This document shows, one piece after another, positions 1 to 64,000 of a stretch of 64,000 nt of DNA (position 1 is its first letter; every line of letters begins with the position of its first letter). The position numbers and the translations under genes were made by a program. The notes below the pieces were generated by a model that had not been told where the DNA came from, searched no databases, and saw nothing but the letters and a program-made list of their open reading frames with translations. The stretch comes from Halalkalicoccus subterraneus (GTDB lineage Archaea > Halobacteriota > Halobacteria > Halobacteriales > Halalkalicoccaceae), in contig NZ_RDQG01000024.1 of the NCBI RefSeq assembly GCF_003697815.1, positions 1 through 64,000 on the forward strand, given 5' to 3'.

Positions 1-371
1 GAGGGATCGGTCTGATTGCCGTAGATCGAGGAGGTCGAGGCATAGACGACCGTGTTACAGCCGTCGTCGCGGGCTTGCTCGACGGTGTTGACGAACCCTT
101 CGACGTTGACGCGCGCTCCTTTCGTCGGATCGTCCTCGTGCATCGCATACGAGGATAGTGCCGCGAGGTGAAACACGACGTCCACCTCGGTCGGCAGATC
201 GTCGTCTAACACGCTTTTCTCTTGGAACTCAACGGTATCATTGAGGTTTTCGGGTGTTCCAAGATAGCCATCGTCGACGACGATGACATCGTTATTCTCT
301 ACGAGATGATTGGCGAGATTCGAGCCGATAAATCCGGCACCACCTGTCACGAGAATTCTATTTCCATTCAT
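1..371 (-). CDS. NAD-dependent epimerase/dehydratase, 5' part only
   Basis: This is the N-terminal 123 residues of an extended short-chain dehydrogenase; the rest lies beyond the window edge. The sequence opens with the Rossmann glycine motif GGAGFIGSNL at about residues 8-17. An acidic VVDDG at the end of the second strand selects NAD, and FHLAALSSY follows near residue 70. It reaches the TSSIYG segment that precedes the active-site Tyr-x3-Lys. The family includes UDP-glucose 4-epimerases and dTDP-glucose dehydratases working on sugar nucleotides for glycans. The start at 371 is the only ATG that keeps the glycine motif near the N-terminus. Substrate cannot be told from this fragment. A second epimerase of the same family lies at 58325-59260. 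Confidence 0.9.
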   Translation of the reverse strand, partial: MNGNRILVTGGAGFIGSNLANHLVENNDVIVVDDGYLGTPENLNDTVEFQEKSVLDDDLPTEVDVVFHLAALSSYAMHEDDPTKGARVNVEGFVNTVEQARDDGCNTVVYASTSSIYGNQTDP

Positions 372-485
372 ACTGAAACGAAATTCGACTATGGGTAAAA
401 AGATGCTGTATCTATACTAGATTCTGTGTTCCAAAGATCTTAGAAGAGACTTCTTCATCTTGCAAAACACATTAGTGGGACGGAA

Positions 486-722
486 TCAATCCTCTCTCGG
501 ATCCGTAATCAACTCAACCTCGTAGGCATCTGGATGAACACGTTCGAGATGATCATGTTCTACAAGCCGTCCAATCCTGTTACTGACCCATTGTCTGCTC
601 ACCTCCTTGATCTCGTCGCTGTAGAATTGCCGTAGTAGATTCGGGGTCGCCCATTCGTGTTCATCAAGGAACGCCAGTATCCAGCGATCCATTTCGTTGA
701 GATCTTCCTCAGACAACGCCAT
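486..722 (-). CDS. small winged-helix DNA-binding protein
   Basis: This 78-residue acidic protein is almost entirely one winged helix-turn-helix. A helix with MDRWILAFLDEHEWATP leads to the recognition-helix region VSRQWVSNRIGRLVEHDHLERV and ends in a short beta wing. Proteins of this size and layout are common in haloarchaeal plasmids and proviruses, where they act as repressor-like regulators (PhiH1 repressor type or MarR-like). It is divergent from the three-gene operon starting at 932, so it is the natural candidate regulator of that operon. That role is inference from position; no ligand-binding domain is present. Confidence 0.75.
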   Translation of the reverse strand: MALSEEDLNEMDRWILAFLDEHEWATPNLLRQFYSDEIKEVSRQWVSNRIGRLVEHDHLERVHPDAYEVELITDPRED

Positions 723-931
723 GTTCGATCGTCTAGGGATTACTCCCGCCTGCTGTAAGGGTATTGTCTTTAACGCCGAAAATGAACATGACTATAGATG
801 GTAGAAATAGACTTCCGTAAACTATATTGGAGGCAGACTTGTTATACTATTCGAGAAGGTCGGTTTCGTCACAAATCAATTCGTGGCCGCGTGGTAGGAC
901 ACGCGACCGAGCTTCTCAGGCAGGAGAAGCA

Positions 932-1138
932 ATGAACACTAGCCACTCACCGCCAGAAAACAGTATCGGCTCATCAACTCTCGAACAGCACATCACGGGC
1001 CCACACTGGGAACCACCCGAAATCCCGAACGCGACCACCTATTGGCGCTGTACGGCCTGCGGTCACGAGTCCATCCATGAAACGGACCTCTACCGACCCA
1101 CGTTCCACACCGACGACTGCGAGGTCCACGAATGCTGA
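932..1138 (+). CDS. small zinc-finger-like protein
   Basis: This 68-residue protein has a CTAC (CxxC) knuckle near residue 41 and a second pair of cysteines (DCEVHEC) at the C-terminus, with histidines between them, so one zinc ion is likely bound. I chose the ATG at 932 rather than the upstream ATG at 827 because it follows a GGAG ribosome-binding site by six bases and removes an implausible Arg/Ser-rich leader. Its stop overlaps the next gene's start (1132), so the genes are translationally coupled. The function is unknown. The context is a plasmid- or virus-type operon next to orc1/cdc6. Confidence 0.65.
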   Translation: MNTSHSPPENSIGSSTLEQHITGPHWEPPEIPNATTYWRCTACGHESIHETDLYRPTFHTDDCEVHEC

Positions 1139-1464
1139 TCACGACCCCAGCCGAACAGCTCCTTACTGGCTTCCCGATTCTCGAGACCCGCTGTCAGTAC
1201 TGCAAGAGTACCCTCGGCGAGGGCGACCCCGTCAGCGCGTACGTCGTGCGCTATGCCGGCGACGACGAATGGACCATCCCACACATCTACTGTCGGGACT
1301 GCCAGTCGACCATCACCGACCCGACTCTCGGCGCGACCGAACTGCTGGCCGAGGGCCACCTCGGCGTCACGATGGACGCCACAACCCAACGGGCCTCCCT
1401 CACCCTACTCGAAATCGAACGCATCACAAAGAGCGCGCCGGAGGAAGGCCATGTCACGCTCTGA
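1132..1464 (+). CDS. uncharacterised protein with two CxxC knuckles
   Basis: This is a 110-residue protein. CQYC near residue 21 and CRDC near residue 56 form a treble-clef or zinc-ribbon-like metal site. The remainder is alpha/beta, ending in a helix (LTLLEIERI). The start overlaps the stop of the preceding zinc-finger gene, and its stop overlaps the next gene by 14 bases. The three genes (932-2071) are therefore one transcript with coupled translation. Small CxxC-CxxC proteins like this recur in haloarchaeal plasmids and proviruses without assigned function. I do not recognise a named family with certainty. Confidence 0.7.
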   Translation: MLITTPAEQLLTGFPILETRCQYCKSTLGEGDPVSAYVVRYAGDDEWTIPHIYCRDCQSTITDPTLGATELLAEGHLGVTMDATTQRASLTLLEIERITKSAPEEGHVTL

Positions 1465-2071
1465 GGAGCCTTCCGACGAACCGGTCGAACCCCGTCTCGA
1501 GCGACTGGAACGCGAGATGCTTAGACAGGACTCCCTCGAGATGGCCGCCATCAGACGATTGCTCCACGGCCTGAGCGACGCCCCGGCCGACGCCGACCCG
1601 ATCGCGAAGGTCGATGCGATCATCGATCGCCTGGACACCCTCGAGACCGCGGTCGATCATCTGCAGGCCCAGGTCCGGTCCCAACGCACCCACCAAACGG
1701 GAACGAAAAAAGAGCGGGCCAAACGCCTCGCACGTAACGAGATCCTCCGCCAGATCACCCAGAAGACGAACCCGATCGGCGAGGGCGGGGCCGTCGACGT
1801 CCCGACTATACTCACGATGGGCCACGGACTGGGCGTCGAGTTCACTCACAAAACGGTCGGCGACGCCTTCGAAGCCCTCAGCACCGAGTGGGAGGCCTTC
1901 GAACTCCAAGCAGGAAGCGGCACCAAGGAGGGCGCGAACAAACGGCTGGTCGCCACCGCCGATTCGATCCCCGACGCGCTCTGGGAGCTCTACGAGGCCG
2001 ACACTGGTGAGAAAGCAAGCACGAAGGACACTGTCGCCGAAAGTAGCGACCACACGAACGAGGGGCGCTAG
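1451..2071 (+). CDS. coiled-coil plus helical-domain protein of plasmid/virus type
   Basis: This 206-residue protein is third in the operon. Residues about 10-85 form heptad-like helices (EPRLERLEREMLRQDSLEM, then KVDAIIDRLDTLETAVDHLQ) that should make a coiled coil. A basic stretch (KKERAKRLARNEILRQI) follows, and then a helical domain with the MGHGLGVEFTHKTVGDAFE segment that resembles a helix-turn-helix. The tail is acidic and disordered. The start at 1451 follows GGAGGAAGGCC, a good ribosome-binding site. The layout (oligomerising coil, basic patch, HTH-like domain) fits a DNA-binding accessory protein, but the function is inferred only. The gene converges on the orc1/cdc6 gene. Confidence 0.7.
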   Translation: MSRSEEPSDEPVEPRLERLEREMLRQDSLEMAAIRRLLHGLSDAPADADPIAKVDAIIDRLDTLETAVDHLQAQVRSQRTHQTGTKKERAKRLARNEILRQITQKTNPIGEGGAVDVPTILTMGHGLGVEFTHKTVGDAFEALSTEWEAFELQAGSGTKEGANKRLVATADSIPDALWELYEADTGEKASTKDTVAESSDHTNEGR

Positions 2072-2172
2072 AATGACGCCATTCCAGCCCGTTGTTCCAC
2101 CGCCATTGTTTGAGTACTCTTCTTCACTTGTACTGCTGTCTGTACTAAACGGTTGATGAGCGGTGGGTCTCT

Positions 2173-2207
2173 CGCCTCGTATCGTCTCGAATGGACGATA
2201 CGAGGCG
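2173..2207. repeat. 14-bp perfect stem-loop
   Basis: An inverted repeat with arms CGCCTCGTATCGTC and GACGATACGAGGCG is separated by seven bases. It lies in the gap between the convergent operons ending at 2071 and 2349. It could be a bidirectional terminator-like structure, the relic of a recombination site, or a small-RNA hairpin. There is no T-run directly after either arm, which argues against a simple terminator. Confidence 0.6.
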
Positions 2208-2224
2208 GTTGCGGCCTCCTTCTC

Positions 2225-2245
2225 GCTACTTTCGATGAAAGTAGC
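2225..2245. repeat. 9-bp perfect stem-loop
   Basis: Arms GCTACTTTC and GAAAGTAGC flank a three-base loop. It sits 17 bases after the larger stem-loop in the same convergent gap. The two hairpins are unrelated in sequence. Function is unknown. Confidence 0.55.
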
Positions 2246-2348
2246 TCTAGGAGATCAAGCATCATGAGACGATCACCAATAGAACATCGCTACTACTACG
2301 AGTTGACTGCCGCGACTGTTCTTCTCTATCCTCGATTCGAACAGTGAG

Positions 2349-3545
2349 TCAGATAAAGTCGGGGTGGTTCTCTATGATCTCTTTGCCGAGCTGGGGATCA
2401 AACGTCGTTTTGTGTTGCTTCACTCGTCCCTCTTGCCCTCGTGATTCAATCCAGGCTTCGAGTAATCCCATCGTTTCGAGATCCGTAACGACGTTTTGAA
2501 TTGCCCGTTTTCCTAGTGGGGCGTCCAGGGCAGTCTCTGTTTCCATCGACTTGCGTATCTGCTCTGTCGTTACTGGTTGGACGATCTCTCCTGTTTGTTT
2601 ATTTGTCCAACTGGTAGCTGCTACTAAGACACCTACATGATTGGCCGGCAGCTGAGCTAGCTTTTCCATAATTGCGTCCTGTTCGGTCGCTTCAAGACTG
2701 TCATTGATGCACTCGATCGTCACGCTCGCTAATTCACGCTGATTTGCTAGTTCTCCCGCATTCCGAAAGAGGGTCAGAGCCTTGCGTGCATCGCCCCAGC
2801 GAGTTGCAGCCTGTAGTATCCCATGCTCTACTGCCTCTGGTACGTAAGATTCCTCGGTAAACGCACGCTCTAGATGTGGAAGGAGGATTTTGGCTAATTC
2901 GTTGGGACCGTATGGCCCGAAAAACACTTCCTCGTTTCCCATCGTACTCTCGACGCGACTATCGAGACGAAGATCCACCTCCACGAGCTGATTGCTGATG
3001 AGCCAGGCTGAAAGAGATATTCCACGCTTGAGCTTCCCTTCGCCACGTAACAATCGGTAGAAGAACTCGTTTGGATCGTAGTTCGTATCGTGCTGGAGCT
3101 GGTCGATCTCATCGAGGATCAGTACCGTATACTCCGGATACCCCTCAAGGGCGACCCAGATTCCCTCGAAGACGCCGTCAAGACCTTCATACGACTTCTT
3201 GCGCTCGCCGATCAGTTCGAGATGGATCTCGTTGGCCGCACTGAAGATCGTTCGACATTCCTTGAGGTTGACGTACTCGACGGCAAGCTCCTCGTGTCGA
3301 GTGGCGAACTCCTCGGCAATCCGTCGGGCAGTGAGGGTTTTTCCTGCTCCCGGTGGCCCGTGAATCGAGACCGTCGGCGGAAGATAGCCTTCGGACACGC
3401 CGTTCAAGATCGTCGCGAGTTCCCGTTCCTGCTCGTCGCGAGCCATGATCTCATCCGGTTCAGCTAATGGATCGAGTGCACCTTTATCCGCAAAGACGCT
3501 GTCATCCGGGGCCGTCTCCTCGAAAAGGTCGTCGTACTTGTTCAT
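2349..3545 (-). CDS. cdc6: Orc1/Cdc6-family replication initiator
   Basis: This 398-residue AAA+ initiator has Walker A GPPGAGKT near residue 65-72, Walker B LILDEID near residue 142-148, a sensor-1 region (SAWLISNQL), and a lid domain with WGDARKALTLFRNAGE. The C-terminal third (about residue 300 onward) is the winged helix that reads origin recognition boxes. Archaeal Orc1/Cdc6 proteins bind origin repeats and load MCM. This divergent, plasmid-type version is intact and of normal length (about 400). Its 5' neighbourhood is short and carries an inverted repeat at 3581-3604 that may be an operator or part of an origin. A relic of a second, different Orc1/Cdc6 sits at 23851-24081. Confidence 0.95.
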   Translation of the reverse strand: MNKYDDLFEETAPDDSVFADKGALDPLAEPDEIMARDEQERELATILNGVSEGYLPPTVSIHGPPGAGKTLTARRIAEEFATRHEELAVEYVNLKECRTIFSAANEIHLELIGERKKSYEGLDGVFEGIWVALEGYPEYTVLILDEIDQLQHDTNYDPNEFFYRLLRGEGKLKRGISLSAWLISNQLVEVDLRLDSRVESTMGNEEVFFGPYGPNELAKILLPHLERAFTEESYVPEAVEHGILQAATRWGDARKALTLFRNAGELANQRELASVTIECINDSLEATEQDAIMEKLAQLPANHVGVLVAATSWTNKQTGEIVQPVTTEQIRKSMETETALDAPLGKRAIQNVVTDLETMGLLEAWIESRGQEGRVKQHKTTFDPQLGKEIIENHPDFI

Positions 3546-3580
3546 GGTGTCGGAGGAATCGTTTTGTCGTTGCGTCCAGC

Positions 3581-3604
3581 GGAACTACGTATCCGTATAG
3601 TTCC
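3581..3604. promoter_or_regulatory. inverted repeat upstream of orc1/cdc6
   Basis: GGAACTA and TAGTTCC arms are separated by 10 bases, 36 bases upstream of the orc1/cdc6 start. The position fits an autoregulatory operator or an origin recognition element for the adjacent initiator. No second copy was found nearby, so this is suggestive only. Confidence 0.4.
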
Positions 3605-3676
3605 AAATCATGTAAACTATCGGTACGCCAGCTCCGGCATGAGCCCTACCGAGTATCCGATATTCAGTCCGGGCTG

Positions 3677-3904
3677 TTAGGCATCGATCTGTCCAGGGGT
3701 GCGACTGGAGGCTGGGTGCTCACGCCGCGCCGCATCAAGGAGAGCCACTCTTCGTTCGAGCATTTTCCACGCAGAGAGTGCCTCCCATGCGTCTTCAGTT
3801 GCCATGTCCCGACTGGCTTCGACGAGGGAGACGGCGTCAGGAGCATTTGCGTCGAACTGTTTTCTGTACGCTTCGATCCGTTCGATGGCGTCTGAAAGCG
3901 CCTC
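3677..3904 (-). pseudogene. helical protein fragment downstream of HhH gene
   Basis: An open frame follows directly after the stop of the helix-hairpin-helix gene. It reads VEALSDAIERIEAYRKQF at its start, has MATEDAWEALSAWKMLERR in the middle, and ends at TAA at 3677. Composition and reading frame look genuinely coding: acidic, amphipathic helices and haloarchaeal codon use. However, no ATG or GTG exists in frame before the conserved-looking part. Either the start is a rare codon overlapping the upstream gene or the 5' end has decayed. It was probably the second gene of a two-gene operon with the HhH protein. Function is unknown. Confidence 0.45.
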
Positions 3905-3912
3905 GACGTCGA

Positions 3913-4485
3913 CTATCGTCGCTCTTCGACCAACGCGCGGATCTTCTCGAGGGCGTCGGGCCCGACCCCCGGGATCGAACGCAACACGTCGTCGGTCGCG
4001 CCATCCACGTCGGTGACGGTCACGATTCCCAGCCCTCGAAGGCGGCTGGCCGTCTTCGGGCCGATTCCAGGGATTTCCTCGAACGCGACCTCCTGGTCGT
4101 CATCGCTTTTCGTCTCCTCAGCCTTCGTGTCCGTGCCCGTGTCGGCGAGGAGGTCGAGTGCCTCCCGCAGTGCGTCGGCCTTGTGGTGTGCCTTCCGACC
4201 GTCCTGTTCGTCGTACTCGGCGAGACGAGCGCGAAGTCGCTCGTACTGCCCGCCATCGATGGAGGGAGCAGCGTTGGGGCGGACGTGATATCGAGTGCCC
4301 AGCTCCGTTTCGAACGTCCTGCGGGGTATCAGCGTCGTCGCGTCCGCCTCGTCGCGGACGAGGACGATCCGTGAGTCGGCGTAGATCACCTGTCGGCGGT
4401 CGCCGGTTCGCTGGTCGGCGACGGTCAATCCGATCTGTACGTCGGTCCTGGTAGTTCTCGATGGAACGAAGTCCGTGTTTGCCAT
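3913..4485 (-). CDS. helix-hairpin-helix protein
   Basis: This is a 190-residue protein. Residues about 1-85 form a beta-rich N-terminal domain (VQIGLTVADQRTGDRRQVIYAD). A variable charged linker follows, and residues about 130-188 carry two tandem helix-hairpin-helix motifs (FEEIPGIGPKTASRLRGLG and LRSIPGVGPDALEKIRALV). Paired HhH motifs bind DNA non-specifically through the phosphate backbone, as in RuvA, RadA N-termini and UvrC. This protein is found in haloarchaeal plasmid-like regions, and a role in DNA repair or plasmid maintenance is inferred. The region upstream carries only transposon-end-like sequence, so the original promoter may have been replaced. Confidence 0.8.
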   Translation of the reverse strand: MANTDFVPSRTTRTDVQIGLTVADQRTGDRRQVIYADSRIVLVRDEADATTLIPRRTFETELGTRYHVRPNAAPSIDGGQYERLRARLAEYDEQDGRKAHHKADALREALDLLADTGTDTKAEETKSDDDQEVAFEEIPGIGPKTASRLRGLGIVTVTDVDGATDDVLRSIPGVGPDALEKIRALVEERR

Positions 4486-4535
4486 TGTCGGGGTGGTGAG
4501 GTGTGCCTGGTTGTTTCTCCGGATGGCACAACAGT

Positions 4536-4968
4536 CCCTCCTCTACAGGGAGGGTTCTCAGAGGGATGTATCTGTCGTTTCTACGGCGGAGAACGTCTGT
4601 AGAACCAGTTTAGCCTCATCGATACCACCAGGTATCCCGTCGCTTTGCGTGGTCACGGTCAACGCAGAACGGACGACGCACGAATCGGATCAGTCAGGCA
4701 CTAGGAGCGGCGTACTCGACGGGAAATGTGGCTGGTGAGTCGACTACACGCCCGACCGCAGAAGCGCCTCCGGATCGTTCCCGTACTTCCGAATCTCGCC
4801 ACCGATGGTGGCTAGGATAGGGATAACGGCTGGATGGTACAACCAGCGGTTCACTTGTTCGACCATAGCGAGGCCCGTTTCGCCCCGCGAGAACAGGCCG
4901 AGAACCTCGAACCCTACTATCCCAACGCGGTACGGGAAACCCCGGCGTGAACGCCGGGGAGGATGTCA
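4536..4968. mobile_element. probable non-autonomous IS200/IS605-type element (PATE-like)
   Basis: The stretch between the HhH gene and the TumE operon has no convincing gene. It starts with a short palindrome (CCCTCC, six bases, GGGAGG at 4536-4553). It ends with GGGAAAC, a perfect 9-bp hairpin (4940-4959) and the terminal GGATGTCA at 4961-4968. That right end closely matches the one at 37151-37185 and the right end of the complete IS200/IS605 copy at 6418-6450. Palindrome-associated mini-elements of this kind are known in haloarchaea. The right end is clear; the left boundary is a guess. Confidence 0.5.
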
Positions 4969-5069
4969 TTACTGCGTGTCCTCTCGTCCCGTTTTTCGGA
5001 CATTGACGGCTGTCGTTTTGGGTATTCCAGCTAGAGTCTGTTGATCACAGTCGAATACGAGAACGTTTG

Positions 5070-5510
5070 CTACGCGGCCGCCTCAGTGTCTTCAGACTTC
5101 GACCCGTGGATCGTCACCGAGACGTCGATCGATTCGTAGGGGACGAAGGGTGCTCGACCGCTCGCATCCCCACGGAATTTGATGATCCCGTACTCAGCGA
5201 GCACCTCGACGTCCTCGTGGACGACCGAGTAGCTTCGATCGAGACGCTTTGCGAGCGCCGAGATACTATTGGCGGGGTCGTCCATTAGCGACCGGATGAC
5301 CTCGAAGCGGCGGTCGGTGAGCAATTTCCGGAGTTTGTTCGCACTCGCAAACGAGATCTCGGCGGGCGTCTGTTCGCCCCCCTCGGCTGCGTCGGCAGCC
5401 TTGAGCGCACGCTCGGTAGCCTCCTCATGCGTGGCGATTGTGATGCGAAGCGTCTCGGGCCAGTTGAGCTCTTCGGGAGCCATATCGTCGGATCGGTTAT
5501 CGGGTTGCAT
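5070..5510 (-). CDS. winged-helix antitoxin/regulator, HVO_A0114 type
   Basis: This 146-residue protein has an N-terminal helical region (LRITIATHEEATERALKAAD) that probably contacts the toxin or dimerises. A winged helix follows at about residues 55-115 (RFEVIRSLMDDPANSISALAKRLDRSYSVVHEDVEVLAEYGIIKF). This layout is the HVO_A0114 family of putative DNA-binding proteins, which commonly sits beside TumE-type toxins. The gene starts 14 bases inside the 3' end of the toxin gene at 5497-5808, so the order is toxin first, antitoxin second, translationally coupled. Expected role: neutralise the toxin and repress the operon. The assignment rests on domain pattern and gene pairing. Confidence 0.8.
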   Translation of the reverse strand: MQPDNRSDDMAPEELNWPETLRITIATHEEATERALKAADAAEGGEQTPAEISFASANKLRKLLTDRRFEVIRSLMDDPANSISALAKRLDRSYSVVHEDVEVLAEYGIIKFRGDASGRAPFVPYESIDVSVTIHGSKSEDTEAAA

Positions 5511-5808
5511 TGAGTTCGTCCACCTCGTTCAGGAACCGAGTGACATGATCGCGAAGGCCGGTAAACTCGATCTCGGTGATCTCGGCGTCGGTATCGGAGT
5601 GGCGATGGTGATACCCCGCGCCGTGTTGGGGAACCTTCGAGTTGTCGTACCGGAGAATCTCGTCATTCTCCACGGGCTGGAAGTACTGAAACCCGTACGA
5701 GTAGCCGCCGGGATGGGCCGAACTCTCGATCGCCGAGAGGACGACCTCTGTCCCCTCGATGGGGTCGACATCGAATCGTCGGTCGAGTACTACATCCCCG
5801 TCTCCCAT
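5497..5808 (-). CDS. TumE-type toxin (DUF6516-like)
   Basis: This 103-residue protein contains GYSYGFQYFQ, an ILRYDNSKVP strand-turn and a histidine cluster GYHHRHSD, then a C-terminal helix (HVTRFLNEVDEL). Small proteins with an aromatic strand, an [RK]-[YF]-D-N turn and an HHRH-type cluster next to an HVO_A0114-type regulator match the TumE/DUF6516 toxin family. Mechanism is unproven. It is the first gene of a two-gene operon with 5070-5510. A TATA-like CTATATACG lies about 45 bases upstream. The same sequence plan is seen in the proteins at 22812, 27671 and 28891, which suggests one toxin superfamily in several copies. Confidence 0.7.
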   Translation of the reverse strand: MGDGDVVLDRRFDVDPIEGTEVVLSAIESSAHPGGYSYGFQYFQPVENDEILRYDNSKVPQHGAGYHHRHSDTDAEITEIEFTGLRDHVTRFLNEVDELNATR

Positions 5809-5894
5809 GTCACTCGTTGTGTGTTTCAGCTACGCACTGCTCGTATATAGTTGTATGCTATCACCTGATACCGATAGTACTTCACTTGACAGCG

Positions 5895-6175
5895 TTCGAT
5901 GATTGCTATGGGGACAAGGATCGAGACGAGTGGATAGAGCAATTACACACTCGGAAGAATGGTTGTGATCTGACCGTATGTAACCAGAGACGACCGCTTT
6001 GACCACCCTCTTGGTACGAAATCTCGGGAGAGTTCGACATACTGTTGAGTCGATTCCGATCCTCGCTCTCATAGGCAATACGCTACATCTTGTAGATTGC
6101 ACGCGTAACGAGTGAGACCTCTTCAACGAGGATACAGGATGGCTCGGCGTCGACAGTTTGAGCGTACGGTGGTCA
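5895..6175. pseudogene. mosaic relic of toxin-antitoxin genes
   Basis: Two fragments are fused. Bases 5895-5936 match the 3' end of the winged-helix gene at 24569-24919 (residues FDDCYGD-x-DRDEWIE). Bases 5937-6175 match 28797-29036, that is, the promoter region of one DUF7342-like gene and the 3' end of the toxin gene 28891-29340, with many point changes. In the copy the toxin stop codon is altered and the frame is broken. The block is a decayed duplicate from the toxin-antitoxin island 20 kb away, and nothing in it should be functional. Confidence 0.7.
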
Positions 6176-6451
6176 TCAGTCCTCGTTCACTGAGATCATG
6201 TCCGACGCCTCACCGTACGGCTGTATCGCCTCGTGGACCCAGCGTGGATCGAAGGTGGTACTCCCGAGGGGACCCCAGCTCTGCTATCGATTCGAGGAAC
6301 CGAGCGGTCGCGAGACTGCAACCAGCGAGTTCACTCTCGAGATCCAGCCGTCCCGGTCGAGAACGCTACCGATCCGACATACATCGGTCCCGACCATACT
6401 GCTAACTACATCGCCATTGACATCCTCCCGCCCCTAAAGGGGCGAGATTCC

Positions 6452-7738
<1,287 letters not shown>

Positions 7739-7742
<4 letters not shown>

Positions 7743-8113
7743 GCGTTGTGTTGCTCGCGGATATACTGCTCTACGGCGTCTTTCGAGACACTACCCGCCG
7801 TTCCGACGTAGTACGAGCGCGTCCATTTGATACGGTCGTCGTATCGCTGATTGTAGTACCGCGCGGAGATGCCCTTCAGCCAATTGACGAGCAACGAGGG
7901 TTCGTTGCGCGGCGGGCTTCCCACGAACAGGTGTACGTGGTCGGGCATGATTTCGACCTCTACGAGTTCGAGGTCTTTGTCGTCGCATATCTCCGCGAAG
8001 ATGGTTTTGAGACGTTCTTTGGTTGCGCCCGTCAGACGCGGCTCCCGGTACTTCGGGATGAACACTATGTGGTAGTAGAGTTCGTATTTCGCGTGACGGG
8101 TACTCTTCACCAT
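7739..8113 (-). CDS. tnpA: IS200/IS605 Y1 transposase TnpA
   Basis: This 124-residue HUH single-strand transposase is of normal length for the family (about 130). It has the strand [10 protein letters not shown], the metal-binding HUH motif in MPDHVHLF (about residues 57-64), and the C-terminal helix [12 protein letters not shown], which carries the catalytic tyrosine after the conserved YVGTAG. TnpA cuts and rejoins single-stranded ends by recognising the subterminal hairpins at 8213-8226 and 6429-6444. All key residues look intact, so the element may be mobile. A decayed C-terminal copy of a related TnpA lies at 44704-44787. Confidence 0.93.
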
Positions 8114-8261
8114 CTATGTATACTATGGTCGGGTTGCTACTTAAACGTACCGACAGAACCCCGGCAGTGCTTTCGACAGCGGAAGATTAACGAGAATTAC
8201 GGCGCGTATCCCCGCCCTGAAGGGCGAGGCTTTGCGCCTGTTTCACGTAAACACCTACCCA

Positions 8262-9275
8262 ATGCGCGCCGCAGCGTTCACCGATCTCACTGGTCCGAAT
8301 GGTGTCTCGATCGTCGACCAACCAACCCCCGAACCCGAGCGTCGAGAGGTGCTCGTCGACGTCGAGGCCTGCGCGATCAATCGCCACGACCTCTGGATCC
8401 TTGAGGGCGACTCTGCAATGGTCGATACGGACGATCTGCCGTTCGTCAGCGGCCTCGACGTCGCCGGCGTTGTCAGAGATATCGGCGAGGACGTCACGAA
8501 CGTCGAGCCTGGCGACCGGGTCGTCCTCTGTCCGAACGAGACCTGTGGAACGTGTCGCTACTGCCGAGAGGGCCCGGAGAACCTCTGTGAGAACTTTTCA
8601 CTGTATCACGGCGGGCTCGCCGAGACCGCTTGCGTCCAAGCCGACCGCCTCATTGTGCTCCCCGATAGTGTGGGAACGGTCGAGGCGGCCGCGCTGCCGA
8701 CGGCGTACATGACCGCCTACCACATGCTTCGCCGGATCGAGGCCGGACCGGCCGATCTAGTGTTCGTCCCGGGTGCGACCGGTGGCGTCGGCGTCGCCGG
8801 CGTCCAACTCGCGGGCGTCCTCGGGGCCCACAGCGTCGGGACCTCCTCCTCGCGGGCGAAACTCGATCGGCTCGAATCCCTCGGGCTCGATCACGCAATC
8901 GAGGATACCGATCCGGACGCGATCCAGGAGGCGATCGCCGATATCGAGCCGGTCGACGGCGTGCTCAACCACCTCGGCGGTGCGTATACTCAACTCGGGT
9001 TGGACGTCCTCCGGCGTGACGGCCGGATGGCGGTCTGTGGGCGGACGGCCGGTGGGACGTCCGAAATCGACATTCCCGATCTCTTCCTCGGGCACAAACG
9101 CATCATCGGGAGCACGATGGGGACCCAAGACGACTTGGAGACGCTCGTGGAACTCGTCGACGACGGCGCGTTCACGCCCGAAATCGACCGGACTTACTCC
9201 CTTTCGGAGACCGGTGCGGCGTTCACAGCGATGCAGGACCGCGAGAGCGTCGGTAAGCTCGTCGTTACGCCCTAA
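8262..9275 (+). CDS. zinc-dependent medium-chain alcohol dehydrogenase
   Basis: This 337-residue protein of the MDR family has a GroES-like N-terminal catalytic half with ACAINRHDLWILEG and the structural zinc loop ETCGTCRYCREGPENLC (four cysteines, about residues 91-105). The Rossmann half carries GATGGVGVAGVQLAG for NAD(P). The catalytic Cys/His ligand pattern is modified: Asn36-Arg-His38-Asp replaces the usual Cys-x-His. It may therefore be a quinone-reductase-like or specialised ADH. I chose ATG 8262 (MRAAAF) because the upstream ATG would add ten residues lying in the insertion-sequence flank. The IS left end is only about 25 bases upstream and may affect its promoter. A truncated copy of its 3' end is at 16803-16912. 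Confidence 0.88.
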   Translation: MRAAAFTDLTGPNGVSIVDQPTPEPERREVLVDVEACAINRHDLWILEGDSAMVDTDDLPFVSGLDVAGVVRDIGEDVTNVEPGDRVVLCPNETCGTCRYCREGPENLCENFSLYHGGLAETACVQADRLIVLPDSVGTVEAAALPTAYMTAYHMLRRIEAGPADLVFVPGATGGVGVAGVQLAGVLGAHSVGTSSSRAKLDRLESLGLDHAIEDTDPDAIQEAIADIEPVDGVLNHLGGAYTQLGLDVLRRDGRMAVCGRTAGGTSEIDIPDLFLGHKRIIGSTMGTQDDLETLVELVDDGAFTPEIDRTYSLSETGAAFTAMQDRESVGKLVVTP

Positions 9276-9404
9276 CGATCGTTCACAGGTACCTGTTTTC
9301 CTTAAGTCGTCTTGGTGTTCGTGTGTGCTATGTCTACACGAAGATGGTGTGACCATTCGTGTCTCCTCCTCCTCTCGCACAGCGAATCACGAGCGACACC
9401 GTAG

Positions 9405-9743
9405 TCATCCTCCCAGAAGGATCGTCACAACTGATGCACTCACCATCCCAGCCGCCCCAACGATGGTCAGTATCGCCATTGCCCACTGTGTGTCGGCAGC
9501 GTTCCAGTCACGGTCGAGCGTGGCGTGCATACCCGCAAGCGACTCACCGAGCAGCAGTGTGCTGGCCCAGACGGTCAGACCGAAGCCGAAGACGAGTGCG
9601 GCAAGCGAGAACGCAACGGCGCTTGCATCGCTTCGAGACCAGCCCGCCACGACGAACACGATGACGAGTCCACCCCCGCCGATCGCACCGAATGTGACTG
9701 CGCGTGTGAGGCCGGGGAGAATCCGATTGTCGTCGTCGGCCAT
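9405..9743 (-). CDS. small four-helix membrane protein
   Basis: This 112-residue membrane protein has hydrophobic segments near residues 12-33 (GLTRAVTFGAIGGGGLVIVF), 41-66 and 88-110. It begins three bases after the stop of the permease gene at 9747, so it is the last gene of the peptide-importer operon. Similar short membrane proteins are found in many haloarchaea. The function is unknown, and a direct role in peptide transport is not established. The protein has no catalytic-looking residues. Confidence 0.7.
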   Translation of the reverse strand: MADDDNRILPGLTRAVTFGAIGGGGLVIVFVVAGWSRSDASAVAFSLAALVFGFGLTVWASTLLLGESLAGMHATLDRDWNAADTQWAMAILTIVGAAGMVSASVVTILLGG

Positions 9744-9746
9744 GTC

Positions 9747-10664
9747 TCAGTCGACGGTATCGCGCATCCGGGGATCGAGGGCGTCACGCATGCCATCGCC
9801 AAGCAGGTTAAATCCAAGTACCAACAACGCGAGCACCAGCCCGGGGAAGAATGACCACCACCACGCCCCCGAGAACAAGCCGAACTCAACGCCATTGGAA
9901 AGCATCATCCCCCACGAGGGTGACCCGGGACTCGCACCGAACCCGAGAAACGACAGCGCCGCGATGTCGATGATGGCCAGCCCGAAGTTCAGCGTCGACT
10001 GGACGGTGATGGGTGCGAGGCAGTTTGGCAGAACGTGACGCACCAGTAGTCGCGGATCGGTTGCGCCAAGTGCGTACGTGGCATCGATGTACTCGTCTTC
10101 AAGGACCTTTAGGGCAGTCCCGCGAACGACGCGGGCGAACCGGGGCGTGTAGACGAGCGTGAGTGCCGCGACCGCGCGCCAGAGGCCCAGCGAATCCGGA
10201 AAGACGGTCACGAGCGCAAGCGCCAGCAACAACGACGGGAACGACAGCAGGACGTCCATGGTCCGCATGATGACGTTGTCCGTGAGGTCACCGTAATAGG
10301 CCGCGATGATGCCGAGTCCCACGCCGAGGACGGTCGACGCTGCGACGGTAACCGTACCGAACTTCATCGCGTACCACGCACCGTACAGCACGCGCGGGAA
10401 GATGTCCCTCGCCTGGCCGTCCGTCCCGAACCAGTACTGGGCACTGGGCGGGGCTTCCGTCGGGTTCGTATTGTACTGGGTCGCAGTCAGCGCCTGAATG
10501 TCGTAGGCGAATCGGGCGTACACCGCAATGGCGAGTACGCCAACGATGATGATGAGGCCGACAATGGCGAGGCGATTCGACAGCAACTTCGTGAGGAACG
10601 GACTCGCGCGGAGTCGCTCGACGATGCCACGTCCCTCCGTCGAGGTTTGTATTTCTGTGCTCAT
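9747..10664 (-). CDS. peptide/oligopeptide ABC transporter permease, DppC/OppC type
   Basis: This 305-residue inner permease has an N-terminal TM (LAIVGLIIIVGVLAIAVYARF), a large external loop containing YWFGTDGQARDIFPRVLYG (the OppC hallmark) and five further TMs. The EAA motif that contacts the ATPase is EYIDATYALGATDPRLLVRHVLPN at about residue 185-208. It pairs with the DppB-type permease immediately upstream (ATGA overlap) to form the channel. The substrate is probably a peptide or another oligomeric nutrient such as a glycoside; sequence alone does not decide. Operon order: fused ATPase, binding protein, DppB, DppC, small membrane protein. Confidence 0.95.
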   Translation of the reverse strand: MSTEIQTSTEGRGIVERLRASPFLTKLLSNRLAIVGLIIIVGVLAIAVYARFAYDIQALTATQYNTNPTEAPPSAQYWFGTDGQARDIFPRVLYGAWYAMKFGTVTVAASTVLGVGLGIIAAYYGDLTDNVIMRTMDVLLSFPSLLLALALVTVFPDSLGLWRAVAALTLVYTPRFARVVRGTALKVLEDEYIDATYALGATDPRLLVRHVLPNCLAPITVQSTLNFGLAIIDIAALSFLGFGASPGSPSWGMMLSNGVEFGLFSGAWWWSFFPGLVLALLVLGFNLLGDGMRDALDPRMRDTVD

Positions 10665-11674
10665 TGTTCGATCCGTGGGTCGAGAATGGAGTACGTGATG
10701 TCAACGAGGAGATTCACGAGCGTATACAGGACGGCGAACAACAGTACGGTCGCTTGGACGACCGGGTAGTCGCTTCGATTGATCGCATCGACCAACAGCG
10801 TGCCGATACCGTTGATCTCGAAGACGGTCTCGGTGAGGACGGCACCACCCAGCAGCGAGCCGAACTGGATTCCAACGACCGTGATCACGGGAATGAAGGC
10901 GTTTCGTAGGCCGTGTTTCAGGATCGTGATCTTCGCACCTTGTCCCTTCGAGCGGGCAGTTCGCATGTAATCCTGGCGGATGACTTCGAGCATCGACGAG
11001 CGCATCATCCGTGAGATGAGCGCCATCGAGTAGATTCCGAGTACCACGACCGGCAACAGGAGGTGGAGAACCGCTGACTGGAATGCCTCAAGATCTCCTT
11101 CGAGGAGCGTATCCACGAGGATGAACCCCGTGACTGAGTCGATGAAGTGTGCCGATCCAATGCGCCCACTCGTCGGGAGGATCCCGAGAAACTGGGCGAA
11201 CAGGAGGATCAGAAGCGGGCCGCTCCAATAGATCGGGATGCTGATACCGCCGAGTGCACCGACGCGTGTGAGGTGATCGGTGAGTGTATCCTGCTTAACT
11301 GCGCTCAAGATCCCCAGTGGGATACCGAAGGTCAGTCCCGCTATCTGACCGAGAACGGCGAGTTCAATGGTGATCGGAAGGCGATCGGAGAGAATCTGAC
11401 TGACCGGCGTTCCTCGATTCACTTGGTAGGAATTGCCGAAGTCGAACGTCACAACGTCTCCGAGGTAGGTAAGGTACTGCTGCCAGATGGGGTCGTTCAA
11501 GCCCAACTCCGCCCGGACCTGCTCGATGTACGCCTGACTCGCCCGGTCGCCTGCGATCGCGACCGCAGGATCGCCCGGCGAGAGGTGAAGGATAGCGAAG
11601 ACCAGTGTTGCCACACCAAACAAGACTGGGACGAGCAACAGAAGCCGTTTAATTATAAATCGCTTTGATACCAT
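10661..11674 (-). CDS. peptide/oligopeptide ABC transporter permease, DppB/OppB type
   Basis: This 337-residue permease has the classic N-terminus (FIIKRLLLLVPVLFGVATLVF), the OppB segment LSPGDPAVAIAGD, and the EAA loop DYMRTARSKGQGAKITILKHGLRNAFIPV at about residues 225-253. Six TMs are predicted. The C-terminal LLVDITYSILDPRIEQ is typical. It starts 60 bases after the stop of the solute-binding protein gene and overlaps the DppC-type gene by four bases. Together with the fused ATPase at 13468-16203 it makes a complete importer. Confidence 0.95.
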   Translation of the reverse strand: MVSKRFIIKRLLLLVPVLFGVATLVFAILHLSPGDPAVAIAGDRASQAYIEQVRAELGLNDPIWQQYLTYLGDVVTFDFGNSYQVNRGTPVSQILSDRLPITIELAVLGQIAGLTFGIPLGILSAVKQDTLTDHLTRVGALGGISIPIYWSGPLLILLFAQFLGILPTSGRIGSAHFIDSVTGFILVDTLLEGDLEAFQSAVLHLLLPVVVLGIYSMALISRMMRSSMLEVIRQDYMRTARSKGQGAKITILKHGLRNAFIPVITVVGIQFGSLLGGAVLTETVFEINGIGTLLVDAINRSDYPVVQATVLLFAVLYTLVNLLVDITYSILDPRIEQ

Positions 11675-11733
11675 TACGCAGATGAGTGGATTCGAGTCGT
11701 AAAAATCCCTCGTAACTCGCCGGCTAACGTGGA

Positions 11734-13386
11734 TTATTCCAACTCAACGAGGTGAAGGAAGGGCCCACCAATGGCCGAGATAGTGTAGTTACTTACACGG
11801 TTGCTGACCCCACGGACTTCGTCAGCGTAGTCGATATAGACCCATGGTGCCTCCTCATGGGCAATAGCTGCAGCCTCGCTATACAGCGTAGCGCGTTGTT
11901 CTTCCTCAGTCTCCTGCTGGGCCTCCTCGACGACGCTCATGAACTCCTGGTTTGCCCACGCCGAGCGGTTCGACGTGTTGTAGCCCTCGGTATCCCAGGC
12001 CACCCAGTCCTGGCCTTCCGGTACCTCGGTCTGGGGGTGAAGCAGGACGTAACAGAAGTTATCGGGATCGGCGTTGTCGGTGTACCAGCCCGCAAGCGAG
12101 GCGTCGTGGCGCCCCTCACTCGTGTAGGTGAGGTAATCTGAGAACTGACGCTCGTCGATCGTGACTTCAATTCCGATGTCGGCGAGGTTCGTCCGGATGG
12201 TTTCGGCGGTCGGAAGCGGCGCAGGGTTGTAGCCACGCGCGTTCTGGAACGTCGTTAGTTCGAAGGCGAACCCATCGCCGTAGCCAGCTTCCTCGAGAAG
12301 CGTCTGTGCCTGCTCGGGATCGTACGAATACGGGCTGAGGTCGTCGTTGTGGCCGAACAGTGCGGGCGGGATCGGTTGGTCCGCTTGCGTCGCGAGCCCA
12401 GCGTAAATGTTCTCGACGATAGACTGGGTGTCGATGGCGTAACTGATCGCCTGTCGGACCTGCCGGTCGCGGAACGCCTCGACGCGGGACATGTTGAACG
12501 ACATGTATCCGATGTTGATGCCCTCGGCCGTCTGGGCTTCTGCCCCATCGGAACCGTTGATCTGTTCGATGGTGTCCGGATCGAGTCCGTCGATGATCTC
12601 CAATTCGTCCTCCAGAAGTGCCTGCGCACGCGTGGAGTTTTGGCCTCGTGTGAGGAACAGCAGCTCGTCGACGGTAGGACCGTCACCCCAGTAGTCGTCG
12701 TAGGCGGTGAGTTGGATGCGGTTGTTGGCGTCGTCAAGCTCGCCCAGTTCGAAGGGACCGGTGCCGATCATCTCTTGATTGAGGTCGACGTCGCCCTCGA
12801 TGGCGTCCTGCGAGAGAACGACCGCCGCGAACATCGCGAGATTGCGGAGGAACGGCGCATACGGCTGTGTCAGGGTGATATTTAGCTCGTAGTCTCCGTT
12901 CTTTTCGACGCTGTCGATCCAGCTCCCGAGCGTGAACGGCCCGTAGGAGGAGGCGTCCTGGAAGTAGTACTCGTAGTCCTCGTCGACGAAACGGCGGTAC
13001 GTCGCGATGAAATCGTCGGCGGTAAAGTCGCTGCCGTCATGAAACGTCACGTCTTCGCGAAGCGTCAGTGCGACGTTTTCGCCCTCCATCGTCCAGTCCG
13101 TCGCGAGACTTTCCGTGAGTGCGGCCTCGCCGGGCTGGAAGTCGATGAGACCTTCGTAGGCCTGATTGGTCACCTTTGCCACCTCACCACTCGTGGAGTT
13201 CTGTGGGTCCAGGGAGTCGGAGTGAGCGCTGCGACCGTAACGAAGCGTGCCGCCGCCGTCACCATCACCATCACCGCCACCGCCAAGACAGCCGGCCATC
13301 GAACCTGTCGCGGTCGCTGCTATCGTTGCCGTTCCAGTACTTTTCAAGAAACTCCGCCTAGAAACGTGACTGTTGTTACCGTCCAT
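11734..13386 (-). CDS. solute-binding lipoprotein of peptide ABC importer (SBP_bac_5)
   Basis: This 550-residue protein carries a twin-arginine signal (SRRSFLKSTG, residues 9-18) and the archaeal lipobox MAGC with Cys33, then a Gly/Asp spacer. The mature part has the family-5 pattern LRYGRSAHSDSLDPQNS and the conserved MIGTGPFELGE and AISYAIDTQSIVENIY segments. It should be exported folded, anchored outside the membrane by a lipid, and deliver peptides or similar ligands to the permeases that follow. The region just upstream has a TATA-like TATTATC about 30 bases before the start, so it may have its own promoter in addition to read-through from the ATPase gene. Confidence 0.95.
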   Translation of the reverse strand: MDGNNSHVSRRSFLKSTGTATIAATATGSMAGCLGGGGDGDGDGGGTLRYGRSAHSDSLDPQNSTSGEVAKVTNQAYEGLIDFQPGEAALTESLATDWTMEGENVALTLREDVTFHDGSDFTADDFIATYRRFVDEDYEYYFQDASSYGPFTLGSWIDSVEKNGDYELNITLTQPYAPFLRNLAMFAAVVLSQDAIEGDVDLNQEMIGTGPFELGELDDANNRIQLTAYDDYWGDGPTVDELLFLTRGQNSTRAQALLEDELEIIDGLDPDTIEQINGSDGAEAQTAEGINIGYMSFNMSRVEAFRDRQVRQAISYAIDTQSIVENIYAGLATQADQPIPPALFGHNDDLSPYSYDPEQAQTLLEEAGYGDGFAFELTTFQNARGYNPAPLPTAETIRTNLADIGIEVTIDERQFSDYLTYTSEGRHDASLAGWYTDNADPDNFCYVLLHPQTEVPEGQDWVAWDTEGYNTSNRSAWANQEFMSVVEEAQQETEEEQRATLYSEAAAIAHEEAPWVYIDYADEVRGVSNRVSNYTISAIGGPFLHLVELE

Positions 13387-13467
13387 GAAGTGAATTCTTC
13401 CATCTACATAGATAATACTACCGAACCGAATTGGACGGACGAATACCGCTAGAGGGGTAAGCCCTCC

Positions 13468-16203
13468 TTACTGCGTGTTATCGTACAGATGGCACGCTGC
13501 GGGGTGCTCGTCGTCGCCGAGTGCTGGATCGGCGCGCTCACAGACGCTCTCGAAAGTCTCGCGAAGGACGGTCTCAGCCGCCTGCCAGTCACCGTCTTCG
13601 AGGTGGCGGTACGACTCGTCGACTGTATCACGGGCTTCTCCGGACAGCGGCCCGTCGAAGAATTGCTCGTCGAGAACGGTCGCGAACCCGCTTCCGCCGT
13701 CGGCGACCGCGCGATCGTCTGCGTGTTCGTCCGGGCTGGCGGCCAGGTTTCGGGCAGCCTCCAGGTCGATGTCGCGGGCTTCGACGCGCTGGCGGTAGAA
13801 CATGACCTCCCGATAGCGCTCCTGCTCGATATCGAGGTCCTCGGGGGGAATGATCGAGGGACACCGGGTCCGGAAGCTACACCCCGTCGGTGGGTCGATG
13901 GGGGAGGGCACGTCGCCCTGCAGGATCGTCCGATCATCAGTATCAGCCAGCGGATCGGGTTCGGGGATCGCCGAGAGCAACGCGTTAGTGTAGGGATGTT
14001 TCGGATTCGCGAACAGGTCGTCGGTCTTCGCGACTTCCATGATCTCGCCGAGATACATCACCGCAACGCGGTCGGCGATGTGCCGGACGACCGAGAGGTC
14101 ATGGGCGATGAACAGGTAGGTGAGCCCGAACTCCTCCTGGAGGTCCTCCATGAGGTTGATGACCTGCGCTTGTACGGAAACGTCAAGGGCGGAGACGGGC
14201 TCGTCAGCGACGATGAAGTCTGGATCAACAGCGAGCGCCCGTGCGATCCCGACGCGCTGGCGCTGGCCGCCGGACAGTTCGTGCGGGTAGCGGTCGTACT
14301 GGCTCGCATCGAGACCGACCTCCTCCAGGAGTTCGACCACCCGCTGGCGGCGTCGTCCCTCCGCGAGGTCGTGGATCTTCAGGGGCTCCATGACGGTCTG
14401 GCCGACCGTCATCCGCGGGTCGAGACTCGACATCGGGTCCTGAAAAACCATTTGCATGTCCTTTCGCTTCTCGCGGAGTTCTGACTTCGAGAGCCTCCCG
14501 AGGTCCTCGCCCGCGAACACGACCGTCCCGTCGGTCGGCGGGTCGAGATGGAGAATGGCGCGTCCCGCAGTCGACTTCCCACAGCCTGACTCGCCGACGA
14601 GGCCGAGCGTCTCGCCCTCGCGTACGTCGAGATCGACGCCGTCGACGGCTTTCACACTCGGTTTCTCACCGGGGAACAGCCGGTCGAGGTACCCCTCTTC
14701 TTGTTCGTAGTACTTCCGGAGGCCCTCGACTTCGACAAGGGGTTCGCCGATGTCGTGGTCGGTATCATTGGCGACGCCCGTCGATCCGTATTCGCTCGTA
14801 TCGAACTCCTCCAGGATACACTTCGAGCGATGATCGACCTCCGACGGGCCGTGTTGGAGAAACGGTATCTCGCCCCCGGTACACTCCTCTTTTTCCCACG
14901 GACAGCGCGGCGCGAAATGACACCCGTTGGGTAGGTCTATGAGGTCGGGAACGTTGCCCTCGATGGGTGTGAGACGGTCCTTCTCCTCGGTTGGGATGGA
15001 CTCGAGGAGGGTGTACGTATAGGGATGGCTCGGGTTGTGGAATATCTCCTCGACGGGCCCCTCTTCGACGATTTCGCCGGCGTACATAACCGCAACCCGG
15101 TCGCAGGTCTCGGCGACGACCCCGAGATCGTGGGTAATCATTAGGACGGACATTCCGAAGTCCTCCTGAAGATCGTCGATGAGGTCGAGAATCTGGGCCT
15201 GAATGGTCACGTCCAGCGCCGTCGTCGGCTCGTCGGCGATGAGTAAGTCCGGTCGACACGCAAGCGCGGTGGCGATCAGTACGCGCTGGCGCATTCCACC
15301 GGAGAACTCGTGAGGGTACTCCTCGAGACGTGTAGTGGCTTCGGGAATTCCGACCTCTGTAAGTATCTCGACGACGTCCGCCATCACGTTCTCGTCGTCT
15401 TTGCGGCCACCGAGCTTCGGAAGGATCTCCCGGATACCGTTCAACCACGTATCGGATTTCCGACCGCCATACCGGTGGAGACGAAGCGACTCGGCGACCT
15501 GTTCGCCGACCGTGACCGCCGGGTTGAGCGAGGTCATTGGGTCTTGGAAGATCATCCCCATCGACCCGCCGCGCACGTGGCGCATCGCTTCCTCGGGTGC
15601 GGCCGTCAGATCGACCACACCCTCCTCGATGCCCGCTTCCGTCGGCGACGCGCCGTCTTCGAGGCGTGTGAGTGCACCCTCGTCGACGTAGACGAACCCG
15701 TCTATCGTCTCGTCAACGGCCTCCGTGAGTTCGTCGGCAACGACCGAGGGGGTTACCCGATCGTCGAGTCGGGTCGCAGCGTCACGGAGATCGTCCTCCA
15801 GTCCCGCGGGATCGTGACGACCGGTGAGGTCGTCGGCGATTCCGCGCAGTTCCGCCGTGGCGGCGTCGGTACCGGTGTTGGTGCGAAGGTCGCCGGCGAT
15901 CTCACGGATCGCCTCGATGAGTTCGAACGGGTATGACACGAGGGCATCGTCGAACTCCTCGATGAGTTCCGCAGCCAGATCGGCCGTCCGGAACGTTACG
16001 CGTCCGTCAACGACCTCGCCAGGATCGTCCACGAGGTCCATCGCGGAGAGGGCAGTGACGCTCTTTCCAGATCCGGATTCGCCGACGAGCCCGACGGTCT
16101 TACCTTCCTCAATGGTGAGATCGATCCCGTCGACGGCCTTTACTGCACCACGATTCGTCTTGAACTGTGTTTTCAGACCGGTGAGAGATAGGATATCAGG
16201 CAC
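13468..16203 (-). CDS. fused DppD-DppF ABC ATPase with insertion and C-terminal extension
   Basis: This single 911-residue chain carries both ATPases of the peptide importer. Domain 1: Walker A GESGSGKS (41-48), Q-loop IFQDP (218-222), signature FSGGMRQRV (300-308), Walker B LLIADEP (320-326), oligo_HPY tail with [10 protein letters not shown] (428-437). Domain 2: Walker A GESGCGKS (about 537-544), Q-loop VFQDP, signature LSGGQRQRV, Walker B FIVADEP, second Cys-rich tail ([10 protein letters not shown]). About 110 acidic helical residues (about 72-185) are inserted between Walker A and Q-loop of domain 1. A further roughly 115-residue tail follows domain 2. Such ATPases are usually two proteins of 320-350 residues. 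It is the first gene of the operon. Confidence 0.93.
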
Positions 16204-16284
16204 TGAGAGCTATTCGCCGAGCGGCAAAGAAATAGCTTGCGGGCTTGGACAACGCTTATTCGCGCCGGCGTTCGCGGTGGAGAC

Positions 16285-16767
16285 ATGAGCGACAACGCTG
16301 CCGGTGGCGGTCCACCACCCGTACAGACGACAGCCGGCTGGCAGGCCGTCATCGACGATATGACTGTGAGTGCGGAGGGGTACCGTGAGCGCGGCTGGAC
16401 CACACTCGAACTCCATCCCGGTGATTCGGTATTCGTCGACTCGGAGTATCGAACGGGTCTGGACGTCCTGCTTCCTGGTCCCGAGTATGAAGATCTCGAA
16501 TCCCTCGTTGACGACTGCTCGTTTAGCGACTCGGAGGTCTTCCGGGCGGAAAAAGAGGGGCTGGTCTACCTGCTCGTCGTTGAGAAAGACCCGGACCAGG
16601 AAGTCGCCGTATTCACGCCTGCGTACTACGATCTCGCCTCTTCTCGGAGTACACTTGAGACGATCAATGCCACCGGTGAACTACGGCTGTTCTGCCGACG
16701 GTTGAACGACGACTACGTTCAGTTCGTCCACACCGATCCATCGCCGTTTCTCCCTGACGTCACGTAG
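16285..16767 (+). CDS. conserved haloarchaeal protein (DUF7529-like)
   Basis: This 160-residue acidic protein opens with TTAGWQAVIDDMTVSAEGYRE, a helical region followed by WTTLELHPGDSVFVD and the LDVLLPGPEYEDLESLVDD and VFTPAYYDLASS segments. This order is a haloarchaeal conserved family (I believe DUF7529) with no known activity. No metal or catalytic motif stands out. The start at 16285 was chosen because the upstream ATG at 16237 gives a leader unlike the rest and lies within the divergent promoter region shared with the ABC ATPase gene at 16203. Confidence 0.72.
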   Translation: MSDNAAGGGPPPVQTTAGWQAVIDDMTVSAEGYRERGWTTLELHPGDSVFVDSEYRTGLDVLLPGPEYEDLESLVDDCSFSDSEVFRAEKEGLVYLLVVEKDPDQEVAVFTPAYYDLASSRSTLETINATGELRLFCRRLNDDYVQFVHTDPSPFLPDVT

Positions 16768-16802
16768 GGTGCTCAATAGTAGTTGGCCGTAGCTGTTCTA
16801 AT

Positions 16803-16912
16803 GACGCCTTCACGCCCGAAATCAACCGGACCTACCGCTCTCGGAGACCGATACAGCGTTCACAGCGATGCAGGACTGCGAGAGCGTCGGAAAGCTCGTC
16901 GTGACGCCCTGA
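16803..16912 (+). pseudogene. 3'-terminal fragment of the alcohol dehydrogenase gene
   Basis: About 110 bases match the 3' end of the alcohol dehydrogenase at 8262-9275 (from FTPEIDRTY to the stop), at roughly 85% by eye. The copy has lost one base after the TAC codon, so the frame shifts before the conserved MQD-RESVGKLVVTP end. It lies just upstream of the 2-hydroxyacid dehydrogenase. It looks like a leftover of a duplication or rearrangement that once placed an ADH gene here, or moved the intact one to 8.3 kb. Confidence 0.8.
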
Positions 16913-16994
16913 CACCATCCACCAGTTCAGTGACTGGTCTGCCAGTCCCGGGCGAACCTACACAAGCATTCACACCAGTACACTCGAGTACCAG

Positions 16995-17960
16995 ATGAGT
17001 GAAAACCCAGACCCAGACGTTCTGATCCTCCGCGGCGGAGCCCACGGGATCCCCGTAGCAGAGTACCGAGACGAACTTCGTGACCGGCTCCCCGACCACC
17101 GGATCGTACTCGCTCGCACGCCACACCAGGAGCGCGAACTCATGCAAACGACACGCGTCGTCTCGACGACCGCTATTGACGAGGAACTCCTCGCACACGC
17201 GGAGCAGCTCGAACTGTTCGCAGGCGTCGCCGCTGGCTATAGCCATCTCCCACTCGAGACGTTCGCGGAGATGGGCGTTACCGCCACGACTGCCTCGGGC
17301 ATCCATGCACCGAACATCGCCGAGCAGGTTCTTGGTTATATCTTGGCGATGACGCGACGACTCCGAGAGGGCTGGCGCCGCGAACAGCGCCATGAATGGC
17401 GCCATTACCAGGCCGGCGAGCTCAAAGACAGTACCGTCACCGTCGTCGGGCTCGGGTCGATCGGACAGGCCATCGTCCAACGCCTCTCCGGATTCGAGGT
17501 CGAGACCATTGGCGTTCGCTACACCCCCGAGAAGGGTGGGCCGACCGACGAGGTGATCGGCTTCGATTCCACCGAATTTCACGACGCCCTCGCGCGCACG
17601 GACCATCTCGTCATCGCCTCCCCGCTCACCGAGACGACACGCGGCTTGATCGATGCCGACGCACTCGAGACGCTGCCGCCAAATGCAACACTGACGAACA
17701 TCGGTCGGGGACCCATCGTCGAGACGGATGCGCTGATCAACGCGATCCAGAAAAACCAGATCGGCGACGTCGCACTCGATGTCACTGACCCCGAGCCCCT
17801 GCCACCGGATCACGTCCTCTGGCAGTTCGAGAACGTCATGATCACACCGCACAACGCAGGCCATAGTCCGCAACACTGGCCGCGACTCGCTGATATCGTC
17901 GCCCGCAACGTCCGGGCCCTCGATACTGGAGACGAACTCGAAAACGTGATTCAGTTATAA
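16995..17960 (+). CDS. D-2-hydroxyacid dehydrogenase
   Basis: This 321-residue NAD(P)-dependent oxidoreductase interconverts a 2-keto acid and a D-2-hydroxy acid. The Rossmann motif VVGLGSIGQAIVQRL is at about residues 150-164. The substrate Arg lies in LTNIGRGPIVETDAL, the acidic partner in DVTDPEPLPPDH, and the catalytic His in ITPHNAGHSP near residue 285. Length is normal for the glyoxylate/hydroxypyruvate reductase-like group. It heads a same-strand cluster with the tripartite tricarboxylate transporter and the enolase-superfamily enzyme, so its substrate may be made from the acid these import. The exact substrate is not decidable. Confidence 0.9.
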   Translation: MSENPDPDVLILRGGAHGIPVAEYRDELRDRLPDHRIVLARTPHQERELMQTTRVVSTTAIDEELLAHAEQLELFAGVAAGYSHLPLETFAEMGVTATTASGIHAPNIAEQVLGYILAMTRRLREGWRREQRHEWRHYQAGELKDSTVTVVGLGSIGQAIVQRLSGFEVETIGVRYTPEKGGPTDEVIGFDSTEFHDALARTDHLVIASPLTETTRGLIDADALETLPPNATLTNIGRGPIVETDALINAIQKNQIGDVALDVTDPEPLPPDHVLWQFENVMITPHNAGHSPQHWPRLADIVARNVRALDTGDELENVIQL

Positions 17961-18087
17961 TCGTTTGAACCGACCGGATGGCCGTCTCGATCGATCGGCG
18001 AGCGCGTCGGCATCCACTCATTGGAACCGGTTCAATCATCCGCCATGGATTCCCTCTTTTATCGAACGGCATGATTCCGACCGGGAA

Positions 18088-18097
18088 TATTATATAA
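18088..18097 (+). promoter_or_regulatory. TATA box for the tctCBA operon
   Basis: ATTATATAAC is centred 29 bases before the ATG at 18122. This predicts transcription starting at or very near the start codon, i.e. a leaderless mRNA, as is usual in haloarchaea. The AT-rich block around it stands out from the GC-rich surroundings. Confidence 0.65.
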
Positions 18098-18121
18098 CAC
18101 AATAGATAATCACTTAGCCGC

Positions 18122-19141
18122 ATGTCAACGCGTGATTTGATATTAAATAACGATATCGGTCGGCGTAAGTACCTCACAGCACTGGGTGCCACCGGAATGG
18201 GTGGTCTCGCCGGCTGTGCCGGCCAACTCGGTGGTGACGAGGACGAGGAGAATTTCCCGAGCCAGGAAATCGAGATGATCTGTCCGTGGGCAGCCGGTGG
18301 CGGTACAGACCTAACCGGCCGACAGCTCGCTGACCTCGCTCAGGATCCTCTTGGAGTGTCACTGTACGTCACCAATCAAACGGGCGGAAGCGGTAGCAGT
18401 GGATTCAACGCGATCGCAAACTCGGAATCAAACGGGTATACCGTTGGGGTCACGACCGTCGAAATCTGTACGATCTCGCATCTCGGCATCGCCGATGTCA
18501 CACCTGAGGATCTCGCTGCGGTTATCCAGTACAATTTCGATCCCGCTACCCTCACCGTACCCGCGGACGCCCCCTACAGTACGTTGGAGGAGTTCGTTAG
18601 CTACGCCGAGGAGAACCCCGGTGAGATCCGGGTTTCTAACTCCGGGACTGGTGCGATCTGGCACCTCTCGGCCGCCGGCTTCGCCCAGCAGGCGAACATC
18701 GAGCTCAATCACGTTGGCTACAATGGCGGGTCGCCTGCGACCCAGGCCGTCGTCAGCGGCGAGGTCGAAGCGACGGCGGCAAGCGCACCGGAGGTCGCCG
18801 GTCAGGTCCAGGACGGGCCTCTCGAAATTCTTGCAGTGTTCGGCGAGGAACGCCTCGATATGTTTCCCGAGGTCCCAACGCTTCAGGAACAGGGCTATGA
18901 CTTCACAATGGGGGCGTGGCGCGGTCTGACGGTGCCTCAGGGTACCGACGAGGAACGCATCTCCTCCCTCCAGGATGGCTTTACCAGCGTCTACGAATCC
19001 GACGAGTTCCAGTCATTCATGGACGAACAGGGCTTTGGGCTCGTCTACCGCGACGCCGAGGAGTTCAGCCAGTTCATGGAGTCAGAGTACGAGCGCTTCG
19101 GCCAGATCATCGACGACCTCGGACTCGAACAATCGGGCTGA
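18122..19141 (+). CDS. tctC: tripartite tricarboxylate transporter solute-binding lipoprotein TctC
   Basis: This 339-residue extracytoplasmic receptor has a twin-arginine signal (GRRKYLTALGATG) followed by lipobox LAGC with Cys32 and an acidic spacer. The mature part has the TTT hallmark IEMICPWAAGGGTDLTGRQLAD, the ligand loop TGAIWHLSAAGFAQQANI and HVGYNGGSPATQAVVSGEV, and the C-terminal APEVAGQV region. TctC proteins bind carboxylates (citrate, tartrate, terephthalate and others) for the TctA/TctB membrane pair encoded directly downstream. A strong TATA box is at 18088. Confidence 0.95.
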   Translation: MSTRDLILNNDIGRRKYLTALGATGMGGLAGCAGQLGGDEDEENFPSQEIEMICPWAAGGGTDLTGRQLADLAQDPLGVSLYVTNQTGGSGSSGFNAIANSESNGYTVGVTTVEICTISHLGIADVTPEDLAAVIQYNFDPATLTVPADAPYSTLEEFVSYAEENPGEIRVSNSGTGAIWHLSAAGFAQQANIELNHVGYNGGSPATQAVVSGEVEATAASAPEVAGQVQDGPLEILAVFGEERLDMFPEVPTLQEQGYDFTMGAWRGLTVPQGTDEERISSLQDGFTSVYESDEFQSFMDEQGFGLVYRDAEEFSQFMESEYERFGQIIDDLGLEQSG

Positions 19142-19144
19142 TCG

Positions 19145-19651
19145 GTGCAAATGGTCTATCGTGTGTTTCGTTCGGACGTTATCGCAGCCGGACTGCTGCT
19201 TGTACTGTCGGCGGCCGTCTTCGTCGTCAGTGCCGACTTCCCCGGTGGTCGCGGTGGCGATCCCGGGGCGGCCTTCTTCCCGCGCCTGATCACGGGGACG
19301 ATCGCAATCCTCGCGCTCGGCCTGCTCGTCAAGGATCTTACCGCCGAGGAGCGAGCGGCCCACGAGATCGATCCGGCCATCGTCCGCCGGCTCGTCATCG
19401 TCGTCGCGTTTCCGACGATCTACATTTTAGCCATGCCAATCGTCGGTTTTCCGCTGACAACGATCGCCTTCCTCGCTGGGCTCATGTGGTTCTCCGGTGC
19501 GCGGTCGATCCCGATGGTCCTTGGGAGTGCCGTCGGTGTCACGCTCGTCCTCTATTACCTCTTTGGAGCCCTCTTTCAGGTCCCGCTTCCAGAGGGTCTC
19601 ATTCCGATTGGAGACGTGCTACCGTTCGTAATTCATGCGGGGCTGATCTGA
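19145..19651 (+). CDS. tctB: tripartite tricarboxylate transporter small membrane subunit TctB
   Basis: This 168-residue protein has four TMs (VIAAGLLLVLSAAVFVVSA; the segment around IAILALGLLV; VIVVAFPTIYILAM; VLGSAVGVTLVLYYLFG) and the conserved GGDPGAAFFPRLI segment of the TctB family. The frame starts with GTG at 19145, two codons before an ATG at 19151; either may be used. It is four bases from the tctC stop and one base from the tctA start, so the three genes are a tight operon. TctB is the small, poorly conserved subunit that supports TctA. Confidence 0.9.
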   Translation: MQMVYRVFRSDVIAAGLLLVLSAAVFVVSADFPGGRGGDPGAAFFPRLITGTIAILALGLLVKDLTAEERAAHEIDPAIVRRLVIVVAFPTIYILAMPIVGFPLTTIAFLAGLMWFSGARSIPMVLGSAVGVTLVLYYLFGALFQVPLPEGLIPIGDVLPFVIHAGLI

Positions 19652-19652
19652 C

Positions 19653-21146
19653 GTGCCGTCCATCCTCGATTTCTTCGCTCAGGGTGCTACACTCGTCTTC
19701 GAACCGTTCGCGCTGGCGCTGATCGTCATCGGTGTGATAATCGGTCTTACCATGGGGTCGCTACCGGGTATGACGGCGACCATGACCGTCGCCGTCCTCG
19801 TTTCCTTCACCTTCAGTATGGAACCTGTCGAAGGGATGATGCTCTTGTTAGGAATCTACGGGGGTGCCCTGTATGCGGGATCGATCCCGGCGATTCTCAT
19901 CCGGACACCGGGCACGCCGAGTGCGGCCGCAACGGTGTTCGATGGCTTCCCACTGGCCCAACAAGGCAAGGCTGGGCGCGCGATTGGGATCGCGACCGTC
20001 GCCTCGTTTGTCGGCGGCGTCATCAGTGTGATTTTCCTTGCGGTGCTCGCCCCCCAGATCGCGAATGTCGCACTCGCGTTCCGATCTCCTGAAAACTTCG
20101 CGATCGCCGTCTTCGGGTTGACGATCATCGCCAGCATCAGCGGCGATTCCATCATCAAGGGGCTGATCTCGGGACTGCTGGGTATGTTTCTCGCGACCGT
20201 CGGGCTTGATCCGAACCTCGGCTTTCCCCGCTTTTCGTTCGGGGTCGACGCGCTCACTGCCGGTATCGAGTTCATTGCTGTGATGATTGGGCTGTTCGGG
20301 ATCGCTGAGGGTATCGCCCGGTATCGTGCGGGAATCGACACCGACAGTGTCAAACAGGACCTCTCGACGGTCCGGCCGACCCGTGAGGATTTAAAGAATA
20401 TTGGGAATGTCACCGTTGGTTCAGGCATCGTCGGCGCGTTCATCGGTGCTATCCCCGGTGCCGGCGGGGATATTGCCTCCTTCGTAACCTACAACGAGGC
20501 GAAACGGTGGTGTAGCAATGCGGTCCCCAAATTCGGAGAGGGTAATGTTCTGGGTGTTGCAGCCGCTGAATCGGGCAACAACGCTAGTACTGGCGGTGCA
20601 CTCATCCCGACGCTTACCTTAGGAATCCCCGGCGATTCGGTAACGGCGATTCTGATCGGCGCACTGCTCGTTCACGGCATTCGACCGGGCCCCGGACTCT
20701 TCGAGAGTGAACCTGGTTTGGTCTATGCGATTTTCATCGGCTTCTTTCTGGTCTACGTTCTGATCCTCATCTTCGGGCTCATCGGTGCGCGCTACTGGGC
20801 GCGATTGATTGATTTTCCTGCAATGTATCTCTGGCCCGTTATTTTTATCCTCTGTATTATCGGTTCGATAGCCTTGCGGGGTAACCTGCTCGACGCGTGG
20901 GTAATGCTCGGCGCCGGCGTGCTCGGGTACTTCATGCGCATGGATGATTATCCATTGGCGCCGATGGTATTGGGGCTCATCCTCGGACCGATCGCCGAGT
21001 CGAATCTCCGCCGGTCGCTGCAGGTCTCCGACGGGTCACTGGAAATCATCTACACCAGTCCGATCGCGATGGTAATTCTAATCTTCAGCTTAGTCTCGTT
21101 GTTCCTGCCCTTTATCCGCCATGGGATCCAGCAGTATCGGACCTAG
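19653..21146 (+). CDS. tctA: tripartite tricarboxylate transporter large membrane subunit TctA
   Basis: This 497-residue polytopic membrane protein has about 11-12 TMs. It shows the family signatures GLTMGSLPGMTATM (about residues 30-43), GSIPAILIRTPGTPSAAATVFDG (about 73-95) and the repeated IPGAGGDIASFVTYNEAKRW and LGIPGDSVTAILIGALLVHG blocks of the second half. The start is GTG at 19653, right after tctB. TctA forms the transport path, driven by the ion gradient. In halophiles Na+ coupling is expected, but that is inference. Confidence 0.95.
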   Translation: MPSILDFFAQGATLVFEPFALALIVIGVIIGLTMGSLPGMTATMTVAVLVSFTFSMEPVEGMMLLLGIYGGALYAGSIPAILIRTPGTPSAAATVFDGFPLAQQGKAGRAIGIATVASFVGGVISVIFLAVLAPQIANVALAFRSPENFAIAVFGLTIIASISGDSIIKGLISGLLGMFLATVGLDPNLGFPRFSFGVDALTAGIEFIAVMIGLFGIAEGIARYRAGIDTDSVKQDLSTVRPTREDLKNIGNVTVGSGIVGAFIGAIPGAGGDIASFVTYNEAKRWCSNAVPKFGEGNVLGVAAAESGNNASTGGALIPTLTLGIPGDSVTAILIGALLVHGIRPGPGLFESEPGLVYAIFIGFFLVYVLILIFGLIGARYWARLIDFPAMYLWPVIFILCIIGSIALRGNLLDAWVMLGAGVLGYFMRMDDYPLAPMVLGLILGPIAESNLRRSLQVSDGSLEIIYTSPIAMVILIFSLVSLFLPFIRHGIQQYRT

Positions 21147-21484
21147 AGGGGTCCTGCTTTACTGTCCGTCCTTCAAAGTCGCCGTCTATCCCTTCATTCG
21201 AATCGGTGGAGACGGCAGCGTCCATGATCATCATAGGATTGGCCGGTGGTGTCTTCGGAATGTCCCTCCGGAATGCATCAGCTTCTATGGCGTTCGGTTC
21301 AGACCATCCTTCGAAGCAGCTCAGTCCGAGTTAGATCCGGTCAAGATCATTGGTAAAACTGAACCGAAGATATTTCTTGTCAGCTTCTCAGACGGTATTT
21401 CCTACGGGTGGCGACCACACCGTACTTGAGAAAGGCCAAGGGTCCATACTCAAGTCGAGCGGCGCCGTTGGCACGGACGATCCA
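21147..21484. other. intergenic region, no gene recognised
   Basis: The gap lies between tctA and the enolase-superfamily gene. Open frames run through it, but composition and residue order do not look coding, and the downstream enzyme aligns with its family only from the ATG at 21485. It probably holds the promoter of that gene; no clear TATA box is placed at the leaderless distance. Confidence 0.4.
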
Positions 21485-22705
21485 ATGCGAGATTACTCCA
21501 ACCAAAAACAAACCCGTGCCTCAGAGCGCGACGTGGAGATCACCGGCCTCGAGACCTGTGTTATCGAGGGCAACTTCGACTGGAACATCGTCGAGATTCA
21601 CACTGACGCCGGCGTGACCGGCATCGGTGAGTCCTACCGCGGGGGTGCCATCGCAGAACTGATGCACTACATCGAGGACGTGCTGATCGGCGAGAATCCG
21701 CTCGATGTCGAGCGTCTCTTCCGATTGATGGTTCAGGAGCTCTCGGGCCACGGCGGGACCACCGGGAAGGCCGTGACGGCCGCCTCCGGAATCGAGATCG
21801 CCCTCTGGGATACGGCGGGCAAACTTCTCGGTGTCCCGGTCTACCAGCTACTGGGCGGGAAGTATCGCGACGCGGTCCGGATCTACTGTGACTGTCACGC
21901 CGGGGAAGCCTATTCGGTGGACCACGGGTCGACCGACTACAGTGACAGCGACGCATACGCCCCGGAAGCCTACGCTGAGACCGCCCGAAACGTCGTCAAG
22001 CAGGGATTCACGGCGCTCAAGTTCGACCTCGATACGCCGATCGACAACGATCCGGACCCGGTCAATGGTCGCCTCTCGAACGCCGCGATCCAGCATAAGG
22101 TCGACACCGTTGCAGCGATCCGGGAGGCGATCGGCAACGAGATCGATCTCGCCTTCGACTGTCACTGGGACTATAGCCTCGAGAGCGGCAAGCGACTTGC
22201 GCGCAAGCTCGAGCCGTACGATCTCATGTGGCTCGAGGACGTCCTCCCGCCGGAGAACATGCGCGCCCAACGCGAACTAGCGCGCTCGACCAGCGTGCCG
22301 CTTGCGACCGGCGAGAATCGATTCCGAGTCCACGAGTTCGCGGAGCTGATCCAGGAGTTCGGCGTCGATATCCTCACGCCCGATACGAGCACTTGCGGTG
22401 GGCTGGCCGAAACGAAGGCGATCGCCAACCGTGCCGAAGAACAGTATATCCCGATCTCCCCGCATAACGTCTGTAGTCCGATCGGGACGATGGCCAACGT
22501 CCATCTCGGTGCGGCCGTCCCGAACTTCGACGTCCTCGAGTATCATGCGCTCGACGTCGAATGGTGGGACGCTCTTCTGGTGCGCTCCGAACCGCTCATA
22601 GAGGACGGCTATATTGAGGTTCCTGAAGCTCCCGGTCTCGGTGTCGGATTAGACAAAGACGTTGCCGAACAGCACGCAACTGGCGAAGGGTCGATGTTCT
22701 CGTGA
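21485..22705 (+). CDS. mandelate racemase/muconate-lactonizing family enzyme (enolase superfamily)
   Basis: This is a 406-residue protein. The capping domain covers about residues 20-135 (DAGVTGIGESYRGG, SGIEIALWDTAGKLLGVPVYQLLGG). The TIM barrel follows with the ALKFD strand-2 base position, metal ligands in DLAFDCHWDY (Asp), LEDVLPPEN (Glu) and ATGENRF (Glu), and a His in ISPHNVCSP that serves as catalytic acid/base in the mandelate-racemase group. Members racemise or dehydrate sugar acids and related hydroxy acids by abstracting the proton alpha to a carboxylate. Coupled with tctCBA and a D-2-hydroxyacid dehydrogenase, this points to catabolism of an imported hydroxy or sugar acid. The ATG at 21485 matches family length. 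Confidence 0.9.
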   Translation: MRDYSNQKQTRASERDVEITGLETCVIEGNFDWNIVEIHTDAGVTGIGESYRGGAIAELMHYIEDVLIGENPLDVERLFRLMVQELSGHGGTTGKAVTAASGIEIALWDTAGKLLGVPVYQLLGGKYRDAVRIYCDCHAGEAYSVDHGSTDYSDSDAYAPEAYAETARNVVKQGFTALKFDLDTPIDNDPDPVNGRLSNAAIQHKVDTVAAIREAIGNEIDLAFDCHWDYSLESGKRLARKLEPYDLMWLEDVLPPENMRAQRELARSTSVPLATGENRFRVHEFAELIQEFGVDILTPDTSTCGGLAETKAIANRAEEQYIPISPHNVCSPIGTMANVHLGAAVPNFDVLEYHALDVEWWDALLVRSEPLIEDGYIEVPEAPGLGVGLDKDVAEQHATGEGSMFS

Positions 22706-22811
22706 GACCGGAGTAGCCATTACTTTCTAATCAGGCGTCTCGAGGATCATCTACAAACGCGGGTAGACGAGTTGGACCGTGTACAGACACCACGATTCCG
22801 CGGTGGGGCCG

Positions 22812-23072
22812 CTACTCGGTCCAGAATGCTTCGATCTGTTCGTCGAGACGAGTGAGGACGGCGGCAAGTACGTCCCGCCACTCGTCTGGATAGTTCTCAT
22901 CCTCGCCTGGCGTCGGTGCATCCGGAGGTGGATGGAAGTGCTCGCGGGTGTTGTGATCGTTGAGGTGGCGATCCCAGCGACACTCCCACGAATTTCCCGT
23001 CCGGTATTGCTCGGCGTACTGGACGCTGAAGTCGTCGGTCTCGAACCACCGGATCTGGTCAGAAGCGAATGA
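22812..23072 (-). pseudogene. N-terminally truncated TumE-like toxin
   Basis: The readable part begins near DQIRWFETDDFSVQYAE and contains WDRHLNDHNTREHFHPPPDA, then a helix (DVLAAVLTRLDEQIEAF). It aligns by eye with the toxin at 28891-29340 (FDRHPNTHSPDRHFHSPPDA), but the roughly 60 N-terminal residues of that protein are absent. No ATG or GTG precedes the conserved part. The frame runs into the 3' end of the gene at 23059-23583 instead. It is best read as a toxin gene that lost its 5' end when it was joined to that gene; a fused or coupled product cannot be excluded. Confidence 0.55.
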
Positions 23073-23583
23073 TGTCCGGTTTATCTTGTTTAAAGTTCCC
23101 CGGATAGCCTCCGCCACGTTCACCAAGGAATACGATGGCGTCGAGGTCGCCTCTGGTAAAGCGGGCTTCGTACGACCAGAAGAACCTGTCCTCAATGTCA
23201 TCATCCGACCCGTGGAACTCGAAGGAACCGTGCATATTGTGATCGAGCCAGAACTCATCCGCAACTGTCTGGCCGTCCGGCGTGCCGATTCCGAGTCCCC
23301 GGCTTAGAAGCTCTTTGGGGTCAGCGTCCTCGCGGAACGAGACGTAGTCATCCCACGAGTCGAAGCCATGTTCTTCGGCTTCGGCCTGTTTCTCGTCACC
23401 GGTCTTTTCCCGCATATCTCGTTCCTTTCGAAGGAGCCGTCCCGATCCCGTCAGTTTGTACGTTCGCAGGTAGGGATGTCCGATTTCCTTTGTCTGCCAG
23501 TCGATTTCGGTCGGGTGTCGATCCCGCGGGAATTTCGGCAGTTCAACCTCGTCCTCCACGACCAGCGTATCGTATACCCCCAT
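23059..23583 (-). CDS. uncharacterised haloarchaeal protein
   Basis: This 174-residue protein has a beta-rich beginning (MGVYDTLVVEDEVELPKFP), then IDWQTKEIGHPYLRTYKLTGSGRL and a charged helical middle (KERDMREKTGDEKQAEAEEHG). It has a C-terminal WLDHNMHGSFEFHGSD and FFWSYEARFTRGDLDAIVFL. The protein resembles small haloarchaeal proteins of unknown function near toxin-antitoxin loci. I do not recognise a catalytic motif. It overlaps the truncated toxin on its 3' side. Immediately upstream lie origin-like repeats. Confidence 0.6.
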   Translation of the reverse strand: MGVYDTLVVEDEVELPKFPRDRHPTEIDWQTKEIGHPYLRTYKLTGSGRLLRKERDMREKTGDEKQAEAEEHGFDSWDDYVSFREDADPKELLSRGLGIGTPDGQTVADEFWLDHNMHGSFEFHGSDDDIEDRFFWSYEARFTRGDLDAIVFLGERGGGYPGNFKQDKPDIIRF

Positions 23584-23687
23584 TATGGTCGTTATACCAT
23601 TTCCTTGTACATATACACCAGCCAGCGGTCGCTCAACTTGAAGCAGCTCCGAACGCGCGTTTCAGCTGAATCAGAGCTTTGCCGACC

Positions 23688-23707
23688 CACCCCTCGTACC
23701 GAGTGAG
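23688..23707 (+). repeat. origin-recognition-box-like repeat, copy 1
   Basis: The core ACCCCTCGTACCGAGTGAG, with a C before it, resembles haloarchaeal origin boxes, which pair a CCCC/GGGG end with a CGT-CC-AGTG core. It has an exact reverse complement at 24148-24167 and a near copy at 23747-23766. It brackets the orc1/cdc6 relic. Confidence 0.6.
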
Positions 23708-23746
23708 CGTGACGATTGGAAACCACGATTCAGTGCTACCGGAAGA

Positions 23747-23766
23747 CACCCCTCATACCGAATGAG
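23747..23766 (+). repeat. origin-recognition-box-like repeat, copy 2
   Basis: ACCCCTCATACCGAATGAG differs from copy 1 at two symmetric positions, so the inner palindromic character (CTCAT/ATGAG) is kept. It has the same orientation as copy 1, with the two starting 59 bases apart. Confidence 0.6.
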
Positions 23767-23850
23767 GCGAATCCCACCGATCCGATTCGCGTCGTCTCAT
23801 ATCGGATAGACGAGTGAAACGTTATGGGGAGCGAGGATTGTTACGGATGA

Positions 23851-24081
23851 GCTCGTGGCGTTGTCTCTCCGGATGTCTATGATCTGTATGAGCGGATAAC
23901 TGCAACCGAGCAGATGGAGCCGTTATCGTATGATCGTGTGTCTCGCCTCCTCAAAGAACAGTCGTTTCTCGAGATCACGGAAAGCGAGCACACAGGCGGT
24001 GGCCCAGGCGAGGGGAGCTATCTCGAACACAAACTGATTCGAGATCCGGAGATAGTTCTTGATGCGCTGAACGACGGCTGA
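23851..24081 (+). pseudogene. C-terminal winged-helix fragment of an Orc1/Cdc6
   Basis: This 76-residue open frame has no start and follows directly on a TGA. It reads VYDLYERITATEQMEPLSYDRVSRLLKE... and ends EHKLIRDPEIVLDALNDG. The motif order (Y-x-LYE, PLS-R-VS-LL-E, ITES, G-G-GEGSYLEH, DPEIVLDAL) is that of the origin-binding winged helix at the end of Orc1/Cdc6 proteins. The AAA+ part is gone. It is not a fragment of the intact initiator at 2349-3545, which has a different ending. With the three flanking repeats it marks a dead replication origin. Confidence 0.75.
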
Positions 24082-24147
24082 GGTCTGTCTTGTGTTGGCG
24101 GTACGATTTCTCGTTGTCGTATGAGACGCTCCCCTCAATATCTCTGC

Positions 24148-24167
24148 CTCACTCGGTACGAGGGGTG
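24148..24167 (-). repeat. origin-recognition-box-like repeat, copy 3 (inverted)
   Basis: This is an exact 20-base reverse complement of copy 1, placed on the other side of the orc1/cdc6 relic. Inverted boxes flanking an AT-rich unwinding element next to an initiator gene are the normal layout of archaeal origins. Confidence 0.6.
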
Positions 24168-24242
24168 TGGATGGTGAGTGGACTCTCGAAAGTGACGAAT
24201 ATCCAGACTACCGTGGATGCTACTGGTATACGTGAGAAGAAT

Positions 24243-24461
24243 CTACTTACTCGATTCGAGGAGCCGCTCGGGATCGGCTCCGTGCTCTCGAAGCGCGTCC
24301 AGACAGGATTCGAGGACAGCCATCGAAACCCCATTATCGAAACGAACAGCACTTCGTCGGGGCTCGGGCCACTCACGATGATCGATCTGGACGTACGGGT
24401 GGCCAAAGGGTGGGTGTGAACCCCTCCATCCTGCCCAACCGTGCAGGAACAGCCCCTCCAT
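24243..24461 (-). CDS. possible small protein or gene remnant
   Basis: This 72-residue frame has a convincing haloarchaeal C-terminal half (VQIDHREWPEPRRSAVRFD, then MAVLESCLDALREHGADPERLLESSK), with GC-rich third codon positions in that part. The N-terminal 20 residues look non-coding. It may be the tail of a gene whose front was lost when the neighbouring origin region was rearranged. No family is recognised, and the opposite strand also has an open frame, so this call is weak. Confidence 0.3.
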   Translation of the reverse strand: MEGLFLHGWAGWRGSHPPFGHPYVQIDHREWPEPRRSAVRFDNGVSMAVLESCLDALREHGADPERLLESSK

Positions 24462-24568
24462 ATTGATCGCAGTCGTCGTTCTCATACAGAGAGTACACAC
24501 CTACTACCTACAAAGCGTGGTACCATACAGAGCATACATTTAATTGACAGCGTAGCAAAAGTACGTAT

Positions 24569-24919
24569 ATGTCGATCGATATCGATCAGTTTGACGAACG
24601 CTCTTCGGAGGAGTTAGCGGAGCTCAGCAATCCGGAGCACGCCCTTCGGTTCCTCTATGAGAACCGCGATCGAGCATGGAAGGCAAAGGAGATCGCCCGT
24701 CGGACGCCCGTCCCCGAAAACTCGATCCATCCGGTCCTCTCGCGACTCGAGAAGCAGGAGCTCGTCCGACATAAGGCTCCGTATTGGGCACTTACCACTG
24801 ATCTGGATCGACTTCGCCAGGCCTACGATCACCATCGGGTGACGCGCCTGTTCGATGATTGCTATGGGGACGAGGATCGAGACGAGTGGATCGAGGCGAG
24901 CGAACAGGCTGAGGAATGA
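24569..24919 (+). CDS. MarR-like winged-helix antitoxin/regulator, orphan
   Basis: This 116-residue protein has an acidic leader (MSIDIDQFDERSSEELAEL), then a winged helix over about residues 22-80 (HALRFLYENRDRAWKAKEIARRTPVPENSIHPVLSRLEKQELVRH), and ends in FDDCYGDEDRDEWIEAS. It is the same architecture as the protein at 27195-27515, whose partner is a MazF-like toxin. Here the downstream partner is missing and the AbiE pair follows instead, so it is an orphan antitoxin or a stand-alone repressor. An AT-rich CATTTAAT about 30 bases before the ATG suggests a leaderless promoter. A fragment of a similar gene is found at 5895-5936. Confidence 0.8.
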   Translation: MSIDIDQFDERSSEELAELSNPEHALRFLYENRDRAWKAKEIARRTPVPENSIHPVLSRLEKQELVRHKAPYWALTTDLDRLRQAYDHHRVTRLFDDCYGDEDRDEWIEASEQAEE

Positions 24920-24993
24920 TTTTCCCGTGGAACGATCGTTTACGGGACGGATCCGTTCACCAAACTAGCTCTCAACAAACACCTTTACCACTG

Positions 24994-25002
24994 CTTAATT
25001 TA
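24994..25002 (+). promoter_or_regulatory. TATA box for the abiE operon
   Basis: CTTAATTTA is centred 28 bases before the ATG of the AbiEi-type gene, the spacing expected for a leaderless haloarchaeal transcript. Confidence 0.55.
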
Positions 25003-25025
25003 GAGTCTATGTACGCTGAGCGGCT

Positions 25026-25859
25026 ATGGAATCAACAAACGACACAGAAACTCAACGAAAGAGCCTATCGACGCGCGAGTCACAGGCATTGTCACGGCTC
25101 GCAAGCGAGAACCGGCAGGTCATTACTAGTAGTGATCTCGTGGATGCACTTGACATCCCACGGAAATCGGCGAAGGACATGGCGTATGCGCTCAAGGAGA
25201 AAGGCTGGCTTGAGCGTATCGCGCACGGGAAGTATCTCATCCTGCCGCTCGCTGCAGGCGAGAACTCTGTGTATACCGAGCACGAGTTCGTGATCGCGTC
25301 CGCCCTCGTGGAGCCGATGTACGTTGGGTACTGGAGCGCGCTGAATCACCACGGGCTGACGGAGCAGTTGTCCCGGACGGTGTACATCGTGACGACAGAG
25401 CGCGCTCAAGAGCGTGAAATTCACGGGGTCACGTATCGTCCAGTGTCGGTCACTGCACAGAAGTTCTTCGGCTATCAACCGACTGCGGTCGGATCGAACC
25501 AGGTGAACATTTCGAGTATCGAAAAAACGCTGGTCGATTGCGCCGACCATCCGGAATTCTGTGGTGGTATCGGTGAACTCGCAACGGCGATGCAGAACGC
25601 GGTCGAAACGCGATGTTCGTGGGAACGAGTCGTCGAGTATCTGCAGCGAGTTGGGAACGGTGCCGCAACGAAACGACTCGTCTACCTCGCTGACCAGTTG
25701 GACATCGACCTTCCGGAGTACGACGAACTCGTCGAGAACTTCACGACTGGATACCCGCTGCTCGACCCGACGAGAGAAGCGACGGGTACCCGCGACAGTA
25801 AGTACCAACTGCGCCTGAACGCGACTCCCGAATCGTTTCTCCCGGATGAGTTTGCATGA
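25026..25859 (+). CDS. abiEi: AbiEi-type antitoxin (type IV toxin-antitoxin)
   Basis: This 277-residue protein has an N-terminal winged helix (SRLASENRQVITSSDLVDALDIPRKSAKDMAYALKEKGWLERI, about residues 22-65) and a helical/beta C-terminal domain. That domain contains the AbiEi pattern ALVEPMYVGYWSALNHHGLTEQ, VYIVTTERAQEREIHGVTYRPV and SSIEKTLVDCADHPEFCGG. AbiEi represses the operon through its winged helix and counteracts the AbiEii nucleotidyltransferase without stable binding. It overlaps the toxin gene by four bases (ATGA). AbiE systems act in abortive phage defence and plasmid stabilisation in bacteria. An archaeal target is not known to me. Confidence 0.9.
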   Translation: MESTNDTETQRKSLSTRESQALSRLASENRQVITSSDLVDALDIPRKSAKDMAYALKEKGWLERIAHGKYLILPLAAGENSVYTEHEFVIASALVEPMYVGYWSALNHHGLTEQLSRTVYIVTTERAQEREIHGVTYRPVSVTAQKFFGYQPTAVGSNQVNISSIEKTLVDCADHPEFCGGIGELATAMQNAVETRCSWERVVEYLQRVGNGAATKRLVYLADQLDIDLPEYDELVENFTTGYPLLDPTREATGTRDSKYQLRLNATPESFLPDEFA

Positions 25860-26662
25860 TTTCCGATGCACAACTCCGGCGGCTGGCCAGAGAACTAGCG
25901 GTCCGCCTCGGCTACGCAGAGAAGAACTACGTCAATTCGTGGATCCTGTGGGCGATCTACACGAATCCCTACGGCGACAACCTACTGTTCAAGGGCGGAA
26001 CCGCTCTCAGCAAGTTGTACTTCCCGGAGATGTGGCGCTACTCGGAAGATCTTGATTTCGGTGTTGAGGGAGCGTATCACGGGACTGAGGCGGAGTTGCA
26101 AGACGCACTGGAAGACGCGACTAGAGCCTCCGGCATCGACTTCGAGGTGACCAAACACCGCGAACTGCAGAAAGAAGCGTATCCGACGCACTACGTCGAT
26201 ATCGATATCCAGTACACCGCCATTCTCGGTCACAAGAACACGACGAGTCTGGACGTCATGATCGACGAATACGTTGCGTTCACCTCGGTAAACCATCGCC
26301 ACAGCTACGAGGACGTCCCCGAATTCGAGTTGACCGCATACAGCCTGGAAGAAATCTTCGCAGAGAAGTTGCGAGCGCTCTACCAGCGGTCACAGGCTCG
26401 TGACTACTACGACCTCTATCGGATGATTACCGAGGCTGACATCGACGACTCGGGTATTCTCCCGGCATTCACGCGGAAGTGTGAACACGACGGGCTGGAC
26501 GTCGATCTTCGCGACGGGCTTCCCGAAGAGAAATGGGATGAGATCCGTGACGGCTGGAAGAATACGCTTCCCGATTTGGTTGCAGAACTCCCCGAGTTCG
26601 GTCCCGTCTATGAAGCACTCGAAGACTACATCGATTCGCTGGTAGACGAACAGCAACGCTAG
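25856..26662 (+). CDS. abiEii: AbiEii nucleotidyltransferase toxin
   Basis: This 268-residue DNA-polymerase-beta-like nucleotidyltransferase carries motif I FKGGTALSKLYF and the metal-binding SEDLDFGV (about residues 42-67). Motif III is DVMIDEY. Motif IV is EEIFAEKLRALYQRSQARDYYDLYRM (about 163-188), the characteristic [DE]-x-K / RDxYDL block of the AbiEii/AbiGii family. All catalytic acidic residues are present. The family's toxins add nucleotides to tRNA acceptor ends (shown for MenT/AbiEii relatives), stopping translation until the antitoxin acts. The pair is intact, unlike many toxins around it. Confidence 0.92.
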   Translation: MISDAQLRRLARELAVRLGYAEKNYVNSWILWAIYTNPYGDNLLFKGGTALSKLYFPEMWRYSEDLDFGVEGAYHGTEAELQDALEDATRASGIDFEVTKHRELQKEAYPTHYVDIDIQYTAILGHKNTTSLDVMIDEYVAFTSVNHRHSYEDVPEFELTAYSLEEIFAEKLRALYQRSQARDYYDLYRMITEADIDDSGILPAFTRKCEHDGLDVDLRDGLPEEKWDEIRDGWKNTLPDLVAELPEFGPVYEALEDYIDSLVDEQQR

Positions 26663-26863
26663 TCCTAGTGGTGGGCGCCGGTACGACCGAATTCCCGAGC
26701 GTGTTCGCTCTCACTTACATCGTAGCGTTCTTCTATGCTATCGGAACGCCCAGTGACGTCGTGTGTATCCGTTGGTACCAGCCAGCGGACACTCCTCTTG
26801 AAGCGTGAATACGTCGCAGAGGAACGGACTACTGAAGATAGAGACTACGAGGAAACAGCGCTC

Positions 26864-27198
26864 TTAGCCGACGCCAAGATATCCCGCAGATTGGGTAGCG
26901 ATCGTTTCTGTCGTCGTCTCGGCGAGATGTCCCTCTTCGCGCTCCATGTCGGCATGCCGAATCGTGACGACTGTCCACGGATTCACGTAGCTCTCTCTCG
27001 GTAGACCACCTGAGACGAAGTCATCGTCAGTGAGCGAAATAGCAACTGCCCGTCGTGTCGTCGTAACCGCCGCGTAGAGCGCTTCCTCGTCGTGGAACGG
27101 GTGGGTACGATCACTCAGGCAAACGTACGGCCGGTAGTCGTGGTCCGCGAGAAGATCGGGGCCTTTTACGACTGCGCCGCGCTCGTAGTATCCGTCAT
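26864..27198 (-). pseudogene. MazF/PemK-like toxin with a frameshift at its third codon
   Basis: The conserved body reads YYERGAVVKGPDLL, then YRPYVCLSDRTHPF and AVAISLTDDDF, and ends near GYLGVG, the plan of a PemK/MazF-fold endoribonuclease. The only sensible start is the ATG at 27198, which overlaps the antitoxin stop as ATGA. From that ATG the frame is ATG-ACG-GA and then jumps: one base is missing before the TAC-TAC-GAG codons, and the ATG frame meets TAA after ten codons. The toxin is therefore probably not made, unless translation starts elsewhere or shifts frame. Its antitoxin at 27195-27515 looks intact. Confidence 0.65.
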
Positions 27199-27515
27199 TC
27201 CTCGTCGCCGTAGTAGTCGTCCGTCGTCGAAGCAGAACTGGCGTTCGTCTGTGCAGCGTAGGCGGCGAGACGATCGTCCTCGGCGATAGCCCAGTATCGG
27301 CCCCGATGGCGAACGAGGCCACGATCCTCGAGGCGCGAGAGTGTAGCGCCGACGCTCCCGCGCTTGATGCTGGTCGCTTCGTGGAGTTCCGTCTGCGTGA
27401 ACGCCTGATCACGGTGGTTTGCGAGGAACTGCAGTAGCCGATACGGGTGCGTCCCTTCCTGGAGATCGAGCGCGTCCACGGGTTCTTCGTCGAACCGGTC
27501 GGTGCTGATCGGCAT
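27195..27515 (-). CDS. MarR-like winged-helix antitoxin of the MazF-like module
   Basis: This is a 106-residue protein. After MPISTDRFDEEPVDALDL comes the winged helix (HPYRLLQFLANHRDQAFTQTELHEATSIKRGSVGATLSRLEDRGLVRHRGRYWAI). The tail TTDDYYGDEE is like the tail of its paralogue at 24569-24919. The start at 27515 was chosen because everything upstream is non-coding and a triple repeat covers the promoter. It is coupled to the broken MazF-like toxin by an ATGA overlap. It likely represses its own promoter through the TGCAATA repeats at 27517-27543. Confidence 0.8.
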   Translation of the reverse strand: MPISTDRFDEEPVDALDLQEGTHPYRLLQFLANHRDQAFTQTELHEATSIKRGSVGATLSRLEDRGLVRHRGRYWAIAEDDRLAAYAAQTNASSASTTDDYYGDEE

Positions 27516-27516
27516 A

Positions 27517-27543
27517 TGCAATAGAATGCAATATAGTGCAATA
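27517..27543 (-). promoter_or_regulatory. triple 10-bp-spaced operator repeat over the promoter
   Basis: TGCAATA occurs three times at exactly ten-base intervals (27517, 27527, 27537), i.e. on one face of the helix, ending two bases before the antitoxin start codon. The third copy overlaps the TATA-like TTTATTG that would drive a leaderless transcript from 27515. The layout fits cooperative autorepression by the winged-helix antitoxin. Confidence 0.6.
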
Positions 27544-27670
27544 AACTGTGGGTGTGGGGAACGAAATCCGTGGCATCGACGGATAGTGGAGGAGTAGCCG
27601 TGTCCACCCAGCCACCGGAGCAACAGCTGAACGGTTCAAATCCGATTCTGAAGCGGGAATCCACTCACCA

Positions 27671-28177
27671 TCACAGGATCGCATCCGATGGAACGTGCGG
27701 GCGATCCTCGTCCCACGAGATGGCAGCGAGAAGCGCAACGAGATGGTCGAGACGTTGATCAAAGACGTTCAACGGATGTGTATCGAGAAACGCTGCGGCC
27801 TCGCGTTGAACCGTCTCTCCACGGTGATCGATCTGGAAGTGGCATTCACCGAGATCCATGTGCGTTTCATCCTGATGCCACCCAAGCATGAGGTCTCGTT
27901 CGGGCTCAACCCACTGGATCTTGTAGAAGTCGTACGGATGATCCGGCGGAAAATCAAATGAAATGTAGAGCTCAGCGTCATCACCTAAGGCAGCCGACTG
28001 CAGGAATCGGTGGGGATCGATAGCGGCACGTACACCGACTTTGTTCTCGGCGGAAGTGTGATACCACACGTTTCGAATCGGCGTGTCCGCCGAATCGACT
28101 TGTGTCTGAAGCCGATTGTGGAGACGAGTAAGTAGCGTCCGTCGATCGAGATTCGATCGATTGGCGAGGAAGATCAT
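27671..28177 (-). CDS. TumE-like toxin, partner of DUF7342-type regulator
   Basis: This 168-residue protein has an N-terminal helix (RRTLLTRLHNRLQTQV). Beta strands with YDFYKIQWVEPERDLMLGWHQDETHMDLGECHFQIDH follow (about residues 85-125), then a C-terminal helix pair (NVFDQRLDHLVALLAAI). The aromatic strand, W-H-x-D-x-x-H turn and C-H-F-Q-I-D-H strand repeat the core plan of the toxins at 5497, 22812 and 28891. It begins seven bases after the stop of the regulator at 28184-28741, so the pair is one operon. The toxin role is inferred from pairing and pattern. Confidence 0.65.
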   Translation of the reverse strand: MIFLANRSNLDRRTLLTRLHNRLQTQVDSADTPIRNVWYHTSAENKVGVRAAIDPHRFLQSAALGDDAELYISFDFPPDHPYDFYKIQWVEPERDLMLGWHQDETHMDLGECHFQIDHRGETVQREAAAFLDTHPLNVFDQRLDHLVALLAAISWDEDRPHVPSDAIL

Positions 28178-28183
28178 CGGATC

Positions 28184-28741
28184 CTACTGGGAGAGTGGGG
28201 ACGAGGAGTTCGATGGCTCGTTCTGCCCAGGATAGAGGGATTGAGCATCGTCGTAGAGTTCAAGCGCATGTTTCAGGAGACGTTTGTTGTCCTCACACCG
28301 TTCCCAGCGGCGGAGGATGCGACTCCGTTCTCGCACGTCCTCGCTGGAGAGGCTCTCGTCGGTGAGTGTCGCTTCGAGATCGTCGCATGAGTCGACGCCG
28401 TAGTCAGCCATCCAGTCCTCGATCGTCTCCTGAATGCTCGCAATTTCCTCGCGAAGGTCAGCCTGGCTGTGTTCGTTGATCAACTCGGTGAGTTCGTTGA
28501 AGTAGCGAAGTTGGTAGTTCGGCGCGTATTTCGTGTTGCCGTCGTCTCCTTCGATGGCGTGTACCTGCCCGAATTCAACGAGCATCTCCAGTTCGTCTTT
28601 CGCGGTTTGCCAGGAGGAAACCTGTGCTTCGGCGCGTACCCAGTCAACGGAGCGCGACTGGGTGAGCGTCATCGCGATCTCTCTCACACGCTCGCGAGAC
28701 GAAAGCCCCTCCGTCCACGAGTTGAGTCCAGAGTCAGTCAT
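28184..28741 (-). CDS. DUF7342-like winged-helix regulator/antitoxin
   Basis: This 185-residue protein reads MTDSGLNSWTEGLSSRERVREIAMTLTQSRSVDWVRAEAQVSSWQTAKDELEMLVEFGQVHAI, an N-terminal winged helix. A long helical domain follows (YFNELTELINEHSQADLREEIASIQETIEDWMADYG, then RSRILRRWERCEDNKRLLKHALELYDDA). This winged helix plus coiled helical half is the haloarchaeal DUF7342-like plan, shared with 29337-29855. I set the start at 28741 because the upstream part is the promoter region and TATA-like sequence fits a leaderless start there. It is first in an operon with the toxin at 27671-28177. Confidence 0.75.
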   Translation of the reverse strand: MTDSGLNSWTEGLSSRERVREIAMTLTQSRSVDWVRAEAQVSSWQTAKDELEMLVEFGQVHAIEGDDGNTKYAPNYQLRYFNELTELINEHSQADLREEIASIQETIEDWMADYGVDSCDDLEATLTDESLSSEDVRERSRILRRWERCEDNKRLLKHALELYDDAQSLYPGQNEPSNSSSPLSQ

Positions 28742-28760
28742 ACAGGCTAGTACGTAGTCA

Positions 28761-28775
28761 GATCTATTATATCTA
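28761..28775 (-). promoter_or_regulatory. promoter with inverted AGAT/ATCT arms
   Basis: On the minus strand AGATATAATAGATCT is centred 27 bases before the start at 28741, so it is the TATA box of a leaderless transcript. Its outer AGAT/ATCT symmetry could serve as an operator for the regulator it drives. A decayed copy of this promoter region is part of the mosaic at 5937-6175. Confidence 0.5.
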
Positions 28776-28890
28776 TTGAGCACTCTCACATATACGAGAG
28801 CAATTACACACTTGGAAGGGTAGCCGTGGTTGTGATCGGCCCGTATGTAATCAGAGACGATCGCTTTAACCACCCTCTTGATACGGAAAA

Positions 28891-29340
28891 TCAGGGAGGG
28901 TTCGACATACTCTTGAGTCGATTCAGATCCGCGCTCTCATAGGCAACACGCCACATCGTGTGGACTGCACGAGTAACGAGTGAGACCTCTCCAACGCGGA
29001 TACAGGATGGCTCGGTGTCGACAGTTCGAGCATCCGGTGGTGAATGGAAATGCCGGTCAGGAGAATGGGTGTTGGGATGTCGGTCGAATCGCCAGTTTAC
29101 ATCTGCGCTGTCGACGTAGTGAAACGAGTAGTTATCCAGTGTACTCCACTGGATGTCGAATCGTGCCGAGTCGGCATCGCCGAGTCCGTCAGTGAGTTCG
29201 ATTCTGAGTTCTGTGGGGGTAACTGGGTCGTCGTAGCCTGTTTCTGCGACCACTGGTTCGAGATTCAGCCAGAGCGTCCGAATGCGCTGAAGTGCCGGGA
29301 GGTAGATCGTTCCGAACTCACCGGCACGATCAGTGGTCAT
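28891..29340 (-). CDS. TumE-like toxin, partner of second DUF7342-type regulator
   Basis: This is a 149-residue protein. The N-terminal helix (GTIYLPALQRIRTLWLNLEPVV) is followed by TPTELRIELTDG and the core ARFDIQWSTLDNYSFHYVDS, WRFDRHPNTHSPDRHFHSPPDA (about residues 60-105), then a C-terminal helix region. The R-F-D-R-H-P-N-x-H and H-F-H-x-P-P-D-A elements are shared with the truncated gene at 22812 and echo the TumE type at 5497. The start overlaps the regulator's stop by four bases (ATGA), so the regulator is first and the toxin second. A degenerate copy of its 3' end lies at 6029-6175. Confidence 0.7.
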   Translation of the reverse strand: MTTDRAGEFGTIYLPALQRIRTLWLNLEPVVAETGYDDPVTPTELRIELTDGLGDADSARFDIQWSTLDNYSFHYVDSADVNWRFDRHPNTHSPDRHFHSPPDARTVDTEPSCIRVGEVSLVTRAVHTMWRVAYESADLNRLKSMSNPP

Positions 29341-29855
29341 GCTGTGAGCTGCTCACTCGCCTCGTCGTAGGCGAGGGCCGCCTGCGCGACTGCGAGGTTC
29401 TGGCGTGTCGTCTTCCATGCAGTGACGTCTTCCCACTCCTCATTCGCTTCGTTGGGCAATTGCCGTGCCAGCTCTTCGGGTGAGAGTGCATCGTATTGTG
29501 CTTCGTAGTCTCGAATTTCCGCTTTCATCCGTCTAATGCCGCCGAGAATTTCGTCTCGGGTGGCCTGCTCTCTGAGTTCATGAATCCGCGTCATCAGCAC
29601 GCGATCATCGTCACGTCGGTAGCGTGTGGTGCGGCCGTCCTGTGCGGTAGCCGCGAATCCGGTCGCAACAAGCGCATCTAGATGCCGGCGAGAGGTTGGT
29701 TCGCTTACAAGTGCGCGCTCGGCGATCTCGGCCGCAGACTGTCCGTCATGAGTCTGTTCGAGGACTTCATAGATGCGTTCAAATGGCGTCGTCTCTTCCT
29801 TCCACTCCTCGGTTACGTGGTCGTTGATGTCTGTCCAGCTGTTGTCGTCGGTCAT
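29337..29855 (-). CDS. DUF7342-like winged-helix regulator/antitoxin (second copy)
   Basis: This 172-residue protein has an acidic start (MTDDNSWTDINDHVTEEWKEETTPFERIYEVLEQT). A winged helix follows (GQSAAEIAERALVSEPTSRRHLDALVATGFAATAQDGRTTRYRRDDD), then a helical half (IRRMKAEIRDYEAQYDALSPEELARQLPNEANEEWEDVTAWKTTRQNLAVAQAALAYDEASEQL). The fold order is that of DUF7342-like haloarchaeal regulators. The start at 29855 fits the family better than an upstream ATG at 29903, which would add hydrophobic residues from the promoter. An AT-rich AAAATTATTT about 30 bases upstream and a TTTTCTGGAAAA palindrome (29887-29898) are plausible promoter and operator. Confidence 0.78.
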   Translation of the reverse strand: MTDDNSWTDINDHVTEEWKEETTPFERIYEVLEQTHDGQSAAEIAERALVSEPTSRRHLDALVATGFAATAQDGRTTRYRRDDDRVLMTRIHELREQATRDEILGGIRRMKAEIRDYEAQYDALSPEELARQLPNEANEEWEDVTAWKTTRQNLAVAQAALAYDEASEQLTA

Positions 29856-30002
29856 ACGAGTCAGTACGCTCTCCAAAGACAAATAATTTTCTGGAAAAAA
29901 CATTCCTTCCTAATCAGTGTCCTTCTTGGAATCCAATCTAGTGGATAGCGACTGAACTGACCATATTCGACCTGTATCTGGAATGAGGCTAACACTCCTT
30001 TC

Positions 30003-30179
30003 TCAACAACTGAACCCCGTATAGGGTGAGAACGAAGGGTAGTTTACTCGATCGTCTACGCTGAGCTTGCCGCTGATGGCCACTTCAGTACAGGATCGAA
30101 GTTGGATCAGTCCTTCGAGGATTTCAGTATTCACATCGTAGAGCCGTCGCGAAACGCCCTGTTCTACGCGAGCGTAGGC
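30003..30179 (-). pseudogene. short coding remnant
   Basis: In the 360-base gap between the toxin-antitoxin island and the FAD monooxygenase, one minus-strand frame reads RVEQGVSRRLYDVNTEILEGL and IQLRSCTEVAISGKLSVDD before a stop at 30003. It begins right after a TGA and has no start codon. The first 40 residues look like genuine protein (amphipathic helix then strand). Family unknown; probably the C-terminal scrap of an island gene. The rest of the gap shows nothing recognisable. Confidence 0.3.
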
Positions 30180-30262
30180 TCATCAGTGCAATCAGAGCTA
30201 TCTCGCCCGTGTCCGAGTTGATTGACGGACCGGTCTCCAAGAAGCGAGAACATCGGAGTACA

Positions 30263-31522
30263 CTACTCGATAAAATGGGATTGCGTTACAGAAATCGACC
30301 GATCGCCGAGCGCGAACGATTCGATCGATTTTCGAATCGGCGGCAATTGAGGAACGAGCCAACTAAAGATACTCGCCGATCCCCGCACCAGTAGTTCAGG
30401 AACGTACTGTCCATAGGTAATCCAGAATGCGAGATTCTGTGCGCCGCGCCGCTGCAATGAGATAACGCGCTCAACTGTCGGGCGACGGCGTGTTTCAAAT
30501 TCGGCCAGAGTCTCCTCGGGCACTACTCCTGTGCTGTCACGTAGCGCCGTGGCGAGCACATCGTGGATCACGACTGCATCCTCGATAGCCAGCGGATTCC
30601 CTTGAGCGCCTATTGGACTTGCGGTATGTGCAGCGTCCCCTACTAACGCCATTCCATCCCGGGACCAGGTTTCTGCAGTACCCGGTGCGATATCAAGTAG
30701 GGTAGTGTCCCGGAAGCCATCGAGATGACGATACATTGCCGACGCGAGTTCGGAATCGATGGCTGCGATGCGGTTAGAGAACGCGCTGAAGCCCCCGGCT
30801 CGAATCGACGTCCATTCACCATCCAGTATCGGATATCCCACTTGGAGTTCGCCGTCTCCCAATCCGAAATACAGGAGAATACCGTTACGATCGATGCGGC
30901 CCTCAGTGCGGGCATCAATCGCTCCACTTGGAAGTTTGAACCACACAAGATCTATCGGGGATTCGAAAAACCCAGGATCGATTCCAGTGCTTGACCGGAC
31001 TGTGGAGTAGCGCCCGTCGGCACCGACTACCACGCGCGTATCGAATCGAACGTCGGCATCCGCTTTGCGATCGTGAGCCTCGATGCCTTGGATGGTGCCA
31101 TTGCCTTCGACTCGCAAATCTGTGACTGTCGTCGAGGGGTGGAACGTGAACGTAGTATATGCATCCGCTCGATCGACGAGATATTCTAGTAACGACGGTT
31201 GTTCCATCATCAAGGCGTAAGGATACTCGGTATCGAGCACGTCGAAGTCCAGAACTGAAACATCTGTTCCGTAGAGTGAGAACGTACCGTCGGTCACGGT
31301 TTCGTGAGCGAGATCGAGTACATCGTCGAGAACACCCATTTCGTCGAAGAGGCGAATCACACCTGGATTCCACCCGAACCCACGGTACTCGCGCTCGAAC
31401 GTCGCGGCCCGCTCGATGAGTGCAACATCGACCCCACTCCGAGCGAGCAAGTACCCTAGAACAGCACCACCAGGCCCACAACCGGCGATAGCGACATCCG
31501 TGGTTTCGACACGATCAGGCAT
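30263..31522 (-). CDS. FAD-dependent monooxygenase/oxidoreductase
   Basis: This 419-residue flavoprotein is of the aromatic-hydroxylase (PHBH-like) group. The dinucleotide motif VAIAGCGPGGAVLGYLLARSGVDVALIERA is at residues about 8-37. The DG-type motif is RVVVGADGRYSTVRS near residue 155, and the FAD-ribityl GD motif MALVGDAAHTASPIGAQGNPLAIEDA is at about residue 285-310. Such enzymes hydroxylate or epoxidise aromatic or isoprenoid substrates with NAD(P)H and oxygen; this one may also be a geranylgeranyl-reductase-like enzyme. No operon partner exists. The intact gene stands alone between decayed regions. Confidence 0.88.
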   Translation of the reverse strand: MPDRVETTDVAIAGCGPGGAVLGYLLARSGVDVALIERAATFEREYRGFGWNPGVIRLFDEMGVLDDVLDLAHETVTDGTFSLYGTDVSVLDFDVLDTEYPYALMMEQPSLLEYLVDRADAYTTFTFHPSTTVTDLRVEGNGTIQGIEAHDRKADADVRFDTRVVVGADGRYSTVRSSTGIDPGFFESPIDLVWFKLPSGAIDARTEGRIDRNGILLYFGLGDGELQVGYPILDGEWTSIRAGGFSAFSNRIAAIDSELASAMYRHLDGFRDTTLLDIAPGTAETWSRDGMALVGDAAHTASPIGAQGNPLAIEDAVVIHDVLATALRDSTGVVPEETLAEFETRRRPTVERVISLQRRGAQNLAFWITYGQYVPELLVRGSASIFSWLVPQLPPIRKSIESFALGDRSISVTQSHFIE

Positions 31523-32183
31523 ATCTACTGTTTCGATTGTCAGCGATTTATACCTCTTGGGCCGCGTTCATACGCTCCAGAGTGGACGTGTCACGAGCTA
31601 TTCCGTCTGTACAGAATCTTTCGTGAGTATCTCACGGCACTTCACAATATACGCACTATTACTGAGAACCAGTTACGAATGATTTCGATCGCAAAATCCG
31701 ATATTTGCTCACGAGATGTTGCTCACACGTCTTCAGTTCGGAAAAACACCCAAGAGATTGGGAAGTGGGGGAGGGGAGTTGACAGCAGTGTGGATGAATA
31801 TGCCATCGACAGGCTGTCACTCGAACCGCACTAAATGGTAGAACGTTACCCCTATTAATTAATTTCTATCTAAATGGCCCCACACAATATCTGGCCAGGA
31901 AAGACAGTCGTTGAACAAATCTCTATTTGCATGCCTGACAGACTGTCAACGGATAGTAGGTTCCTCCTGTCTTCCCTGCATGCGTAACTAACGGCTCTTG
32001 TGCGGCCAATTGCTGGCTCATAGGGCGACTTTTGAGCACTCGACCGCCTTCGGGCAGGGGAGGATTAGTGCGCTTCAATTCGCGAGCAAAAATTTGACCC
32101 AGCGTTTTGGGCCTTATTGAAACCCTTAGTCGGCGATAGATACAGAGAAAACAGATATCAAGAACAGTTACGACTTGAAAGCT
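31523..32183. other. intergenic region, no gene recognised
   Basis: About 660 AT-richer bases lie between the FAD enzyme and the glycine-zipper relic. A long minus-strand frame exists (31923-32438), but it is antisense to the glycine-zipper gene and low in acidic residues, so I do not call it. A TTAATTAATT block at 31855-31864 is the most AT-rich spot. Confidence 0.4.
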
Positions 32184-32458
32184 ATGTTTGGCGACGAGAT
32201 TCAAGGAGTTGGTGACGTTTCGCTGGCGGTATGGATCGCTATGGGGATGGCACTTGGAACCCGCCTTGGATCCGCACTCGGCGTCGTTCTGAATAATATC
32301 CCACTCGGAGTTGCATTGGGGGCGCGATGGGAATGGGATTAGGGGCGGCGTTGGGTGTGGCGTTCGGTGCGACATTTGAAGACGAATGGGAGGAACTGGA
32401 TCGTTCGATTGTAGAAGTGATATATTACCGAAGATCAAAACCCTATCCCCAGCTGTGA
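32184..32458 (+). pseudogene. frameshifted glycine-zipper membrane mini-protein
   Basis: The first frame reads MFGDEIQGVGDVSLAVWIAM, then GMALGTRLGSALGVVL, and stops at TAG 32340. Adding one base to the run of five G at 32318-32322 restores the frame into GAMGMGLGAALGVAFGA and a charged tail ending at 32458. The repaired product has about 90 residues and G-x3-G/A repeats on a hydrophobic helix hairpin, like the intact 60-residue protein at 33622-33804. The break is in a homopolymer, so a sequencing error or a phase-variable tract is possible. It lies tail-to-tail with the M23 peptidase gene and overlaps its 3' end. Confidence 0.6.
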
Positions 32459-33492
32459 GCGTCCTTCTTCTTCGAGCCTACCGGACCCGCCCGGCGCTGA
32501 CGGACGCGATCACCGGCCCAGAGGTACACCCCGTCTCCGCCCTCCCGGTCGGCGTAGACCGCGCGCTCGGCTGCCTTCCAGTCGTCGCGCTCGATGTCGA
32601 CGCCGTGGAAGCGCGGCGCGAGGCCCGCGGCGGTCCAGAAGTCGGGCGTATCCTGGAGCTGGTAGTGGAGGTGCGGTTCGCTGGAGTGTCCGGAGTTGCC
32701 ACACCGACCGATGACGTCGCCCGCCGCGACTTCCTGACCCTCCGAGACCGCTATGCTCCCGGCCTGGAGGTGTGCGAGGAAGGAGTACTCCCCGTCGGCG
32801 TGCTCGATAGTGACGTGGTTGCCCGCGATGTCCCAGGTGCGCCACTCGACGAGCGCCGTCCCGACGCCCGGGTAGTCCCGGCGGCGGTCGCTCACGTCCA
32901 CGACCGTCCCGTCGGCGGGCGCGACGATCGGCTCGCCGTAGGCGTAGTAGTCCTCCAGTTTGTTTCTCGACCCGGCGTGGGTCTCCCCGTCGTCGTCGGT
33001 TTGCAGGAAGTCGTAGGCGTAGCGCTGGGAGAAGATGTTCCACGAGTGGGAGGTGTCGGGCGTGACGCCCCCGTTGACCACTTTCCACTCGCCCCCAACA
33101 GGGAGACGCAACTCCGTCTCGGGGGTGTGTCGCTCCATGCTCGGCAGATCGCCCCGGTATCGAACGTACGCGACCCCCTGTCCGCCGAGCTGGAGTATCT
33201 GTGTGAAAATCCCCCACGGTGTGAATGCCCAGCGGAGCACCCCGAAGAGGTAGACCGCCCGCTCGCGGTTCGTTATCTCGTACTCGAAACCGTCCTCGTC
33301 GCTCGACACGGTCGAGAGCAAAATGGGGAGTAGTCCCCCGCCCAGATAACAGAGGAAGGCCAGCCACCACGGCCCGTCGAAGTGGTTCACGGTGAACCCG
33401 AGCGCGAAGCCGGCACCCACGACGAGCCACATGTTGACGCCGGCGAGGCGTTCGAGCACACGCTGGGGCAGGGAACGAGCGCGTTCGGTCAT
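32443..33492 (-). CDS. membrane-anchored M23-family (LytM-like) metallopeptidase
   Basis: This 349-residue protein has two or three N-terminal TMs (MWLVVGAGFALGFTVNHF; WWLAFLCYLGGGLLPILL; a third at FGVLRWAFTPWGIF), then a soluble domain with the M23 pattern. RYAYDF carries the Asp ligand, IVAPADGTVVDV is a typical strand, GNHVTIEH and SEPHLHYQLQD (HLH zinc ligands) follow. M23 enzymes cut peptidoglycan cross-bridges, which haloarchaea lack, so the substrate here must be different, e.g. S-layer protein or a secreted peptide. The start at 33492 was chosen because upstream sequence is non-coding. It is flanked on both sides by glycine-zipper mini-protein genes. Confidence 0.85.
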   Translation of the reverse strand: MTERARSLPQRVLERLAGVNMWLVVGAGFALGFTVNHFDGPWWLAFLCYLGGGLLPILLSTVSSDEDGFEYEITNRERAVYLFGVLRWAFTPWGIFTQILQLGGQGVAYVRYRGDLPSMERHTPETELRLPVGGEWKVVNGGVTPDTSHSWNIFSQRYAYDFLQTDDDGETHAGSRNKLEDYYAYGEPIVAPADGTVVDVSDRRRDYPGVGTALVEWRTWDIAGNHVTIEHADGEYSFLAHLQAGSIAVSEGQEVAAGDVIGRCGNSGHSSEPHLHYQLQDTPDFWTAAGLAPRFHGVDIERDDWKAAERAVYADREGGDGVYLWAGDRVRQRRAGPVGSKKKDAHSWG

Positions 33493-33591
33493 ACTGTTCG
33501 GTGATTCATGAACGAAATAGTCGTTTTGGCTCTGTTGAAATCCTTGGCAAGTAATACATTCGGGCCTGGTTTCGACCAGTACGGAGGGAAG

Positions 33592-33600
33592 ACTTAATAT
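33592..33600 (+). promoter_or_regulatory. TATA box for glycine-zipper gene
   Basis: CTTAATATT is centred 26 bases before the ATG at 33622, fitting a leaderless transcript. The gene is divergent from the M23 peptidase gene, so the 129-base gap holds both promoters. Confidence 0.55.
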
Positions 33601-33621
33601 TTCAATATGTGACTGAAGCAT

Positions 33622-33804
33622 ATGTCTGAAGAACAGGGTGAACCGGACTCCCGAAACAAGATGGGGACAGGTATTGCGGTTGGAGCAGGGCTCGGAGCAG
33701 GCTTGGGCGTTGTAATGGACGATTTCACACAGTGGTTGGCTATTGGTATGGGAATAGGAATCGCTCTCGGTGCAGCTTGGAGTCAAACTGGGAACAACAG
33801 TTAG
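33622..33804 (+). CDS. glycine-zipper membrane mini-protein
   Basis: This 60-residue protein has a short charged N-terminus (MSEEQGEPDSRNK), then GTGIAVGAGLGAGLGVVMDD, a turn (FTQ), and WLAIGMGIGIALGAAW. The two hydrophobic helices carry G-x3-G/A-x3-G zippers, which pack tightly in membranes and drive oligomerisation. Glycine-zipper hairpins are seen in bacteriocin-like peptides, Tle/TA toxins and small membrane proteins of unknown role. A frameshifted relative lies at 32184-32458 and the M23 peptidase gene is between them. Function here is unknown. Confidence 0.7.
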   Translation: MSEEQGEPDSRNKMGTGIAVGAGLGAGLGVVMDDFTQWLAIGMGIGIALGAAWSQTGNNS

Positions 33805-33940
33805 TTCGAGCTCATTTCAAAACATATCGCGATCAGTCCAGTTCGTATTGGAGAATTGATATCCCTAGACGACCTACCTATCGTTCGGTAAAGATGAATT
33901 GATATGCGAGTGCGACGTGAGGCAATATTCGAATTAGTAG

Positions 33941-34435
33941 CTACTCGCGGGCAAGGAGATAGCCGACGAGGGCCCCAATGACGACTGTTCCCCCGTATGT
34001 AGGCAGCAAACCGAGTGCACCAAGGAACAGCGGGACGAGGGGGAGCAAAACGAAGTCAGTGAGTAACTGAACCAACGGAGACACGCCCGGCTGCGGTTCG
34101 AAAGGGATTCCCTGGGCTACGACGAGGGCAAGTTCGAGAATGTAGAACGGCACCGGAAGTGCGAGGAAACCGACGAGCGCGCCGACCGCAGCTCCGCGGC
34201 GCGGCGAACGTTCGGCGCCAAGGCGTTCCCAGAGAAGCCACGCGAGAAGTGCCCCACCGAGTACTCCGCCAACGACGAACAGCCACAGGAAGCCGGACGG
34301 TAGGCTGAAGCCGCGACCTGCGAGCAAATTCTGAACGGATTCAGTGAGGATAAACAGGAGTGCGAAGACGCCGCCTGTAGCTCCGAACGTTCGCACGGGA
34401 TGCCACCGGGCAACCGCTAGTGGCTCCCAAGCCAT
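33941..34435 (-). CDS. four-helix integral membrane protein
   Basis: This 164-residue protein has TMs near residues 17-33 (TFGATGGVFALLFIL), 47-67 (LWLFVVGGVLGGALLAWLLW), 80-105 and 120-160 (LLPLVPLFLGALGLLPTYGGTVVIGALVGYLLA). The start MAWEPLAVARWHPVRTFG is positively charged, as expected for an inside N-terminus. No family motif is recognised. It stands alone, with short flanks. Confidence 0.65.
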   Translation of the reverse strand: MAWEPLAVARWHPVRTFGATGGVFALLFILTESVQNLLAGRGFSLPSGFLWLFVVGGVLGGALLAWLLWERLGAERSPRRGAAVGALVGFLALPVPFYILELALVVAQGIPFEPQPGVSPLVQLLTDFVLLPLVPLFLGALGLLPTYGGTVVIGALVGYLLARE

Positions 34436-34654
34436 ACCAGCGTGAAGCCGAAGAAAGCTAATAACGTTGCCCTCTACTCGGCTTCGCGTGGTATCTGTCT
34501 CTGGTTTCTAGCGAGGATTGTACGTAAGCGCGAATCTACAGATCCCATCGATGCGTACGTACGAACTATCTACCGCCTCCCTCATCCAGCGGAGGAGTGA
34601 ATAACTAGGCTTTCAACAGAGCCGAGGTTTCGGATTTTAAGCGGCGTAGCTCTC

Positions 34655-35407
34655 CTATCCAGGCCCGAAGGCTGCAATATCAGCCCCTACTGTCGCCAGT
34701 GCGTCGGCAGGGTTTGGATCGCTGTCGGCCAGATGCGTGTACTGGTGATCCGGAATATTCGACAATGCCACCGTAATGGCTTTGCTGTACGTCTCGACGC
34801 CCGGTTCCGTCGGATCATCGCCTCCCCAGACGTCTCGGATAACTGTCATCGAATCAATACGTACTTCTAGTCTGCGTGGTTCATAGCGATCCAACAGTTC
34901 TGAGAGCCCGAGTTGGAGGGCGACGTACTCGGCAGTGTTGTTCCCCGTTCGGGAACCGACGGGTCGGCCGAGACGAGCGAGCTGGTCTTCCGCAGCGTCC
35001 ATGATGACGGCGCCCGCACCGGCGGGACCGGGGTTACCGCGTGAACTGCCGTCGACGTAGAGAACGAACGTGTCGCTCGTCGGCTCGGAGACGGGTGGCC
35101 GGGTGAGTCCTAGCCCTCGCAGATCTTCGAGTGCGCGACGCAACTCGGCCGGGGTGGTCGCGGGATCGAAGAGACCGCCGTAGCCGGGGACAGCGTCGTC
35201 GATGATATCGGTGGCGGCCGCCACCTCGTAGCCGACGCCCGCGAGTACCTCATCGACGAGGGTGGCGAGCGGCGAGAGGTGTTCGACCGGCAGTGGGTCG
35301 TCGGTCACACTCTTTTCCTCGGGCTTCGGCTCCGGACTCTCACACTCTCGTGTCCGGATGGTTTCGTTGGCTGGTCGCACCACTGCATAGATATCTTCGG
35401 TGGTCAA
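34655..35407 (-). CDS. rnhA: ribonuclease HI-type protein with N-terminal extension
   Basis: This is a 250-residue protein. The C-terminal RNase H fold (about residues 112-245) has strand 1 FVLYVDGSSRGNPGPAGAGAV (first catalytic Asp), TAEYVALQLGLSELL (Glu), VRIDSMTVIRDVWGG (Asp) and HLADSDPNPADALA (last Asp). This is a complete acidic set for cutting RNA in RNA-DNA hybrids. The N-terminal 110 residues include a small helical domain (EHLSPLATLVDEVLAGVGYEVA, then DPATTPAELRRALEDLRGLGL) seen in haloarchaeal RNase HI proteins. Role: R-loop and primer removal. It is a stand-alone gene. Confidence 0.88.
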   Translation of the reverse strand: MTTEDIYAVVRPANETIRTRECESPEPKPEEKSVTDDPLPVEHLSPLATLVDEVLAGVGYEVAAATDIIDDAVPGYGGLFDPATTPAELRRALEDLRGLGLTRPPVSEPTSDTFVLYVDGSSRGNPGPAGAGAVIMDAAEDQLARLGRPVGSRTGNNTAEYVALQLGLSELLDRYEPRRLEVRIDSMTVIRDVWGGDDPTEPGVETYSKAITVALSNIPDHQYTHLADSDPNPADALATVGADIAAFGPG

Positions 35408-35838
35408 GCAGGATAACCCCTTCAGATACTACTAGGGTGGGCCGTTGTCAACAACTCCACCCTACTTCGCTCGGCCTGACGCCCTCGCTCGTGGAGGATG
35501 GGACTTGTCCGTGAACTCGGCCTCGAACCGATCGGGGTAGTCGGTGAATCCGCGCTTCAGCGTCACTGTTCCAGACGGTAGGCCGTTTTTGAGGAAGGGA
35601 CTTAGCGCCTCGGTTAAGCTACGACAAAACCTCTGAAAACATAATTCAGCAGGAAACCACACCCGCACTCCCTCTTACTTCATCCCTTATCGCGAGAAGT
35701 ACTTAAAGAATCCATCAGTCATATCGTGACCGCGATATATGATGGTATCGCTTACCGACCCCCATCCGGCCTTGTCGGCTCGGAACTGGAAGTACCGTCT
35801 CGCTCCCAGGACAATACGATGAAGAGACGCCGATCCTC
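35408..35838. other. degenerate stretch, no intact gene
   Basis: A minus-strand frame ending at 35462 (FLKNGLPSGTVTLKRGF, then DYPDRFEAEFTDK) looks partly coding but has no plausible front end. A plus-strand frame starting at 35740 (MVSLTDPHPALSARNWKY) ends after about 25 codons and may be the start of another lost gene. AT-rich CTTAAAG at 35703 could be its former promoter. I cannot assign either. Confidence 0.35.
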
Positions 35839-36288
35839 TCAGAGTGGAAGCTGTAATCGCCCAGTCAACTGATCGAGTCGTTTCGATCGTGCTGCCAACG
35901 GGCTATTCGGCACGTCGGGCTCGGCGTAAGCGGTCGGATGGTCGGCGTCCGCACGTACCTGCTCGAGGCGGTCGACCTCCCAGACGATTCGGACGTCGTT
36001 TCGATCGGCTGTTGGACCGTCGGCCGAGAGCTCCTCTTCAGCGAATTGCTCCCGGAACTCGGTGAGTGACTCGTCGTTGAACTCTGTCGCCAGCTGTTCT
36101 TACTCGTTCGTGAGTTCGGCGAGACGATGGAGGGGACAAAACCGATGACTAGTATAGGCGAGTCCCGCTGCAATGGGTTCCGGCCTGCAGGCGTGGTGGC
36201 ACCGATCGCTCTGGTATTGAAATAGGTGCTGGTGCTCCGGCAGTTTCATCGATCGGATCGGCCCGAGACTGGATGTCAACTCGTCCAT
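35839..36288 (-). pseudogene. interrupted haloarchaeal gene of unknown function
   Basis: One frame of 150 codons reads from MDELTSSLGPIRSMKLPEH through a Cys/His-rich part (DRCHHACRPEP, HRFCPLHRLAEL) to LTNE, then a TAA stop at 36100-36102. It continues in the same frame with EQLATEFNDESLTEFREQF and DVRIVWEVDRLEQVRADAD to the stop at 35839. Both halves have the composition of real haloarchaeal protein, so the internal TAA is most simply a nonsense mutation. The helical second half and Cys/His cluster do not identify a family for me. Confidence 0.5.
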
Positions 36289-36343
36289 CTGTCCTTCTTT
36301 CCGGAAATAGGATCGAACCGGACCGAATCGATCCGAGTTGGTC

Positions 36344-37102
36344 TCACCGAAACGGGAGCTGGGGCTCTACGCGCTGGATCAGTTCCCGGATCGTATCCTG
36401 TTTGGAATACCCGATCACCGAGAGCGCGACCACGATCCCGATGAGCGCTAGTGCTCCGAGAAACTGCCCGCTTGCCAATTCTCCACCGGCATAGACGGTG
36501 AGTACGTACGCCGGCAGCCGACCGATGCTGATAACTACCAGAAACGTTCGGAGCCGCCACGTCGTGAGTCCACAGAGAAAACAGATCGCGTCGTCCGGGA
36601 GGCCGGGAATGATGACGAACACGAAGAGGCCGGCGATACCGACCCGGTCGACGAACCCGTCGAAGCGGGTCAGCACGTCCTCGTGAAGGACGTCCTCGAC
36701 GAACGAGCGTCCGTAACGCTTCGCCAGACTGAACGCGATGGCACTCCCGATCAGAACGCCGGTGAGGCTGTAGACGGTGCCGAGACCCGGGCCGAAGAGA
36801 TACCCCGCAACGAGCGCGACGACCTGTCCGGGGATCGGCGCAACGACGACCTGGGTCGCCTGGATGAGAACGAAGACGAAGGGAGCAAGGACGCCGAACT
36901 GGGCGATCCACTCGCGAAGGGCGTTGGCGTCAAACAGGATCGGCGCGTACTGGCTCGCGACAACGGAGAGGGCGCCAACCACGGCTACAACCAGAAGCGC
37001 AACGAAGAGTCCGCGCCGTCGATCCGCTCTGGATGAAAACACTTGCATCCAGTCCGAATTCGCCCATTGGCGGCTTGAAGGTTCGCGTTCCGAACGCGAC
37101 AT
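36344..37102 (-). CDS. TVP38/TMEM64-type (VTT domain) membrane protein
   Basis: This 252-residue membrane protein has the DedA/VTT signature PIPGQVVALVAGYLFGPGLGTVYSLTGVLIGSAIAFSLAKRYGR (about residues 110-153). An internal reentrant partner FVFVIIPGLPDDAICFLCG follows at about residue 185-203, with TMs before and after. VTT proteins are lipid scramblase or transporter-like. The frame begins at 37102, but that ATG lies in a transposon-end-like GGATGTC; the second ATG at 37048 (MQVFSSRADRRRG) may be the original start. The mini-element directly upstream may have replaced its promoter. Confidence 0.85.
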   Translation of the reverse strand: MSRSEREPSSRQWANSDWMQVFSSRADRRRGLFVALLVVAVVGALSVVASQYAPILFDANALREWIAQFGVLAPFVFVLIQATQVVVAPIPGQVVALVAGYLFGPGLGTVYSLTGVLIGSAIAFSLAKRYGRSFVEDVLHEDVLTRFDGFVDRVGIAGLFVFVIIPGLPDDAICFLCGLTTWRLRTFLVVISIGRLPAYVLTVYAGGELASGQFLGALALIGIVVALSVIGYSKQDTIRELIQRVEPQLPFR

Positions 37103-37185
37103 CCTCTCGCCCTTAAAACCTTACCAGCTCGTCTGGTATTCCCTCTGGGAGGGAAACTCCGCCGTTTACGGCGGAGTGGATGTCA
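37098..37185. mobile_element. about 88-bp IS200/IS605-derived mini-element
   Basis: This segment begins with GACATCC and ends with GGATGTCA. The right side has GGGAAACT, then a perfect 9-bp hairpin (ACTCCGCCG-TTTA-CGGCGGAGT, 37156-37177), then GGATGTCA. The order GGGAAAC + hairpin + G-x-GGATGTCA is the same as at 4935-4968 and matches the 3' end of the complete IS at 6418-6450. It encodes nothing. Homology to an unrelated gene fragment starts at its last base (37185). Confidence 0.65.
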
Positions 37186-37186
37186 C

Positions 37187-37393
37187 ACCACGTCCCTCGT
37201 TTGGCCGTTACTGCCGCCGCCGCCATACGACGAACAGGGACGAACGATCATCGGGCAGTTCCTCTCGCTAGAGCCGACGCCGATGATGGTATTCGAACTC
37301 GTGCTCGCGCTCGTTGCCGTCGCCGTCTGGTGGCTTCAGGGACGACCTGAGTTCGATACGATACGGGCCATCGTAACCAGTCGGGCCCGGTGA
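37187..37393 (+). pseudogene. C-terminal fragment of metal-dependent-hydrolase membrane gene
   Basis: This 68-codon fragment is nearly identical to the last third of the gene at 45582-46127 (TTSLVWPLLPPPPYDEQGR, TIIGQFLSLEPTP). It has only conservative changes and ends in a normal stop at 37391. It has no start. The DNA match begins at the very end of the mini-element, so the element sits at the breakpoint that cut this copy. Confidence 0.85.
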
Positions 37394-37460
37394 GGGAGCG
37401 ACAACAACAGGATCCCTCGGTTCGAGGAACCAAACGGTCGCGGGAAACCGAACAGACCGG

Positions 37461-37745
37461 TCAGTCGTCGTCAGCGGTGTACGCACCTCCACGTCGTTTG
37501 ATGTGGGCGACGATACGGCGCTGTTCACCTCGTCGGACGGTCACAGAGAGCCGAAACTCGCCGAGACGTCTCTTCTTGTATGGACTGTTCTGCAGTGGTT
37601 CCCCGTACTCCGGCGGGTCACGCCATGGAGAATCGACGATCTCCTCAAGCTTGTCCAGAATATGATCTTGTTCGTCAGTAGAGAGTGTCTCGAGATCGAT
37701 TCGGGCCTTTGAGGCCAGTTCTCACGTCCACTCAGTATCACTCAT
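37461..37745 (-). pseudogene. RelE/ParE-type toxin with nonsense codon
   Basis: From the ATG at 37745 the frame reads M-S-D-T-E-W-T and then TGA at 37722-37724. It continues as ELASKARIDLETLSTDEQ, ILDKLEEIVDSPWRDPPEYG, PYKKRRLGEFRLSVTVRRGEQRRIVAHIKRRG. That is the RelE/ParE fold with its basic C-terminal strand, about 94 residues in all. The ATG overlaps the antitoxin stop. The stop at codon 8 should abolish the toxin. Confidence 0.75.
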
Positions 37746-38019
37746 CGGCCGTGCCGAACTGCTCGCGTGCCTCGGCCGCACTCATTGTCGTTCCCTCATG
37801 GATCTCGTCCTCAGCGGCAAGGAGTGCGACGAGTTCGTCGCGGTCGAACGTCGGGAATTCGGCGGCGTCCCGAAGCGTGTAGCGGATGAATTCACTCCGA
37901 CTGTTGAAGCCACGTCCCTACCAGGTGTTATCAATCTCCCTCAGAAACGATTTGGTGACTTTGAAGTTTGCTGTGACGATCTCGTCCTTATCGTCATCGT
38001 CTGTAGCCGCTTCAGACGT
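37738..38019 (-). pseudogene. ribbon-helix-helix antitoxin with nonsense codon and lost start
   Basis: The frame contains DEIVTANFKVTKSFLREIDNTW, then TAG at 37918-37920, then GRGFNSRSEFIRYTLRDAAEFP and a C-terminal toxin-binding region (FDRDELVALLAAEDEI) ending at 37738. The strand-helix-helix order with N-SRSEFIRYTLR is a RHH/CopG-type DNA-binding domain. No ATG or GTG exists in frame. Together with the mutated toxin this is a dead relBE/parDE-like operon. Confidence 0.7.
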
Positions 38020-38234
38020 ACGTAGGTATTACCATCGTCTTACGCATAATCATTTCGCTGACTGCGTATTTTCTCGACTTGCTGCTGAATACCACCTCTG
38101 TACGTCGTAATGAGTACTATTTGCATTTCCTGTAGTTCTGAACCCTATATGAGTAGCTGCCGGGTGGGCCGAACTCTCGATCACGGCTCACATCCAATCA
38201 ACGGAGGATAGAAGCGGTAACGTGCCCACCGTCA

Positions 38235-40397
38235 TTACTCAGTAGCGAACTCGACGCCCGTGATCTCAAAGCGTGCGCCACCATCAGCACCGTCGATCAC
38301 ATGGATGGTCCAATCGTGAGCATCGGCTACCTGTTTGACAATGTGTAGACCGAATCCAATCCCGTCGTCTGTAGTGGAGTAGCCTGCGTTGAACATGTCG
38401 TCCTGTATGTCTTCAGGGATCCCTGGTCCGGTATCCTCGATGTAGAACCCCGCCTCTACCGCTCCAACAGTGACCGTCACATCTTCACCGCCGTGTTCAA
38501 CCGCGTTTCGGAAGAGGTTCTCGACGAGTTGCTGGAAACGGCTTCGATCTGCTTGAATCTCGTCGTCGATATCGATTGTGAGTGTCGCCTCCGCTGTCGC
38601 AACGTTCCCCCAGCAGTGTTCGAGGAGCGCTGCCAAATCGACCGGTTCGGTATCACTCACTTCAGTCCCCTCACGTGCTAGTGTAAGTAGATTCTCAATT
38701 AGTTTCTTCATCCGGTCATGGGCCTGCGCAACGTGAGCAAGCTCATCGCTTTCACACTCCTCTTGGGCGAGTTCGAGGTATCCGTCCGCTACAGTAAGCG
38801 GATTTCGTAGATCGTGGCTAACGACGGAGACAAACGCCTCTAACTGTTTCTCACGTTGTTTGCGCTCGGTTATCTCGTGATAGAGACCGAGCAACCGATC
38901 AGGCCCGTTTTCCTGATCGATAACGACTCCCTGGACCTCTGCCCAGACTATCTCCCCATCTTCGTGGATCATTCTGAACTCCGTGTGATACAGTTCCTTG
39001 CTCTCAATCGATCGGTCCATTGCCTCTTCGACTTCGGGGAGGTCATCCGGATGGGTACGCTTGGCGAAGGCATTATAGTCACCCTCAAACGAACCGGGCT
39101 CAAGTCCAAACGTCCGTTCCAATGTGTTGTCCCACTCGATTTCGTCTGCGCCTATCTTCCACTCCCAAATGCCTGTTTCGGTCCCCTCAAGAACGATTTC
39201 GAGGCGCTGTTTCGTCTCGCGGAGTTCCTGCTCTCGGGCTTTCGTAGTGGTGAGATCGCGGCCGGTTCCGACAATACCGAGAATCTCTCCCTCGGAATCA
39301 GTGAGCCGTCGGTTGATGAACTCGTAGGGAATGTGGGCTCCGTCGCTCGTTTGGACCTCAGCCTCTCCTCTATCAGCACCCGTCTCCAGTGTTGTCTCGA
39401 GCGACTCGACAACGTGCGGCTGTGTGTCTTCGGGGAACAACTCGATTGCCCTCATCTCAGTTAGTTCCGCCGCCGAATACCCAGTCACTTCCACCATGGG
39501 TTCGTTCCACCATCGAAGGTCACCCTCTGGGCTGATCACATAGAAGATATCATCCAACGTATCCAGTGCTTCGGAAATGAACCGCCGCTCTGCTTCGAGT
39601 TCCTGTTGTCGCTCGCGTTGTTCGGTGACTTCAACGAAATAAAACGCGATCCCCCCATCCCGTTTCGGATAGACGTTGATGTCGAACCAGCCATCGAGTC
39701 GGGAGACATACTCCACGAACGAGGCCGGTTCTTTGGTCTCCATTACCCGTCGGTACTCCGTCTCGAACCGGGTGTCCTTCGCGTCCTCGAACACGTCCCA
39801 GAAGTCCCGTCCGAGGAGATCCTCGTCGGACATCTCGTACAGGTCTTGGGCTTGCTCGTTGACGAGGGTGAACCGCCAGTCCGAGTCTACTTCAACGATC
39901 GCATCGGTTACCCGCTTGATGATCTGCTCGCGTTCGTCCACGATCGATTCAAGCTGAGTTCGCGTGTGTTCGGCCTCGCGTTCGATCCAGTATCGCTCGA
40001 CGGCGTTTCGCACACGGTTTGCCAGAATCGTATACTGATCGGCCCCACGTTCTTTTTGGAGATAGTCGGTCACGCCCGCAGAGATCGCATCGGAGGCGAT
40101 CTCCTCTGACCCCGTACCCGTATACAGGATGAACGGCAGATCTGGATACTCCTCACGGACCGTTTTTAGAAATTCGAGACCAGTCTGGCCGGGCATGTTG
40201 TAATCCGAGATGACGCAATCGAACTGTGCCTCGGAAAGGCGGTTCAACCCATCACTGGCGTTTGCTGCCGTTTCGATGGCGAATCGGTTGTCCTCGCGCG
40301 TGAGGAAGGCGGCGGTCAATTCCGCTTGATCGGGCTCGTCGTCGACGTGAAGGACACGTATGGTATCGTCCCCGCCGTCAGTACCAGTGTCCATCAC
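38235..40397 (-). CDS. hybrid sensor histidine kinase: receiver + PAS repeats + HisKA + HATPase
   Basis: This is a soluble 720-residue kinase. An N-terminal receiver covers about residues 12-128 (IRVLHVDDEPDQAE, phospho-Asp in FDCVISDYNMPG, Lys in YLQKERGADQY). Three PAS modules follow at about 150-265, 275-390 and 400-515, the last of PAS_3 type with WEWKIGADEIEWDNTLERTFG. The HisKA helix has the H box FVSVVSHDLRNPLTVADGYLELA, and the HATPase has N box NLFRNAVEHGG, G1 DTGPGIPED and G2 GIGFGLHIV. No TMs, so it senses an internal signal such as redox or small ligands. This receiver-PAS-kinase order is widespread in haloarchaea. No partner regulator is adjacent. Confidence 0.93.
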   Translation of the reverse strand: MMDTGTDGGDDTIRVLHVDDEPDQAELTAAFLTREDNRFAIETAANASDGLNRLSEAQFDCVISDYNMPGQTGLEFLKTVREEYPDLPFILYTGTGSEEIASDAISAGVTDYLQKERGADQYTILANRVRNAVERYWIEREAEHTRTQLESIVDEREQIIKRVTDAIVEVDSDWRFTLVNEQAQDLYEMSDEDLLGRDFWDVFEDAKDTRFETEYRRVMETKEPASFVEYVSRLDGWFDINVYPKRDGGIAFYFVEVTEQRERQQELEAERRFISEALDTLDDIFYVISPEGDLRWWNEPMVEVTGYSAAELTEMRAIELFPEDTQPHVVESLETTLETGADRGEAEVQTSDGAHIPYEFINRRLTDSEGEILGIVGTGRDLTTTKAREQELRETKQRLEIVLEGTETGIWEWKIGADEIEWDNTLERTFGLEPGSFEGDYNAFAKRTHPDDLPEVEEAMDRSIESKELYHTEFRMIHEDGEIVWAEVQGVVIDQENGPDRLLGLYHEITERKQREKQLEAFVSVVSHDLRNPLTVADGYLELAQEECESDELAHVAQAHDRMKKLIENLLTLAREGTEVSDTEPVDLAALLEHCWGNVATAEATLTIDIDDEIQADRSRFQQLVENLFRNAVEHGGEDVTVTVGAVEAGFYIEDTGPGIPEDIQDDMFNAGYSTTDDGIGFGLHIVKQVADAHDWTIHVIDGADGGARFEITGVEFATE

Positions 40398-40723
40398 TCG
40401 GTGGCTTCGATCGCGTTATGTTGATCATCATCACTGTGGGAGGCGGACACGATCCGTGCAGGGATCGTGAGAGACAGTGTGGGTGTGTCGCTGCTTGCGA
40501 AAATACGGCGTGGATGTGTGGTTGCCATGATCGGCGGGTGTGGGTTGTGGACCCGACTACGGGGACCCCCAAACGAAAAGTCTGGGGTGTAGACCTGATC
40601 GGCCACAGAGTATTTCCCGTACCAGTATTACACTGGTTGATCTACATGTTAATTAACGTATGGGAGAGATAGTAACTGAGAGCTACTATTCTATACTCAC
40701 TGCGTATACTCGGCTTCGATATT
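40398..40723. other. intergenic region, no gene recognised
   Basis: This region lies between the histidine kinase start and the 3' end of the DUF2306-type gene. Open frames are short and antisense to nothing useful. GTTAATTAACG at about 40650-40660 is an AT-rich palindrome but is not at a promoter distance from any start. Confidence 0.35.
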
Positions 40724-41395
40724 TCATTTCACCGGATAGAGACGAGCAAATGGGCCTATATCTCCGTATTTTCGGAACCAGTACCAAATAAGTGGAACTC
40801 CAATAACGGTTGGCCAAAGCCAGCTCACGACCGGTGAGACAGCACTGAAGTTGACGACTGACACTGCAGTTACCGTAGCGATGTAGGCCCCCATCATTCG
40901 CCCGAGATGCTCAATCATCCATGGACCTTGTTGATCCGAACGACGGTACTCCCGGAGGTCAGTGATCCCAACAAGAAGGCCGATGGCACCGAAAACGACC
41001 ATCACCGTTCCGAACGAGTCCCCACCGAGCAGAAATCCAGCCCCCCATCCCCCAAGGAATAGACACGCGACGACGACGAGAACTGCAGCTATCCAATCGA
41101 TTCGCCCAACTGTATCCGATGCCCGTTTTCGGGAGAGAACTCGATACCCGGAAAACGCGAAGTAGCCGCTAAAGATGGCGACCAGCGTGAGAAATATTCG
41201 ATTCGGGGTGGGGTCGAAAGCGAGTAATGGAAGGACAGTTCCGACGACCACGCCCATTGCTCCAACGTAGACCCGCCCGGCAAGCCGGTGACGGGTGCCG
41301 CCTTTTGTAGTGACGAGTGCACCGACTCCTGCGAGCAGTGCAATGACTCCCGCAATAATGTGTACCCAAAGTGTGACTGATTCAGAAGTCAGCAT
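40724..41395 (-). CDS. DUF2306-type membrane protein
   Basis: This 223-residue protein has about seven TMs. It opens with VTLWVHIIAGVIALLAGVGALVTTKGGTRHRLAGRVYVGAM, the signature of DUF2306 (His in the first helix and a K-G-x-x-H-R-x-x-G-R loop). WMIEHLGRMMGAYIATVTAV comes late in the sequence. The conserved histidines could bind haem or metal. Function is unknown. It is a single gene with no operon partner. Confidence 0.8.
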   Translation of the reverse strand: MLTSESVTLWVHIIAGVIALLAGVGALVTTKGGTRHRLAGRVYVGAMGVVVGTVLPLLAFDPTPNRIFLTLVAIFSGYFAFSGYRVLSRKRASDTVGRIDWIAAVLVVVACLFLGGWGAGFLLGGDSFGTVMVVFGAIGLLVGITDLREYRRSDQQGPWMIEHLGRMMGAYIATVTAVSVVNFSAVSPVVSWLWPTVIGVPLIWYWFRKYGDIGPFARLYPVK

Positions 41396-41837
41396 AGCAT
41401 ACGTTCGGGTGGCGAGATAATAGCTGTATTGAGTGTATATCCCACGAATACACCGGTTTCACGTGGTTGAGCCGTAAATGTAACTACAACGTAGTGTGTC
41501 TGTAGTAATTAATCTGAGGTGACGGTTTCTGAAAAATACACCGTGTGAGACAGGCGCCCTCCCTGAAACACCATTGGACAATACTTCAACTCAATAGCAC
41601 GAAGACGGCCTTCAGGTGTCTCATCACAACCAACCTACTACTGAATGAGTAGATCGATATCGGAGGGCACTAACTACCCGACACACCCATAGGACGTCCT
41701 CACAGACGGGGAGTTGAACTTTTGCTGGAGGCGTGCTCAGTGCTCCCGAAACCGCACGACTTCGAGGGACGATTCATTTGACTTACCGCAGCCGACTCGG
41801 GTTGCGGGCAAACGAGATTGCACATTGAGCGTCTCGG
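41396..41837. other. intergenic region, no gene recognised
   Basis: This is about 440 bases between two minus-strand membrane-protein genes. No frame has protein-like composition. The part from 41396 to 41530 is AT-richer and contains the promoter of the DUF2306-type gene. Nothing else was seen. Confidence 0.35.
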
Positions 41838-42263
41838 CTATTGCGCTACGAGGACGACAGCAACACCGGCGAGCAGGAGCCCTGCGACTCTCGTTGTGGT
41901 GATTTCGTCTCCGAGCACGGCCATCCCGATGAGCGCTGCGACGACGAAATACATGGCACCGAGCGTCGAAACGACCGTCGTTGAGCCATGTGAGAGACCG
42001 ACGTACATCGAGACGAAGCCGATTCCGGCGAACAATCCAGCCACGCCGGCGAGCGCCCCGCCTCGTGGCGTGATGGCCAGCGAGGCACCTGAGACGACAA
42101 CGAACCCGACTGCAAGGAGGGTTGCGACGAGATACGATATCGCGGCAGCCGTCGTCGGGTCCATGGATTCCGAGGCGGCGTTTCCCACGACGATCCAGAT
42201 TCCCCATGACACCATCGTCAGCGATCCGAACACCACGGCCGAATTCACCCCAGGGACTCCCAT
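41838..42263 (-). CDS. EamA/DMT-type small transporter, single domain
   Basis: This 141-residue protein has five TMs: VVFGSLTMVSWGIWIVVGNAA, AAAISYLVATLLAVGFVVVS, GGALAGVAGLFAGIGFVSMYVGL, TTVVSTLGAMYFVVAALIGMAVL and a last one ending in LLLAGVAVVLVAQ. The glycine-rich third helix and the E-x-I-T-T-x-R-x-x-G loop are those of one EamA repeat. Usual EamA proteins have two repeats (about 300 residues); this one should work as a dimer, as short DMT members do. The ATG at 42263 is preferred over one 16 codons upstream. Confidence 0.75.
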   Translation of the reverse strand: MGVPGVNSAVVFGSLTMVSWGIWIVVGNAASESMDPTTAAAISYLVATLLAVGFVVVSGASLAITPRGGALAGVAGLFAGIGFVSMYVGLSHGSTTVVSTLGAMYFVVAALIGMAVLGDEITTTRVAGLLLAGVAVVLVAQ

Positions 42264-42465
42264 CGGTGCGTACGTTCCCCCTGTAACGGTAAAAGACTCC
42301 GTTTGTAGCAATTCTACTCATATACTCGAGAATCAGTCCGGGGTGGCATTCAGACGAATTACGACCCTATATCCTTCGGCGGTCGAAACGTTTCCTATCC
42401 GCGGTTGTCTGCAGTCGCTGGTGCCAGCCATAGGCCTCCCTCGAAGCGTGAAGGGACCTACCCCG

Positions 42466-43104
42466 TCAACACGCACCGCCGCCCGCACCGCCTGCTGCAC
42501 CAGCTCCTGCACAGCTCGCGGCACTCGCGCTGGCACTCGCAGCGGCAGCCGTCCCGGCGACGACGATTGCTGCGTTGTCCGACCGGCTGTAGTCTTTACA
42601 CTCGCCCCACGCGACCGGCGCGATCTCGTCGTCGATGTCGTCCGCCGCCTCGACCGTGTCGCGGAGGTCAGCAATCCCGAACCCGGCGTCAGTCGCGTAC
42701 CGATCCACAAGCCCATCAGTGAGTGCGATCCGCCGGCACTCCTCGGCCTCGAAGAGTTCGTCGCCGTCGAAGGTGAACTGGACGTCGTAATGACGGACGA
42801 ACACGTCGTCGAACGGTGCTTGGACAGCTTTGATCGCTTCGCCAACGAGTTCCCAGACGAGCCCCATATCGGGATTCTCGATGTCTTCACCGAGCGAGAA
42901 GCGAGCGATGGGGACGACGACCGGTACGCCGTCCGGCCCTTCGTTCACGACCGCGACACCGGTCACACCACAGTCCTCAACGGTGTCAGTACCGCGTTCA
43001 ACGGCATCGCGGAGCGCTTCGTCCGCGTCGTTCTGGCGCGCTTCGAGATCGACCTGCTCGTCGGGTGTATCAGTGCCGAGTAAGCGTTCGAGGAGGGATG
43101 GCAT
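42466..43104 (-). CDS. uncharacterised haloarchaeal protein with Gly/Ala/Cys tail
   Basis: This 212-residue acidic protein starts MPSLLERLLGTDTPDEQ, then a helical and beta domain (DADEALRDAVERGTDTVED, VVVPIARFSLGED, FDDVFVRHYDVQFTFDGDELFEAEECRRIALTDG). The last 35 residues are low-complexity small residues with three cysteines (AAASASASAASCAGAGAAGG and on). The start at 43104 was chosen because upstream residues are basic and out of character. The Gly/Ala/Cys tail looks like a surface or metal-binding tail or a replication-slippage product. No family is recognised. Confidence 0.6.
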   Translation of the reverse strand: MPSLLERLLGTDTPDEQVDLEARQNDADEALRDAVERGTDTVEDCGVTGVAVVNEGPDGVPVVVPIARFSLGEDIENPDMGLVWELVGEAIKAVQAPFDDVFVRHYDVQFTFDGDELFEAEECRRIALTDGLVDRYATDAGFGIADLRDTVEAADDIDDEIAPVAWGECKDYSRSDNAAIVVAGTAAAASASASAASCAGAGAAGGAGGGAC

Positions 43105-43450
43105 CCTGTCCCAGTCTTTCGAGCGGCTGGACTTCGGTATTGTGGTGACCCATCGAACCAACCGCGTCTTGCGGCCCACAACAGCGGTTATGAGAAGATT
43201 TTTCGCACTAACTGACTCAGTAGCCACTATGGCAGACGGACTCGTCGGCGGTCTCGGTCCAGCGGGCCACAGTACCGCAGTCGTCACGACGAAGCATTGT
43301 TCGGGTCAGTAGTCGATATCGAGTTAGCTGGGCGTCGGAACACGCTCATGTCACCCGATATCTTCGTCGGAGGATGCCAGTTCACGCACGTGTGATCGAA
43401 TGGGAGTTATACCGTCGGTCGAACGGCGACTTTGAGAGGAGTTCACCCTG

Positions 43451-44638
43451 ATGAATGAACGACCCCGGCTTGCGCTCGTCGTCTGGAGCGTCCTCGTTTC
43501 ACAGGTATTTCTCTACCCGGGACTCGACGAAACCGTCTCGGCACTCGGTGGCAGCGAGATCGTCCTCGCTGGAACGTGGTTTCTCGCCGCCGAGTTCAGT
43601 GCATTCGTGGTCTGTGCCGTCCTGTGGGGCGTCGCCAGTGACTCCCTCGGGTCTCGAACGCCGCTCGTCGTTCTCGGTGCGGCGGGCGGTGCCGCGAGCT
43701 ATCTGGCGGTCGCACTCGCTCCGAGCGTCGGGCTCGGGTTCGGAGCGGTGTTGCTGTTGCGGGTCGTCGGTGGTGCGTTCACGATCGGTGCGTTCTCGTT
43801 GTCGATCACGATGTTGATGGACCTCTCCGGGGAACACGGACGCAACATGGGTGCTGCCGGGACGGCAATCGGCCTCGGGGCGGCGATCGGCTCGGTCGTG
43901 GGCGGGCAACTCGCGACGATCGATCCGCTCGCACCCCTGTACGGCGGTGCCGTGCTCCTCGGTGGTGCGGCTGCCCTCGCCGCGACGGTTCCCGACCGGA
44001 GTACCGGCGGCGGGCTCCCCGTCGACATGATCGTCGATCGCGTCCGAACGCGCCCCGTATTACTCGTCCCGTTCGCGTTCGGCTATATCGACCGCTTGAC
44101 GGCTGGCTTCTTCGCGTTGACTGGTGTCGCCTACTTCAGGGACACGTTCGGTATCGACGCGGCAACGGCGGGATTCACGCTGGCGTTGTTCTTCGTTCCG
44201 TTCGCAGTGTTGCAGTATCCGGTCGGCTCGCTTTCGGATCGAGTCGGGCGATTCCTTCCCGTCGTCGTCGGCTCCCTGCTGTATGGGGTAACGATCATCA
44301 CTGTCGCACTGGCACCGAGCTACGTGGTCGCGGCGGGTCTAATGGTGCTCGTCGGTGTCTGCGGGGCGCTCGTCTCGCCAACGACGATGGCGCTCGTCAC
44401 CGACATCGTCCCGGCGACGGAACGTGGCGCGGCGATGGGCGGATTCAACGTATTCGGTAGTCTCGGGATGTTGAGCGGGTTTCTCATCGGTGGCACCGTC
44501 ACGGAACTGTACGGCTATCTGCCGGCATTTCTCGTGGCTGGTGGACTGGAGATAGCGATCGCAATACTTGCGTCTCGGTCAGTCCATCGAATCACGGTTT
44601 CCGATGGAGGACTCTCGTCTGATGTGAGTAACGACTGA
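43451..44638 (+). CDS. major facilitator superfamily transporter
   Basis: This 395-residue protein has 12 TMs. The loop 2-3 motif is GVASDSLGSRTPLVVLGAAGG (G-x-x-x-D-x-x-G-R/S-R form), and the repeat is mirrored in the second half by YPVGSLSDRVGRFLPVVVGS near residue 255. TM4-5 has GAAGTAIGLGAAIGSVVGGQLA. This is drug-efflux-like (DHA1) in pattern, but the substrate is unknown. It is a monocistronic gene followed by a decayed IS200 fragment. Confidence 0.9.
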   Translation: MNERPRLALVVWSVLVSQVFLYPGLDETVSALGGSEIVLAGTWFLAAEFSAFVVCAVLWGVASDSLGSRTPLVVLGAAGGAASYLAVALAPSVGLGFGAVLLLRVVGGAFTIGAFSLSITMLMDLSGEHGRNMGAAGTAIGLGAAIGSVVGGQLATIDPLAPLYGGAVLLGGAAALAATVPDRSTGGGLPVDMIVDRVRTRPVLLVPFAFGYIDRLTAGFFALTGVAYFRDTFGIDAATAGFTLALFFVPFAVLQYPVGSLSDRVGRFLPVVVGSLLYGVTIITVALAPSYVVAAGLMVLVGVCGALVSPTTMALVTDIVPATERGAAMGGFNVFGSLGMLSGFLIGGTVTELYGYLPAFLVAGGLEIAIAILASRSVHRITVSDGGLSSDVSND

Positions 44639-44703
44639 AGGCGAGGATCGAGATGGAACCACGGTGGCGTGGAACACCGCTTCGCTCCACGACAACGGTG
44701 TTG

Positions 44704-44787
44704 GAACGCTCGTTTTACGTGGGGACGGCAGGAGAAATGAGCGAGCGGACTGTGGAACGATACATCAACCGCACAGAGCATGTTTGA
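44704..44787 (+). pseudogene. C-terminal fragment of an IS200-type TnpA
   Basis: A 27-codon frame reads ERSFYVGTAGEMSERTVERY and on to EHV before TGA. It matches the end of the intact TnpA ([17 protein letters not shown]) including the catalytic-Tyr helix. The rest of the gene is gone. A 9-bp-class hairpin with IS200/IS605 right-end character follows at 44808. Confidence 0.7.
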
Positions 44788-44807
44788 ATCGTACTTCCGC
44801 GATTCAC

Positions 44808-44828
44808 CCTCGGGGCTTGACCCCGAGG
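44808..44828 (+). repeat. transposon-end hairpin
   Basis: CCTCGGGG, a short loop CTTGA and CCCCGAGG form a perfect stem 21 bases after the tnpA remnant's stop, where the right end of a tnpA-only IS200 element should be. No GGATGTCA follows, so the element belonged to a different subgroup than the complete copy. Confidence 0.55.
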
Positions 44829-44981
44829 CACTCTCACTGTATTTTCTGTAGATCCTCGATATTTCGGTCAACGTCTCCACCGCGATAGCAACCAACCCAC
44901 TCAACTAACTAATCAATCAGACATACCAACTCCCTGAGTACGATCTATAGTACGCCTTTAGGCAGAAGAAGTCTTATTACT

Positions 44982-44997
44982 AACTAACTGGTTAGTT
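44982..44997. promoter_or_regulatory. 16-bp palindrome just upstream of the zinc-ribbon membrane gene
   Basis: AACTAAC-TG-GTTAGTT ends five bases before the ATG at 45003. A symmetric site at the expected transcription start of a leaderless gene would block polymerase when bound, so it is a good operator candidate. A related CAACTAACTAA lies at about 44904. Confidence 0.5.
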
Positions 44998-45002
44998 TCA
45001 GT

Positions 45003-45446
45003 ATGAGCCAATCGGTTTCCCAAAAGCGGCCGTGGCTCGCTGCACTGCTCGGAGCACTTGCGACGGGGGTTGGGCATATCTACCTTCGTCGGTGGCGTCG
45101 TGGATTTGCTTGGGTCGGCGTTCTATTTGCTGTCACTGTCCTTTTCGTCGACTCTGCGGTTGTCGAGACGCTCGCAAACGGGACCGCCGTCGATCCGATA
45201 GCGATCGCGCCAATTCTATTAGTGGGTGGTCTCAGCGCCGCCGATGCGTATCTCCTCGCACATGTGCATAATGCGGTCGCTCGACTGGCCGTCACTTCGG
45301 ATGGACAGCTCACACACTGTCCTCACTGTGGCAAGGAGCTCGATACGGACCTTGAATTCTGCCACTGGTGTACGACGGATCTCAGCGAGTTGGACGAGAT
45401 CTCCTCGGATACTCGGGACAAAAAGGACGATCCATATCGGAACTAG
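45003..45446 (+). CDS. membrane protein with C-terminal zinc ribbon (DUF7575-like)
   Basis: This is a 147-residue protein. Residues about 10-95 form three TMs (LAALLGALATGVGHIYLRRWRRGFAWVGVLFAVTVLF is a TM2-like turn with G-H-x-Y-L-x-R). Residues about 105-125 form a zinc ribbon with CPHCGKELDTDLEFCHWC. This TM2-like plus zinc-ribbon plan is common in haloarchaea without known function. The zinc ribbon faces the cytoplasm if the N-terminus is inside. A palindrome directly upstream suggests specific regulation. Confidence 0.78.
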   Translation: MSQSVSQKRPWLAALLGALATGVGHIYLRRWRRGFAWVGVLFAVTVLFVDSAVVETLANGTAVDPIAIAPILLVGGLSAADAYLLAHVHNAVARLAVTSDGQLTHCPHCGKELDTDLEFCHWCTTDLSELDEISSDTRDKKDDPYRN

Positions 45447-45581
45447 ATCGACCGATTCACGCCTCGATTCGGTTCATAGCGGCTTGTCCTGTTTCCACAA
45501 CCCATTATCGGGATCGGGTTTCCGTGCCGGTCACAATCGGTATCAGTGAATACATGGAGCTAGCCGAGGAACTCGGGGACG

Positions 45582-46127
45582 ATGTGGCCCTGGGGACATG
45601 CCGCGACCGGGTACCTGCTCTATGCGGCGTATACGCGGCTTCGATACGACCGTCCGCCGGACGGACCAGCCACATTGCTGTTGTTGTTCGGGACGCAGCT
45701 TCCCGACCTGATCGACAAGCCGCTGGCGTGGACGCTGCTCGTGTTGCCCTCGGGGCGCTCGCTCGGGCACTCCCTGCTCCTTCTCGTCCCGCTGGTGCTC
45801 ATCGCGGCCGTCGTCGTCCGGAATCGGGACACCGAGTGGGCGATCGCACTCGCGGTCGGCGCCCTCTCACACGCCATCGTTGATGTCCTGCCAGCCGCCC
45901 TTCGTGGCGAGTTCGCCTACACCACGTCCCTCGTTTGGCCGTTACTGCCCCCTCCACCATACGACGAGCAGGGACGAACGATCATCGGACAGTTCCTCTC
46001 GCTGGAGCCGACGCCGATGCTGACGTTCGAACTCGTGCTCGCACTCGTCGCCGTCGCCGTCTGGTGGCGCCAGGGTCGGCCCGGGATCGATACGATTCGT
46101 GCTGTCGTGGTCGCTCGGGACGGGTGA
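45582..46127 (+). CDS. membrane-bound metal-dependent hydrolase (DUF457/YdjM-like)
   Basis: This 181-residue membrane protein opens with MWPWGHAATGYLLYAAYTRLR (first His). It continues with LLFGTQLPDLIDKPLAW (Asp pair), SGRSLGHSLLLLVPLVL (third ligand) and IALAVGALSHAIVDVLPAA (His-Asp). These four blocks are the metal-binding pattern of the YdjM/DUF457 family, which has the phospholipase-C-like P1 helical fold. Substrate unknown. The last third exists as a second, headless copy at 37187-37393. Confidence 0.8.
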   Translation: MWPWGHAATGYLLYAAYTRLRYDRPPDGPATLLLLFGTQLPDLIDKPLAWTLLVLPSGRSLGHSLLLLVPLVLIAAVVVRNRDTEWAIALAVGALSHAIVDVLPAALRGEFAYTTSLVWPLLPPPPYDEQGRTIIGQFLSLEPTPMLTFELVLALVAVAVWWRQGRPGIDTIRAVVVARDG

Positions 46128-46192
46128 GGGGGCGGCGACGACAGGCGCCGCTTGATTCGACGAGAGCATCGTAGTCGGTAGAAATAGTTTTC

Positions 46193-46405
46193 TTATCGGG
46201 ACGTTCCAGTGGGCGATTCGGCGCTTTCGAGTGTTTCCGCCCACAGCATGAACCGCTCGAAGCCCAGCATCACGACGAGGAAGACACCGGTGAAGACGGC
46301 CGTTTCGATGAGATCGAGGATGCCGGTGAAGGCAACGACGGTGAAGATGAACGCCGTAAGGGCGGCGACGAGACCTGCAATGAAGAGTCTGAATCGAGAA
46401 TCCAT
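46193..46405 (-). CDS. small two-helix membrane protein
   Basis: This is a 70-residue protein with MDSRFRLFIAGLVAALTAFIFTVVAFTG and LIETAVFTGVFLVVMLGFERFML forming two TMs, then a polar tail. It resembles short haloarchaeal membrane proteins of unknown function. It is followed by no partner; the next gene on the strand begins at 46655. Confidence 0.65.
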   Translation of the reverse strand: MDSRFRLFIAGLVAALTAFIFTVVAFTGILDLIETAVFTGVFLVVMLGFERFMLWAETLESAESPTGTSR

Positions 46406-46654
46406 GGGTTCCTCTATGGCGATTCGAGATCATAACGGTTGCGTGAGAAGAGATCGCTGCTGGCATGGATATGTGTCGGTGAAGCGTGCCGAGCGACTCC
46501 AAGACGGTTATTCGAATGTACTGTCACTGTCTTCGAGTCAGTTCTCTTCAACCGCGACGACCCGTTCGTCGCCTCTTGAGCGAAACCTCCATCTCGGGAG
46601 ACCACCGGCGCGTTGAGCTCACGGCCGACCGCAGCCCGAACTCTTCGTGTGTCC

Positions 46655-47602
46655 TCACTCGGAATCGAGGTCGTCGCCGAGAGACCCCTCGTACTTGTCC
46701 TGTTCCTTCTCGGGCAGGAACTGGCGCTCCCACTCGACGACCTCGGGGAATCCCGAAAACTCGTGGAGGCTACCGACCGGTCGGTCGTTGAATTCGTCGT
46801 CGATGTCCCGCATCGCCGCGACGGGATCGTCGGCAAACGTCGAGAGGTCGGCGTGGACGTTCGCGATCGTCGATAGCGTCGAGGCGATTGGGAACACCAC
46901 CAGATCGAAGCCCCACTCCTCGAGCGCCGACAGCTCGACGTACGGTGAGGAACCCATATCGCCGACGAAGTTGTAGACGATCGGGCCGTCGACCTCTCGG
47001 CCGACACGTTCGAGTTCCCGCTCGTCGGTGGGACCCTCGACGAACGCGACGTCGGCGCCGGCGGCGAGGAAGTCGTTGGCACGGCCGATCGCCGCCTCGA
47101 GCGAGCCGTCGCCGGTCCCGCGCGCATCGGTGCGCGCGATCAGCACGAATTCGGGGGCCCGCTCATCGCGCACGGCGGCCGCGGCTTCGATCTTCCCGAC
47201 CGCTTCTTCTCGTGGAATGACCTGCCGTCCCTTCGTGTGCCCGCAGCGTTTCGGGAACGTCTGGTCCTCGATGTGGATCGCGCCGACGCCGGCCTTGATG
47301 TACTCGCGGACCGTCCGGACGACGTTCGTCGCGTTGCCGTAGCCGTTGTCGGCGTCGGCGATCAGCGGCACGTCGATGCGTTCCTGGATGTTCGTCGCGT
47401 TGTCGATCATCTCCGGCATCGTGATGAACCCGGCATCCGGATAGCCGATCTTCGAGAGCGACGTGCCGTAGCCGGTCATGTAGATGGCGTCGAAGCCGAC
47501 GCTGTCGGCGACGGCGGCCGTCAGGGGGTCATGAACGCCGGGACAGGCGAGGATCTCGTCGCTCGCGAGGCGTTCTCGGAGCGCTCCACCAGTGGTGGTC
47601 AT
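46655..47602 (-). CDS. isocitrate lyase/PEP mutase family lyase
   Basis: This is a 315-residue TIM-barrel enzyme. It shows CPGVHDPLTAAVADSVGFDAIYMTGYGTS, the Mg-binding PLIADADNGYGNATNVVRTV (about residue 80-99), the family signature FPKRCGHTKGR (about 121-131) with its flexible-loop Cys, and VLIARTDARGTG. Members cleave or form C-C or C-P bonds next to a 2-hydroxy or 2-oxo acid (2-methylisocitrate lyase, dimethylmalate lyase, oxaloacetate decarboxylase). It is the last gene of the hydantoinase operon. The start ATG at 47602 is preferred to the one four codons upstream. It may process the carbon skeleton released upstream in the pathway. Confidence 0.9.
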   Translation of the reverse strand: MTTTGGALRERLASDEILACPGVHDPLTAAVADSVGFDAIYMTGYGTSLSKIGYPDAGFITMPEMIDNATNIQERIDVPLIADADNGYGNATNVVRTVREYIKAGVGAIHIEDQTFPKRCGHTKGRQVIPREEAVGKIEAAAAVRDERAPEFVLIARTDARGTGDGSLEAAIGRANDFLAAGADVAFVEGPTDERELERVGREVDGPIVYNFVGDMGSSPYVELSALEEWGFDLVVFPIASTLSTIANVHADLSTFADDPVAAMRDIDDEFNDRPVGSLHEFSGFPEVVEWERQFLPEKEQDKYEGSLGDDLDSE

Positions 47603-47671
47603 GGCCGTCCCCACGTCACGCGGCGGGTGGTCGGTGTCGATTCGACTCGGCCGTCGTTAGAGTCGGGGTCG

Positions 47672-48307
47672 TTATACATTGTCTGAAAGGTGCGAGAGGA
47701 CGTCGTCGGTCGTAACGACGTCACCGTACTTCGCGTTGATGTCAAAGAGGTTGGCTCGATGCGGTCCCTCGGCACGGTCGCCGACCGCGTCGGCGGGAAC
47801 GATGGTTCGATAGCCGTGCTGGAGGCTGTCAACGGCGGTTGCACGGACGCAGCCGCTGGTTGTGACGCCGGCAAGGACGAGCGTGTCCACACGATCCGTC
47901 GTTAACTCCGTCTGGAGGTCGGTCCCGAAGAAAGCGCTGGCGTACTTCTTCAGGATCACTCGTTCGCCATCTGTGGGTGCGATTCGCTCGTCGACGTCGA
48001 CCGCCTCGGTGCCGAGGCGCAGTTCCTTCAGGGCGGGCACCTTCTCGATGAACCGCCCGGCATCGCCGTACGAGTCCTCGAACGCGACGGTCGTGAAATA
48101 GCGCGGGAGGTCCCGATCGCGAAAGGCCGCGAGCAACTGTTCGGTCCGTTCGAGGACGTCACTCACGTCCGAACCGAGGCGAGTGGTCGGATCCGTGAAG
48201 GCGTTGATCAGGTCGATGACGAGCAGTGCCGGTCGCTCGCCGAGGCCGACGCTCGCGCCGAAGTCCGCCGGATCGTAGTCGATGTCGAAGTCGTGTGGTG
48301 AGTCCAT
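47672..48307 (-). CDS. cysteine hydrolase, N-carbamoylsarcosine-amidase-like (isochorismatase superfamily)
   Basis: This 211-residue protein shows the catalytic triad pattern ALLVIDLINAFTD (Asp), ILKKYASAFFGTDL (Lys) and AGVTTSGCVRATAVDSLQHGY (nucleophilic Cys, about residue 155). The closing segment GDRAEGPHRANLFDINAKYGDVV is that seen in N-carbamoylsarcosine and maleamate amidohydrolases. Such enzymes cut a carbamoyl or amide group to give ammonia and CO2. It sits between hyuB and the lyase in one operon, fitting the step after hydantoin ring opening: N-carbamoyl amino acid to amino acid. Confidence 0.9.
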   Translation of the reverse strand: MDSPHDFDIDYDPADFGASVGLGERPALLVIDLINAFTDPTTRLGSDVSDVLERTEQLLAAFRDRDLPRYFTTVAFEDSYGDAGRFIEKVPALKELRLGTEAVDVDERIAPTDGERVILKKYASAFFGTDLQTELTTDRVDTLVLAGVTTSGCVRATAVDSLQHGYRTIVPADAVGDRAEGPHRANLFDINAKYGDVVTTDDVLSHLSDNV

Positions 48308-48327
48308 AAATTGTGATCGGCGACGGC

Positions 48328-50178
48328 TCAGTTGTGTCGATCGTCGAACTCCCGGCGTTCGGCGGCGATGCGTGCTTCGAGGGTCTCGTCGTCCGGTAGT
48401 GGGCCGTAATCGAACGCTTCGGGCTCGTCGCGCGTCCTGTGGAGCTCCTCGCGTCGATCCTCGGTGGCTACGTCGTCGACGCTGCCCTCGTCGAGGACGA
48501 CCCCGTACTCTGCCTCGGCGGCTGATTCGGAGACGAGCCCGCGCCGAACCTCTCGAGCGACGACATCGGGATCACGTTCGAGCGGATCGCCGAGCCCGCC
48601 GCCGCCGGCGGTACTGAAGACGAGTGTATCGCCCGCCTCGACGGCGACGTTTTCGACCTTCGACGGTAACTCCTCTTCAGTCCCGTCGGTTCGGATCAGT
48701 GTCTTCTCGCTTGTTTGGGCATGGCTACCGCCGTCGACGCCCCACGGGTAGGTGTGGGCCCGATCGTCCTGGAAGGTGATCGCCCCGTCCTCCTCGAACG
48801 TGTAGACCTTCGTGATGCCGTGGCCACCTCGGAACTGGCCGGCCCCGCCGGTGTCGCTCCGGGTGCTGTACTCGTCGATGCTCAGCGGGTAGTACGCCTC
48901 CTGGTATTCGGCGGGCACGGTCCGGAACATCGGCCACCACGAATGGCCGTCGAGCCCGTCACCGCCCGGCCGTGCGGGGATCCCGCCGTAGAGGATCTCG
49001 AGCATCTGGAAGTCGTTGCCCTCCGAGTCCGTGCCCGCATAGACGAGGTTTGGCGACGTGCCGTAACTCCCCGCGACAGAGAAGCCGTCGATGAGCTTCG
49101 AGAACGTCGCCTGCAGGACGTCGAACTGCCGGGCCATCATCGGTAGACGGTTGCCGAGCGCCGCCGGGAACTCCGGCTGCACGACGCTCCCTTCAGGCAG
49201 CGTCACCTCGAAGAGGTCGTAGTAGCCGTCGTTGAACGTGAGCAGGGGGTCGAACGCCATGATGAGGAAGACCCCGGTAAACATCTTGAACATCTTCTCG
49301 TTCAAGAGGAAGTTCACCGTCCCCGGGACCTGCTCGTCGGTGCCCGTCCAGTCGAGGTAGACGGTCTCACCCTCCCGGTAGATCTCGAGGTGGAGCTTGA
49401 TCGGGCCGTTACCCATCCCGTCGTCGTCGACGTAGTCCTCGAAGGTGTAACGTTCGCCCTCGGGGACGAACTCGTGGATGAGGTCGATCATCCCGTCGCG
49501 GGTGCGATCGAGGATGGCGTCGCAGGCCTCGACGTACGTCTCCTTGCCGAAGCGATCACAGAGCTCGTGGATGCGGGTTTCTGCGGCTTTCGTCCCCGCC
49601 GCCAATGCCTTGATGTCGGCTTCGGCGTGTTCGGGTAGGCGAGTGTTGTGCGCGAACGATTCAAGCAGTTCGCTGTCGATCTCGCCGCCCTTGTAGAGTT
49701 TGACCGGGGGCAGACGCATCCCCTCCTCGAAGATCGTACTCGCCTGAACGGGCATGCTACCGGGCGTCTTTCCGCCGACGTCCATCAGATTGCCCCACTG
49801 GCTGGAAAAGCCCACGAGGTCCCCCTCGTAGAAGACCGGACGCAACAGGAGCATGTCCGGCGTGTGCGAGACCGCGCCGGCGCACATGTACGGGTCGTTG
49901 GTCGCGATCACGTCGCCGTCGGCGAGGTCCTCGCGCTCGAACGCCGAGTTCGCGAGGATGGTGTCGATCGCCGAGCCGAACTGACCCATGACCATCCTAC
50001 CTTTCGCGTCGGCGATGAGTGGGAACTGGTCGGATTGTTCGCGGATGACGGGACTGATCGCCGTCGTCTCGACCACGCGGTCCATCTCGTAACGGGTGTT
50101 CGAGAGTGTACTCTCGATGATGTCGAGCGTGGTCTGGTCGACGTCGTGTTCACCGACGAAGTCAGGGGATTCACTCAC
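48328..50178 (-). CDS. hyuB: hydantoinase B / N-methylhydantoinase subunit B
   Basis: This 616-residue protein of the hydantoinase-B/oxoprolinase family has VETTAISPVIREQSDQFPLIADAKGRMV near the N-terminus, GDVIATNDPYMCAGAVSHTPDMLLLRPVFYEG (about residue 85-115), YLDWTGTDEQVPGTVNF, and the C-terminal GGHGITKVYTFEEDGAITFQDDR and STAGGGGLGDPLERDPD. HyuB pairs with HyuA to hydrolyse cyclic amides with ATP. Its start overlaps the hyuA stop by four bases. Confidence 0.93.
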   Translation of the reverse strand: MSESPDFVGEHDVDQTTLDIIESTLSNTRYEMDRVVETTAISPVIREQSDQFPLIADAKGRMVMGQFGSAIDTILANSAFEREDLADGDVIATNDPYMCAGAVSHTPDMLLLRPVFYEGDLVGFSSQWGNLMDVGGKTPGSMPVQASTIFEEGMRLPPVKLYKGGEIDSELLESFAHNTRLPEHAEADIKALAAGTKAAETRIHELCDRFGKETYVEACDAILDRTRDGMIDLIHEFVPEGERYTFEDYVDDDGMGNGPIKLHLEIYREGETVYLDWTGTDEQVPGTVNFLLNEKMFKMFTGVFLIMAFDPLLTFNDGYYDLFEVTLPEGSVVQPEFPAALGNRLPMMARQFDVLQATFSKLIDGFSVAGSYGTSPNLVYAGTDSEGNDFQMLEILYGGIPARPGGDGLDGHSWWPMFRTVPAEYQEAYYPLSIDEYSTRSDTGGAGQFRGGHGITKVYTFEEDGAITFQDDRAHTYPWGVDGGSHAQTSEKTLIRTDGTEEELPSKVENVAVEAGDTLVFSTAGGGGLGDPLERDPDVVAREVRRGLVSESAAEAEYGVVLDEGSVDDVATEDRREELHRTRDEPEAFDYGPLPDDETLEARIAAERREFDDRHN

Positions 50179-52238
50179 TGTCGGTCACCTCGGTTGATCT
50201 CGATGTTGCCATAGCGGTCGATGGTCGCGACGTGGTCGGGTTGGACGACGACCGTCGAGTCGTCGTCCGTAACGATCGCCGGCCCGTCGATCTCGTTGCC
50301 CGGCCGCAACTGGGCGCGGTCGTAGACCGACGTGTCGTAGTATTCGCCGTTGAAATACACCTCGTGGGAGTCGAGTTCGGCACCGGTCGGATCGGCGTCG
50401 GTACGTGGCTGTTCCTCGATCGTAACCCCCTGTAGTGTCCCGTTCCCGATGACGCGAAGAGTGGCGATCTCCAGGGGCGCATCGAGCGAGAACCCGAACT
50501 GGCGATCGTGGCGTGCCTCGAAATCGTCCTTGATCTCCGCGAGTCCGGCCTCGTCGCGGAGGTTCTCGATCGTGATCGGGATCGACATCTGGATGTCCTG
50601 CCGGAAGTACCGACAGTCGGCGAAGTAGTCGAACGCGTGATCGGCCTCGTCGACGCCCTCGGAGACGAGCCACTCGCCGGCCTCTGTCTCGAGGTCGCGC
50701 AGTTTCTCGGCGACGTCCGCACCGTCGATGTCGTCTTCGGTCTCCAGATACGTCTCCGAGAACTCGTTTCGAACGTCCGAGGTGAGAAAGCCGAAGGCGG
50801 ACATGACCCCTGGACCCGGCGGGATGAGAAGGGGATAGGTCCCCATCACGTCTGCGAGCGCGTTGGCGTGCATCGGACCGGCGCCGCCGAAGGCGACCAG
50901 CCCGAACTCGCGGGGATCGTAGCCGCGCTCGACGGAGACGACGCGAAGCGCGCTATGCATGTTCTCGTTGACGATGTCGAGGATCGCCTGTGCGGCCTCC
51001 TCGATCGTGGTACCACGCTCGTCGGCGATGGTTGCCACGGCATCGCGAGCGGCCTCCCTATCCAACTCCATCCGCCCGCCGAGTTGGACCGTCGGTGGGA
51101 TCCGACCGAGAACGACGTTGGCGTCCGTGACGGTCGGCTCCTCGCCACCCTGTCCGTAACACGCCGGTCCGGGATCCGCGCCGGCACTCTCCGGACCGAC
51201 CTGCAGCGATCCGCTCAACTGTACACGAGCGATCGAGCCGCCGCCGGCACCCACGGTATTGACGTCGACGGATCTCGATTTGAACTCCCGATACCCGACC
51301 TTCGTCTGGCGCGCGGTCTCGGGCGTCCCGTCCTCGACGAGCGACACGTCGGTCGAGGTGCCCCCCATGTCGAGCGTCAGGACGTCGGGAACGCCTTTCT
51401 CCGACGCGATGGTCGCCGCCCCGACGACGCCGCCACTCGGCCCCGAAAGGGCGAGTTCGACCGGTCGCCCCTTCGCAGCCTCGGAACTCATCAGCCCGCC
51501 ATCGGAACGGACGACGTTCATCGTGGCCGTCGATCCGGCCGCCGCGAGCGATTCGTCGAGTCCGTCGAGGTACTCGATGACCGTCGGACGAGCGTAGTCG
51601 TTGATGACGGTCGTGAGCGTCCGTTCGTACTCGCCGTATTCCGGGACGATGTCGGAGGAGATGGACACCGGCAGCCCGGGCGCCTTCTCGGCGACGATCT
51701 CCCGGACGCGCTCTTCGTGGGCGGGATTGAGATAGGAGTTCAACAGCGCGACGGTCACCGACTCGACGCCGGCAGCGTCCAGTTCCGCGACCGCTTCTCG
51801 CACTGCGTCCTCGTCGAGCGGCTCGGTCACCTCGCCCGCCGGAGAGCTGATCGACCCGGTGATCCCCCATGTGTCCACCAGATCGGCGAGGGGTGCCGGT
51901 TTTTCCATGTCCATCCAGCCGTACAGCGGACCGGGCGTCCACGCCCGTGCCAAGTGCAGTATGTCCTCGTGCCCGGCCGTCGTGATGAGACCGACCCGCG
52001 ATCCCGTCTCCTCCAGAAGCATGTTCGTCACGACCGTCGTGCCGTGAAACAGGAGCTCGAGTTCGCCGACCGACGTTCCGGCCTTTTCGGTCGCCTCCTC
52101 GACGCCCCGAAGCACCCCTTCGGAGGGATCCGATGGCGTCGAAAGGACTTTATCGATCGTGAGTTCGTGCGTCGTCTCGTCGAAGACGATCACGTCGGTG
52201 AACGTCCCGCCGACGTCGACGCCGAGGTTATATGTCAT
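50175..52238 (-). CDS. hyuA: hydantoinase A / N-methylhydantoinase subunit A (ATP-dependent)
   Basis: This 687-residue protein of the acetone-carboxylase/oxoprolinase A family has an actin-like ATPase fold with phosphate-1 loop LGVDVGGTFTDVIVFDE at the N-terminus. It continues with LLFHGTTVVTNMLLE, LTLDMGGTSTDVSLVEDG (about residue 285-302), NTVGAGGGSIARV and LVAFGGAGPMHANALADVMG. With HyuB it makes the ATP-dependent hydantoin/N-methylhydantoin amidohydrolase or 5-oxoprolinase. First gene of the operon; promoter and palindrome at 52288-52312. Which ring is opened cannot be read from sequence; the operon favours hydantoins. Confidence 0.94.
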   Translation of the reverse strand: MTYNLGVDVGGTFTDVIVFDETTHELTIDKVLSTPSDPSEGVLRGVEEATEKAGTSVGELELLFHGTTVVTNMLLEETGSRVGLITTAGHEDILHLARAWTPGPLYGWMDMEKPAPLADLVDTWGITGSISSPAGEVTEPLDEDAVREAVAELDAAGVESVTVALLNSYLNPAHEERVREIVAEKAPGLPVSISSDIVPEYGEYERTLTTVINDYARPTVIEYLDGLDESLAAAGSTATMNVVRSDGGLMSSEAAKGRPVELALSGPSGGVVGAATIASEKGVPDVLTLDMGGTSTDVSLVEDGTPETARQTKVGYREFKSRSVDVNTVGAGGGSIARVQLSGSLQVGPESAGADPGPACYGQGGEEPTVTDANVVLGRIPPTVQLGGRMELDREAARDAVATIADERGTTIEEAAQAILDIVNENMHSALRVVSVERGYDPREFGLVAFGGAGPMHANALADVMGTYPLLIPPGPGVMSAFGFLTSDVRNEFSETYLETEDDIDGADVAEKLRDLETEAGEWLVSEGVDEADHAFDYFADCRYFRQDIQMSIPITIENLRDEAGLAEIKDDFEARHDRQFGFSLDAPLEIATLRVIGNGTLQGVTIEEQPRTDADPTGAELDSHEVYFNGEYYDTSVYDRAQLRPGNEIDGPAIVTDDDSTVVVQPDHVATIDRYGNIEINRGDRQ

Positions 52239-52287
52239 GTGTTATCGTACACTACAGAGGATACCGTGATCGCGAGTAAGGATTTCC

Positions 52288-52312
52288 CCAACAGCTGTTG
52301 GCTGTTTATATC
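52288..52312 (-). promoter_or_regulatory. hyu operon promoter with 14-bp palindromic operator
   Basis: On the minus strand a TATA element GATATAAA (52305-52312) is followed by a perfect palindrome CCAACAGCTGTTGG (52288-52301), exactly between TATA and the expected transcription start near 52280, with a leader of about 42 bases to hyuA. The palindrome should block initiation when bound. The HTH_10 regulator gene begins 83 bases beyond and is transcribed the other way. Confidence 0.6.
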
Positions 52313-52394
52313 ACACCGCTTCGTCGTTGGCTATCAGTGACTAACCCAGCAACTACGCTTTTCACCACGGGTCACGTTATCATGAACCGTCAGG

Positions 52395-53051
52395 ATGTTT
52401 ATTGCGACGGTTCACTTCACACAACACCGGGACTGTATCCTTCGACGACTCACTACGGACGTCGACAGTCCCGTCCCGATCGAGATCGAAGAGATACAGA
52501 ACGGGCTCGTGACGTTCGTTCTCCGTTCGGGTCGCCATACCGACGCGTTTCAGCCGGTGCTCGAAGCCGCCGATCACGTCGAACACGTCAAGCGCCTCGA
52601 CGACGAGAACCTGCTCGTCACCAAACCGTCCTGTGGAGCGTACTCGGCCATCTATCAGAATCACGGTACGCTCCGGCGCTCGAACACCGTTTCAGGCCGA
52701 CAACGAGAATACAACGTCCTCGCGTTCCGTCGCGAGGATCTCAAGAACATCCTCGACGATCTGGGTACGTTCGGGACGGTCACGCTCGGAAAACTCGAGG
52801 AGTTCAGGGCGGACATCGATTCGCCGCTGACCGACCGACAGCGCGACGTCGCCATCGAAGCGCTCACGCGTGGGTACTACGACTGGCCACGGGCGATCAC
52901 GAACGAAGCGCTCGCCGAGGAGTTGGGGATCAGCCGTGCTACCCTACAGGAACACCTCCGGAAGGCAGAACGGGCATTGCTTTCCGCCGCCCTCGTGGAC
53001 GGGCACAAGCGAACCGGCGAGGGACGGTTCGAGCGCATCGAACTCGAGTAA
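52395..53051 (+). CDS. HTH_10 (Bat-type) transcription regulator
   Basis: This is a 218-residue protein. The N-terminal 150 residues form an ACT-like or bacterio-opsin-activator sensory part (MFIATVHFTQHRDCILRRLTTD, PIEIEEIQNGLVTFVLRSG). The C-terminal HTH_10 domain reads SPLTDRQRDVAIEALTRGYYDWPRAITNEALAEELGISRATLQEHLRKAERALL (about residues 150-203). HTH_10 proteins are haloarchaeal activators or repressors, often controlling the neighbouring operon. It lies between the hyu operon and the BMP/ABC importer operon, so both are likely targets. Confidence 0.88.
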   Translation: MFIATVHFTQHRDCILRRLTTDVDSPVPIEIEEIQNGLVTFVLRSGRHTDAFQPVLEAADHVEHVKRLDDENLLVTKPSCGAYSAIYQNHGTLRRSNTVSGRQREYNVLAFRREDLKNILDDLGTFGTVTLGKLEEFRADIDSPLTDRQRDVAIEALTRGYYDWPRAITNEALAEELGISRATLQEHLRKAERALLSAALVDGHKRTGEGRFERIELE

Positions 53052-53218
53052 CCCATCGACTAGAGGCGCTTTCAATCCTCGATCGAACGTTCTGTTCCAT
53101 CACAAACTGCGGTCGTCTAGTCGATGCTGCCGGTCCATCTCCCGAGGGCCGAGACGGGTGGGGACCACCGTTACAGTGCCATATTCATGTAACGTAACGA
53201 ACTACTCTATACGAAATG

Positions 53219-53228
53219 GTTAAATATG
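53219..53228 (+). promoter_or_regulatory. TATA box of the BMP/ABC importer operon
   Basis: GTTAAATATG lies 38 bases upstream of the chosen ATG (53261), giving a short leader of about 10 bases. The alternative start at 53216 would lie within this box, which argues against it. Confidence 0.5.
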
Positions 53229-53260
53229 TAGAATATCTCTGTATCAAGAGAACTACTCAC

Positions 53261-54409
53261 ATGGGAGATTCATACAATGATTCCACGGATTCGAGGACAG
53301 GGCGTGAGACGACGAACATCGATCGACGGTCCGTCCTCGCATCCGGGGCGGCCATCATCAGTGCGACGAGTCTCGCCGGCTGTCTCGGTGGCGATGAATC
53401 AGGTAACGGTAATGATAGCGGTGGTGGTGGGTCCGGAGGCGGGACGACGAACGTCGCGATCGTCTCGAGCCCCGCTGGGTTCGACGACAACGCGTTCAAC
53501 GACCTCGCGCTCGAAGGCCTCCAGACCGCCGCGGAGGAGTACGACATCGAGATCAACGAGGTCGAGGAGACCGAACAGGCCCAGTACCAGTCGACACAGT
53601 CCGAACTCGCGAGTAGCGGCGAGTACGACCTCATCGTGCTGGTCTCGTACAACCACACCGAGGCGCTGACCCAGAACGCCGCCGACTACCCCGACCAGAA
53701 CTGGATGCTCATCAACGACCACGTCGAAGAACCGAACGTGGCCGGCTACACGTGGGCCAACCACGAGATGTCGTATCTGGCGGGCGTTCTGGCCGGGACA
53801 ATGACGACCGAGGAACTCTCGCAAGGGGGTATTTCCAACGATCCCGCCACCGCCCAGATCGGCTTCGTCGGCGGCGTCGACGAATCGCTCATCAACGCCT
53901 TCGAGCAGTCCTACGTCGCCGGCGCCGAGTGGGTCAACCAGGACGTCGAGGTCAACGTCGGCTACATCGGCGACTACACCGACACGGACACGGCCGCAGA
54001 CATCGCCAGCTCCCAGTACGGTGCCGGGGCGGACATCGTCTATCACGCCGCCGCGGCCGCGGGCCGAGGCGTCTTCGAGGCCGCCCAGGAGAACGGCCGC
54101 CTCGCCATCGGCGTCGATTCCGATCAGTCCCAGACGCTGCCCGATTTCCAGGACGTCATCCTCGGCTCGGCGGTCAAGTACATCAACGAAGGGACCCGCG
54201 AGGTCGCGGTCGCGATCGCCGAGGGGAACTTCGAGAGCGTGACCGGCGACAACACGCTGGGATTAGAAGACGAGGCTGTCGACTGCGTCATCGGTCAGGC
54301 GTTCGAGGGCCAGCTCCCCGATGCGGTTCAGCAGAACCTTGATGAAGCCAAACAGGGCATCACGAACGGCGATATCACCGTTCCCTGTAGCGCCTCCGGT
54401 TGCAACTAA
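53261..54409 (+). CDS. BMP-family solute-binding lipoprotein
   Basis: This 382-residue lipoprotein has a twin-arginine signal (DRRSVLASGAAIISATSLAGC, lipobox LAGC with Cys41), then a Gly/Ser spacer. The BMP (PnrA-like) domain has AGFDDNAFNDLALEGLQTAAEE, YDLIVLVSYNHTEALTQNAADYPDQNW, YLAGVLAGTMT, DIVYHAAAAAGRGVFEAAQE and AIGVDSDQSQTLPDFQDVILGSAVKYIN. BMP receptors bind nucleosides and related heterocycles. In this operon the ligand could be a nucleobase or hydantoin. The start at 53261 keeps a compact twin-arginine signal peptide. Confidence 0.93.
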   Translation: MGDSYNDSTDSRTGRETTNIDRRSVLASGAAIISATSLAGCLGGDESGNGNDSGGGGSGGGTTNVAIVSSPAGFDDNAFNDLALEGLQTAAEEYDIEINEVEETEQAQYQSTQSELASSGEYDLIVLVSYNHTEALTQNAADYPDQNWMLINDHVEEPNVAGYTWANHEMSYLAGVLAGTMTTEELSQGGISNDPATAQIGFVGGVDESLINAFEQSYVAGAEWVNQDVEVNVGYIGDYTDTDTAADIASSQYGAGADIVYHAAAAAGRGVFEAAQENGRLAIGVDSDQSQTLPDFQDVILGSAVKYINEGTREVAVAIAEGNFESVTGDNTLGLEDEAVDCVIGQAFEGQLPDAVQQNLDEAKQGITNGDITVPCSASGCN

Positions 54410-54460
54410 TCGTCACTTCCCTCGAATATATGTCCGCCTGTCCGCATTCACATCGGTATC

Positions 54461-56047
54461 ATGAGCACAGATAACGCATACACGCCGGCAGTCCGGCTCG
54501 ACGGAATCACCAAACGTTTCGGCGATGTCGTCGCGAACGACGCGGTCGATTTCACCCTAGAGCAGGGAACCGTCCACGCTCTGCTCGGCGAGAACGGATC
54601 GGGCAAGACGACGCTGATGAGCGTCCTCTATGGGCTCTACGATCAGGATGCGGGAACGATCGTCGTCGACGGCGACCCCCGGACGTTCGACTCCCCGCGG
54701 GACGCCATGGACGCGGGGATCGGCATGATCCACCAGCACTTCCAGCTCGTGGAACCGATGACCGTTCTGCAGAACGTCATCCTCGGCCACGAACCGACTG
54801 CGAACGGATTGGTCGACGAGGCGACCGCCAGGGAGGACGTCGAAGCCATCTGCTCGCGCTACGAGTTCGACGTCGACCGCCATCTCGACACGCCGATTCG
54901 AGATCTCGACCTCGGTGCCCGCCAACGCGTCGAGATCGTGAAAAGCCTCTATCGTGGTGCCGACGTCCTCATCCTCGACGAACCGACGGCCGTCCTCACG
55001 CCCCAGGAGGTCGACCGACTGCTCGACGTGATGGACGAACTCACGGCGACCGGACGCTCGCTGGTCTTCATCACGCATAAACTGGACGAGGCGCTCACAG
55101 CGGCCGATCATATCACCGTCCTTCGGGACGGCACGGCCGTCGACACCGTGAACGCGGCCGAAACCTCCGAGCAGGAACTGGCCCGGATGATGGTCGGTCG
55201 GGAGGTGCTGTTCGATCGTCGACCACGGGAGACGACGCCCGGCGACCCCGTTCTCGAGGTCGACGAGCTGCGGGTGCAGGGCGATCACGGCCTCGAGCAG
55301 GTCCGTGGCATCGACTGTACCGTTCGAAAGGGCGAGATCCTCGGCATCGCGGGCGTTCAGGGTAACGGCCAGACCGAACTGGTCGAGGCACTCACCGGGA
55401 TCCGGCCCGTCGAGTCGGGCACCGTGCGGTTCGACGACCGAGAGATCACCGAGATGAGTCGTCGACGCCGCATCGAGGCCGGTATCGCCTACGTCCCGGA
55501 GGATCGCCAGACCGAGGGACTGGTACAGGACTACGATCTGGTCCGGAACGCGCTGCTCGGTAATCAGACCGTCGAGCCCTACATCAGCCGCGGATTCATC
55601 GACTGGCCGGCCGTCCGTGAGCACGCCGAAGCCATCATCGCGGAGTACGACGTGCAGCCGCCGAACCCCGATACACAGGCGGCATCGCTTTCGGGGGGCA
55701 ACCAGCAGAAGTTCATCGTCGGTCGGGAGATCGAACACGATCCCGTGGTCATGGTCGCGTCCCATCCGACTCGCGGCGTCGACATCGGGTCGATCGAGTT
55801 CATCCACAACCGGCTGCTGGAGCTGCGGGATGCGGGGCTGGGGATCGTGCTGGTCTCCTCGAAACTCGAGGAGATCCGGACGCTCTCCGATCGCATCGCG
55901 GTAATGTACGAGGGTGAGTTCATCGATACGGTCGATCCCGAGGCCGTCACTGACGAGGAACTCGGTCTGCTGATGGCCGGTCACGGTCGTGACGTGGAAG
56001 GATCGACCGAAAACGCCCCGGAGGGGGATGGCGGGGTGCGGACGTGA
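54461..56047 (+). CDS. double-domain ABC ATPase of nucleoside-type importer
   Basis: This is a 528-residue protein. Domain 1: Walker A LLGENGSGKTTLMS (about residue 43), Q-loop MIHQHFQLV, signature LDLGARQRVEIVKS, Walker B VLILDEPTAVL. Domain 2: degenerate Walker A GIAGVQGNGQTELVEA, signature LSGGNQQKFIVGRE, and a changed Walker B VVMVASHPTRGVD. One active and one degenerate site is usual for sugar/nucleoside (CUT2/BMP-type) ATPases such as YufO/NupO. Downstream permease genes overlap by four bases each. Confidence 0.94.
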   Translation: MSTDNAYTPAVRLDGITKRFGDVVANDAVDFTLEQGTVHALLGENGSGKTTLMSVLYGLYDQDAGTIVVDGDPRTFDSPRDAMDAGIGMIHQHFQLVEPMTVLQNVILGHEPTANGLVDEATAREDVEAICSRYEFDVDRHLDTPIRDLDLGARQRVEIVKSLYRGADVLILDEPTAVLTPQEVDRLLDVMDELTATGRSLVFITHKLDEALTAADHITVLRDGTAVDTVNAAETSEQELARMMVGREVLFDRRPRETTPGDPVLEVDELRVQGDHGLEQVRGIDCTVRKGEILGIAGVQGNGQTELVEALTGIRPVESGTVRFDDREITEMSRRRRIEAGIAYVPEDRQTEGLVQDYDLVRNALLGNQTVEPYISRGFIDWPAVREHAEAIIAEYDVQPPNPDTQAASLSGGNQQKFIVGREIEHDPVVMVASHPTRGVDIGSIEFIHNRLLELRDAGLGIVLVSSKLEEIRTLSDRIAVMYEGEFIDTVDPEAVTDEELGLLMAGHGRDVEGSTENAPEGDGGVRT

Positions 56048-57177
56048 GCGGCTCGGACTCGCCGCGCGGCCGTGCGATTCTCGACCGAGCCGCCGCCAGG
56101 ATGCTGGATGCGACGGTCCTCCAACGATTCGCCATCGCGATGGCGGCGACGGCACTGGCGCTGTTGATCGGGCTGGTCGTCGTGGCCGCGTCCGGCTACG
56201 ACCCGGTACAGTTCCTCCGCCAGCTGATCGAGGGCTCGTTTGGCGATGGAAACGCCACCGCCCGGACGCTGAAGTTCACGACGTTGTTCGTCTTGACCGG
56301 CGTCTCCGTGGCGATCGCGTTTCGTGCCGGTGTGTTCAACATTGGCGTGCAGGGCCAGTTCGTCGTCGGCGGGTTCGCGACCGTCCTCTCGATCCTCTGG
56401 CTCGCCCCCTTCGTCCCGGCTGGCCCAATCGGTGGCGTTGCACTCATGCTGGTGGGCACGCTCGCCGCAGTGGTCGCCGGCGGCGCCTACGCGGCAATTC
56501 CCGGCGTCTTGAAGGCCTACGGCGGCGCGAACGAGATCATCACCACGATCATGCTGAACTTCATCGCCGTCGGGGTCGTCGGCTGGCTCGTCGAAGGGCC
56601 GCTTCGGGGCGAGGGAAACCGGGCACCCAATACCGAACGGCTCCCCGAGTCCGTCTCGCTCCCACAGATCGTCTACGACAACCCCGATTTCTCGGTGATC
56701 GGGCTCGGTGTTGCACTCGCTGTCGTCGCGGTCGTCGCCGTCGTACTGACCCGAACCGGATTCGGCTACGACATGGTGACCAGCGGACACCAGGAGTCCG
56801 CGGCGACGTACTCGGGGGTCGATGCCAAGCGGACGATCGTCGCGACCATGACGTTCTCCGGGATGATCGCCGGCGTCGCCGGTGCGGTCTTCGCAATCAT
56901 GATCCAGGGCTACTACAGCGATCCAAGCGGGATCGGGACGTACGGGTTCGACGCTATCGCCGTCAGCCTGCTGGCGGCGAACAACCCCCTCGGCGTGATA
57001 CCGGCGGGGCTCTTGTTCGGCGGCCTCGAGTCCGCCGGATCGTACATCGGCATCAGTAGCGATGTCCCTGTTCAGCTGATCGACGGGATCAGCGGGCTCG
57101 TCGTTCTGTTCGTTGCTGTCCCGGAGCTGTTCCGCATGGCGGCCCAACGGACCAGCCTGGGAGGTGACTCGCGATGA
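56044..57177 (+). CDS. ABC importer permease (BMP/CUT2 type), subunit 1
   Basis: This 377-residue permease of the BPD_transp_2 family has TTLFVLTGVSVAIAFRAGVFNIGVQGQFVVGGF (about residue 75-108), GGANEIITTIMLNFIAVGVVGWLVEGPL and the C-terminal GIGTYGFDAIAVSLLAANNPLGVIPAGLLFGGLESAG. About nine TMs. It starts with GTG at 56044 inside the ATPase stop. It pairs with the next permease as a heterodimer, as in YufP/YufQ nucleoside importers. Confidence 0.93.
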   Translation: MSGSDSPRGRAILDRAAARMLDATVLQRFAIAMAATALALLIGLVVVAASGYDPVQFLRQLIEGSFGDGNATARTLKFTTLFVLTGVSVAIAFRAGVFNIGVQGQFVVGGFATVLSILWLAPFVPAGPIGGVALMLVGTLAAVVAGGAYAAIPGVLKAYGGANEIITTIMLNFIAVGVVGWLVEGPLRGEGNRAPNTERLPESVSLPQIVYDNPDFSVIGLGVALAVVAVVAVVLTRTGFGYDMVTSGHQESAATYSGVDAKRTIVATMTFSGMIAGVAGAVFAIMIQGYYSDPSGIGTYGFDAIAVSLLAANNPLGVIPAGLLFGGLESAGSYIGISSDVPVQLIDGISGLVVLFVAVPELFRMAAQRTSLGGDSR

Positions 57178-58223
57178 ACGTCCGCGAAAGCGCTGCCCGC
57201 AACCGCGTCCGGATCGGGAGCGCCATTGCCCTGATCGTGCTGGCCGTGGTGGTCACGATCTGGGCGGACCTACCGCTTGCGGACCTCTTCACGGTCGGGT
57301 TCGTCAGTCGATCGCTACAGGCGGCCACACCGATCGCGCTTGCGGCCATCGGTGGACTGTACGCCGAGAAAAGCGGCGTGTTCAACATCGGACTCGAGGG
57401 GTTCATGATCTTCGGCGCGGTCAACACGGCGGCGATCATGTGGCTCCTGAGTGGGGGCTCGCCCACGCAGGGTGACCTCTGGTTGGCCATGCTCGCGTCG
57501 GTTCTGCTCACCCTCTTGTACACCGTGCTGTTCGCCGTGTTGCTGATCCGTTACAAGGCCGATCAGATCGTCGCGGGCTTGGCGGTCTGGTTCATCGGCC
57601 TCGGGTTCGGTCCTTTCATGGCCGTCCGCCTCTGGGGGAGCCGGAACAGTCCGGGCCTCGAGGGCATCGACACCGTCACGATCCCTGTCCTCTCGGAAAT
57701 CCCGGTGCTGGGATCGATCCTCTTCGATACCTCGCCGCTGGTGTGGCTCACTGGGATTCTGGCCGTGGCGGCCTGGATCGTCCTCTATCGGACCCGCTAT
57801 GGCTACTGGCTGCAGGCGGCCGGTGAGAACCCGGAAGCGCTGGATACGGCGGGCATCAACGTCACTCGGGTCCGGTACGCGGCAGTGATCTTCTCCGGCG
57901 CAATGGCGGGGTTGGGCGGTGCTGTGTTGCTGGCACACGCGGGGTCGTTCACGGGCACCGGCGATACGATGGTCAACGGGCGGGGATGGATCGGCATCGT
58001 GGCCTATCTGTTCGGCAACTACAACCCGCTCGGCGCGGCGGCCGCGGCGCTGCTGTTCGGGGGCTTGGACATGCTACAGATCCAGTTTCAGACCGTCGGC
58101 ATCGAGCTGCCAAACCGGCTCGTCAACCTCTTCCCGTATCTGGCCGTGATCATCGTGCTGACGATTTGGGGCTCGACGCGGGTCCCGTCGGCGGTCGGCG
58201 AGCCCTACGAGAGCGAGGAGTAA
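57174..58223 (+). CDS. ABC importer permease (BMP/CUT2 type), subunit 2
   Basis: This is a 349-residue BPD_transp_2 permease with ATPIALAAIGGLYAEKSGVFNIGLEGFMIFGA (about residue 47-78), LLIRYKADQIVAGLAVWFIGLGF, ENPEALDTAGINVTRVRYAAVIFSGAMAGLGGAVL (coupling-helix region) and GRGWIGIVAYLFGNYNPLGAAAAALLFGGLDML. It overlaps the preceding permease by four bases and ends the importer operon. Confidence 0.93.
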   Translation: MNVRESAARNRVRIGSAIALIVLAVVVTIWADLPLADLFTVGFVSRSLQAATPIALAAIGGLYAEKSGVFNIGLEGFMIFGAVNTAAIMWLLSGGSPTQGDLWLAMLASVLLTLLYTVLFAVLLIRYKADQIVAGLAVWFIGLGFGPFMAVRLWGSRNSPGLEGIDTVTIPVLSEIPVLGSILFDTSPLVWLTGILAVAAWIVLYRTRYGYWLQAAGENPEALDTAGINVTRVRYAAVIFSGAMAGLGGAVLLAHAGSFTGTGDTMVNGRGWIGIVAYLFGNYNPLGAAAAALLFGGLDMLQIQFQTVGIELPNRLVNLFPYLAVIIVLTIWGSTRVPSAVGEPYESEE

Positions 58224-58324
58224 GGGCCCGGTTTCGCCGACGTCGAGTCGTCTTTCGATCGGTCGTCGTATCTCTCCTTCTGTTCTCCATCCGAAGACGT
58301 GCCTTTACGACGGCATTCCCCTCG

Positions 58325-59260
58325 CTATCGAACCATTTCCGCGATGAGCTCGCTGGCCGTCCGTCGTACCGCGTTGTCGCTCTCCAGTTCACCGTCCCAG
58401 CCCATCCCGGTGAGCTTCTCGATCGAGAGACGCATCTTCGGCACGTCACCGGTCCAGCCGCGCTCGCCGCCCGTGTACTCGTAGTCGGGATCGAGTCCGA
58501 GCTCGTCGCTGACGATATCGGCGATCCGGTTGACCGACGTCGTCGTCCGCGTTCCGAGATTGACCGTGTTCATCGGCCGGTCGGCGTGCTCGATGACGTG
58601 GAACATGGCATCGAGACAGTCCTCGATATACATGTAGGACTTCTCCTGAAGGCCATTGCCGAGGATCGTCAGCGTCTCGGGATTCGCTTGCAGCTTCTCG
58701 ATGAAGTCCGGGATCACTGCGCCGCGAAGCCCCGACCCCACGATGTTGGCGAACCGGAAGTTCCAGACCGTCATTCCGTGGGTATGGGCGTACGTTGAGA
58801 GCAGGCTTTCGTCGGCGAGCTTGCTCGCTCCATAGACGCTGATCGGTTCGAGAGGAGCGTAGTCTTCGGGAGTCGGTCGGGGTGCTTCCCCGTAGACGGT
58901 CGATGAGGAGGTAAACGCGATCTCCGAGACACCGGCATCATCCATCGCCTCGAGGACGTTGTAGGTCATCGCTGTGTTGGCCTCGAACTGCTCGCGTGGA
59001 TCCTCGTCGTTGACGGATTTGCGCGCTGCGAGGTGGAATACACCGTCGATACGACTGTCGATTACCTCGCTTACGAGGTCACGGTCGGTCAGATCGCCCT
59101 CGATCAGTTCGACACTACTGGGCAGCGTCGATCGCTGACTGTTCGAGAAATCATCGACCACAACGACGTCGTTCCCCTCGGCAAGGAGTCGTTCAGTGAG
59201 GTGCGAACCGATAAACCCAGCGCCGCCAGTAATGAGGATCCTGCTGTCCGTCAAATCCAT
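58325..59260 (-). CDS. NAD-dependent epimerase/dehydratase (UDP-glucose 4-epimerase-like)
   Basis: This is a 311-residue extended SDR. Glycine motif ILITGGAGFIGSHLTERLL (residues 8-26), acidic VVVDDFSNS, HLAARKSVNDED, active site FTSSSTVYGEA (Ser/Thr) and ISVYGASKLADE (Tyr-x3-Lys, about residue 143-147), and RFANIVGSGLRGAVIPDFIEKL. The substrate half contains MYIEDCLDAMFHVIEH, as in UDP-galactose/glucuronate epimerases. It probably feeds surface glycan or S-layer glycosylation. It is similar in its motifs to the partial gene at 1-371. Confidence 0.92.
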   Translation of the reverse strand: MDLTDSRILITGGAGFIGSHLTERLLAEGNDVVVVDDFSNSQRSTLPSSVELIEGDLTDRDLVSEVIDSRIDGVFHLAARKSVNDEDPREQFEANTAMTYNVLEAMDDAGVSEIAFTSSSTVYGEAPRPTPEDYAPLEPISVYGASKLADESLLSTYAHTHGMTVWNFRFANIVGSGLRGAVIPDFIEKLQANPETLTILGNGLQEKSYMYIEDCLDAMFHVIEHADRPMNTVNLGTRTTTSVNRIADIVSDELGLDPDYEYTGGERGWTGDVPKMRLSIEKLTGMGWDGELESDNAVRRTASELIAEMVR

Positions 59261-59340
59261 GACTAAATGTTACGCACTCTCGTTATTCATGTTTCGATTG
59301 TATCGAACCTAGATTGATCCGTTGTTCGAGTGTCCCCTTT

Positions 59341-59493
59341 CTACTGGTTCCACAGGACGACTCTCGGAGTTCCACACTCCGTACAGGTCACTGAACTCTG
59401 GTCTTTGTACTCCCCTTCCGCGAGATCGCCGCCACAGTCGGGACACGTCTCGTCTGCTACCGATAGCTCCGTGATACTTTGAACAACGTCCAT
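59341..59493 (-). CDS. 50-residue zinc-ribbon protein (HVO_A0556-like)
   Basis: A short gene reads MDVVQSITELSVADETCPDCGGDLAEGEYKDQSSVTCTECGTPRVVLWNQ in pieces: CPDC at residues 17-20 and CTEC at about 37-40, with CGG and CGT turns, then a W near the end. Two CxxCG knuckles 20 residues apart form one zinc ribbon. The pattern matches the haloarchaeal mini zinc-finger group I know as HVO_A0556-like; such proteins affect swarming and biofilm in some haloarchaea, but function here is unknown. A longer frame in another register over the same bases is not protein-like. Confidence 0.7.
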   Translation of the reverse strand: MDVVQSITELSVADETCPDCGGDLAEGEYKDQSSVTCTECGTPRVVLWNQ

Positions 59494-59565
59494 ATATCAC
59501 ACTCTATCTAATACGTAATAAATACACGTAGTGGCCCATGACAGGTTGTCCGGTACGTGGGGGCA

Positions 59566-60687
59566 TTAGTTCTCGTCGGTGTCGCCTGGATCGCTCATCG
59601 CTGGTGCAGTACCGTTTCCCGCTCCGCCAGTTTCCGTCTCGTCTCGCGGAATTCGGGTCGTCTCTCCAGTACGCTCCCGAGCAAAGCAATCGAGAGTGAG
59701 TTTCACACCGCCGAGGACGACGGGTCCGATGAACAGCCCGACGGCACCGAAGGCGACGAGCCCACCGAAGATACCGACGACGACGATTGTGGAGTTGTAG
59801 GCGCTAGTCTGGCCGATCAAGGCAGGCCGGAAGTACGTATCCGAGAGGGTCACCAGTAGTCCGTATACGGCTATCGCCGCACCGGCGGTTGGCCGCCCCA
59901 TTACGGTGAGGTACGCTGCCGCCGGAACCCAGACCCCAAACGCGCCGACGAGGGGAAGCAGTGTCAACACGAAGGTGGCGACTGTGAGAAAGACCACCGC
60001 CGGAACGCCGGCGACCAGCAACCCGATACCCAACAACACCGCCTGAATGGCCGCGACGGCGACGTTCCCGACGACCGAGGCCCACATGAGCTGATCGAGT
60101 CCCGTACGGAGTTCGTCCAGCACCGCATCGTCGACCGGTAACACCCATTGGACCCACGCGAGGAGCCGCTCTCCATCGCGCAACAGGGCGAAGAGGACGA
60201 ACAACGTGACCGTTAGCCCGATGAACAGACTCGGCAAGCCGCCGACGACGTTGATTGCCCCGATCGTGATGTCCTGGAGAGTCGTCGCGATCCGCTCCTG
60301 GTTCGCCTCGTAGAGGGCGACGAAATCGACGGCATACTCGTTGGTCTCGAGTACGTCCTGGATCATTCCGACGGTGAGCTGCCCTTCTCTGAACGAATCG
60401 ACAACCCCGAGTGACTGTTGTACAGCCACCGTCACGACGTAGACCAGCGGGAGCAAGACGAGCAGTAACGTGGCGATGACGACGGAGATCGCCGCGACCG
60501 TCGGCCTGATGTACCGTTCGATGCGTTGCTGGATGGGATGCAGGATATACGCGAGCACGACGCCGAACAGGACGAACTGGAAATACGGCAGTAGAACGAA
60601 CAGCCCGAGGAGACTGCTCAGTAGCGCGAGTGCGGTCAAACCGGGCTGTTTGACGATCCACTCCGGTGGATCGGGGCTGACTGGCAT
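59566..60687 (-). CDS. AI-2E family transporter-like membrane protein
   Basis: This is a 373-residue protein with about eight TMs: LALLSSLLGLFVLLPYFQFVLFGVVLAYILHPI at the N-terminus, IRPTVAAISVVIATLLLVLLPLVYVV, then a soluble middle. The C-terminal half has LLGIGLLVAGVPAVVFLTVATFVLTLLPLVGAFGVWVPAAAYL and the DTYFRPALIGQTSAYNSTIVVVGIFGGLVAFGAVGLFIGPVVL block typical of the family. Members include the quorum-signal exporter TqsA and Na+/H+ antiporters. Halophilic members may be antiporters. Single gene. Confidence 0.88.
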   Translation of the reverse strand: MPVSPDPPEWIVKQPGLTALALLSSLLGLFVLLPYFQFVLFGVVLAYILHPIQQRIERYIRPTVAAISVVIATLLLVLLPLVYVVTVAVQQSLGVVDSFREGQLTVGMIQDVLETNEYAVDFVALYEANQERIATTLQDITIGAINVVGGLPSLFIGLTVTLFVLFALLRDGERLLAWVQWVLPVDDAVLDELRTGLDQLMWASVVGNVAVAAIQAVLLGIGLLVAGVPAVVFLTVATFVLTLLPLVGAFGVWVPAAAYLTVMGRPTAGAAIAVYGLLVTLSDTYFRPALIGQTSAYNSTIVVVGIFGGLVAFGAVGLFIGPVVLGGVKLTLDCFARERTGETTRIPRDETETGGAGNGTAPAMSDPGDTDEN

Positions 60688-60829
60688 AGACAGAGATGCA
60701 ACAGCCTCCTCAATGAGCCCGTTGGTACGCTACGCCAGATGTCCCGATTTAACGGGGGGTATCGAACGCTGTCGCCTTTCAACCGCGGGCGGAAAGTCGG
60801 TGGTCACCCACCATAGATTCGATTTCCTG

Positions 60830-61483
60830 CTAGTTCTCGTCCGTCTCCTCGGTGACCCCGTCCATCTCGTCAAGGACTTCGTTGGTGAACTCCTCGCTCG
60901 TCATGTCGTCATCCATGAACTGTTGTAGCCATCGGACATCCAGGAGGAACGCAATCCGCGACTTTTTATCCTCATCGTAAAGTCTAAACTCTATCTCCTC
61001 AACATTTGAGAAGAACTCTCCAGCATCAGCATTACGAATCGCGTTTTCGAACGCGGGCGCAAGCGCTTGGAGTTCCTCGGCTAACTCGTTCTGGTCCGTT
61101 GTTGTCAGCATCACCTTGATCTTAAGCCGGTGGTCGTGGTAGCTGACCTCCTTCACGTGGATGACATCACTATCGATCTCGAAGTTCTCTCGATCGAATC
61201 CGGGGATGCCTTCTTTGTCCTCATGCTCTTCGTCATCCTCTTTGTCCTCATGCTCTTTGCCATCCTCTTTGTCCTCATCCTTCCCTCCGTCTTTGTCACC
61301 ATCGTCGTTGCCGTTGCTATCGTCGTGACCATCAGATCCGTCATCACCATTGGTCTCGTCATCGGGCTCCGAATCGGTGGTATCGTTCTCATCATCCCCA
61401 CTCTGGTCTTCGTCGCCGACACAGCCGGCCAGGAGGGTTGTGAACAGGGCACCGCTTCCGAGGAGTACTTTTCGTCTCTCCAT
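60830..61483 (-). CDS. lipoprotein with Asp/Glu/Lys-rich linker
   Basis: This is a 217-residue lipoprotein. MERRKVLLGSGALFTTLLAGC (lipobox LAGC, Cys21) leads into a 70-residue disordered linker of alternating acid and Lys (DGSDGHDDSNGNDDGDKDGG, then repeats of EDKED-x-EHEDKE). A folded C-terminal domain follows (about residues 95-205: VIHVKEVSYHDHRLKIKVMLTT, RIAFLLDVRWLQQFM). The linker bases repeat imperfectly (units around CTCATGCTCTTTGTCCTC on the plus strand), so it probably grew by slippage. A surface-exposed role is inferred; the domain is not recognised. Confidence 0.75.
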   Translation of the reverse strand: MERRKVLLGSGALFTTLLAGCVGDEDQSGDDENDTTDSEPDDETNGDDGSDGHDDSNGNDDGDKDGGKDEDKEDGKEHEDKEDDEEHEDKEGIPGFDRENFEIDSDVIHVKEVSYHDHRLKIKVMLTTTDQNELAEELQALAPAFENAIRNADAGEFFSNVEEIEFRLYDEDKKSRIAFLLDVRWLQQFMDDDMTSEEFTNEVLDEMDGVTEETDEN

Positions 61484-62130
61484 ATACTCTCTATATCATG
61501 TTCCATAATAAGTTTATTGGCTACATATTCTAGATAAAAATTATATAATACACGTCGAATTCGAGCCTCTCGGACCTTCTACTCTCCTTCTAACGAATTA
61601 ACAGCAGTCTAATTTGAGACGGTTCAGTAGCGGGCCCGATAGAATATTCGGTCGGCTCTTAGGCAGTAGCAATCCATCTTAGTGGCACGCTAACGTTTCA
61701 AGTCGAAGATCGTCGATCAAAGGAAAGCAGTGTGTGAATACTGTCTCATCATCCCTTTATGTCCTTCTCGCGATAACGGATGTAGTACGTGAGACGGGGG
61801 TCCGTTTTCAATCCGGTGTTTCATCCCTCGTAGCCGTGGTACTCGGCGTTCGAGCGTTGCTTTCTGGGTTGAGACCATTACTCCACATTTCGGAGTTCTG
61901 CCGATATCTGTCCATCTGATCCGTCGTTCCGAGTGCCGATTTGGTGTGGTCTGTCGTTCTGAGCTACCGTGATTGTGCCTGCCTTATAACAGCCGCTGTG
62001 AGCGGCGTGGATGACGCTGTTACGATGATGGATGGGTGAGCAACCGCGGTCCGACAGCTATCCGAGCTGCAGGTGGTACGGGCCCCATCCTCAATGAACG
62101 AGCGAAGCGAGTGAGCGGGATGGAAAAGAC
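61484..62130. other. intergenic region with a transposon-end-like hairpin
   Basis: No gene is recognised in these 650 bases. The upstream part (61484-61560) is AT-rich and holds the promoter of the lipoprotein. At 61992-62013 GCCGCT-GTG-AGCGGC is followed by GTGGATGA, similar to the IS200/IS605 right-end layout at 37156-37185 but degenerate. Near 62097-62120 is a GAGCGAAGCGAGTGAGCGG semi-palindrome of unknown meaning. Confidence 0.4.
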
Positions 62131-62778
62131 TCACTGCCGACGTAGGTCCTCGAGTGTATCGATGTCGATCACTGCTCCGGGGTCGTTTACGTCGACCAGT
62201 GCGCTGTCGCCGCTCTCCATCAACACCGGTCGACCGCCAACATCGCCCTCTACAGCCAGAAGCTCGTCGAAGTGGTTCCGGTCGAACAACACCGGATTGC
62301 CGCGCTGCCCGTCGTAGGCGGCCGCCAGCGCCGTTCCAAGACCGGCCCGGTAGGCATCGAGCAGGCGGTTCACGGTCGCCGGGTCGACGGCAGGCATATC
62401 GCCGGGCAGAAAGACGACACCAGCAGCATCCCCGACAGCCCGTATACCCGCGGCGACGGTCGTCGACAGTCCCGCCTCGTAGCCCGGGTTTCGAACGACA
62501 CGCACGTCCAGATCGGCGAGCGCAGTCCGAACGGCTTCGGCTTCGTACCCGACGACGACGATCACCGCCGCGAGTTCGGCTCGGAGGAGCGTCCGGACCG
62601 CGTGATGGACGAGCGGTTCGCCATCGAGGTCGGCGAGCAACTTGTTTTCCTCGCCGAACCGGGAACTCGTCCCGCCGGCGAGAACGACACCGACGACGCT
62701 CGGATCCGCAGTATCGTCTCCGTCAACCGTCTTCGAGCCCTTCTCGGGATCATCGGATCGAGATCCCTCGGCGGTCAT
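62131..62778 (-). CDS. MobA-like nucleotidyltransferase
   Basis: This is a 215-residue nucleotidyltransferase. VVGVVLAGGTSSRFGEENKLLADLDGEPLVHHAVRTLL at about residues 28-65 holds the L-A-G-G-x-S-x-R-x-G nucleotide loop and Lys. LPGDMPAVDPATVNRLLDAY carries the metal-binding GDMP (about 128-147). These features are those of MobA/MocA, which attach GMP or CMP to molybdopterin. The acidic N-terminal 25 residues are a haloarchaeal extension. It starts in the stop of moeA (ATGA), so both are in one operon. Confidence 0.87.
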   Translation of the reverse strand: MTAEGSRSDDPEKGSKTVDGDDTADPSVVGVVLAGGTSSRFGEENKLLADLDGEPLVHHAVRTLLRAELAAVIVVVGYEAEAVRTALADLDVRVVRNPGYEAGLSTTVAAGIRAVGDAAGVVFLPGDMPAVDPATVNRLLDAYRAGLGTALAAAYDGQRGNPVLFDRNHFDELLAVEGDVGGRPVLMESGDSALVDVNDPGAVIDIDTLEDLRRQ

Positions 62779-63968
62779 TCGAGGGCCTCGTAGGGTACGA
62801 CTGCGACTCGTTCGCCGGCCTCGAGTGCCTCGCGGGTCAGGACGATCCCATCGGCGAGCAGGACCCGCGTACTCGAGGCGACACGGCCGGGGGCGAATCG
62901 CTCGTCGTACAGCGCCAGCGACGAGTCGGCGTGTCCCAGTGGCGTCGCCCGTCCGCCGTCAAGGGTTACCGGTACCGCGAACTCGACGTCGTCGTCGGGA
63001 ACCGCCAGTCGTGTCGTGAGGTCGGCTGCCAGCGTCGAAAGGCGGTTGATCCCGATGAACAACGGCCGGACGACGACCGTCGCTGCCGTGTGGGCGGCAA
63101 CCGGCTTTCCCGGCAGCGCACAAACGGGTGTTCCGTCGACCGTCGCGACGGTCATCGGACGACCGGGGCGCAGCTCGACGCCACGAAAGGACACATCGTG
63201 CTCCCTCAGAACGTCGACGACGTGATCGGCCCCGCCGACGCTGGTGCCTCCGGTCGTCATGACGATATCATGGGTCGAAGCAGCGGTCGTGATCGCCTCC
63301 TGAATGACGGCCGCGTCGTCCGGAACGGGAGCCTCGATGATGGGACGGTGGCCCCAGCGACGGACGAGGTTCGCCAGCATCTCCGAGTCGCGATCGGGCT
63401 GTCGGCCCCGGTGAATCTCGGTTCCGGTCGCGAGAACGCCGACGTCGAGTGTTCGGGTCACGGCCACGGTTTCGATGCCGACGTCCCGGAGCAACGCCGC
63501 GTGGCGCGGTGCGAACCGCCGGCCGGCCGCGAACAGTCGCTCGCCGGCGGTAGCGGTCGCGCCCGCGGGATAGACGTTCGTTCCCGCGGGGAGTGATGGC
63601 CCCGACAGCTGCCCGTCCGTGACGGACGCCTCCTCACGCATCACGACCACGTCGGCCTGTGTCGGCAGCGCCGCTCCGGTCGCCACGGCGACGGCCTCTC
63701 CCCGGTCGATGCTCGGCGGCTCGTCCTCCGGGGACACGTCGCCGACCACCGTCAACGGATACCCGTCGGTCGTCGCGAACGCGAATCCGTCCATCGTCGC
63801 CCGGTCGTATCGCGGGACGTTCATCGGCGCAGTCACCGGCTCGGCAGTCACCCGACCGGCGATCTCTGTGAGTTCCGCTCGTACTGTTGGAGCGTCCTCT
63901 GCGAGCGGATAGAGTCCGAGTAGTCGATCGACCGCGACCGAGCGAGCGACAGATTCCCGTCCATCCAT
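62775..63968 (-). CDS. moeA: molybdopterin molybdenumtransferase MoeA
   Basis: This is a 397-residue protein. An N-terminal MoeA domain (VPRYDRATMDGFAFA with the conserved D-x-S/T-x-x-D-G-F/Y) is followed by the beta domain with GEAVAVATGAALPTQADVVVMRE. The central MPT-binding fold has LATGTEI, TTGGTSVGGADHVVDVL (about residues 235-251), RPGRPMTVATVDGTPVCALPGKPVAA (about 275-300), and a C-terminal beta barrel. MoeA inserts molybdenum into adenylated molybdopterin. The MobA-like gene follows immediately. This is a normal-length, intact protein. Confidence 0.94.
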   Translation of the reverse strand: MDGRESVARSVAVDRLLGLYPLAEDAPTVRAELTEIAGRVTAEPVTAPMNVPRYDRATMDGFAFATTDGYPLTVVGDVSPEDEPPSIDRGEAVAVATGAALPTQADVVVMREEASVTDGQLSGPSLPAGTNVYPAGATATAGERLFAAGRRFAPRHAALLRDVGIETVAVTRTLDVGVLATGTEIHRGRQPDRDSEMLANLVRRWGHRPIIEAPVPDDAAVIQEAITTAASTHDIVMTTGGTSVGGADHVVDVLREHDVSFRGVELRPGRPMTVATVDGTPVCALPGKPVAAHTAATVVVRPLFIGINRLSTLAADLTTRLAVPDDDVEFAVPVTLDGGRATPLGHADSSLALYDERFAPGRVASSTRVLLADGIVLTREALEAGERVAVVPYEALE

Positions 63969-64000
63969 ATCTTGGCAGGATGTTCAACCATCATATACCT

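Follow-up and report, generated by a model that had tools for sequence, protein, structure and literature searches.

A very probable dead orc1/cdc6-adjacent replication origin in Halalkalicoccus subterraneus

What is the segment of about half a kilobase at 23688-24167 of the window (the whole stretch of 64,000 nucleotides analysed here, from contig NZ_RDQG01000024.1 of Halalkalicoccus subterraneus), in which three 20-bp repeats surround a fragment of an initiator gene? As discussed below, it is very probably a dead haloarchaeal replication origin of the orc1/cdc6-adjacent type. This reading is carried by the anatomy of the segment, by its homology to an intact origin in a species of the same genus (genome G002; locus L091), and by the lack, in the assembly to which it belongs, of a cognate initiator and of any further good box, all of which is sequence evidence. 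The segment consists of the following features:

23688..23707, minus strand: box 1, ORB-like, left arm, CTCACTCGGTACGAGGGGTG; its counterpart by order and spacing is L091:10051
23747..23766, minus strand: box 2, ORB-like, left arm, CTCATTCGGTATGAGGGGTG; its counterpart is L091:10108, with the same TATGAG variant
23767..23869, no strand: junction DNA, 54% GC, standing where an intact origin would have its AT-rich region and inner boxes as well as about 332 codons of orc1
23851..24081, plus strand: orc1/cdc6 relic, a 76-codon open frame (23851-24078) and its stop, identified by Cdc6_C profile match, tblastn and translation
24148..24167, plus strand: box 3, ORB-like, downstream of orc1, CTCACTCGGTACGAGGGGTG; identical to L091:11598

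The three origin-box-like repeats are present at the positions given by the initial annotation, and a pattern search reproduced the symmetry that it had described: box 3 repeats all 20 nt of box 1 exactly in inverted orientation, 440 bp away, and box 2 differs from box 1 by two transitions. Boxes 2 and 3 form a 23-bp inverted repeat with 91% complementarity, and the orientation of the boxes, two against one, is the inverted arrangement of Orc1-family-specific ORB-like repeats. Chance as the source of the boxes was rejected on the basis of dinucleotide shuffles, which predict 0.01 matches across the entire window when the 19-nt core is allowed at most 3 mismatches, and of uniqueness in the 3.6 Mb assembly, in which the only three copies with at most 2 mismatches are all at 23688-24167. 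Random recurrence of the box away from initiator genes, which would speak against an origin, was looked for in the same 3.6 Mb and did not occur, and the reversed-pattern control gave 0 matches there. One additional box, with 3 mismatches, lies at C20:4769; it was rejected as a second dead origin, since it stands alone and about 0.2 such boxes are expected by chance in 3.6 Mb (our own estimate).

The open frame between the boxes (23851-24078) runs from stop to stop and is free of internal stops. No ATG, GTG or TTG start codon was found near its 5' end, and the first in-frame ATG, at 23914, leaves only 55 aa, which is why the relic is missing from the list of open reading frames of at least 60 aa. 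Its translation matches Pfam Cdc6_C (PF09079) with an E value of 1.8e-9 over profile positions 31-96 of 96, and the score of 37.9 bits exceeds the curated cut-off of 25.1, in agreement with the proposal that the 76 codons are the origin-binding winged helix of an initiator. By tblastn with the full G002 Orc1 as query, the codons from about 23872 correspond to the C-terminal winged helix, residues 333-399. This amounts to 17% of an Orc1 of ~400 aa, and about 83%, the first about 332 codons, is lost; residues 1-332, with the AAA+ ATPase domain and its Walker motifs, gave no match in the window at 23000-25000.

An Orc-like AAA protein of 398 aa is encoded at 2349-3545 of the window, with no ORB-like inverted repeats upstream; a second, shorter relative of it is found on the same 74-kb contig (G000:C24:66037-67186). 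The relic was considered as a copy of the gene at 2349, and this was rejected both for the missing upstream repeats and because the winged helices differ: the shared match covers only 15 residues (E 0.24), as anticipated by the view that the relic derives from a distinct initiator. A conserved stand-alone winged-helix protein was rejected as well, since the N-termini differ among the stumps of other genomes, being either unrelated or broken in different ways.

G002 carries a complete homologous origin at C2:521969-523616, with the following elements (coordinates in L091):

9970, 10051 and 10108, minus strand: left-arm boxes (box search)
10175 and 10269, plus strand: degenerate inner boxes (box search)
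within the open frame ending at 11527: the complete orc1 gene, about 400 codons
11548 (minus strand) and 11598 (plus strand): downstream boxes (box search)

The ends of the two orc1 genes align without gaps over 207 bp with 76% identity, and the winged helices are about 80% identical. The distance from the stop codon to the downstream box is 66 bp in the window and 70 bp in G002, and the spacing of the left-arm pair is 57 and 59 bp, respectively; the box sequence, the order of the left-arm boxes and the TATGAG variant of the second copy are shared, and the downstream box is identical. The comparison refines the reading of the repeats: copies 1 and 2 belong to the left arm, and copy 3 is the one that follows orc1. 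Unlike the window, the G002 origin retains its inner boxes and the AT-rich spacers around them (37-38% GC), has three left-arm boxes instead of two and a complete orc1, and its neighbour genes are different, namely two integrases, a CitMHS transporter and AtuA.

The association between box and gene extends well beyond the genus. Of 14 distinct loci whose winged helix reaches about 55% identity or more, 13 have at least five box matches within 4 mismatches; loci near 45-50% identity are mostly without any box match, and some remoter ones (e.g., L110-L115) carry 2- to 4-mismatch relatives of the box. That the box family tracks orc1 relatedness agrees with the linkage of Orc1 family and ORB sequence published for haloarchaeal orc/cdc6-adjacent origins (Wu et al. 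2012, PMC3528665), in which one Orc1 family is tied to one ORB sequence, as here. The same paper describes ORBs that in some cases flank the orc gene on both sides; its survey counted only Orc/Cdc6 proteins of more than 300 aa, and the terms truncated, pseudogene and remnant are absent from its text.

Relatives of this orc1 that are accompanied by boxes of the family reside on plasmids in Haloterrigena, Haladaptatus, Halomarina, Halostella and Natrinema; others are on Halobellus and Halorubrum contigs. In Haloterrigena turkmenica pHTUR04 (HTUR_RS24735), whose winged helix is 75% identical, the box family occurs on both sides of the gene as in the window, but the gene is complete, there are ten boxes within 4 mismatches, and the origin is plasmid-borne. 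Thus, the check that the initial annotation had proposed, a search of haloarchaeal plasmids for the box beside an orc1/cdc6 with a matching C-terminus, was positive, and the same arrangement is intact in a congener. The plasmid relatives and the G002 homologue together confirm the box-orc1 association, and the central claim of a dead origin whose initiator was almost deleted is supported. A viral source of the scrap was rejected after searches of IMG/VR, where no full-length relative exceeded 33% identity and the exact box was absent.

An origin of this kind, when intact, would be bound by its Orc1 at inverted 20-bp ORBs flanking AT-rich DNA upstream of the orc1 gene itself; Orc1 would open this DNA and then recruit the replicative helicase, with additional boxes located downstream of the gene. 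In the window, a deletion or rearrangement has very probably removed this AT-rich DNA together with the inner boxes and some 332 codons from the start of orc1, leaving two left-arm boxes, the C-terminal winged helix and the downstream box. In line with this, an AT-rich unwinding region between the inverted boxes was not found, the junction having 54% GC compared with the 37-38% of the G002 spacers, and compared with G002 about 83% of orc1 is gone, as are the inner boxes and the region where unwinding presumably began. Alignment of the junction DNA with four intact origins gave nothing clearly better than shuffled sequence. The left breakpoint can be narrowed only to the interval from 23767 to about 23870, which makes a simple single deletion a possible rather than a proven cause.

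The missing part could instead have been dropped, or mis-joined at the inverted boxes, during assembly, for which the draft state of the genome (101 contigs) and the inverted repeats of 20-23 bp at the site might be adduced. Such an artefact is extremely unlikely, as the break is located ~100 bp from the nearest box, within DNA that has no relation to the origin, a result that collapsed boxes would not produce, and the assembly has no other Cdc6_C match of the relic's family.

The dead origin also appears to be without a partner. In Haloarcula hispanica, ori regions lacking their cdc6 do not replicate unless the cognate Cdc6 is given in trans (PMC3936714). Neither a complete adjacent orc1/cdc6 nor a cognate initiator in trans was found in the H. 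subterraneus assembly, which is about 95% complete in its 101 contigs, so that a plasmid with the cognate Orc1 could be missing from it. The next most similar winged helix of the genome, on C46, is 49% identical, and this Orc1 has counterparts of similar identity in well-sequenced congeners, and for these reasons it is not regarded as the cognate one. The origin at 23688-24167 would then be unable to fire.

The differences between the relic and the end of the G002 orc1 are mostly synonymous (dN 0.094, dS saturated), so that selection on the gene probably persisted until recently. Roughly 10 nonsynonymous changes fall on the relic branch against 4 on the G002 branch (derived from counts, with synonymous sites saturated), which is suggestive only of relaxed selection on the relic. 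The loss of the origin was probably recent, and the scrap most likely has no present-day function.

The well-kept boxes and the open frame could also reflect some constraint, which would count against death. The scrap might be retained as a titration or incompatibility element, whose near-perfect boxes, perhaps together with a winged-helix peptide from the frame without internal stops, interfere with the replication of plasmids of this family by binding their Orc1. There is a precedent in H. hispanica: oriC2 is repressed there, probably through titration of Cdc6E, by a region that is rich in ORBs but has no origin activity, and plasmids with oriC2 show incompatibility with the wild type (PMC3936714). 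This region, oriC2D, located downstream of cdc6E, resembles the window in that its ORBs do not act alone as an origin; unlike the window, it is a regulator that adjoins a live origin, with the initiator present. The titration role is very unlikely, given that there are three boxes only, that the full winged-helix domain is without a start codon, that the scrap is not conserved at the same place in congeners, that the assembly contains no cognate initiator, and that recent death accounts for the good preservation equally well. It is just as improbable that the dead origin has been kept as a plasmid-exclusion site, titrating or blocking the Orc1 of incoming plasmids of the same family.

If 23688-24167 is a dead origin, how did it arrive? 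The claimed integration or fusion of a second replicon at this place was not demonstrated: the piece of origin measures ~0.5 kb, the neighbours of the G002 origin are absent, and the flanks are fragmentary. On one side, segment 22812-23055 is the C-terminal part of a conserved hypothetical gene, cut at about 23055, that encodes 145 aa when intact (on a Haloarcula plasmid) and has homologues widespread on haloarchaeal plasmids and chromosomes. On the other side lie 24252-24394 and 24446-24959, two pieces whose close relatives in G002, G004 and G005 are not accompanied by the origin. Remoter genes of the window have their counterparts on a 2.8-Mb contig of G005, on G004:C11 and on G002:C6, but in scrambled order, which suggests that the region is a rearrangement hot spot. 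Across window positions 1-64000, gene relatives in L100, L101 and L102 are close and their order is strongly scrambled.

An integrated or fused second replicon that afterwards had its origin inactivated, for instance to prevent the origins from conflicting, would be compatible with a dead origin and would add a history to it. Many intact relatives are plasmid-borne, and the region is rich in mobile or accessory genes and is scrambled with respect to congeners, both of which would fit this history; on the other hand, no further replicon or plasmid-backbone gene was recognised alongside the scrap, the neighbours of the G002 origin were not found anywhere in the assembly, the origin piece is short, and the flanking segments match origin-free loci of congeners and are themselves fragments. 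Because the flanks are a patchwork and the G002 neighbours are absent, integration or fusion of a replicon is possible but considered rather unlikely; a smaller rearrangement accounts for the facts as well. A small rearrangement, transposition and the decay of an integrated replicon are all possible routes of arrival for the dead origin.

A helix-turn-helix gene lies at 24569-24919; its relative on a Natrononativus plasmid directly precedes a PemK/MazF-type toxin gene, and no such toxin gene was recognised after it in the window, so it may be an orphan antitoxin-like gene.

Among 243 genomes of the order, at least five more C-terminal orc1 stumps lack the rest of the gene (L209, L211, L213, L214 and L215), as found with the orc1 C-terminus as the query, a search that N-terminal stumps would escape. 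On plasmid unnamed2 of Natronococcus sp. CG52 (L023, 3860-4207), an orc1 of this family is cut to residues 286-399 and joined to decayed transposase-like DNA, with no recognisable box. At all six loci the end of orc1 alone survives; 4-mismatch boxes lie near several of them, and none has near-perfect boxes on both sides, unlike the window, whose copy is unusual mainly in this respect. The stumps in other genomes look like independent losses, and their repeated occurrence indicates that loss of orc1 origins of this type is recurrent in haloarchaea. Another orc1 of the same family (L210, G090:C1:1576500-1582500) is apparently split by a frame change near residue 227, which is either a sequencing error or a fresh pseudogene.

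The scrap is the well-preserved fossil of an origin type already known rather than a new system. With the origin intact in G002 and dead in the window, the two form a clean pair for studying how haloarchaeal genomes lose origins, and the signature of boxes plus stump could serve to count dead origins across genomes. Provided that initiators still bind to the boxes, a host's dead origins could influence which plasmids it is able to keep.
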